DNA of 31,978 nt, from IMG/VR virus record IMGVR_UViG_3300032213_000150, positions 1 through 31,978 of that record. One strand, given 5' to 3'. Every line of letters starts with the position of its first letter. Position 1 is the stretch's first letter. Both the position numbers and the translations under genes were made by a program. Below, one piece after another: positions 1-31,978 of the stretch. Origin of the DNA: a virus. The notes beneath the pieces were generated by a model. It did no database searches and was not told the DNA's origin. It saw nothing but the letters and a program-made list of their open reading frames with translations.

Positions 1-1
1 T

Positions 2-1765
2 GTGCCAGAGGACGCGCAAGCCGCGCCAGTGCCATCGTTTATTGTCCCAAAGTTGCCTAACCGCTACTTCCGTGGCAAGACGGGCGGTATCTACAAGCAC
101 ATGAAGGAGGACGAGGATGGCGACGCAAGCGTAGCTCTTGTATATGAGTACGACCTATTCGTCACCAAGCGTCTGTTCGATCCCGGCCAAGGAGAGACAG
201 TGCTTATTAGATTGTCCCTGCCACGTGATGGCGTTAAAGAATTCTCACTGACGCTGGTCGAAGCGCTAAGCAAGGATGAGCTTCGCAAAGCCCTGTCTTT
301 CCACGGCGTGATTGCCCTGCAAGTACAGATGCTCTTGATTCTCGACTATTTGGTGCAATGTGCAAAAGAACTACAAGTAACACAAGAGGTTGAAATGATG
401 AGACAACAACTAGGCTGGGCCGATGACGACCGGAAGTTTATTCTGGGCGATCGTGAGATTGGCGCGGACTACATACGCTATAGCCCACCGTCTAAGGCCA
501 CCCGTGATGTAGCGCATGCGCTTCGTCCTATGGGCTCGTTTGATGAGTGGAAAGAGATCATTAACGTATACGACATGCCCGGCTTCGAGCCACATGCGTT
601 TGCCGTATTCACTGCGTTTGGCGCACCTTTGATTAAGTTCATGGGCATCAAGGGCGGCATCATCAACCTGATTAACAACCGCTCTGGCACAGGCAAGTCC
701 ACCATCCTGCAGGTGATGAACAGCGTTTGGGGTCACCCCGATGAGCTGATGATCCAGTGGCGTGACACGCTAAACGTCAAGCTCCACCGCATGGCGGTGA
801 TGTGCAACCTGCCCCTTGGTGTGGATGAGATCACTAAGATGTCTGGCGATGACTTCTCAGACTTAGCGTATAGCGTTACGCAGGGCGCACCCCGCCGTAG
901 GATGAAGTCGTCCACCAACGAAGAGCGCGAGTCCCAAGGCTATTGGGCGACCATGATGGTGGCTACGTCCAACGCCAGTATGACTGACAAGCTGGAGTCT
1001 CTGAAGTCTACCGCTGAAGGCGAGCTTATGCGGCTGATGCAGTACCGCATCGACCCGACTAACAACCTAGACAAGGCATCTGCCAAACACATCTTCGGTA
1101 GACTGCAGAGTAACTACGGCCACGCTGGTGGTCCGTATGCGCAGTTCTTGGTGCAGAACTTGGAGGAGGTGATTGATGCAACACTCAAGCTACAGGTCAA
1201 ACTGGACAAGGCCGTAAACATTGAGACACGTGAGCGCTTCTGGTCGGGCATGGCCGCGGCTAACCTAGCGGGCGGGATGTTTGGCCACAAGCTAGGTTTG
1301 CACGGTATTAACTACAAGCGTGTGTTTGACTGGTCGGTCGAGGAGATCAAGTCTATGCAGGGCTCTGTGCGTCTAAGTTTCAACGACTACGCTACCGTGG
1401 TTGGTGAGTTCTTACTTAAGCATAACCTCAACATTCTCGTGGTTAACAAGTACAGTACATCCAAGGCGGGCATAGCTGCCGCGCCTCTTTTGATGCCCCG
1501 CGGTGCGCTGATCGTACGCTACGAGCCAGACACTAAGAAGATATTCATTATCCGCCAAGCCCTAAAAGACTACTGCGCCGCCAAGCAGATCACATTTACG
1601 GACTTGCTGTCCGGGCTTAATAGTACGGGTGCTTTCATTGCAGAGGTCCGCACCCGTCTGGACATAGGCACGGAGATTACTGCGCCCCCTGTCGTAGCCT
1701 TGGAGTTTGATGCTGACCTGCTTGGTGTCGAGCCTGACACAGGCTTAGCGGGCGATGCGGATTGA
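2..1765 (+). CDS. DUF927-type P-loop ATPase/helicase (partial at window edge)
   Basis: This is probably the ATPase/helicase part of the phage replication machinery. A Walker A motif SGTGKST lies at residues 228-234 and a Walker B-like VDEIT at 274-278. They are followed by an SxxxxN stretch and basic residues (PRRRMKSS). The spacing, with a conserved W-R-D-T-x-N segment between the two Walker motifs, matches the DUF927 family, often joined to TOPRIM primase domains in phages and plasmids. The residues before the ATPase core look like a linker, and the GTG at base 2 has no visible upstream sequence, so the true start (and perhaps a primase domain) probably lies outside the window. The last 11 bases overlap the next gene. 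It is transcribed toward the late block and stops at a terminator. Family assignment is by motif pattern only; the helicase role is inferred. Confidence 0.75.
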   Translation: MPEDAQAAPVPSFIVPKLPNRYFRGKTGGIYKHMKEDEDGDASVALVYEYDLFVTKRLFDPGQGETVLIRLSLPRDGVKEFSLTLVEALSKDELRKALSFHGVIALQVQMLLILDYLVQCAKELQVTQEVEMMRQQLGWADDDRKFILGDREIGADYIRYSPPSKATRDVAHALRPMGSFDEWKEIINVYDMPGFEPHAFAVFTAFGAPLIKFMGIKGGIINLINNRSGTGKSTILQVMNSVWGHPDELMIQWRDTLNVKLHRMAVMCNLPLGVDEITKMSGDDFSDLAYSVTQGAPRRRMKSSTNEERESQGYWATMMVATSNASMTDKLESLKSTAEGELMRLMQYRIDPTNNLDKASAKHIFGRLQSNYGHAGGPYAQFLVQNLEEVIDATLKLQVKLDKAVNIETRERFWSGMAAANLAGGMFGHKLGLHGINYKRVFDWSVEEIKSMQGSVRLSFNDYATVVGEFLLKHNLNILVVNKYSTSKAGIAAAPLLMPRGALIVRYEPDTKKIFIIRQALKDYCAAKQITFTDLLSGLNSTGAFIAEVRTRLDIGTEITAPPVVALEFDADLLGVEPDTGLAGDAD

Positions 1766-1961
1766 GGGGATTAATTACGAGCTGGACTGGCAGGAGTTCA
1801 CTGTTGGCAGTTCGTTCTTTGTCCCGTGCTTGGACGATGCCAAGGCTCGGGAACGCATAGAAGGCAAGATGAACCGCCTTGGCTATGCGGTAATCGTTAA
1901 GCTAGTAATAGAAGATGGGATACGGGGTTTGCGTGTCTGGAGAACTAAGCGTACAATTTGA
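1755..1961 (+). CDS. Small conserved phage protein, unknown function
   Basis: This 68-residue protein starts at an ATG that overlaps the end of the ATPase gene by 11 bases, so the two are probably translationally coupled. The sequence is compact, with an alternating hydrophobic pattern (FFVPCL, AVIVKLVIE) and a basic, tryptophan-containing C-terminus (RVWRTKR). It has no membrane segment and no signal peptide. The GIRGLRVWR ending looks familiar from small replication-module proteins of aquatic phages, but I cannot assign a function. The position just after a helicase-like gene and just before a terminator suggests an accessory replication or nucleic-acid-binding role; this is inference from context. 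Confidence 0.6.
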   Translation: MRIEGINYELDWQEFTVGSSFFVPCLDDAKARERIEGKMNRLGYAVIVKLVIEDGIRGLRVWRTKRTI

Positions 1962-1963
1962 GG

Positions 1964-1978
1964 GCAACATGCAGTTGC
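1964..1978 (+). other. Small hairpin after the plus-strand genes
   Basis: GCAAC (1964-1968) pairs with GTTGC (1974-1978) around a five-base ATGCA loop, three bases after the stop of the small gene. No T-run follows, so it is not a terminator by itself. It may help protect the transcript end, or may be chance. Confidence 0.3.
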
Positions 1979-1998
1979 ACTCTCCTCCTTGATGGATT

Positions 1999-2027
1999 AG
2001 CCCCGCCTAAACAGCGGGGCTCTTTTT
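1999..2027 (+). terminator. Rho-independent terminator of the plus-strand replication genes
   Basis: A perfect 8-bp stem, AGCCCCGC (1999-2006) and GCGGGGCT (2014-2021), with a seven-base loop is followed by C and five T residues (2023-2027). This is a strong intrinsic terminator for plus-strand transcription. The T-run overlaps the stop codon (2026-2028) of the convergent giant gene. Read on the minus strand the hairpin has no T-run after it, so it could at most act weakly in that direction. Confidence 0.85.
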
Positions 2028-5000
2028 ATTGGAACTGCTCGAAGTAGTTAGCCTTCTTCTCAGCGGGCTTGGAGTCCTTCTTCAGCTTGTCCACATAGTC
2101 TTGCGTCACGATATGGCGTAGCTTGTCGTCAATGTACAGACCTTGGTCAGTTTTTGCAGACTTCTGCATCTTCTTCTCAATAGAACTAATGAGGCCATCT
2201 ACATCTATAGCATCAGTTGGGTGGCGCTCGTTAAAATCAATAATCTGTTTCAGAGCTTTGTCAACGCCATCAGTGTCATTGGTCATGAAGTACAAACCAA
2301 ACAGGTTCAGAGCTTCCGTGCGTTTCTTAGTGATGCCTTCAGCCTGACCCTTCTTTGTGATGTTGAAGTACTGACGCTCGGCAAGTTCCGCTGTGCGAAA
2401 ACCTAATGACTGCATAGCTATATCAAACGGGCTAAACTCGTCGACGATTTTGTCGCCCGCCATGTTAGTCGCGCCCTCTTTGCTGTACCTAAACGCCACC
2501 AATGGTTGACGAATAAACGCAGGCATCATGGCCTCAAGTGCGCGGTCACCGTGACCGGTTTTAAATAGGGTGTATGCACGAGCACCTTGTTGTAATATCC
2601 CAACAAATGGACCAAGAGTCTTAGTGATTGTGTCGTTAAGAGCAGTCTCAGCGTCTACATTCTGACGACTGTCGGGAATCCACATGCCGTCTAACTTGAG
2701 CTTGCTTGCAAAGTCATAGCCTAAAGCGTTGAACGCACCGCGTCCGAGCAACATACCTGCTTCTTTACCAAGAGTATTGACTGACCAGTTCATAAACTCA
2801 AGTTCAAAGTCCAAACGGTCTTCGTCATCAGGAGCCATACCAAAGTTAAACACGGCCTCTACGATAGCCGCCACAGTCGAGAAGCCCCAGAGACCAGTTA
2901 CCCCCGACATGATACCGGCCATGCCCATGGTCCCGATGAAACGTGCGCGTGCTTCGCGTCGGTCGGCTTCTGTTAAACCTTTGAACGAGTTGTATGCGTT
3001 GCGGGCTAAGAAGAACGTCATCTGCTGTGGGAACTGCTTAAACTGCAAAACCACACGAGCCACTGGGTGTTGCATGTAGCGGGGCTTATTTGGTGCAGAG
3101 TAATCAAACATGGACCGGTGGGTTGCATCTTTGGCTTCTGCAATAGCTTCAGCAAACGCTTGCTGTTGATTTGTATAGTTAGCCCGTTTCTCCATGGCCG
3201 CACGAAATGCAGACATAGATACCACTTCACGATTCATACGCTCAGCATGGTGGAACAAGAATGAGATCACCTGCATCGACTTGTTTGGGATGCCGGAGTA
3301 ATCTTCTGTTGGTTTAGAAGCCAGACCCGATTGGTCATACGCAGCCGTAATGTCAATAAGACCGTCGGCCACGAACCGCTTGTATGCAGCCATCTCTGCG
3401 CCAGTCAGATTCTTAGAGCGCTCAAGTGATGGCGTTAGCAAGCGAGCGTCACGAATACGGCCACCTGTTTCGACACCAAAGCCTGTAAGCCCCATCTGCC
3501 CAACAGTCCTAGATACCTGCATCATTACGTTGGCAACCGCACGGGTATAACCCATCTTAGGGTTTGCCCTAATCTGCTGACCTACAAGTGTAGGCACACC
3601 AATCATGATACCGCCCAAGATGTTGGTTACTGCTGACGCAACGGATGTCAAATAATAGATGAAACCAATGTTTGAGAAGTAGCTGACCCATGCACCATCA
3701 TCAGGTGGATTGAGCATGGCATTCAAACGCAGCTCAGTTTCTTTAACAAAGTCACGCAGCTCGTCGTTCTCAGCAGCCAGCACTGGGTCGTATCCTGCAC
3801 CAGCAGGCACACGGCGCTTTACCTGCGCACGGGCAGCGTCCATTTGCGAGAACATCTCAGGTGAAAACTCAAAGCGGGCCAACTGATACGCCATGTTGAA
3901 GGACGTGTTGGCGAAGTTACGCAAGGCGTCTTGTGAGAAACCCTCCACGCTGTTACGGTGGATAAACTGATTGCGCATACTGCGGTCAGGTTGATTCTGT
4001 AAGAACGTTTGATAGAAGCTGTCCTTTAGCTCCTTCTTACGAGCATCTGCGGCTGTAGTTGATAGCCCTGCAAAGTTGGCGCTGTCTACGGCAGCAAACA
4101 CCTCCTTGAGGAAGGCTGACTGCTGTGCATGGAAGTCCATCTGTTTAGCGTAGTCGTTACCAACGTTGTCGCCAATGGTCTGGGACAGGTACGGGTCTTT
4201 AGTTAAGCGCTCCTCAATGTGCGCATCGCGGGCACCTTGGGACTCAAACATGTAGTACTCACGGCCAGCGCCACGACCGATCTGATACCAAAAGCGGCCA
4301 TGACGCATCAACGGGAAGTAAGGACCCTTGAGTGCACCCTTCTCAAACTCGTTACGAATCTCAAGAATCGTTGCCTCTGACACACCAAGCTGGCGCATCT
4401 GGATGATGCGTCGGTTCATCAAGCGCTTGTAGTTTGCGTAGCGACGTTGGAAGAAGTCACGCACTTCTTTATATATGGCCTGAGCTTCTGGGTCTAACGC
4501 GTTCCAATCTTGTATCAACTGTACGTTAGCGTTGCGTTGCAGGGTAGTTGCTTTGGCTGGGTCTACTTCGGCAATAGTTGCAGAGTGCATTACCGCACCC
4601 AACTTGCGAGACATGTCTGGGTCTTTGGATTGCAGAAGTTCCCAACGACGAGAAATCTTTGCAGACTCCTCAAGAATGTTGCTCTTGCGGGCGAGGAAGT
4701 CCTCGGTCACGCGAATGAAGTTCTTGATCTGCGGGATACGACCAGCAACCAAGTCATCAATCTGACGAAGAGTCAACACACCTAAGAAGGCGGGGCGAAG
4801 CGCGGCATCAATGTTCCTAAACTCACGCCTGACTTGGCTCCAGTTGCGAGTCTGCATCCAACGGCGCAAAGTAGATGGCTGGTTAGGCATCCCCTTGGGC
4901 ATGATCTTGGGTTTTCTTTTCCCAGTAGCCATAGCTTTTGGGCCAGTGGTTACTGTCATGCCCTCTACAGACATCGTGCCCGCCATCATTGCGTCAGCAG

Positions 5001-8000
5001 CAAGCATGGCTTCAGCCATGACGTTACTCTCATAACCCTTCTTTACGTTGAAGAGTCTACGGATAGCATCCGTGAAGCGGTTCTGCAATGAGTAAGGCGC
5101 TGCCTTGTAGCGGTAGCCACGCAGCATAGCTTGGAATACTGGGTTAGTCAGAGCTTCAGATACAAACTCGTGCAGATCTTTAAGACCATAAATAGCGCCA
5201 ATGTCAGCGCCTTCTTGCTGTAGCTGCGCCTTAGAGTACTCATACAGCTCCATCAGGCGATCGTAGCCCTGACGTTGGAAGCCGCTGAGTCGCTCTGGGT
5301 TGTCAAGCAGGTGAGATGCGGCTGCGTGAATAGTTTCGTGCAGTAGCAAGTGGTTGGTCAACTTGCCTACACCGCGGCGCATAACAATAGAGTCAGTTGC
5401 TGGGTCGTACTTGCCGCTCCACGCATACTGTGTGTTGACCAAAGTAATCAAACTCTGAAGCACTTGCTTGTTAGACTCAGATGCATTCATCTGGTCCATA
5501 GATGACTCGATCTGCGCCAACGCAGTTAGCACGTTACGTAGTTTGCCTGAACGCAGCTCGGCTATCAAAGTGCCTTGCTGGTCAGTTGGATAGATTGCCG
5601 TGACTACATCACGCAGAGCGTCAATACGCTCTTTCAAAGACTTTTCAATGCTAGGGTCGTTGTTTAACGACTCCATAGTATCTGCGTCAACTATGCGAGT
5701 CTGGGCTGTAAAGCCAGTATCAAGCAGACGTTTAGCGAGCTCTGAGTAATACGGGTTACCCTTCATCTGCACCATCAGGTCCAGTGCGCCGCGTGTGTCG
5801 CCAGCCTCCAGCATGCGAACCATGTCCGGGTGCAACTCAGTAAGCATCTGAATTGTTGGCAGGTTTTTAGTTGACACTTCCACATCGGGGGTGGCTTCAC
5901 CTTCGCCCGTAGTGGTTTCTGTTAGGCGCTCAGAGATGCGTTTGAGCTTACGCTCGTTCTTCTTCTCTACAATTGTGGCCCGCTCTTTGGCCTCTTTTGC
6001 GAGCTGCTCTTCATAACGCTTAAGAGACTCGTGGTAGTCTGTTATTGCTTTACTATAAGCAACGTTGGCTTCGTGTGTTCTCTTGTGCTCTGCGACCATC
6101 TCGTCAAGAGTAGCTAGAGTGCTCTCAGACAGATTCTGTCTAATCCAGTCACGGAAGTTATTGGCGTAGCGCCCGCCTTCACCAAAGTAACCGTAGTTGG
6201 CATTGAAGTATTTAGGGTCTACTTCGTAGTAGGCTAAGTCATACGCCAAGGCAGACATAGCCTCGCCAAATGTTTTACGGTTCAGATTGTTCAGGTATGT
6301 CATAGCCGCAGACATCTGCGGAGACATCTTCACGCCAGCGTTAAATGCTTGCTTGATAGCCAGCAACGCACCGCGTAACTTAGGGTCTGCGATTACGTGT
6401 TCGTTCTCCGTCACACCTTGGCTTGGGCGACGAGGTTTTCCTTCTGCGGTTTTGCCAAACTTTTGTGTTACTGCCGTACCAGTAGTGATACGTTCTGTAT
6501 ACACACCGGACTTAGGCATCCCAACACCAACTTCTTTGCCGGACAGTTGGCTGACGTACTCGCGCACCTCATCGCTAAACTGCTCAACGCCACGGCGGGT
6601 CGTGAGGTCAGGGAGTCCAGCCTTAGTGTACAGGCGACCTTGTTCTTCAGGAGACGCACGACGGAGCGCATCCATTAAAGCTCTGAACGAGTCCATGCCG
6701 CCAACACGAGCGGTCAAGTACTTAAGCATTGTTTTAGCACCAAGACTCGTGCCTTCACCCGGTGCAGCAATATCAAACTGCAGCATGGTTTTAGCTGCAA
6801 CGTTCTTAGAACTATTGTGTCGTTCTTGCTCTGTTGGTGTTTCTGCAACAGGCTGGATAACGTCAAAAAAGTCTTTGACTTGCTCGCCCTCAGATGTTTG
6901 AGTTACGTGCTCGGTGCTGATGTCGGGAGCCTTAATAGGCTCACCTTTTTGGTCGTATTGAATTGGTTCAGCCGGGGTTGTGACAGTCTCGTCTACCTCA
7001 ACTTCAGCGCCAAACATGTCGCGCTCTGACTTAGTTTTACGTTGTGGCTTACCTTCAAGGGCACCCATCAAAGCATCAACATCTTTGTCGTCTTGTTCGC
7101 CAAACAGGTCACCCTGCATAGCGTTTGGCTGGCGTTGCAGTTGTGCAACAGCCTGATCTATTTGTTCAGATAATCTAGCTACGTGCTGCTCAGCTAACTG
7201 TTGGCGAGACTTAACCGCCTCACCTGCTGTCAAGCCGGGACCTGCTTGGGATATTGCCCAATTGTCGTCGTAGCCACCAGCTTCCAGCTTGGCTATGTAA
7301 CGTTGCTTTGCGGCCTCTAGGTTTGCAACGGCCTTGTTGACATCACCGCCCGCCATAGCCATGGCATCACGAGCCATTTGAGTAACTCGTTGGAACGAGC
7401 CAAACATATTACTCTGCATTCCCCGAGCCTCGCCGCCACCTTGTGATGCAAGTGCATCAAGCACGGGCGTGCCGTCAAACATTGGGTTTTTAAGCTGCTT
7501 AACTAGATTGCCATCTTTAATAAGCCCTGCGTTGGCATCTACAACGTCATTCAGGTCTTGAGAGACAATCTTCATCCTGCGCATGTCAGCATCTGTGGGG
7601 CGCTGAATGCTAATTAGGTCAGCAAGCTCCGTGCGAAGTTCGTCGTATTGGCGGCGGAAATCATCTAGTGCACCCGCTGGCTGTCCCGCTCCTGTATCAG
7701 CGTCTGTAACATCCTGTCCAGTAGAAACCATTCCATCTGGTTTAAGTCCAGCAGTTCGTCCGGCGGTGCCTCCTGCACCGGGCTGGCCAGCCAAGCCAGT
7801 GCCAGCTCCACCTGCTGGGGGGATAACTTGTCCAACATCTTCTTCCTCCGTGAGTCGGTCTAAGACTGACTTGCCAGTTTTCTTCTCATCACCCCTAAGA
7901 TATTTGTCCGCGATACCTTCTTTCAAGCCGCGATAGCCACCCGGACCTGCTCCGCCCAGTGCGCCAAGAATTAAATTGGCTGCTGAATCTTCGCCAATTT

Positions 8001-9003
8001 CTTTGCTTTTGACGACTTTTTTAACGGCAATATCCGAGGCTACGCCTTCGGCTACTTCTTGTGCGCCTTGTTCAGCAGCAGATAAGCCAGCGCCAGCACC
8101 TGTACGAGCAATGACAGATTTGCCCGCTACCTTCTTAAGCATATCGTCAAACGCGCCCGTTACCAGCTTACCCGTAAAGCGATCGCCAAATGTAGCTACA
8201 AGACCCTGCATAACTGCCCCAGTCTCAGCGGCTTTCTTAATAGCCAGATCGCGGGCTTCATCTGGGCTCGCGCCGCCTTTAATCATAGAAGCGTAAAAAG
8301 GGCTATCCGTCATTAACTGCTCATGCGACAGCTTGTTAATGTACTCAGCTGCGTTAGTGCCCGCCTCTTCGGCAGCCATCGCACCACCTGCCAAACCACC
8401 AGCGGTGGGGCTCTTAGTTATTACTGTTGTTGCAATAACAGGAGCTAGCGAACCAAATACGCTGGCCGCTTGCATAGCGTAACCGCGCACAGTTGGGTTA
8501 GAGCCAAAGTCAATTTCACCTTTGAATATGTTGCCGGTGACCTGTGACTCTTTAAGCGCTTTCTTGGTTTTTTCAGAAACACTGTCTTCGATGCTCTCTT
8601 GCACGCTTTTACCAATTTCGTTAAGCGCACGAGCCCCCGGTATGTTAGGTAAGGCAGCAAGAGTTCTAGCCGCCTGTGCCTTTTGTTCGTCAGTTGATAC
8701 ACCAAATAAAGACGCCTTAGCAATCTGCGCTAATCGAAGACCGGGTAGCGATGAAAGCTCATCCCCCTCTATGGCCCCACGCACTGAGCCTTTAACGCCC
8801 TGCTCAATTCCAAGTGGAATGCCAGCAGTCCCGCTAATTGCGGGACCTAAAACCCTTTTGGTGAAGTCGGCGGCGGTTGTCCAAATACTGTCTGACTCAG
8901 GCTCAGCCTTTTTCTTCTCTGGCTGTTTGTCAAACTGGGCAAAGAAGTTTTCGGATGGCTCTTTTTCTTTCGCAGTATCAAACTGTTCGAAAAAATTAGC
9001 CAT
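2026..9003 (-). CDS. Giant virion/polyvalent protein (2325 aa) with HETIH zincin motif; putative ejection protein
   Basis: This very large protein resembles the 'large polyvalent proteins' of podoviruses that are carried in the virion and delivered with the DNA. Visible parts: two FFxQFD motifs at residues 3-9 and 19-25; Gly/Ala-rich hydrophobic stretches near 175-220 and 340-365; a Gln/Ala-rich helical middle; a zinc-metallopeptidase-like HETIH at 1222-1226 with a later HEFVSE at 1278-1283; a hydrophobic segment near 1772-1810 with a Leu-Thr-Ser/Asn pattern recalling the LPD38-type region; another near 2022-2055; and a final FEQF at 2321-2324. The ATG is set by an excellent AGGAGG inside the last codons of the upstream gene, whose TAA ends one base before it. 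It is the last gene of the late block. The ejection role is inferred from size, composition and neighbours; the peptidase activity is unproven. Confidence 0.75.
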   Translation of the reverse strand: MANFFEQFDTAKEKEPSENFFAQFDKQPEKKKAEPESDSIWTTAADFTKRVLGPAISGTAGIPLGIEQGVKGSVRGAIEGDELSSLPGLRLAQIAKASLFGVSTDEQKAQAARTLAALPNIPGARALNEIGKSVQESIEDSVSEKTKKALKESQVTGNIFKGEIDFGSNPTVRGYAMQAASVFGSLAPVIATTVITKSPTAGGLAGGAMAAEEAGTNAAEYINKLSHEQLMTDSPFYASMIKGGASPDEARDLAIKKAAETGAVMQGLVATFGDRFTGKLVTGAFDDMLKKVAGKSVIARTGAGAGLSAAEQGAQEVAEGVASDIAVKKVVKSKEIGEDSAANLILGALGGAGPGGYRGLKEGIADKYLRGDEKKTGKSVLDRLTEEEDVGQVIPPAGGAGTGLAGQPGAGGTAGRTAGLKPDGMVSTGQDVTDADTGAGQPAGALDDFRRQYDELRTELADLISIQRPTDADMRRMKIVSQDLNDVVDANAGLIKDGNLVKQLKNPMFDGTPVLDALASQGGGEARGMQSNMFGSFQRVTQMARDAMAMAGGDVNKAVANLEAAKQRYIAKLEAGGYDDNWAISQAGPGLTAGEAVKSRQQLAEQHVARLSEQIDQAVAQLQRQPNAMQGDLFGEQDDKDVDALMGALEGKPQRKTKSERDMFGAEVEVDETVTTPAEPIQYDQKGEPIKAPDISTEHVTQTSEGEQVKDFFDVIQPVAETPTEQERHNSSKNVAAKTMLQFDIAAPGEGTSLGAKTMLKYLTARVGGMDSFRALMDALRRASPEEQGRLYTKAGLPDLTTRRGVEQFSDEVREYVSQLSGKEVGVGMPKSGVYTERITTGTAVTQKFGKTAEGKPRRPSQGVTENEHVIADPKLRGALLAIKQAFNAGVKMSPQMSAAMTYLNNLNRKTFGEAMSALAYDLAYYEVDPKYFNANYGYFGEGGRYANNFRDWIRQNLSESTLATLDEMVAEHKRTHEANVAYSKAITDYHESLKRYEEQLAKEAKERATIVEKKNERKLKRISERLTETTTGEGEATPDVEVSTKNLPTIQMLTELHPDMVRMLEAGDTRGALDLMVQMKGNPYYSELAKRLLDTGFTAQTRIVDADTMESLNNDPSIEKSLKERIDALRDVVTAIYPTDQQGTLIAELRSGKLRNVLTALAQIESSMDQMNASESNKQVLQSLITLVNTQYAWSGKYDPATDSIVMRRGVGKLTNHLLLHETIHAAASHLLDNPERLSGFQRQGYDRLMELYEYSKAQLQQEGADIGAIYGLKDLHEFVSEALTNPVFQAMLRGYRYKAAPYSLQNRFTDAIRRLFNVKKGYESNVMAEAMLAADAMMAGTMSVEGMTVTTGPKAMATGKRKPKIMPKGMPNQPSTLRRWMQTRNWSQVRREFRNIDAALRPAFLGVLTLRQIDDLVAGRIPQIKNFIRVTEDFLARKSNILEESAKISRRWELLQSKDPDMSRKLGAVMHSATIAEVDPAKATTLQRNANVQLIQDWNALDPEAQAIYKEVRDFFQRRYANYKRLMNRRIIQMRQLGVSEATILEIRNEFEKGALKGPYFPLMRHGRFWYQIGRGAGREYYMFESQGARDAHIEERLTKDPYLSQTIGDNVGNDYAKQMDFHAQQSAFLKEVFAAVDSANFAGLSTTAADARKKELKDSFYQTFLQNQPDRSMRNQFIHRNSVEGFSQDALRNFANTSFNMAYQLARFEFSPEMFSQMDAARAQVKRRVPAGAGYDPVLAAENDELRDFVKETELRLNAMLNPPDDGAWVSYFSNIGFIYYLTSVASAVTNILGGIMIGVPTLVGQQIRANPKMGYTRAVANVMMQVSRTVGQMGLTGFGVETGGRIRDARLLTPSLERSKNLTGAEMAAYKRFVADGLIDITAAYDQSGLASKPTEDYSGIPNKSMQVISFLFHHAERMNREVVSMSAFRAAMEKRANYTNQQQAFAEAIAEAKDATHRSMFDYSAPNKPRYMQHPVARVVLQFKQFPQQMTFFLARNAYNSFKGLTEADRREARARFIGTMGMAGIMSGVTGLWGFSTVAAIVEAVFNFGMAPDDEDRLDFELEFMNWSVNTLGKEAGMLLGRGAFNALGYDFASKLKLDGMWIPDSRQNVDAETALNDTITKTLGPFVGILQQGARAYTLFKTGHGDRALEAMMPAFIRQPLVAFRYSKEGATNMAGDKIVDEFSPFDIAMQSLGFRTAELAERQYFNITKKGQAEGITKKRTEALNLFGLYFMTNDTDGVDKALKQIIDFNERHPTDAIDVDGLISSIEKKMQKSAKTDQGLYIDDKLRHIVTQDYVDKLKKDSKPAEKKANYFEQFQ

Positions 9004-9004
9004 C

Positions 9005-10495
9005 TTATCCTCCTAGTGCTCTTGCTGCCGATCCCGGTCCATAGTATGCATCAAACTCAGCTCGTTTACTAGGATCAGCCCTAAGTGCGGACACTGCAGC
9101 AGCATTAGGCGTACGACCGCCACCAATCGGAGCGTCAGGAGCAACCGCTGTTGTGCCTACATTCTTAGAGACGTTCTTACTTTTCTCTGTGCGGATCTCT
9201 TCTAGCCTTGTGTCAATGTCAGCTATGTCCTTTACTGACTTTGCGTCCTTTTTGCCAGCCAGCCCAGAACGTCGCAGCTTGAGCAATTGACCTTCTTTGT
9301 CAGCGTCCACCAACTTTTCAATAGCAATTGCACGCTCTTGGGACTTATCGGGACCTGTATAACGTACGCCCACGCGGGCTTCGTTAGTATCGCGGTACTG
9401 CTGCATAAACGCATCAGCAGCTTCTGGGCCTTGCTCTTTGCGAATCCGAGTCGCTTCAGCCATAACGCGCTCAGCTTCACCGGGCTTGTTCTGACCTTCG
9501 CGCTGAATCTGCTGACCTTCACGCTGTACTTGATGACCCTCGCGGGCAACGCCAGCTTGAATATTAGCAATCTCAACACCTTTTTCTATCTCAGCGCCCT
9601 TCATGTTGACTTCAGCCAGCATCTTCTGCGCGTTCTGTTTCTGCGTGTCGTACTTATCAAACAAAGAAATAGCTTCTTTGGTTTTGCCATCATCTCGTGC
9701 TTGTTGCGCAGATGCCAATGTCATTTCAGACTGGCGCAGTGCACGATTAGCATCACGTTTCTCTTTATCAAACTTCTGCATTTCAGAGCCAAATGCTGCG
9801 CCAGCCGCAGCAAGGCCCGGCACAATAGAGCCGAGGCCCTTACCTGTAGCTGGTTTGGCACTAACGGCTTGAGCTGCGGCAAGCAATGCGTAACCTACAT
9901 TTTTTTCATCTTGCGCCCCTAACTCTCGGCGTTCTTTGGCAATGTCTTCAAGGTACGGGGCCATGCGGTCTACACCGTATAGCTTATTAACATAGTCGCG
10001 CTGCGAAGTAATGCCAGATTCACGCTCTTCCATAGACGCGGGCTGTGGAATGTTGGCAAATGCTTCTTTTAAATAATCAGCGCTTGATGGACGGCCACCG
10101 CTTGCAAACGCAACAATGCCGCCTTCTGCATAATCATCATCAGACGTTGGCATTCCCGCCAACCCACCAGAAGCCCCCTGCATAACGGGCGGGGCTTGTT
10201 GGGGCTGCTGAGCTTGCGCCATGACTGGCTGGCCCATCATTCCTGCCAAACCCATAGGTTGTTCGGGAGTAACAGCCAATTCAGCCAAGGAAGGTTGTTC
10301 ACCAGATGGCCCACGAGCTTGTTGAGCCATAGCCATGCGATCTGTTTCTTTTAGTATCTGCATAGCGCGAAGGGCGCTATAAGCGTCTAGCTGTTGGTCT
10401 GGTACAGGTTGACCCATCAGCGCGGCTGCTAATTGCCCGCGGTCGTCCCTGTATCTATCGGCAAGTATGGAAGCCTTGTCAATTCCTGTTCCCAT
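9005..10495 (-). CDS. Putative internal virion protein, Ala/Gln-rich (496 aa)
   Basis: This hypothetical protein has an N-terminal Met/Gln/Pro-rich region, a DYAEGGIVAFASGG segment near residue 120-135, and a long helical, charged second half. A seven-residue repeat (REGHQVQ, REGQQIQ, REGQNKP) at about 318-338 marks a short coiled-coil or linker. There is no signal peptide and no recognisable enzyme domain. It sits between the Gln-rich 353-residue protein and the giant protein. The stop of the upstream gene forms part of its Shine-Dalgarno (TAAGGA, 9-nt gap), and its own end carries the ribosome site of the giant gene, so all three are probably made together. By position and composition it may be part of the ejection complex (compare P22 gp7/gp20/gp16), but sequence similarity to those was not seen. 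Confidence 0.6.
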   Translation of the reverse strand: MGTGIDKASILADRYRDDRGQLAAALMGQPVPDQQLDAYSALRAMQILKETDRMAMAQQARGPSGEQPSLAELAVTPEQPMGLAGMMGQPVMAQAQQPQQAPPVMQGASGGLAGMPTSDDDYAEGGIVAFASGGRPSSADYLKEAFANIPQPASMEERESGITSQRDYVNKLYGVDRMAPYLEDIAKERRELGAQDEKNVGYALLAAAQAVSAKPATGKGLGSIVPGLAAAGAAFGSEMQKFDKEKRDANRALRQSEMTLASAQQARDDGKTKEAISLFDKYDTQKQNAQKMLAEVNMKGAEIEKGVEIANIQAGVAREGHQVQREGQQIQREGQNKPGEAERVMAEATRIRKEQGPEAADAFMQQYRDTNEARVGVRYTGPDKSQERAIAIEKLVDADKEGQLLKLRRSGLAGKKDAKSVKDIADIDTRLEEIRTEKSKNVSKNVGTTAVAPDAPIGGGRTPNAAAVSALRADPSKRAEFDAYYGPGSAARALGG

Positions 10496-10504
10496 GATTA
10501 TTCC

Positions 10505-11566
10505 TTAGACCAAGTTGTTCATGGCTAACGCGCCAAGACCGCCACCCTTAGACATAGCTACACCACCGTTAGCCATGCCCGCTAGTTTACTAATACCAGC
10601 AGCGCCAAGACCCAACGACATAACGTTCTGTGCTGTAGAAGGAGGAGCTTGGTACAAAGCTGAACCTGTCTGAGTCAAAGGCGCACCACGGATAATGTCG
10701 GACATGAAGCCAAGCTGCTTGTATGGGTAGTTTTGGAAGTTCAAGAAGTCTTGGTACTTAGTATCGACGTCTTTTTGCATCTGTGCTTGTTGCTGCAAAC
10801 CGTATTGGTTCTGCAACGCATTGATACCCATGTTCTGCTGATACTGCTGTTGCCCCAACTGACCCAAACCTTGAGCACCTGACAATGCTGTCTGTAAACC
10901 TTGCAGACCCAGACCAGCGCCGTATTGCTGCTGTTGTGCATTAAGTTGGTTCTGTGTGTTGTATTGCCCCATTGCTTGGTTGTAAGCGTTGTTCAAACCT
11001 GATGCTTGAATGTCGCCCTTTTGACGGGCTAAGTTACCTGCGGCTTGTCCACGCATAAGATAGTCACCACTGCCGCCAAACGCACCTGAACGAGCAGCAT
11101 TAGCTTGTTGTGCTTGTCCTGCAATAGCCGCTTGACGTGTGGCATCTTGCTGCTGGCGCTCCACTACATTTTGCATGTAGGGATTCATCATGCTGTTGCC
11201 GGTCACATTACCTTGCGCGTCTCTAGTGGTAGCAGCGCTAAATGCTTTGTTGAAATCCGCTGGATTGAATGTGTATTGTGTGTTAAGTGCACCTAAGCCA
11301 GCCATGCCCGCCAAAGCAGTTGCATCTTGCAACTGAGGCTGAGACTGCATTAAAGCCGCGTTCTCATACGATTGGTTTTGCAGTGGAGAGAACTGAGCAA
11401 CACGCTCACCCTGATACTGCATGTACGGGTTTGTCTCCAAGTCGGTCAAACCCGCAGCCTGACCAAGCATGGTCTGGGCGTAGGGCGCAATCTCTGGCGC
11501 AAAGCCGTATTGCGTTTGTTGTACTTGAGTAGGTTCTGTATAACCTAATTTTGGATCGTATGCCAT
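10505..11566 (-). CDS. Gln-rich putative internal virion/ejection protein (353 aa)
   Basis: The protein is rich in Gln, Ala, Gly and Asn, with long helical stretches. A central signature around residues 125-185 (MNPYMQNVVERQ, then ARSGAFGGSG and a following helix) belongs to a class common in aquatic podoviruses and usually found beside large virion proteins. The C-terminus is a small Gly/Met-rich segment with ANGGVAMSKGGG, the same A-x-G-G style seen in neighbours. The start is supported by AAGGA six bases before the ATG, overlapping the TAA of the upstream 985-residue gene. The likely role is a structural helical protein inside the head or neck that helps DNA exit; this is inferred from composition and operon context, and no catalytic motif is present. 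Confidence 0.6.
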   Translation of the reverse strand: MAYDPKLGYTEPTQVQQTQYGFAPEIAPYAQTMLGQAAGLTDLETNPYMQYQGERVAQFSPLQNQSYENAALMQSQPQLQDATALAGMAGLGALNTQYTFNPADFNKAFSAATTRDAQGNVTGNSMMNPYMQNVVERQQQDATRQAAIAGQAQQANAARSGAFGGSGDYLMRGQAAGNLARQKGDIQASGLNNAYNQAMGQYNTQNQLNAQQQQYGAGLGLQGLQTALSGAQGLGQLGQQQYQQNMGINALQNQYGLQQQAQMQKDVDTKYQDFLNFQNYPYKQLGFMSDIIRGAPLTQTGSALYQAPPSTAQNVMSLGLGAAGISKLAGMANGGVAMSKGGGLGALAMNNLV

Positions 11567-11575
11567 GTCTGTTCC

Positions 11576-14533
11576 TTATGCGGGAAGATGTTTGTCGGCG
11601 CGGCTGTTCTTAGCCACTCTACCTCTGCCGACTGTGCCTCGGCGAGCAGATTGAACTCTGTCCATCATTGCGTATAGTTTACGAGCGCCAGCTTCAGTTG
11701 AGCCATTACCCAACTCAGACACAATACGTGCAGGGACTACGAATTCACCGTCGGCAAGTCGTGCGGGACGCTTGTTACCAATCGTTGCAGGGATAGAGTC
11801 GGACACGCCATCACCGGGGCCACGTAGGAGTCGGCCACCGTCAGAGTAACCGCCAAGGTCAAACTGCTGAGCCATGCCACCGCCAGCTAGACCAAGTAAG
11901 CCACCTTCAGCTTCAGTGGCTATTGCTTCTGTTTTCTTACCATAACGTTTCTTAGCTTCAGCTAAGCTAATGTTCATAGCTGCAGCAATCTGCGCAAGGG
12001 TAACGTTGTTGTCCGTCATCCACTTTTCGTAGTCGGATTTGGCGGGATCCATAGCGGGTAATTGAGAAGCAATGTCTTTACTAGATAGGCCGTAAACTTT
12101 TTCACCCTTGTTTGTGTAAGATACAGGAATGTAATCAGGGTTATTTTTGTATTTCCTAGTAACAGGATCAAACAAAACTTTCTTAGAGGAAATATTTCCG
12201 GGTACACCTAAAACCGACTCGGCATACGGTTTCATTATTTCACCAGTCTCTGTGTAAGGGACAGGTGAATATTTAGTCTTGCCGGTTAAACGGTCATAGG
12301 CTTCTTTAGAACCGCCAGTCAAAGTGTTGTACCTTTCGTCAAACTCTTCCATTGTTTTGGGGGTGTCTGGGATGTAGCCCAAACTGCCACCACCCTGCGT
12401 GTACGCGTTTCTAACTGATGCCATACCGGGAAAGCCGCCATAAGGACGATACGGAATGTTAGGCGTTACAGTGGTTGAGCCGTCTTGGTTGTACGTTAAA
12501 TCGCCGGGGTTTGTTGCGTTACCAGCGGGGTTTGTAACAGTCCTTGAAACAACACTGCCGTCGTTTGTATTTGTAATGGGAGTTAATGCTGCTAACTTGG
12601 CTTTTAAATCGTAGGTGGTTCTAGCGCCAAGAGGCGATAATTGAGATGCGCCAATTAAGTTTCTGCTAAGGTCAATACCTTCAGTAGCCAACTGTTGTTT
12701 AGTCTTGCCTGTCTGAGCAAGTAAGTCAGCATCAGTTAAGCCTTTGGCTCGTAACTCGGCGTCAATAGATTTAATGCGGTTGGCTATTTCTGTTTTAGCT
12801 TCAGTCCCTGCATAGCCAAGGAATTGATCGTACAACCCTTTTGCTTGACCTTGCGTAGACATAGAAGTAAACGCATCTTTGTACCATTGCTGTTGTTTAT
12901 CAGCGGCAGTTGGCTCACGCCCAAGAGTGTTGCGCACCCACTCGTCCACAATGTTAGTTGTATCGGTAGATGTGTAACCTTTAAAGGGTGTCGTAGCTTC
13001 TACAAAAGTTTTGTTTCTAATCTGGTCGGCAGTAACCAACTCGGTGTTAGCACGAGCACTTGTTAAAAAGTCTTGGTAAATGCTTTCAGGTGAACGGCCA
13101 GAAGCAATTGCACTGCTCCAGAACTTTAAACCTTCAGGATCAGCATCGCGGCCAAGCACGTTACGGTACATGTTATTAACCATGCCTTGCGCATCGGCAA
13201 GAGAAGTTGCCGCGCCAGTAGCGCCTGTTGTAACGTTTGTAATATTATTTGCTGCGGCAAGATTATTTAGCCCACCCGTAGTTCCGGTTTTTGGTCTAGC
13301 ATCAATCTCAGCTTGCGCGGCGGTTCTAAACTGTGCTAACTCATTAGCATCAATGGTAGGGCCAAATTGATTTTGCCAGTGCTCTAAACCAGCCTGTTCA
13401 CCACTACGCCCTAGAATAGATGTGTACAAATCGTTTACAGTTGTTGCCGGTGCTGCTGCACCTGCAGTATTCACTAAGTTAGGTGCAAGGATTTGCTGTT
13501 CGGGGGCTGTGCGATTTTTAAGTTCCGCCTGAGCCGCGTTTTGAAAGCTAGCAATTTCATTAGCATCAATAGTGTCGCCAAAACCTTGTTTCCAAAACGC
13601 CAAACCTTCTGTATCAGGAGCGCGGCCAAGGATGTTTGTGTACAAATCCTCAACAGAAGTAATAGCAGGAGCAGCGCCACCTTCAGCCATACGAACCACT
13701 GGCTCACTGCGCTGGGCAAAGTTTAATTGGCCGGGGTTGTAACCGCCGTCGGCCATATCCATCAAACCACCTTCTGCTGCTTTAACAGGCACATCATAGT
13801 TACCTGTGGGTGTATAAAGCTGCTCGTAAGGGTTGTAAGAAAACGTACGAACTTGGCCGGGGCGAGTCGTAGTCGTCGGCATATTGGACTTAACTCCTTG
13901 GTCGGCAAGAACAGGGCTAATTGCAGATAGTCCGGCCTTCCAATTATTTCCGGCAAATTGCTTCATTGCTTCAGGGCTAGATGTTGCTTGACCAGCTCCG
14001 GCAGCTATTCTTTCAAATGGCGTTGATGCGGCAAATTTTTCTTCAATAGCTCTTTGGGCGACTTGATCTGCTTCAGCAGTCAACGCTGCCCCTTCAGTAA
14101 GGCCAGCATTTTTTAAAGCCTCTCCGCCAACTTCGGCAGACATTGCTCCTGTTCCAGCAGTAGCTAAATTAGCGCCCAAACTTGCGCCGCCGTAAGCGCC
14201 AAAACCAGCCATAATGCCTTTGCCTAAATCACCAGTACGCAAGGTTTGGAGAGCGCCCACGGTCATTGCCGAAGCAAACGGGGTTGCGCCAAGGAAAGCT
14301 AAAGACGTGCCCGCAGTCATGGGGGCTAAGGCAAAACCAATAATCGCTGGAAGCAACTTATCTAAGAAGCCAGCTTCAGGGAGACCCGTTTCTGGGTTAA
14401 TGGTAAGGGAGCCACCGTGTTTCATGGCCAACGCTTGTAGTCCCTGCACTTCACGTGGGGACATGTGGATAAGCATCGAGTCAGGGCCGCGACCCTTGGA
14501 TGCCATGTGGTCGGCTAGTACAGCAAGGCTCAT
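11576..14533 (-). CDS. Large virion protein with DUF4214 repeats and a tail-type GEFVV C-terminus (985 aa)
   Basis: The N-terminus has an HMSPREVQGLQALA motif and a Gly/Ala-rich hydrophobic region (about 55-125), typical of phage virion proteins that meet membranes. Three clear DUF4214-type repeats of the form [DN]xYxxxLGRxxDxxGLxxW begin near residues 296, 368 and 455, and a degenerate fourth lies near 532 (WVRNTLGREP). The C-terminal region (about 902-945) carries GVSDSIPATIG and a following GEFVVPARIV, a pattern seen at the ends of many phage tail or tape-measure-like proteins. Several AEGG/ADGG motifs separate the modules. AGAGG precedes the ATG. It heads the putative ejection gene set 985-353-496-2325. 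DUF4214 also occurs in secreted and S-layer proteins and may mediate surface contact; which virion part this forms is uncertain. Confidence 0.65.
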   Translation of the reverse strand: MSLAVLADHMASKGRGPDSMLIHMSPREVQGLQALAMKHGGSLTINPETGLPEAGFLDKLLPAIIGFALAPMTAGTSLAFLGATPFASAMTVGALQTLRTGDLGKGIMAGFGAYGGASLGANLATAGTGAMSAEVGGEALKNAGLTEGAALTAEADQVAQRAIEEKFAASTPFERIAAGAGQATSSPEAMKQFAGNNWKAGLSAISPVLADQGVKSNMPTTTTRPGQVRTFSYNPYEQLYTPTGNYDVPVKAAEGGLMDMADGGYNPGQLNFAQRSEPVVRMAEGGAAPAITSVEDLYTNILGRAPDTEGLAFWKQGFGDTIDANEIASFQNAAQAELKNRTAPEQQILAPNLVNTAGAAAPATTVNDLYTSILGRSGEQAGLEHWQNQFGPTIDANELAQFRTAAQAEIDARPKTGTTGGLNNLAAANNITNVTTGATGAATSLADAQGMVNNMYRNVLGRDADPEGLKFWSSAIASGRSPESIYQDFLTSARANTELVTADQIRNKTFVEATTPFKGYTSTDTTNIVDEWVRNTLGREPTAADKQQQWYKDAFTSMSTQGQAKGLYDQFLGYAGTEAKTEIANRIKSIDAELRAKGLTDADLLAQTGKTKQQLATEGIDLSRNLIGASQLSPLGARTTYDLKAKLAALTPITNTNDGSVVSRTVTNPAGNATNPGDLTYNQDGSTTVTPNIPYRPYGGFPGMASVRNAYTQGGGSLGYIPDTPKTMEEFDERYNTLTGGSKEAYDRLTGKTKYSPVPYTETGEIMKPYAESVLGVPGNISSKKVLFDPVTRKYKNNPDYIPVSYTNKGEKVYGLSSKDIASQLPAMDPAKSDYEKWMTDNNVTLAQIAAAMNISLAEAKKRYGKKTEAIATEAEGGLLGLAGGGMAQQFDLGGYSDGGRLLRGPGDGVSDSIPATIGNKRPARLADGEFVVPARIVSELGNGSTEAGARKLYAMMDRVQSARRGTVGRGRVAKNSRADKHLPA

Positions 14534-14567
14534 AGTTGCCTCTCAAAATGGGGGTTGGCAGATAATA

Positions 14568-14840
14568 TCATGTTGACGTCTTTATGCGAAGCATTTGGCT
14601 TGTTGCTTGTACACCATCTTGTGTATCTCTGTAAACATCGCCAAGGCGCAAGTTGGGTAAGTCTGCCTCAGTCGGCAATGTTTCAAGATTTAAGTTAAGC
14701 GTAGACCCACCCATATCACCGGGGTTGTTTAACTGATTAAAGTACAGACGCAGAACGTTGTTTAGCTGATCCTGATACCGGCGCTCGTACTCCGTAGGAG
14801 CCAACGGCAAGCTTGGTGGGATTGCATTTAGTTCAGCCAT
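14568..14840 (-). CDS. Small conserved phage structural-region protein (90 aa)
   Basis: The protein has a proline-rich start (IPPSLPLAP) followed by a helical YERRYQDQLNNVLRLYFNQL segment, a form often found next to the Gp10-like gene in aquatic podoviruses. It is soluble, without signal peptide or membrane segment. Its ATG overlaps the stop of the upstream 702-residue gene in a TAATG arrangement, so it is likely coupled to it. A small neck or assembly cofactor is possible, but the function is unknown. A 34-base gap with only a ribosome site separates it from the next gene. Confidence 0.6.
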   Translation of the reverse strand: MAELNAIPPSLPLAPTEYERRYQDQLNNVLRLYFNQLNNPGDMGGSTLNLNLETLPTEADLPNLRLGDVYRDTQDGVQATSQMLRIKTST

Positions 14841-16948
14841 TAGCGTCTGCCGTCCGGTCTAATATCAATACGGGGTGCGCCCAACTGCCAGCAAGTATTA
14901 ACTTGGTTAGAGCCAATCTTAAAAATCATCTGACGACCACGCATACGGGTGAATATCTGCCCTGTAAACTGCTCGGTAATCACGTATGTACTACTTTTAG
15001 CTACGGGTTGTGATGCCGTACTTGTAACCCCAGAACCTGAGTTGGCTAGACCATAGAGCGTCATTGTTACAGACGGCAAAGTGCCAGTGGGGGTATTTTC
15101 AGCGTTTTCAAACGTCAAGTCAGGAAGGACACGCCACACAAAACCAAAGTTGTGGCCGTCACCAATATCAAACTCAGACGAGCTAATGTAAGCATTAATT
15201 GCAGTAGCCGTGCCTGTTGTATTGTCGTTCAAACCCGTCTCGTGGTTAATTAAGTTACCTGTAAGCGTAGCGGTTGTGTAGTTTGCCGCAATTGGGTAAG
15301 ACTGCAATCCAGAATCAAGCCATGCTGTACGCGACATAGTGCCATAGTACCAAACTTTTTCAAGGTAATTATAGATAACGTATTTGTCAATCACCGTGCT
15401 GTCAGCCGAGCAATAGAACCACCAGACCTCGTTGAAGCCTTCATTTGTGCCAGAGAATACTTGCAGTGATTGCTCTTGGTTAAGGTCACTAAACACATAC
15501 CGGCGCAGATCACAATTAAGCGTTTGCACGCGGCCATCGTAAGAGTAAAACTTATCCACGCCCATCCAGTACACAACGCCCGAAGCAATCACAGCAGCGT
15601 TAGGACTCATGATTGAGATGTTGTCACCAAGAAGCTGCGATGCCCATACGTAAGGGGGGCCAAGGTATTGAAGCGAATACACGCTAACGTCTGTAAACAC
15701 CACAATCTCTTGGCGAGTCTGAACTGTAGTAACGATCTCAGAGCCGTGGGAAAGTCGGGTAAACCCTGCCTGATTGGTTGGGTCGGGCGTCCAGTTGTAA
15801 ATGTCATCCTGCGCTGACCAACGAATTAACATAGGGTCTAACGTGCTAGAACCATAATCGTTACAGCCAAACGCTATCAAGAAGCGAGAAGCGTCCGATA
15901 CAGTCATGTTGTTTTGAACCGTGGGCACATCCACAATTAGAGATACAGACCCCGTGCCTGAACTAGATGTGTTGACTTCGGTGCCAGAAGTATTGAGCAG
16001 GTTGAAGGTCAAGCCGTTAACTTGAAAAACGTAATACGTAGTAGCCGCAGATACGCCAGTAGGTAAAGAGCCACCAGAAAACTGAATGGCTGCGCCTTCG
16101 GTATAGAGTATGGTGGAAGTCACCACAGTTGGAGAAGCGTTTGTGAAGGATACTGTGCCACCCAAGGAACTAAGCAGTACACCACGGGTACTTACAGTGT
16201 TAGTTGCACTCCAATAGTAAATAGCGCTACCACGAGGGCCATACACTAAATCTTGGCCGTAGTTAATTTGATTCCACAACCGCAAAGCCGACGTTGAGTC
16301 ACGGCCATAACCCCATGTACCTACAGTTGAAGGCGGTGCAACAGCAGGGGGACTGCCCCAAGCACCAGCGCCCCATCCTACAAGCGGAACAGGAATGGCG
16401 GGGCCAACGTTAATTTGGTAGGTTCCAACAACAGAAGCACCGCCCGTAGCACCTGCTGCAACCACCGTTGGGGAAGTTGAAATTGTGTACGTATTAGCTG
16501 TTAAAACTGTAACTTGGAACTGTGCGTTTAAGGTTGTGGCATACGTACCAGTAGCCCCAGAGAAAGTAACAAAATCACCTGTTACGCAGCCGTGGTTTGT
16601 ATCTGTAACAGTTACAGTAGTTGTACCGTTACCCACAAAAGTTACGTCGCCAGCCGCAGTGACTAGACGGATAGGCGTAATGTCATAGTAAACACCGCCT
16701 TGGTTGATATAAAACTTAAGGTTTGTGCCAACACCAATCAGATTATTGCCGCCAAGCGTTACCCAATTCCACAATGAACGGCATACGCCTTGGTACGTAG
16801 CCGCAGACAATGGCTCCCAACCGCCAATAATTTCTGGATTGCCTTGACGGAAGCGAATTTTGTCACCCTCATACCAACCACCCTCGGTGGTGTATCGAGT
16901 ATTCTCCCGGTTGACGCCCGGCTTAAACAGTATTTTTTGTAATGGCAT
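14840..16948 (-). CDS. P22 Gp10-like DNA-stabilisation / tail accessory protein (702 aa)
   Basis: The N-terminus (FKPGVNRENTRYT, then GGWYEGDKIRFR and GNPEIIGGWEP) is the typical opening of the P22 Gp10-like packaged-DNA stabilisation family. These proteins plug and extend the portal neck and bear tail fibres in podoviruses. Beta-rich propeller-like stretches continue to the end (LTGNLINHETG, then FDIGDGHNFGFVWRVLPDL). Two Thr/Gly/Val-rich segments, about 95-180 and 263-340, look like inserted beta domains. A W/G element (GWGAGAWGSP) lies at about 191-200. It follows the endolysin with an 8-nt gap in which the TAG stop forms part of TAGGA, and it overlaps the next gene by one base. The family call is from the N-terminal pattern; fibre attachment is inferred. 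Confidence 0.8.
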   Translation of the reverse strand: MPLQKILFKPGVNRENTRYTTEGGWYEGDKIRFRQGNPEIIGGWEPLSAATYQGVCRSLWNWVTLGGNNLIGVGTNLKFYINQGGVYYDITPIRLVTAAGDVTFVGNGTTTVTVTDTNHGCVTGDFVTFSGATGTYATTLNAQFQVTVLTANTYTISTSPTVVAAGATGGASVVGTYQINVGPAIPVPLVGWGAGAWGSPPAVAPPSTVGTWGYGRDSTSALRLWNQINYGQDLVYGPRGSAIYYWSATNTVSTRGVLLSSLGGTVSFTNASPTVVTSTILYTEGAAIQFSGGSLPTGVSAATTYYVFQVNGLTFNLLNTSGTEVNTSSSGTGSVSLIVDVPTVQNNMTVSDASRFLIAFGCNDYGSSTLDPMLIRWSAQDDIYNWTPDPTNQAGFTRLSHGSEIVTTVQTRQEIVVFTDVSVYSLQYLGPPYVWASQLLGDNISIMSPNAAVIASGVVYWMGVDKFYSYDGRVQTLNCDLRRYVFSDLNQEQSLQVFSGTNEGFNEVWWFYCSADSTVIDKYVIYNYLEKVWYYGTMSRTAWLDSGLQSYPIAANYTTATLTGNLINHETGLNDNTTGTATAINAYISSSEFDIGDGHNFGFVWRVLPDLTFENAENTPTGTLPSVTMTLYGLANSGSGVTSTASQPVAKSSTYVITEQFTGQIFTRMRGRQMIFKIGSNQVNTCWQLGAPRIDIRPDGRR

Positions 16949-16956
16949 CGGCAGTC

Positions 16957-17433
16957 CTAAGATAGAAACACGGCACGTTCGTCAATCCGACGTTTCTGTA
17001 GCCCTTTGAGAATTTTACCCCCCGCCATGCAATACTTCAAGAGTTCTTCTGCTGCCCCCACCATATCACCACGAATCACCTTTTGTCGCATGGTTGACCG
17101 CTGTAGTGTACCTAACCCAACATTGAATGAAAACGATACAAGTGCGTCAAACTGTCCTTGAGTAAGAGGCACAGGACAATAGGTAGCCACGCCTCGCTCA
17201 AACCTAGCAAGATCGGCCTTAAGTATTTCATTGACTTCCTCCATGCTGTGCTTACGCATATCTTCCGGCGGCGGCACAAACGCATCCCGCTGGTCTATCT
17301 TGAGCTTGCCCTGCTCTGGAAACATGACGTGCCCAACGCCCACAGTCCACAGCTTGGCTGGACATTTGTATGGATTCTGCCTGACCCCCTCGTGATGGCG
17401 GATCATGTGCAGGCACTTCTCTGAGATGTTCAT
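16957..17433 (-). CDS. Endolysin, GH24 lysozyme (T4/P22-type muramidase)
   Basis: This enzyme should cut the glycan strands of peptidoglycan at the end of infection. The N-terminus has the family motif HHEGVR with Glu15, a second active-site position at residue 24, Thr30, and WTVGVGH at 29-35. The spacing fits the E-8aa-D/C-5aa-T triad, with Cys at the place often held by Asp. FDALVSFSFNVG at about 95-106 is the second GH24 signature. At 158 residues it is standard size. It has no signal peptide and no SAR-type N-terminal anchor, so it needs a holin to reach the wall. Its ATG overlaps the stop of the holin gene (ATGA), giving a coupled holin-endolysin pair. Confidence 0.9.
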   Translation of the reverse strand: MNISEKCLHMIRHHEGVRQNPYKCPAKLWTVGVGHVMFPEQGKLKIDQRDAFVPPPEDMRKHSMEEVNEILKADLARFERGVATYCPVPLTQGQFDALVSFSFNVGLGTLQRSTMRQKVIRGDMVGAAEELLKYCMAGGKILKGLQKRRIDERAVFLS

Positions 17434-17945
17434 TTACCAAACGCCCGACCACCAAAGTGGAAAGCAATGATAGAAGCAAACAGGGCTTGTGTATCGTTAT
17501 CCCACAGCATCTCGGCTAACTCTACAAACGTAGCACCACTGTGCCAGCCGTAGGTAAACAAGCCAATGTCCACAAACAACAACAGGAAGAAGAAGCCATA
17601 GGTAATGACAGGGCGAACAGAAGCACGGAGGTTCTTCATCCAAGGGGATGTGCCCTCGTTTAAACTTGTGTCGTGAGCGTAGAGAGCTTGCATCTCGGCT
17701 TGCTGTGCGCCAATCAGGACTTGTTGGGTATTGGCTGCGCTCTCAGTTGCCAACTGCTCTGACCGGATATTTTCAATGCGCTCCTGCGCTTCAAAGCCAG
17801 CCTTGCGTAGTTCAAGCTCACGGGTAATCTGCATCTGGGCCAGAGCCAACTCATGAAGTTTGTCAGACTTGTCTTGAAAGAAATCCAGCAACTTGGGCAA
17901 GCCGCCCATCAGGAACGAGATCAGAGTTGAGAGAAGAGTTAACAT
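17430..17945 (-). CDS. Holin, 3TM type (171 aa)
   Basis: This is probably the holin that opens the inner membrane for the endolysin. A hydrophobic N-terminus (residues 1-17) is followed by a charged helix (about 24-90, likely coiled coil), a WMKNLRASVRP loop, a transmembrane segment at about 112-132 and another at about 153-168 ending in HFGGRAFGK. This layout matches the 3TM holin family first noted in gene-transfer agents and common in phages. The gene overlaps the endolysin gene by four bases (ATGA) and the preceding two-TM gene by seven bases. Membrane topology is from hydrophobicity only. Confidence 0.75.
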   Translation of the reverse strand: MLTLLSTLISFLMGGLPKLLDFFQDKSDKLHELALAQMQITRELELRKAGFEAQERIENIRSEQLATESAANTQQVLIGAQQAEMQALYAHDTSLNEGTSPWMKNLRASVRPVITYGFFFLLLFVDIGLFTYGWHSGATFVELAEMLWDNDTQALFASIIAFHFGGRAFGK

Positions 17946-18223
17946 TTGCCATCCTTTTTAGAGTCTTCATTTTGCATGAGTTTGATACCAGACAGGAACC
18001 CAATCATGCCGCCTATAAGAGTAGAAAAAGCGGGTGAAATCATCTTGAAAATTTCTGCGTTGTCCACTTCCTTGGCCCACAGACCCAACATAAAGCTGAT
18101 TACCATAGCCAATACGGAGATACACAGGGTCGTGCTTACCATGAGGGTGACCCACAGCGTCAGCTTTTCTTTTGTCTCCATCTGTGGCTTCCTGACTGGC
18201 CTCGGTGTTGGTTTCTTGGTCAT
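17939..18223 (-). CDS. Two-TM small membrane protein of the lysis cassette (94 aa)
   Basis: A basic N-terminus (TKKPTPRPVRKP) is followed by a long hydrophobic segment at about 22-49 and a second at about 62-82 (STLIGGMIGFLSGI), with a charged, Cys-ending tail. The basic start suggests a cytoplasmic N-terminus. It overlaps both neighbours (ATGA with the coiled-coil gene, seven bases with the holin gene). A second holin, antiholin or pinholin-like partner is plausible because many phages place such a gene beside the main holin. No spanin features (proline-rich periplasmic part or lipobox) were seen. The role is inferred from position and topology. Confidence 0.6.
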   Translation of the reverse strand: MTKKPTPRPVRKPQMETKEKLTLWVTLMVSTTLCISVLAMVISFMLGLWAKEVDNAEIFKMISPAFSTLIGGMIGFLSGIKLMQNEDSKKDGKC

Positions 18224-18459
18224 ACAAGTTTGTCAATCTCGCGTTTCAAGTTGTTAATCTGGATGCTCAGGGTTACCTGCTTCATCCTGTACTCATAAAT
18301 CTCATACTCATACTGGTGGAACTTCTTTACCCGGTTGTCCACCTGTACTTGATTTGCCCGTTCAGCGTCCAGCCTTTCCACCCGTTTGGCAAACACATCC
18401 GTCTGCGTGGTCGCGGTAGGTTGAACTATCGGATACCATTTGTCGTAACTGATCTTCAC
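18220..18459 (-). CDS. Small coiled-coil protein in the lysis cassette (79 aa)
   Basis: This hypothetical soluble protein is mainly helical and charged (FAKRVERLDAERANQV, then heptad-like IQINNLKREIDKL at the end), suggesting a coiled coil. It has no membrane segment or signal peptide, so it does not fit an inner-membrane spanin. The start is GTG at 18459, overlapping the TGA of the upstream gene (GTGA), and its own stop overlaps the next start (ATGA). Tight coupling on both sides argues for a real gene of the lysis cassette. Function unknown. Confidence 0.55.
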   Translation of the reverse strand: MKISYDKWYPIVQPTATTQTDVFAKRVERLDAERANQVQVDNRVKKFHQYEYEIYEYRMKQVTLSIQINNLKREIDKLV

Positions 18460-18743
18460 TTCTTTTCCCGATCAAGCGCGTCCTTGTATCCATGTATCAC
18501 CTTGCCTCTAAGCTCTGCCGAATCCGCCGCGCCAGCCCACTCTGACAAGTTGTTCCAAATCACCACATAGTCCGAAGCCTTGCAGTGCTGTGCATTGTTT
18601 GTCAGCCACATAGACATCTGCTGGTGACGCTCGGACGGATTGTGAATGACGTACGCTATCCCGTAGAACTCGCGCACATGACAGCCATTCTTGGCTACGG
18701 CTCCCACTAGCCCCAACAGCAATAACAGAAGGAGCCAGCGCAT
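18456..18743 (-). CDS. Small secreted protein of the lysis region (95 aa)
   Basis: A typical signal peptide (MRWLLLLLLLGLVGAVA) is followed by a mature part of about 78 residues with two cysteines (Cys21, Cys54) and a WNNLSEWAGAADSAELRGKV helix. AVA at 15-17 suits signal peptidase I. Cys21 lies close by, but K-N-G-C is a poor lipobox, so a lipoprotein is less likely. The HNPSERHQQM segment is one I associate with small lysis-region proteins of Gram-negative phages, without a known role. No strong ribosome site precedes the ATG. An envelope function during lysis or superinfection control is possible but not shown. Confidence 0.55.
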   Translation of the reverse strand: MRWLLLLLLLGLVGAVAKNGCHVREFYGIAYVIHNPSERHQQMSMWLTNNAQHCKASDYVVIWNNLSEWAGAADSAELRGKVIHGYKDALDREKK

Positions 18744-18752
18744 TACGCATGG

Positions 18753-19094
18753 TTAGGCGTTTAAAGCATCCAAGCGATTCCATGCCCAGTCAGTTGCAGC
18801 CGATGGATCAAAAGGAATAGTAGCTTCTGGATTGCCGGGCTGTGTTGGGTCAGGTTGTGTCCAGTTTGCACCGACTGTTGTCAAATACGCCAACAGGTCA
18901 GCTTTGGTTGCAAAAGCTTCAGCATCCCCTATGTCATCGGTTTCAGAGATGCCAACCATGACCATGTCACGGGGGCTAGGGGTGCTGGGGTCAGCAACCA
19001 CAAACACGCCACCAACGCCTTCAGCGTGTAGGCAGAGGAATGTAGGGACTGTGCCGTCAGCGGCTAAACGATACTTCATCATGCGATGTGCCAT
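18753..19094 (-). CDS. Conserved hypothetical protein after the glycosyltransferase (113 aa)
   Basis: This is an acidic soluble protein. It begins MAHRMMKYRLAADGTVP, has a FATKADLLAYLTTVG helix, a Pro-rich spacer (QPDPTQPGNP) and a conserved-looking end DWAWNRLDALNA. The ATG has a good AAGGAG embedded in the last codons of the glycosyltransferase gene, whose TAA ends two bases earlier. No domain was recognised. The position between a glycosyltransferase and the lysis genes suggests a virion-related accessory such as a fibre or assembly cofactor; this is speculative. Confidence 0.5.
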   Translation of the reverse strand: MAHRMMKYRLAADGTVPTFLCLHAEGVGGVFVVADPSTPSPRDMVMVGISETDDIGDAEAFATKADLLAYLTTVGANWTQPDPTQPGNPEATIPFDPSAATDWAWNRLDALNA

Positions 19095-19096
19095 TT

Positions 19097-19807
19097 TTAT
19101 GCTCCTTGGGCGTACTGCCCGCTAAAAAGATATGCGCCAAAATGCCCGAGTTCGCACCAAGGCGCGGCCCAGACGGTTCCACCATGCTCACGGTACAAGT
19201 GGCAAAAGTTGTAGTCCTCAGACAGAAGTTCGTGGTCGTAGTTCTGTACCTTGAAGTAGTCGTACACCTTCTCGCCTTTGGGGATGGTTACACCCCCGTT
19301 GTCATACCAGCCCACATGAGGCTGTAGTTTCTCAAAAACATCGCGGCGGATCAACATAAATCCTGTGCCAATATGCTTTACCTGAAACGGCAAGTCTGGG
19401 CTAATCATCTCGTGACCGTCCAGCTTGTTTAAATTAAAAATGCCCGTCAGCTTGTGCAATGCAGGATGGTTCAGAACAGCGCCCTGACGCACCTTATCCC
19501 AGTTGATCCCCTTCATAGGGACTGGCCCACCCACAATACCCTTGTCGGCTTTAATCATTCGGGCAATGTCGTTTGCCACAAACTTCTGGTCAGCGTCAAT
19601 AAAGATCAGGTGGGTTGCATCCTGCATCTGCATGAAGTGGTGCGCGATGGTGTTTCTACCGCGTTGCACCAAACTCTCGTTCCCAAGGAATATGCACGTT
19701 AGCTTGATGTTATTAACCAAACAGGCTTCCTTGAGCGCCAGCAGGGACTCCGTGTATTCAGTACACATCATCCCCCCATAACATGGTGTGCCGACGACTA
19801 AGTGCAT
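19097..19807 (-). CDS. GT-A fold glycosyltransferase (236 aa)
   Basis: The protein has the layout of a small GT-A (GT2-like) glycosyltransferase that uses a nucleotide-sugar donor. TPCYGG at 7-12 opens the nucleotide-binding fold. FIDADQ with D71-A72-D73 is the DxD metal/nucleotide motif. A GTGFMLIRRDVFEKL segment spans about 148-161. SEDYNFC at 196-202 supplies the likely acidic catalytic residue, and GH at 221-222 is a typical metal-binding His. Length is complete. It follows a coiled-coil gene (TAATG overlap) downstream of three fibre-like genes, so it could modify phage fibres or host surface glycans. The substrate cannot be told from sequence. Confidence 0.75.
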   Translation of the reverse strand: MHLVVGTPCYGGMMCTEYTESLLALKEACLVNNIKLTCIFLGNESLVQRGRNTIAHHFMQMQDATHLIFIDADQKFVANDIARMIKADKGIVGGPVPMKGINWDKVRQGAVLNHPALHKLTGIFNLNKLDGHEMISPDLPFQVKHIGTGFMLIRRDVFEKLQPHVGWYDNGGVTIPKGEKVYDYFKVQNYDHELLSEDYNFCHLYREHGGTVWAAPWCELGHFGAYLFSGQYAQGA

Positions 19808-20628
19808 TACTTGTTTTCCAACTGTGGTGTGTTAGTCAAGGATGTAGGATCAAACACTGAGAAACCACGGCGGGCCGCAAAAGTAGCAGGGTCTTTAGCC
19901 CACTTGGTAGCGCAGGCTTCTAACCAGCGCACGGTCATTTCATGTGTGGGTGCAGTGCCATTGGAGATAAGCTGGTTTTCCATGTTTAGGTAAGCAAACA
20001 CTTCAGCCTGCGCTTGGGCGGCGTTGATACCAAGGTCAAACAAATAGATCAAGTTACCTTCGTCAATCGTGCCGTTGCGTGAACGCGCCGCATTCAGGGC
20101 TTGCTTCATACAGGTCATGATGTGGTATTTGGACTCTTCCTGTTCGTAGTCCTCTTCGGTAATCTCGTTCTTGCCAACGGCTTCCAGCAACTGGGCGTGT
20201 TGGTTCACCATGAAGTTCATTTTGCGCAATGCGCCGTTGACATGGTTCTGAGTGCCATCAAGATGGCTGTTTATTTCTAAGATTTCAATCTCAAGCAACT
20301 CGCGATCAAGCGGATCTGTGCAGCTTTCCAACTCACGTTCTTTTTTCTTAAGTTCCACCTGCTTCTTACGCAAGCCAATGTAGGCTTCTTGCAGGGCAGA
20401 CTTTGTTCTGTCAATCTCGGCCAAGGTGTGCTTAATAGAACGAATAGGCGTGATGGCCGTTACGTCTAGTGTCACCGACATGAACTGACTGTGGGACTTG
20501 TGGAAATTGCTGGTGTCGCGTGTGACAGCAGGCATCCGGTCTTGGATATTTTTTAACATCAAGTTGTACTCTGGTTTTGTTACGACCAGCGCAGTGTTCA
20601 TGTTGCCAAGGATCAGTTCATTGCTCAA
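19807..20628 (-). CDS. Coiled-coil virion-region protein, unknown function (273 aa)
   Basis: This soluble, charged protein has a long predicted coiled coil at about residues 60-170 (many Lys/Glu heptads such as KKKERELES and LEIEILEINSHL), then a helical C-terminal part (FDLGINAAQAQAEVFAYLNM, WAKDPATFAARRGF). I chose the TTG at 20628, because AGGAG stands six to seven bases before it and the product then starts with SNELILGNMNTALVV. A GTG at 20667 in the same frame is possible but lacks a clear ribosome site and would overlap the fibre gene by 11 bases. It ends in a TAATG overlap with the glycosyltransferase. It could be a fibre chaperone or connector; this is not established. Confidence 0.6.
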   Translation of the reverse strand: MSNELILGNMNTALVVTKPEYNLMLKNIQDRMPAVTRDTSNFHKSHSQFMSVTLDVTAITPIRSIKHTLAEIDRTKSALQEAYIGLRKKQVELKKKERELESCTDPLDRELLEIEILEINSHLDGTQNHVNGALRKMNFMVNQHAQLLEAVGKNEITEEDYEQEESKYHIMTCMKQALNAARSRNGTIDEGNLIYLFDLGINAAQAQAEVFAYLNMENQLISNGTAPTHEMTVRWLEACATKWAKDPATFAARRGFSVFDPTSLTNTPQLENK

Positions 20629-20634
20629 AGGTTT

Positions 20635-20639
20635 CTCCT
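20635..20639 (-). promoter_or_regulatory. Ribosome binding site deciding a TTG start
   Basis: AGGAG on the minus strand lies six to seven bases before TTG at 20626-20628. This supports the TTG over the upstream GTG at 20667 for the coiled-coil protein gene. Confidence 0.5.
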
Positions 20640-20656
20640 GTTTGTTGGGGATACCA

Positions 20657-21685
20657 TCATATCCCACCGTGTCCGTTGGAACAGCCTGCCATTGACCATG
20701 TGCCTGTAATTAAGTCGCCAAAATCAATGGCATCGCCTGTGGTGGCAATCGTGACGTAGTCAATAATATTACGATACACCGCATTATTATTTCCCCCCGC
20801 AAAAACACCCCTAGTAGAAGATGAAGCCGCGCTAACAAAATAACGTCCAAGGGTTAAGTCGCCAAAATCTGTGGCATTACCAGTAGAAGCAATAGTGACG
20901 TAGCTAATAACATTTGTATTTGCAGAACCAGTTTCTCCACCTCCAAACAAGCCACGAGTAGCTGAAGAGCAGGACGCAAGGCCATAACTAACCACCGTTA
21001 AATCTCCAAAATCTGTAGCATTACCAAGTGAAGCAATAGTGACGTACTCAATAGTATTTACTCTATCACTACCGTTATAACCACCACCAAACAATCCTCT
21101 TGTTGGAGAAGCGCACCCAGCCCCATAAGCATCTACCCCCAATAAATCTCCAAAGTCTGTGGAATTTCCAGCAGTTGCAATAGTGATGTATTCAATTACG
21201 TTTCTATAACCGTCATCACCCCCTCGTCCGCCAGAAAACAAACCTCTAGTAGCTGAAGAGCATCCAGCTTGAAGTCTTATTGTTTCAAGTAAATCACCAA
21301 AATCTGTAGCATTCCCTGTTGTGGCAATAGTTACATATTGGATCACATTGTTTGGGCCAGTGCCCCCAGAAAAAATACCCCTTGTAGAAGATGCACAACC
21401 TGCTTGTTGTTCTACTGCGGTAATTAAATCACCAAAATCAATAGCATTTCCAGTCGTGGGAATAGTTATATATTGAATGACGTTTGTAAAGCCCGGAGTT
21501 GTACTTCCACCCGCAAATACCCCAATAGTTGCAGTATTACCAGCAGTGGGCCACAACCCTTGCTGAATCCAAAATGTTGCTTGGTCTATTGTCCAGACAC
21601 CGGGAGCCGCTCCGTTTGCAAACGGCCCAGCAGGAGGTACGGCTACGGGTCTGATGATCCCTGCGTTCCATGAAGATGTTGCCAT
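20657..21685 (-). CDS. Kelch-like six-repeat protein, fibre/receptor-type (copy 3, 342 aa)
   Basis: After a proline-rich start and a GVWTIDQATFWIQQGLWP segment (29-46), the protein consists of six tandem repeats of about 48 residues (55-342). Each repeat has the form G[VIL]F-x-GG, N-x-I-x-YxTI, TGNATDFGDL and a GCSSxTR end. The GG...Y pattern resembles kelch blades, so a six-bladed beta-propeller is likely. The last unit ends GCSNGHGGI in place of STRGVF, a form that could close the ring. It is the last of three paralogues in a row. Such proteins are seen in aquatic phages near tail fibres; host receptor or glycan binding is inferred. It lacks the conserved Trp of classic kelch. Confidence 0.7.
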   Translation of the reverse strand: MATSSWNAGIIRPVAVPPAGPFANGAAPGVWTIDQATFWIQQGLWPTAGNTATIGVFAGGSTTPGFTNVIQYITIPTTGNAIDFGDLITAVEQQAGCASSTRGIFSGGTGPNNVIQYVTIATTGNATDFGDLLETIRLQAGCSSATRGLFSGGRGGDDGYRNVIEYITIATAGNSTDFGDLLGVDAYGAGCASPTRGLFGGGYNGSDRVNTIEYVTIASLGNATDFGDLTVVSYGLASCSSATRGLFGGGETGSANTNVISYVTIASTGNATDFGDLTLGRYFVSAASSSTRGVFAGGNNNAVYRNIIDYVTIATTGDAIDFGDLITGTWSMAGCSNGHGGI

Positions 21686-23520
21686 TTTTATAGACCCCCG
21701 TGAGAATTAGAACAGCCAGCTTGCGCTTCAAGAACAGATAGCAAGTCGCCAAAGTCGGTGGCGTTACCTGTGGAGGCTATAGTGATGTATTGAATCACAT
21801 TTGTTACAGAACCTTCACTGTTTCCACCAGCAAAAACACCCCTTGTGGATGACGATGTACCGGCTATTGAGTACTTGCTATTTATTAAGTCACCAAAATC
21901 TGTAGCGTTACCCGTAGTTGCAATAGTCACATACTCAATAATATTGACCCCTGTACCAGAAGGCCCACCACCGGCAAATATACCTCGGGTAGAAGATGAA
22001 CAACCAGAAACTCCGGGTAGCCCCGCTGATACATCACCAAAATCCGTAGAATTGCCCGTGGTTGCAATAGTGACATACTCAATATTATTTATTGGTATAC
22101 CGCTAGAATCATCGGTTAGCGTAATAACCCCGCGAGTTGTAGAAGCTACCCCCGTACCGTAATAAGCGGGTTGGCTTAAATCCCCAAAGTCAGTGGAATT
22201 ACCTGTTGTTGCAATAGTGATGTATTCAATGGTGTTTTTAACGCCACTTGCGTATCCAAGGGTCAAAACACCACGAGTTGAGTTTGACAGGGCTAATGCT
22301 CTATTATTTCCAGCACTTATATCGCCGAAATCAATAGCGTTGCCTACTGTGGCAATAGTCACATAGTCCATTACATTAACAGAGCTACCTCCTATAAACA
22401 CACCGCGTGTAGAAGAAGAGCAAGCGGCTAGTTGTGTTCTGGTAACTGTTAAGTCGCCAAAATCTACAGCATCTCCAGTAGTTGTAATAGTGATGTACTG
22501 AATTACATTTGTGTTACTTCCGTAATTTCCGCCGCCAAACAAAGCAATAGGCACAACGTAACTAGGCCAATTCTCCGCCCCGATAGCCTGCATCACAGCA
22601 GGGAGTGTCCATACACCTGAATAACTTGGCATTTATAGACCTCCGTTAGCGTTTGAACAACCTGTAATGCCCACAGCAACTATAGTTAAATCGCCAAAAT
22701 CTGTGGCATTACCTGTAGAGGCAATAGTGATGTAGTCCATGACATTTATGCCGTCTGTAGCAGCATTAGTTGCCCCGCCCCCAAAAACGGCACGAAGGCT
22801 AGACGATACACAACCCGACTGATTGACTTGATTTGATAAGTCACCAAAGTCTGTAGCATCGCCTGTAGAAGCAATCGTAATGTAACTAATTACGTTGGTT
22901 CTAGTAAAAGAACCACCTGTCTGCCCACCTCCAAAAACTCCACGAGTAGATGAACCACCACCCGCCACACCTAGTTGAGTTATTGTTAAATCTCCAAAAT
23001 CTGTGGCGTTGCCTGTAGTAGCAATTGTTACATAATCAATTACATTTACAGGGTTTGGATCATCGTAACCACCTGCCCAGACACCACGAGTAGGAGACGA
23101 ACAAGAACCTGTACCATATCTACTGGATGTTAAATCACCAAAGTCCGTTGCGTTGCCTGTAGTAGCAATTGTGATGTATTCAATAATATTTGTTTCTGTT
23201 CCGTTAAGGTCGAGTCCCCCACCGAAAAGCCCACGGGTAGACGAATTGCAACCAGCGGCAAGATACCTTACAGATGAAAGCGCCCCAAAACTTGTAGCGT
23301 TACCGGTAGTGGCAATTGTTACATAGTCAATTACATTTACATCGGTATTAGGCGGCCCCCACAAACCACCTGCAAAAACGCCTCGTGTTGAGGAAGCGCA
23401 TCCAGCAGTTCGGTATCTTCCTAAAGTTAAATCGCCAAACGTAGAAGCATTGCCCGTTGTTGTAATGGTAATGTACTGAATTAAGTTTGTTCCGCTTATA
23501 GACCCGTTATATCCGCCTGC
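20713..23520 (-). repeat. 18-fold DNA repeat within three paralogous genes
   Basis: A core of about 50-57 bases coding for N-x-I-x-YxTIATTGNATDFGDL recurs every 135-150 bases, with breaks at the gene joints at 21.7 and 22.65 kb. Copies begin near 20713, 20855, 20998, 21141, 21289, 21426, 21743, 21887, 22037, 22178, 22319, 22451, 22685, 22836, 22987, 23130, 23280 and 23429. Copies differ mostly at third codon positions. They are coding repeats, not a CRISPR array. Confidence 0.8.
21688..22632 (-). CDS. Kelch-like six-repeat protein, fibre/receptor-type (copy 2, 314 aa)
   Basis: This is the shortest of three tandem paralogues. A 29-residue head (YSGVWTLPAVMQAIGAENWP) is followed by six repeats of about 47 residues with the same YxTIATTGNATDFGDL core, ending GCSNSHGGL. 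Repeats 3 and 4 depart from the usual GVFAGG opening (GVLTLGY and GVITLTD), so those blades lack the double Gly. The start follows the stop of copy 1 directly (TAAATG), with GGAGG in the last codons of that gene, so translation is coupled. The head shares the GVWT...WP pattern with copy 3 but not copy 1. It is presumably a fibre tip or decoration protein; binding partner unknown. Confidence 0.7.
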   Translation of the reverse strand: MPSYSGVWTLPAVMQAIGAENWPSYVVPIALFGGGNYGSNTNVIQYITITTTGDAVDFGDLTVTRTQLAACSSSTRGVFIGGSSVNVMDYVTIATVGNAIDFGDISAGNNRALALSNSTRGVLTLGYASGVKNTIEYITIATTGNSTDFGDLSQPAYYGTGVASTTRGVITLTDDSSGIPINNIEYVTIATTGNSTDFGDVSAGLPGVSGCSSSTRGIFAGGGPSGTGVNIIEYVTIATTGNATDFGDLINSKYSIAGTSSSTRGVFAGGNSEGSVTNVIQYITIASTGNATDFGDLLSVLEAQAGCSNSHGGL

Positions 23521-23862
23521 AAATATACCTCTTGGCGGAACGGCAGGAGTCACACTACCACTAGCTGCACTGTAAGCACTTGGGCCATAAGTGTTTGTAG
23601 CCCACACAGCAAACGTGTAAGCCGTGCCATTAGACAAGCCAGTAACACTAATTGGTGAAGAAGCCGCAGAAGCCACGACCCCACCGGGTGTAGACAACGC
23701 TGAGTAAGATGAAATAGCGGAACCGCCTACATTAGATGGCGCAGTAAAAGCAACAGACGCAGAAGCATCACCACCCGTAGCCGTCCCAATGGTCGGCGCA
23801 TTAGGATTGTTCAGCGGATCAAAAAAGGCTGAGATAAACCCAGCAGGAGGACGTAGTGGCAT
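22633..23862 (-). CDS. Fibronectin III plus kelch-like six-repeat fibre protein (copy 1, 409 aa)
   Basis: This is the first and longest of the three paralogues. The head reads PPAGFISAFFDPLNNPNAP and is followed by a fibronectin type III-like domain (about 20-108, with ASVAFTAPSNVGGSAISSY and LSNGTAYTFAVWATNTYG). From residue 111 come six repeats of about 50 residues with the shared N-x-I-x-YxTIATTGNATDFGDL core, ending GCSNANGGL. Fibronectin III modules are frequent in exposed phage virion proteins and are thought to bind carbohydrate. A GGGGGG ribosome site lies in the 12-base gap after the 128-residue gene. The architecture suggests a receptor-binding or fibre protein with a swapped adapter head; the role is inferred. 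Confidence 0.7.
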   Translation of the reverse strand: MPLRPPAGFISAFFDPLNNPNAPTIGTATGGDASASVAFTAPSNVGGSAISSYSALSTPGGVVASAASSPISVTGLSNGTAYTFAVWATNTYGPSAYSAASGSVTPAVPPRGIFAGGYNGSISGTNLIQYITITTTGNASTFGDLTLGRYRTAGCASSTRGVFAGGLWGPPNTDVNVIDYVTIATTGNATSFGALSSVRYLAAGCNSSTRGLFGGGLDLNGTETNIIEYITIATTGNATDFGDLTSSRYGTGSCSSPTRGVWAGGYDDPNPVNVIDYVTIATTGNATDFGDLTITQLGVAGGGSSTRGVFGGGQTGGSFTRTNVISYITIASTGDATDFGDLSNQVNQSGCVSSSLRAVFGGGATNAATDGINVMDYITIASTGNATDFGDLTIVAVGITGCSNANGGL

Positions 23863-23874
23863 GATGCCCCCCTA

Positions 23875-24261
23875 TTACGGTGTAATGGTTTCGTAGCTTA
23901 CTGTGAAAGTCAACTTACTTGCTGTACCGCTGGTAGCCCACAATGTGCTTGGCTCACCAGACACGCTGGTATCGAGCAAATACAACATCGTAGTCTTGTC
24001 AAGCAAAATCAGAGTAGCATCGGCTGGCACAGAGATTGTGGAGCCAAGTGCACGGTAAGTTGTACCATCAGCCAAGCGCAATTCAACAGTTGCGTCATAC
24101 GCCGCAGAGCCGTCAATGTTGGCAACCATAATCTGGTTGATCTTTTGGGCAGAGCCAGTAGCTGGCGCAGTTACCAGCGCAGTACGGGACGAATCCGTAG
24201 GTGTGATGGAAACCGTGTGAGGTGTTGCTACTGTGCAAGCGAGAATATTTGGTGCAGCCAT
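23875..24261 (-). CDS. Small beta-rich virion protein (128 aa)
   Basis: This Thr/Ala/Ser-rich protein has an alternating hydrophobic pattern (KINQIMVANIDGSAAYDATVEL, then ISVPADATLILLDKTTMLYLLD) fitting a beta-sandwich. The IMVANIDGSAA segment and the following strands resemble small head or fibre decoration proteins of aquatic phages, and the size is typical. It has no signal or membrane segment. It starts nine bases after the stop of the 276-residue fibre-type gene, whose TAA gives the first bases of the ribosome site TAAGGAG. It probably forms part of the fibre/decoration module. Confidence 0.55.
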   Translation of the reverse strand: MAAPNILACTVATPHTVSITPTDSSRTALVTAPATGSAQKINQIMVANIDGSAAYDATVELRLADGTTYRALGSTISVPADATLILLDKTTMLYLLDTSVSGEPSTLWATSGTASKLTFTVSYETITP

Positions 24262-24270
24262 GATTGCTCC

Positions 24271-25101
24271 TTAGATGCTGTATAACATTGCGATTGATGT
24301 GACCTGTGCTCTGGTTAAACCAGCGCTTCCGAAAGATAGAACGCCCGAGCCGTTAGTTACAAGGGCTTCACCGTTTGAACCGTCTGCACCGGGAAGTGTA
24401 AACGTTACATTAGTAGAAACCGTGCCGGGGGCTTGAAGCGCCACGTACTGACCGCCTGTTGTATCTTCAAAGCGAACATCGCCTTGAGCCGTGACGTTGA
24501 CCTGTGTAGCTACAACTGTACTTGGTGTTGTTGCACCAACCGAACCATTCAAGGGGCCAGATAAACCAGCCGCAGTTAGCGTAGTGCCATCAAATGTCAG
24601 ATTGGCAGAACCTGCCAAGTTACCTGAACTGTTGTACTGAACTTGTGTGTTTGAGCCGCCAGCCGATGCGCCTACGCGCACGTAGTCTGTACCGTTAAAT
24701 GCCACTAAAGCTTTGTCGGCTACAGCAACCGTGACACCTGACTGACCCGCTGCTTTAATTGTGACTGAGCCACCTGTGGCATCGTTAATCACCACGTACG
24801 TTTTGCTATAACTTGGGCCTGTGATAATTTTGGTTGTTGTCAACGCACCTGATACGCGAATAACCGCATGTTGGGCAGTTACTGTACCTGCACCTGCCAG
24901 AGTAGACGTAATGTTGGTAGCTGACGCATCGCCCGTGGTATTAGCCAGAGTTACCGCGCCGTCACCTGTCAGAGTCAACGTAGCTGCAATAGCAAGATTG
25001 GTATATTCAGTAATACCGTTATTAACAGTATTGCCCCACGTGCCGGAAAGGTCACCTTGCGTTGGGGTGACTAATCCTAGTTGTCCTGTTGTAGCTGCCA
25101 T
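24271..25101 (-). CDS. Tail-fibre-like protein (276 aa)
   Basis: The N-terminus LVTPTQGDLSGTWGNTVN is a familiar opening of phage fibre proteins. The body is a low-charge Thr/Ala/Gly-rich beta region with NTQVQYNSSGNLAGSANLTF around 154-173. The end has FTLPGADGSNGEALVTNGSG, the pattern seen near the tips of trimeric fibres before a chaperone or tip domain. No catalytic motif is present. It starts nine bases after the TAG of the 297-residue gene (TAGGAG ribosome site). It is probably a trimeric fibre or an exposed virion protein; attachment to the Gp10-like neck is possible. Confidence 0.65.
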   Translation of the reverse strand: MAATTGQLGLVTPTQGDLSGTWGNTVNNGITEYTNLAIAATLTLTGDGAVTLANTTGDASATNITSTLAGAGTVTAQHAVIRVSGALTTTKIITGPSYSKTYVVINDATGGSVTIKAAGQSGVTVAVADKALVAFNGTDYVRVGASAGGSNTQVQYNSSGNLAGSANLTFDGTTLTAAGLSGPLNGSVGATTPSTVVATQVNVTAQGDVRFEDTTGGQYVALQAPGTVSTNVTFTLPGADGSNGEALVTNGSGVLSFGSAGLTRAQVTSIAMLYSI

Positions 25102-25110
25102 TTAATGCTC

Positions 25111-26004
25111 CTATGTAGCAATCTCTGTCCATTCGGGGTTTTGTGTAGTTGACACATCAACCCAATTTGGTGTCTGGGAATCATCAATCACAGTCCACCC
25201 CCTAATAAAAACTGTTCCAACTGCTCCAGTACCCTGCACGCCAGTCACCAAAATGGTTTCTGATACTTTAACTGAAACAGTACCAACTTGTCCAGTTGCA
25301 CTGACCCCTGTAACACGATTTATTACTCTGGCTATCGCAGTGCCTACTGCACCTGTACCAACCACACCTGTGGGTGATGCGCCGCCGTTATAAATCAACG
25401 TTACCGTGCCAAGCTGACCTGTACCCGCAACACCTGTTGGAACCAGCGTCTTGTCCAATCTGAACGTAACGCTACCAACGGCCCCTGTACCAACCACGCC
25501 CGTAGGAGTGAATTGAACTTCGGGGGCTACAGTGCCAACTGCCCCTGTACCTGCAACTCCTGTTACAGAGATTGCTTTACCAACTCTTATCAGCGGAGTA
25601 CCAATTGCGCCCGTACCCTGCACACCAATCGGGATAACAAAGTCATTGACGTTAACAATGAAGTTGCCTATCTCCCCAACACCCTGTACGCCCGTAGGCA
25701 TGTACGCGACTCTTGGAGTAACCGCCCCTACTGAACCTGCCGCTGCTACACCGGTAAGGGTGAATCTAACCGCCGGTACAACACTTCCTACTGCACCCGT
25801 ACCCGCTACGCCCGTTGGAATGAACGTAATAGATACTGATATGCCAACCGAACCAACAGCGCCTGTACCTTGGACTGATATGCTGTTTTGTCCCCAAGGG
25901 CCATCGCCCCAAGTAGACACACCCCAGCCGCTCATTGGGAAGACTACACCGTCTCCACCCCAAGCGTTATACCCCCAAGGACGTTCGCCCCATCCGGTTG
26001 CCAC
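25111..26004 (-). CDS. Eleven-repeat GTGAVG protein with W/G-rich head (297 aa)
   Basis: The head (residues 1-40) is a Trp/Gly array (GWGERPWGYNAWGG, GWGVSTWGDGPWG). Residues 44-273 are eleven repeats of the type V-x-G-T-G-A-V-G-x-V followed by a variable strand and P-T-G, each 20 or 22 residues long. The tail has WVDVSTTQNPEWTEI. The even repeat lengths and alternating side chains suggest a stacked beta structure such as a fibre shaft. The start is a GTG at 26004 with only a weak GTGAG site; a nearby ATG is out of frame. It lies in the fibre module and may form a spike or baseplate part. Function is inferred only. Confidence 0.6.
   Translation of the reverse strand: MATGWGERPWGYNAWGGDGVVFPMSGWGVSTWGDGPWGQNSISVQGTGAVGSVGISVSITFIPTGVAGTGAVGSVVPAVRFTLTGVAAAGSVGAVTPRVAYMPTGVQGVGEIGNFIVNVNDFVIPIGVQGTGAIGTPLIRVGKAISVTGVAGTGAVGTVAPEVQFTPTGVVGTGAVGSVTFRLDKTLVPTGVAGTGQLGTVTLIYNGGASPTGVVGTGAVGTAIARVINRVTGVSATGQVGTVSVKVSETILVTGVQGTGAVGTVFIRGWTVIDDSQTPNWVDVSTTQNPEWTEIAT
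25186..25875 (-). repeat. Eleven tandem 60/66-bp coding repeats
   Basis: Units coding for V-x-GTGAVG and following residues repeat eleven times; each is 20 or 22 codons. On the plus strand the shared word is close to CCAACTGCACCTGTACC. Confidence 0.7.
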
Positions 26005-26014
26005 ATTAACTCAC

Positions 26015-26470
26015 TTACGCAATACGAATGATTGCCGTTGCCGCCGCCGCTACTGGAAACTGAATTGTGAAGTCACCAGAACTTACAGACTGGTCGCCAC
26101 CAAAACTCAGCACAGCGCAAGCTGCGCCAGAAGCTGATGAGTTGTAAATTAAAGCGCCGCAAGTTGTGAACGTAGCAGATGTCCAGCTTGTATCAGCAAA
26201 ATCACAAATAGCTGTTGTGCCGTCAGCAACAGGAGTTACTGAAGCCAGAGTATTGCCGGGCTGTGTGTAACCCGTTGCCGTAGCCAACTCGTCTGTACCC
26301 ATTTGGGAGTAGTTAGTTGTGGCCGCGCCAAACGTGCCAGAGCCAGCGGCTGTAGCTTTAAACAACGCAATTTTAAATGTGTTGCCGGTGGTTGTTGTAA
26401 AGTTGTGTACAGCTTTTAGGATTTCAACCTTGAAGCTGGTGGGCATTGCCGTGGTAATAGTAATAGCCAT
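26015..26470 (-). CDS. Small virion protein, paralogue of the 140-aa neighbour (151 aa)
   Basis: This beta-rich protein has the segments NTFKIALFKA, ATATGYTQPGN, TCGALIYNSS and FTIQFPVAAAATAIIRI. The same framework appears in the 140-residue protein at 26759-27181, so the two arose by duplication. The family is common in aquatic phages and is generally thought structural, perhaps a head or tail decoration subunit. A GGAG in the last codons of the 95-residue gene serves its ATG. No signal peptide is present. The role as a virion protein is inferred from family context. Confidence 0.6.
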   Translation of the reverse strand: MAITITTAMPTSFKVEILKAVHNFTTTTGNTFKIALFKATAAGSGTFGAATTNYSQMGTDELATATGYTQPGNTLASVTPVADGTTAICDFADTSWTSATFTTCGALIYNSSASGAACAVLSFGGDQSVSSGDFTIQFPVAAAATAIIRIA

Positions 26471-26471
26471 G

Positions 26472-26759
26472 TTATATCTCCAATAGAGTTACAAGTTCAG
26501 GATGCCCCGCTTCACGGAGACGGTTAGCTAGAGTCGTGTTGTTCGACTCAATTGCGCGTTTCATGTAGAACACCAACACACCACGGATGTGTTCACGGAA
26601 AGCTTGCGCTTGGTCGCGAATGGCCGGATGGGATTGATCCCCAACATAAATAATTTTGTTCAAAGCTTGCTCAGCAAGTTCTTCGGGATTGAACCCACGA
26701 TGGCTCACTGCGTGAACCAGCACGTCACCAATATCTCCGGATGATGTTGCTGCGAACAT
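26472..26759 (-). CDS. Small helical conserved phage protein (95 aa)
   Basis: The protein is helical and charged with a conserved-looking core (NKIIYVGDQSHPAIRDQAQA, then GVLVFYMKRAI) and a REAGHPELVTLLE end. It is found between the two paralogous beta proteins, overlapping the first in TAATG style. This family recurs beside structural genes of aquatic phages, but I know of no function. It lacks membrane segments despite the LVFYM stretch. It could be a small assembly chaperone or connector; this is a guess from context. Confidence 0.6.
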   Translation of the reverse strand: MFAATSSGDIGDVLVHAVSHRGFNPEELAEQALNKIIYVGDQSHPAIRDQAQAFREHIRGVLVFYMKRAIESNNTTLANRLREAGHPELVTLLEI

Positions 26760-27181
26760 TAGGTAATCCTTATGATTGCGTTAGTGCTATTGGCAACTGG
26801 AAACTGCACAGTAAACGAAGCAACAGACGTTTTATCTGAACCAAAGTCTAATACACAAACAGTCGGATTAGAACCACCTGATTGGTAAATTAAAGCGCCG
26901 CGTGCAGTAAGTGGGCCATACCAAGTAACATTAGAAAACGAGATATAACTAACGTTGTTAGCAGATATTGGTACAACAGAAACTGGAAGCGCAATACCAC
27001 CTGCGGTGTAACCTGTAGCTACAACTTCACCTGTTATGCCAGCGGTATAAACAGCGGTATCTGGGCCTAGTGTTGCTGCACCTGTGTACAGCGCCATCTT
27101 AAATGAGCCAGACGTAAAGTTGTAGACACCGTTCATTAGCCCGGTGGCAAACGCATTGGTAGCGCCTTGTTCAAGAGCCAT
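26759..27181 (-). CDS. Small virion protein, paralogue of the 151-aa neighbour (140 aa)
   Basis: It shares the frame FKMALYTG, VVATGYTAGG, TARGALIYQSGG, VCVLDFGSDK and FTVQFPVANSTNAIIRI with the 151-residue protein downstream. Both therefore have the same beta fold and probably the same kind of virion position, perhaps as different decoration subunits. The ATG overlaps the TGA of the adaptor gene (TGATG). No enzymatic motif was seen. The structural role is inferred from family and neighbours. Confidence 0.6.
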   Translation of the reverse strand: MALEQGATNAFATGLMNGVYNFTSGSFKMALYTGAATLGPDTAVYTAGITGEVVATGYTAGGIALPVSVVPISANNVSYISFSNVTWYGPLTARGALIYQSGGSNPTVCVLDFGSDKTSVASFTVQFPVANSTNAIIRIT

Positions 27182-27846
27182 CAGGTCACCGCCTGTCTAT
27201 ATTGACCAGAACGATAAGCATCCTGACGCTCCATACCATCGCCCAGACGTTTAGCCAACGCAAGTGCTTCTTGGTACTTACCGTTGTACAGCGCCATCAT
27301 GTCTTGCTCACCCTTCATGTAGGTGTAAGCTTCAACCAACGAGCCATACAAAAGCACTGAGTCAAAGTTGTCACCAAGCCATGTAGTTGTCGCAGTTACA
27401 ATAGACTCTGGGTAGTAGTAATAGTGCAACTCAACGGGATAGCTACCATCTGGTGTAGGGCCGAGGATAAACGTTAGCTCTGCATCATTAGTAGACTGAG
27501 GGCCAAACAACGCATAGTACTTTGGAGCGCCAGTATCACTAGCTCTTGGGTATGCTTGACGAATAAAGTTCACGTCTTTGTTTAGCAAATACTCGTAATC
27601 ACCTGTAGCTAACGTACCGTCTACCACAGCCATTGAGTACACCGCCAAGAAGTCCGACGGGCAAGCTAAGTACTTATTGCTGGCGGTTGTTACTCCTGTC
27701 ACGTTCTTGCGAAGTGATGGAAACTGAACGGTGTTGTAAATGCGCTGCTCAGCTTGCTGAACGAACACGGGGATATTAGCCACGAAATCAGCTTCCGTGT
27801 TCTCCGTGTACGCTTGAATAGCAGTGCTGAGTGCGGCGTAATTCAT
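27181..27846 (-). CDS. Phage neck adaptor protein (221 aa)
   Basis: The protein begins with a helical NYAALSTAIQAYTENTEADFV and VFVQQAEQRIYNTVQF, then has the strand-rich LACPSDFLAVYSMAV and LHYYYYPESI regions and a helical end (VEAYTYMKGEQDMMALY). This is the usual pattern of the small adaptor/head-completion proteins that bind under the portal in podoviruses (P22 gp4-like in role). Length fits. Its ATG overlaps the stop of the 68-residue gene (ATGA) and its end overlaps the next start (TGATG). The family call is from pattern memory; portal binding is inferred. Confidence 0.65.
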   Translation of the reverse strand: MNYAALSTAIQAYTENTEADFVANIPVFVQQAEQRIYNTVQFPSLRKNVTGVTTASNKYLACPSDFLAVYSMAVVDGTLATGDYEYLLNKDVNFIRQAYPRASDTGAPKYYALFGPQSTNDAELTFILGPTPDGSYPVELHYYYYPESIVTATTTWLGDNFDSVLLYGSLVEAYTYMKGEQDMMALYNGKYQEALALAKRLGDGMERQDAYRSGQYRQAVT

Positions 27847-28049
27847 GCCATCGGGCCTCGAGACATCAGACCTTTAGTAGCCGCCCCTGTACCGCGCATC
27901 TTGATGCCGCTGGTTTTAGTTGGCTTATAGCCTTGGCTACGGGAGTTAGCCACGTTAGTGGGCGTCTCCCGTAGATATTTAGCGTTGTCTTCTACACCAG
28001 CTTCTTGGATAGGAGCAGGTTTAGGCTGACGGTAAATTTTTGTAGCCAT
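27843..28049 (-). CDS. Small basic protein with ATKG-containing tail (68 aa)
   Basis: This short, basic, low-complexity protein has a Pro-rich start (YRQPKPAPIQEAG) and a C-terminus TSGIKMRGTGAATKGLMSRG. The ATKG word recalls the tag at the ends of three other small proteins at the right side of the window. It is preceded by GGAGG and overlaps the adaptor gene by four bases. It is likely disordered. Its constant company with the adaptor gene in related phages (from memory) suggests a neck or packaging accessory; function unknown. Confidence 0.55.
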   Translation of the reverse strand: MATKIYRQPKPAPIQEAGVEDNAKYLRETPTNVANSRSQGYKPTKTSGIKMRGTGAATKGLMSRGPMA

Positions 28050-28051
28050 GA

Positions 28052-28243
28052 TTAGCCTCCACGACCAACAGAGCGTTGGTTCATCACTTTAGCCATGTTG
28101 CGGCCATACTTAAGCATGTCGCTGTTTGTCTTGCCACCAGCACGAAGTTTGGTTGGGGTCTTGCCGGGGTGCATGTTTTTCTCATGCTTACCAACAGCAG
28201 ACTTAATCATCTTCTTGTCTTGGGCTAAATCTTTCTTGTCCAT
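28052..28243 (-). CDS. Small basic Lys-rich protein (63 aa)
   Basis: The chosen ATG at 28243 has a perfect AAGGAG six bases upstream, giving a start MDKKDLAQDKKMIKSAV. The longer reading from 28282 would lie over the end of the zinc-ribbon gene and lacks a ribosome site. The product is strongly basic with many Lys and Gly (KHEKNMHPGKTPTKLRAGGK) and an RSVGRGG end. Nucleic-acid or protein binding inside the virion is possible. No domain is visible. The ribosome site includes the TAA of the preceding gene. Confidence 0.55.
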   Translation of the reverse strand: MDKKDLAQDKKMIKSAVGKHEKNMHPGKTPTKLRAGGKTNSDMLKYGRNMAKVMNQRSVGRGG

Positions 28244-28249
28244 GTTCGA

Positions 28250-28255
28250 CTCCTT
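28250..28255 (-). promoter_or_regulatory. Ribosome binding site deciding the 28243 start
   Basis: AAGGAG overlaps the TAA stop (28254-28256) of the zinc-ribbon gene and lies six bases before the ATG. It marks the true start of the 63-residue gene rather than the longer in-frame reading. Confidence 0.65.
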
Positions 28256-28682
28256 ATGTCGTTGTAACCGTAACTGTACCAATTTCCACGTTTAAAACCA
28301 AGTAGTTTGGTGTTAAACCATCATCAGGGCCGCGTGCCCCACCAACGGGGTTCCATCCCCACTGAAAAACTCGACTGCCCTGCTCTGGAAACCCATTAGC
28401 ATCTACTGCGGTGCTATTGGTATTTGTAAGCTGTAACCCACTCAAACCAGACTGATAATAACTCCGATCAGGGCGAGGATTCCTCAAGCCTTGTGGATCA
28501 TCAACCGGGTACATACCCAACTGCAACTGTGGCTGATCGGGATCCCAGCACTCAGGGCAAACCAACAAGTCGTAGTTTTTCGTCTTGATGATCTCTTTAC
28601 GCAATACTTTTAACTTGAACCGTTGATCGCAACGGTCGCACTGCGCAATCGCCCATTTGCCAGAAGCAAACCGATTACTCAT
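28254..28682 (-). CDS. Zinc-ribbon protein of the neck region (142 aa)
   Basis: With the start at 28682 (TGATG overlap with the 315-residue gene) the protein begins MSNRFASGKWAIAQCDRCDQ. Four cysteines in two C-x-x-C pairs (15/18 and 42/45, CDRC and CPEC) form a zinc ribbon. The remainder is Pro/Asn/Gly-rich with a beta-like end (VEIGTVTVTTT). A longer reading to 28763 lies inside the upstream gene and is unlikely. Small zinc-ribbon proteins occur among phage head-tail genes. Zinc binding is a reasonable inference; the partner is unknown. Confidence 0.65.
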   Translation of the reverse strand: MSNRFASGKWAIAQCDRCDQRFKLKVLRKEIIKTKNYDLLVCPECWDPDQPQLQLGMYPVDDPQGLRNPRPDRSYYQSGLSGLQLTNTNSTAVDANGFPEQGSRVFQWGWNPVGGARGPDDGLTPNYLVLNVEIGTVTVTTT

Positions 28683-29629
28683 CAGGTGCCCCCAATATAC
28701 TGCTGACGAGGTACAAACCGCACAGCGGCCTTCTCTCGGTCTTCCGTAGCCGCCAACTCCCATGCTTCGTCGTATTGTTGCTTTAGTACAGGTAGGCGCT
28801 CAGCGCCACCGGCGATCTTTAACGCCAAGTAATACGACAGGCCAGCGGCCAAACATGGAATAAATCTAAACGGAATGTCCATCACGTTCACACCACCACC
28901 CGCATCCTGCGTGCGGCGTAGACGCCAGTAAACAAACGTGTACTGCTGGGCTGAATCTGGAGTCGGCCAAACCGTAACAGCCGGAACTTGAGCCCAATAC
29001 ACAATAGCTGCTGCGGTATGGGCTACGGCAATGGTTTCTTGCTGGCCACGGAAGCAGTTGTAGAGCGTGCCAGACTTGGCGTTTGTGTTCTGTGTGATGT
29101 AGCCGTAGTTGATGATCTCGTCATCAATCTTAATAAAGCCAGTAGAAGGCAGGCCCGTTACGTCATTTAACACAATCTCAGTGCTCGTAGACGTAATAGT
29201 CGTTGTAAGTGTGGCTGCAATCGGGGAGTTCTGCCCGTTAAAGCGCTGAATCCAGACCTGAATAGGTCTAGCTTGTTGAATCTTGTTGGGGATCGTAGCG
29301 TAGGTAGAAACACTAATACGCGTGATTGTCAGATCGGCTTGATTGTTCTGGATGTTAGCTTGCGTACGGATTACATGCTCGATTAAATCCACTGTGTCAT
29401 CTGGCAAAGCGTACGTGTTTTGGCCCTGTACCAGAGTGATCTCACCCTGCTCAATTGTCCACATATTGATGCCGCGATTGGCCCAATCTGCAAACATGAT
29501 GTTCAAACTGCGGCGTGCAGTGCGTAGATCATAGCCAGTACGCAGTTCGCCACCAGCGCGTTCAAACGCCTCCTCAACTAGCTCATCTAGCTGAAGATTA
29601 AATGTTGATGCGCCAGAAGTAATTGCCAT
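28682..29629 (-). CDS. Head-tail neck protein with inserted beta domain (315 aa)
   Basis: The first 130 residues carry a helical FNLQLDELVEEAFERAG and RTARRSLNIMFADWANRGIN, a pattern of podovirus neck/tail-tube accessory proteins, followed by a YALPDDTVDLIEHVI beta segment. Residues about 135-212 look like an inserted beta domain (GFIKIDDEIINY, then CFRGQQETIAVAH), a motif common in phage surface proteins. The end is helical (YYLALKIAGG, LKQQYDEAWELA). It is coupled to both neighbours (TAATG at its start, TGATG at its end). A gp4/tail-accessory-like position between portal and fibre proteins is inferred; no direct homology was tested. Confidence 0.65.
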   Translation of the reverse strand: MAITSGASTFNLQLDELVEEAFERAGGELRTGYDLRTARRSLNIMFADWANRGINMWTIEQGEITLVQGQNTYALPDDTVDLIEHVIRTQANIQNNQADLTITRISVSTYATIPNKIQQARPIQVWIQRFNGQNSPIAATLTTTITSTSTEIVLNDVTGLPSTGFIKIDDEIINYGYITQNTNAKSGTLYNCFRGQQETIAVAHTAAAIVYWAQVPAVTVWPTPDSAQQYTFVYWRLRRTQDAGGGVNVMDIPFRFIPCLAAGLSYYLALKIAGGAERLPVLKQQYDEAWELAATEDREKAAVRFVPRQQYIGGT

Positions 29630-29862
29630 TATCTAAACCCTGCTGTTTTCTTTGCGATCTTTTTTGGTTGGGCTACGAATTGTTTCCCGGCCTTTTTGCC
29701 CTTACGTTTCGCCAGCGTTGTTGCAGCGTACTCAGAAGGGCTGAGACTTTTGATCGCAGCGCTTGGAAGATATCTTTCACCCGTGTCAGAAGAGCGTTTG
29801 CCACTTTTGGTTCTCCATTTTTGGTCGCCCCAGTCCTTCAATGATTTCTGAGGCGCTTTCAA
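29629..29862 (-). CDS. Small basic conserved phage protein with KWRTKSGK motif (77 aa)
   Basis: The product has KSLKDWGDQKWRTKSGKRSS near the start, then GERYLPSAAIKSLSPSEYAA and an end rich in Lys (AKRKGKKAGKQF, QPKKIAKKTAGF). This layout recurs widely in aquatic phages as a DUF of unknown role (possibly DUF5872; from memory). The start is TTG at 29862, overlapping the TGA of the upstream gene (TTGA); the protein contains no other Met. It is very basic and could bind nucleic acid or capsid components. Function unknown. Confidence 0.6.
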   Translation of the reverse strand: MKAPQKSLKDWGDQKWRTKSGKRSSDTGERYLPSAAIKSLSPSEYAATTLAKRKGKKAGKQFVAQPKKIAKKTAGFR

Positions 29863-30134
29863 TCTCGGTAACCCCCGCCAGCCGCCTTGTATTTCTTGGC
29901 GACAAGCTGCGCTTTACGCGCTGACCACTGACCTGCGCCAGTTCCTTGGGTTGCTGCGGCTTTTACTTGAGACACAATCCTCTTGCGAAGACTAGGCTTT
30001 GTGTAATTGCCAGCAGCGTTTACTTTACCACCATCAGCGTACTGAGTGAAGTCGGTGTCATCCCTGCGAGCCTTACGTTTCGCATTTGGCATTTTGCTGG
30101 CGCGAATAGCGCCCATACCACGGGATGCCATCAT
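29859..30134 (-). CDS. Small basic protein with RKAQLVAKKYKAAGGGY end (91 aa)
   Basis: The protein has KRKARRDDTDFTQYADGGKV, then AAGNYTKPSLRKRIVSQVKA and an end WSARKAQLVAKKYKAAGGGY. These are recurrent blocks in aquatic phage proteins usually next to the KWRTKSGK gene. The two ATG codons (30134 and 30131) give MM at the start. It contains an ADGG motif of the kind seen in several other virion-region proteins. It is highly basic. Role unknown; DNA or capsid binding is a guess. Confidence 0.6.
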   Translation of the reverse strand: MMASRGMGAIRASKMPNAKRKARRDDTDFTQYADGGKVNAAGNYTKPSLRKRIVSQVKAAATQGTGAGQWSARKAQLVAKKYKAAGGGYRD

Positions 30135-30136
30135 GA

Positions 30137-30553
30137 TTAGTACATCTTGCAGTTAGTCTTGCCTTTTGTGGCAATACCGTCGGCACGGCTAGAAGCGGAA
30201 CCACCGGAAGCCATCTTTGTAACTTTCTTCATCCCAGCAGGTTTGCCGGTCTTAGAAAACGACATAAACTTAGCGGTCATGCCGCCTTTGGCTTTGTTCT
30301 CAGTAGTCAAAGACTCGTTGTACGCCTTTTCCTGTTTCTTAGCGTCAGCACGGTCTTTGGCTTCTTGTTTGGCTTCCTCAATAGCGTCAAAGTTAGCTGG
30401 TTTTTCAACACCGCGAGACTCACGTTTAATTTCAGCATCGTCTTCACGTTTTTTGGCGTCAAGCTTTTTTTGACCTGTCATAGACGCTAATTTTACGGGT
30501 CCGGCCATAAGCCCTGCACCCCCGGCAATAGTGGCAGCTAATTTTCCAAGCAT
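30137..30553 (-). CDS. Basic protein with tagged C-terminus (138 aa)
   Basis: A hydrophobic Gly/Ala N-terminus (LAATIAGGAGLMAGPV, 5-20) is followed by a charged helix (KQEAKDRADAKKQEKAYN), then a Lys/Gly tail with KAKGG and KMASGG and the final RADGIATKGKTNCKMY. The same last 16 residues, with one change, end the 169-residue protein upstream. The start lies nine bases after the TAA of that gene (TAAGGA). The two are probably diverged duplicates or share a mobile tail. Function unknown; virion DNA or membrane contact is possible. Confidence 0.6.
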   Translation of the reverse strand: MLGKLAATIAGGAGLMAGPVKLASMTGQKKLDAKKREDDAEIKRESRGVEKPANFDAIEEAKQEAKDRADAKKQEKAYNESLTTENKAKGGMTAKFMSFSKTGKPAGMKKVTKMASGGSASSRADGIATKGKTNCKMY

Positions 30554-30562
30554 GATAAGTCC

Positions 30563-31072
30563 TTAATACATTTTGCACTTGGTCTTGCCTTTGGTGGCAA
30601 TACCGTCAGCGCGTTTGGAAGCCGAAGAAGCCATGCCACCGGAGGCCATTTTCTTAACCTTGCCGCCCTTTTTGTAGTAAGAATTACGGCGCGGGACATT
30701 ACTAATTCCCATATCGTATTCAGCACGTGTCATTGGACTACCGACGTTAGCTTCCTGCATTGCCGCCTCTGCCGCCTCGCTCATAGGCCGTGACTTAACT
30801 ACGGGTTTACGCGTGATGGGCTTAGGCGCAGTAGGTTTAGATGGTGGAGAAACGGTCTCGCTGGAACTGCGACCGGCGCTAGAACCATAGTCAGAGTACA
30901 TGTCGTCATCTAAATTACGAGCTACATCTAGCTTTTCTGGTATTTCGCTAGCTTCTTTATCAGCAGCTATACGGCGTTCCGCTGCGGCGGAGTCTTTTTT
31001 GTCGCCCTTCTTGGACAACATATAGCCCAACGTGCCAAGCGCGGCAAGGGCTGTCAAGTCTTTACGTGCCAT
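30563..31072 (-). CDS. Basic protein with tagged C-terminus (169 aa)
   Basis: A short hydrophobic start (LTALAALGTLGYML) is followed by Lys/Glu-rich, then Pro/Ser-rich spacer sequence and a Lys/Gly tail with YKKGGKVKKMASGG and the ending KRADGIATKGKTKCKMY. It shares the whole tail with the 138-residue protein and a shortened version with the window-end protein. It is largely disordered by composition. AAGGAG precedes the ATG after a 15-base gap. The repeated tail suggests a common sorting or binding signal. Function unknown. Confidence 0.6.
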   Translation of the reverse strand: MARKDLTALAALGTLGYMLSKKGDKKDSAAAERRIAADKEASEIPEKLDVARNLDDDMYSDYGSSAGRSSSETVSPPSKPTAPKPITRKPVVKSRPMSEAAEAAMQEANVGSPMTRAEYDMGISNVPRRNSYYKKGGKVKKMASGGMASSASKRADGIATKGKTKCKMY

Positions 31073-31087
31073 GTTGGGCTCCTTAAA

Positions 31088-31543
31088 TTAGCAGGCTTTG
31101 CCGCCGTAGTTCATCTTCTTGGTCATGCCGCCTTTTTTCATGCCTAGTGGCTTGCCGTCGGCTTTCATACTGACCATAGTGCCCTTTGACAGACCCTTTG
31201 ATTGAATGGCGTGCTCGCCTTTGCCTTTAAAGCCACCAGCTTTAACTGCGCCCATTTTGGCTGTAGTGATACCGTTACCGGCACTGCCGCCTTTTGCCAT
31301 TTTCTTTGTAGCCATGATTCCACCTTTTTTCATAAGTTCCATCTTGCCTTGGCGGGTCGATGGGTTGTTAATTTTTTGAAGATCGGGGCGGGACTTGTTG
31401 GTGTCCTTACCAAACTTCATACCTTTGCTTGCTTCACTAAACTCTTTTGCAACTTTTACAGGAACGCCAGATGCTTTGGCAAATGCTGGGTTGTGAGCCG
31501 CAGCGTCCATGAACTTCTTTTGTTTTTCACTCGTCGCTGGCAT
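31088..31543 (-). CDS. DUF3008-like protein with Lys/Gly-rich tail (151 aa)
   Basis: The N-terminus MPATSEKQKKFMDAAAHNPA and VPVKVAKEFSEASKG is typical of the small DUF3008 family (assignment from memory). The rest is a long, disordered, Lys/Gly/Met-rich tail with AKGG, KKGG and MNYGGKAC at the end. It is strongly basic. AAGGAGG lies within the holin-like gene, overlapping its last codons. DUF3008 proteins have no known biochemical role. The tail has the same style as its neighbours, which suggests a common virion partner. Confidence 0.6.
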   Translation of the reverse strand: MPATSEKQKKFMDAAAHNPAFAKASGVPVKVAKEFSEASKGMKFGKDTNKSRPDLQKINNPSTRQGKMELMKKGGIMATKKMAKGGSAGNGITTAKMGAVKAGGFKGKGEHAIQSKGLSKGTMVSMKADGKPLGMKKGGMTKKMNYGGKAC

Positions 31544-31721
31544 TTGCAGCCTCCTTGCGATTAGTCAAACCACGAACGGTGTCGGACTCCCAGATACGGA
31601 GGCCAAGATAAATAATCGTGAACAAAGAAGCCAGAGGTGGAAGCCACGTAGCCATAACACCAACAGTTGTTAAAACTGCTGCGCCATCTGCAACTGCTTT
31701 AGCTGTGTCATGCTGGGTCAT
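31527..31721 (-). CDS. Small holin-like membrane protein (64 aa)
   Basis: Two hydrophobic stretches, about 14-27 (GAAVLTTVGVMATW) and 29-43 (PPLASLFTIIYLGL), are followed by a charged RIWESDTVRG tail, a pattern seen in small phage holins. It may span the membrane once or twice. The ATG overlaps the TGA of the window-end gene (ATGA), and its last 17 bases overlap the DUF3008-like gene. It lies 13 kb from the main lysis cassette, so it may be an early-acting holin, an antiholin or unrelated to lysis. The role is inferred only. Confidence 0.55.
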   Translation of the reverse strand: MTQHDTAKAVADGAAVLTTVGVMATWLPPLASLFTIIYLGLRIWESDTVRGLTNRKEAANASDE

Positions 31722-31978
31722 ACCATACGTCCTTTTGTCTTGCCTTTAGTGGCGCAGCCATCAGCCGCAGTTGCATACCCGCCATCCGCGCAGTTCCATG
31801 CCCTCAAAGACTTATTAATCCTTGAATCCGGATCGTTGGCCGTCTTTGCGCTGGTCAGCTTCTTTTTCATTCCACTCATCCTCGCACAGAAAGAGTCGCG
31901 CCGGGAGCCGCCTTCGGGCTGGGGCCGTTTCAAATTCATGCCTTGCGCTTTCGCAGAGGCTCGCCCTTTGGCGTTCAA
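31718..31978 (-). CDS. Small basic phage protein, DUF6321-like (partial, 5' end outside window)
   Basis: The visible 86 residues have NLKRPQPEGG, RRDSFCARMSGMKKKL and a KSLRAWNC segment, the blocks of a small basic family widespread in aquatic phages (possibly DUF6321; from memory). The C-terminus is ADGCATKGKTKGRMV, related to the tails of the 138- and 169-residue proteins, and CADGGY precedes it. The first codon in the window is TTG with no upstream sequence, so the real start lies beyond the right edge. Function unknown. Confidence 0.6.
   Translation of the reverse strand: MNAKGRASAKAQGMNLKRPQPEGGSRRDSFCARMSGMKKKLTSAKTANDPDSRINKSLRAWNCADGGYATAADGCATKGKTKGRMV

Follow-up and report, generated by a model that had tools for sequence, protein, structure and literature searches.

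A conserved C-terminal peptide on unrelated small head-operon proteins of short-tailed freshwater phages, a candidate virion-loading tag

The window analysed here is the whole of virus record IMGVR_UViG_3300032213_000150 (31,978 bases). Near its end, three open reading frames (ORFs) on the minus strand encode proteins that finish in the same peptide, hereafter the tag, of the form SSASKRADG[IC]A[TQ][KR]GKT[KR][GC][KR][MIF][VYC] followed by the stop. These are (i) a 169-aa protein (30563-31072), predicted to consist of a short Ala/Gly/Leu-rich N-terminal helix, a disordered body and the C-terminal tag (AlphaFold, mean pLDDT 54), which ends in MASSASKRADGIATKGKTKCKMY and whose tag copy, GGMASSASKRADGIATKGKTKCKMY, is encoded at 30566-30637, (ii) a 138-aa protein with an unrelated body according to BLASTP (30137-30553), ending in SASSRADGIATKGKTNCKMY (30140-30208), and (iii) a DUF6321 protein (31718-31978; Pfam PF19846, E 1.5e-13), cut by the contig end, whose full-length homologues have about 104-117 aa and which ends in ADGCATKGKTKGRMV (31721-31792). 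A 24-column profile of the tag has exactly three matches in the full record, namely these copies (E 3.9e-15, 4.4e-15 and 2.0e-12, respectively). The initial annotation had proposed that the 138- and 169-residue proteins and the protein at the window end share one tail on otherwise dissimilar bodies, and both points are borne out. Indeed, the sole real BLASTP match between the 169- and 138-aa proteins is their last 32 residues (26/32 identical, E 2e-12), and the match of the DUF6321 protein to tagged proteins is confined to the tail. For this last protein the tail stands, with the qualification that the ORF is incomplete and that its body is a DUF6321 domain. A further ORF, overlooked in that annotation (31088-31543, minus strand), encodes a 151-aa protein in which the tag core has decayed, as judged by alignment with tag-bearing orthologues; these orthologues carry the tag and a short Cys-terminated extension. 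The N-terminal module of this ORF matches PHROG virion structural proteins.

The constant neighbour of the tagged genes is an adaptor gene (SU10_adaptor, Pfam PF24175; 28682-29629, minus strand), and a second adaptor-type protein of the same Pfam family is encoded at 27181-27846 (minus strand; E 6.4e-26). The 68-aa protein encoded at 27843-28049 (minus strand) had been linked to the tagged proteins on the basis of the string GAATKGLMSRG. This string is present as part of another C-terminal motif (KTSGIKMRGTGAATKGLMSRGPMA), a look-alike of the tag, whose BLASTP similarity to the tag is at noise level. This second, strongly conserved motif (KTSGIKxRGTGAATKGxMARGPMA followed by the stop) was found in 131 distinct endings, mostly of one family located after the adaptor. 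It resembles the tag in spelling (RxxGxATKG...RGxM), the pairwise BLASTP similarity is not significant, and it is possibly a distant relative of the tag. Elsewhere in the window, three consecutive ORFs of 342, 314 and 409 aa (20657-23862) contain repeats like NVIxYVTIATTGNATDFGDL...RGVFGGG, a 297-aa protein (25111-26004) is made of TGVxGTGAVGTV-type repeats, and a 2325-aa protein (2026-9003), a candidate ejection protein, matches a PHROG named DarB-like antirestriction (E 5.9e-91).

In IMG/VR, about 390 distinct C-terminal copies of the tag were found (final set of 391 proteins in 70 body families, grouped at BLASTP E 0.01), with the consensus GGxxSSASKRADG[IC]A[TQ][KR]GKT[KR][GC][KR][MIF][VYC] before the stop. 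When the 169-aa protein was used as query, 79 loci were returned and, past the first 14, mostly tail-region matches. Scanning of ORFs yielded 329 tagged ones that differ in their ends; in 234 of these the stop comes exactly four residues after GKT[KR], and some copies have 11-25 extra residues behind the tag. The initial annotation had suggested listing the bodies that carry a C-terminal ATKGKT, and had named confinement to one homologous family as the outcome that would speak against a tag. Since about 70 body families are tagged, such confinement is rejected. Its reading of the tail as a targeting or binding tag is accordingly upheld as far as a shared tail on unrelated bodies is concerned, and does not extend to the 68-aa protein with its different motif. 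No match was obtained in a tblastn search of GenBank phages with the tag alone. Among four chosen records searched with the profile, Planktothrix phage Pag-Yong1 is the sole named phage with a tag, a divergent GRT variant (GRDGCAKRGRTKGRFI) that forms the very C-terminus of a 308-aa protein. Records OQ594354, OL906435 and PP438419 (L216), which bear different phage and host names, all have 65,014 bp and are identical over the tagged protein; they are probably one phage deposited three times. A limited literature search on DUF6321, Pag-Yong1 or a common phage C-terminal tag found nothing.

In the tag codons, third positions are nearly free, with synonymous positions close to saturation, and the amino acids are fixed; selection therefore acts on the peptide. 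Positions D-14, G-13, A-11, G-8 and T-6 are fixed, an invariance partly imposed because D, G, A and GKT are in the search pattern, while A-19, S-18, R-16, A-15, G-4 and the basic positions lie outside the pattern and yet are conserved. Lysine and arginine are freely interchangeable at positions -9, -5 and -3, and the mean net charge is +4.5 for the tag and +9 for the body. When tags are compared within one genome, their similarity exceeds that of family-matched tags from different genomes (0.695 vs 0.656, sd 0.007), which a shared partner would predict; synonymous sites are likewise more alike within genomes (0.496 vs 0.441), so that part of this likeness may stem from gene conversion or codon usage. 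The sequence directly after the tag stop showed no conservation.

The position of the tag in the genome is equally constant. An SU10-type adaptor gene is present in 283 of 305 tagged loci, the other 22 end too early to tell, and there is no exception. As a search by the tag pattern is biased, loci were fetched by the adaptor protein, and all 40 of those with at least 3 kb upstream have one or more tags. In 20 IMG/VR records of 32-87 kb (the window included; the 19 others measure 44-87 kb), the profile matches only within a few kb around the adaptor, near the MCP/cement-adaptor junction. In two examples, the gene order is portal, scaffold candidate, second capsid-type protein, MCP (Phage_capsid_4 / Mu gpT-like), cement candidates, tagged genes, adaptor, zinc ribbon, second-motif protein and second adaptor, the scaffold and cement genes being named by position. 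No tag was detected by profile search in three relatives with the same adaptor, DSL-LC04, Roseobacter CRP-902 and Pelagibacter HTVC027P. Linked to the adaptor and absent from these relatives, the tag therefore characterises one podophage clade and a single position in the operon. Judged by gene order and adaptor, this clade is related to the Pam1/DSL-LC04 type, and the tag bearers are a group of short-tailed freshwater phages. As a guide to the bacterial host, tagged contigs from bacterial assemblies were considered; the three good contigs among them, L202, L204 and L208, turned out to be adaptor-bearing loci of phage type, and for this reason their binning is not host evidence.

The bodies, for their part, are exchanged rapidly. 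In an alignment of 17 positional equivalents of the 169-aa protein, the last ~34 residues are nearly invariant and the bodies vary in length and sequence, some beyond recognition. Between loci with 90-97% adaptor identity, 27% of the tagged bodies have a homologue in the other locus, versus 74% of length-matched untagged ORFs, and at 70-80% adaptor identity the values are 19% and 75%. Loci with identical adaptor and tagged set were dropped from this run, which lowers the closest bin; when identical loci are retained, 56% of bodies are in common at ≥97% adaptor identity and 33% at 90-97%. Disorder-promoting residues make up 71% of the bodies, versus 50-54% of MCP, adaptor and zinc ribbon, and 316 of 386 bodies are classed as unfolded in a charge-hydropathy plot; with such disorder-like bodies, part of the similarity loss may be fast drift. 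Loci contain 1-5 tagged genes, encoding proteins of roughly 50-580 aa, and this varying number suggests that part of the turnover reflects true gain and loss of genes. Among 255 longer tagged proteins, 82 contain a short hydrophobic segment (19 after shuffling), which in most cases begins within the first 25 residues; it would suit a membrane-active cargo, a fit contributed mainly by one family.

In the AlphaFold model of the 169-aa protein, the tag is without structure. When 85 diverse tagged proteins were compared with Pfam, PHROG and NCBIfam, the tag was not covered, the only matches being DUF6321 and scattered weak ones; a PDB search with the tag gave no match, and a search of the tagged bodies against Pfam, PHROGs, NCBIfam and PADLOC gave nothing convincing except DUF6321. 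A Walker A P-loop is spelled by the tag (GxxxxGKT, as G-I-A-T-K-G-K-T), but residues 125-169 are modelled as coil (pLDDT about 50), only five residues lie beyond GKT, and Pag-Yong1 has GRT; on this model, the spelling is taken as a coincidence.

The least expected result, which lies outside the initial annotation, is a bias towards a single cysteine. Exactly one Cys, at -12, -4 or -1, is found in 221 of 332 distinct tags, whereas independent shuffling (2000 runs) averages 142 and never exceeds 167; 98 of the 332 have no cysteine. In the DUF6321 subset, 29 of 30 tags have one Cys, as C...V or I/V...C (Fisher p 1.5e-6, a value inflated, like the other cysteine p-values, by relatedness among the sequences). 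This mutual exclusion recurs across unrelated bodies, and 310 of 374 bodies are cysteine-free.

Two known systems offer a precedent. The T4 internal proteins Ip1-3, which are injected, have nothing in common but their capsid targeting leader (CTS) (PMC12373910; PMC3012670); in T4 as here, small phage proteins that lack homology and are hypervariable carry a single short conserved peptide. The CTS is N-terminal and proven to direct packaging; the tag is C-terminal, occurs in another phage clade inside the head operon and has the single-cysteine bias, and its role in packaging is a putative one. By analogy, the tag would work like the T4 CTS while standing outside that family, since it sits at the opposite protein end. 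In encapsulin systems, whose shell has the HK97 fold, cargo proteins of different kinds are encoded next to the shell gene and end in a short conserved cargo-loading peptide (PMC7355545); the tag resembles this peptide in closing several proteins whose genes accompany that of the shell protein. The encapsulin peptide has about 10 residues and binds a hydrophobic pocket on the inner face of the shell, whereas the tag has about 20 residues, is basic and occurs in phages. DUF6321, which is also one of the tagged body families, is similarly a short basic module reused at the ends of unrelated phage proteins; it is however a separate domain of ~60 residues in many cyanophages, and the tag comes after it and matches none of its profiles.

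An unstructured, library-unmatched and constrained C-terminal peptide with these T4 and encapsulin precedents may serve for virion loading, as a cargo tag to which a common head-neck protein binds; we give this proposal about an even chance. The initial annotation had offered head loading, a processing protease or a common partner; head loading is favoured on the basis of the head-neck position, the fast-turnover bodies, the selected peptide and the T4-like logic. According to this proposal, the head operon would yield 1-5 proteins that are small, basic, for the most part disordered and rapidly exchanged. At assembly, a single head-neck component shared by all of them (scaffold, portal, inner capsid or adaptor) would capture each by its tag; the variable bodies would then ride in or on the particle and probably be delivered with the DNA. 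We infer the common partner, the loading and the delivery, injection being the weaker of these. With their disorder-like sequences, the bodies differ from T4 IPI, which is compact, and any role as effectors is uncertain.

Other explanations were weighed against the loading tag. The basic, GK-rich tail could instead be a DNA-binding peptide; the packaged genome would then be coated or condensed by the tagged proteins, and no specific protein partner would be involved. The positive charge of tag and body and the K/R interchange would agree with this, and T4 internal proteins also contact DNA phosphates (PMC3012670); however, the uncharged or acidic positions from D-14 to T-6 listed above are fixed (in part through the pattern), A-15, S-18 and A-19 are conserved outside it, and charge alone would not predict the exact C-terminal placement or the cysteine pattern, so that this explanation seems rather unlikely. 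Slightly less probable still is that the tag docks permanent minor portal-adaptor components rather than cargo. The tagged genes do lie between cement and adaptor, the expected place of head-completion genes, and at least one occurs in every full locus, but number, length and bodies vary strongly among near relatives, which is unusual for stoichiometric parts, and relatives with the same adaptor exist without the tag.

A tail recognised by a protease, either for maturation cleavage or as a ClpX-type C-terminal degron, would account for the constant C-terminal placement, and the basic-hydrophobic ending loosely resembles known C-terminal degrons. The extra residues behind some tags would nevertheless be intolerable for a free-C-terminus degron, and strong conservation across 16 or more residues exceeds what is typical of one; we regard this possibility as improbable. 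Finally, a recombination or regulatory site in the DNA, translated incidentally, could explain why tags persist while bodies swap and why third-position identity is slightly raised within genomes. The near-saturated synonymous positions under fixed amino acids, the unconserved post-stop sequence and the compensating cysteines already disfavour it, and it is very improbable.

If the tag is a loading peptide, its lone Cys could bond the variable cargo to a head-neck receptor, the tag thus serving as a port for exchanging virion-borne proteins; such thiol-dependent loading is speculative and on balance doubtful, but the bias makes the binding chemistry directly testable. A 155-aa family encoded between the scaffold candidate and MCP (L361:2131-2598) has an invariant Cys (GGLLLCRIP) in all the tagged phages checked and in Pag-Yong1; this position is Ala in the untagged DSL-LC04 and HTVC027P and Cys in the untagged CRP-902, which leaves a weak lead to a thiol partner.

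In summary, if true, the loading tag would mean that an abundant uncultured phage group has solved, for a second time and independently of T4, the problem of how to fill a phage head with proteins that keep changing. It would also give a simple sequence rule that lists candidate virion cargo among the 'hypothetical' small genes of many genomes, as well as a short C-terminal peptide whose capacity to package foreign proteins could be examined.
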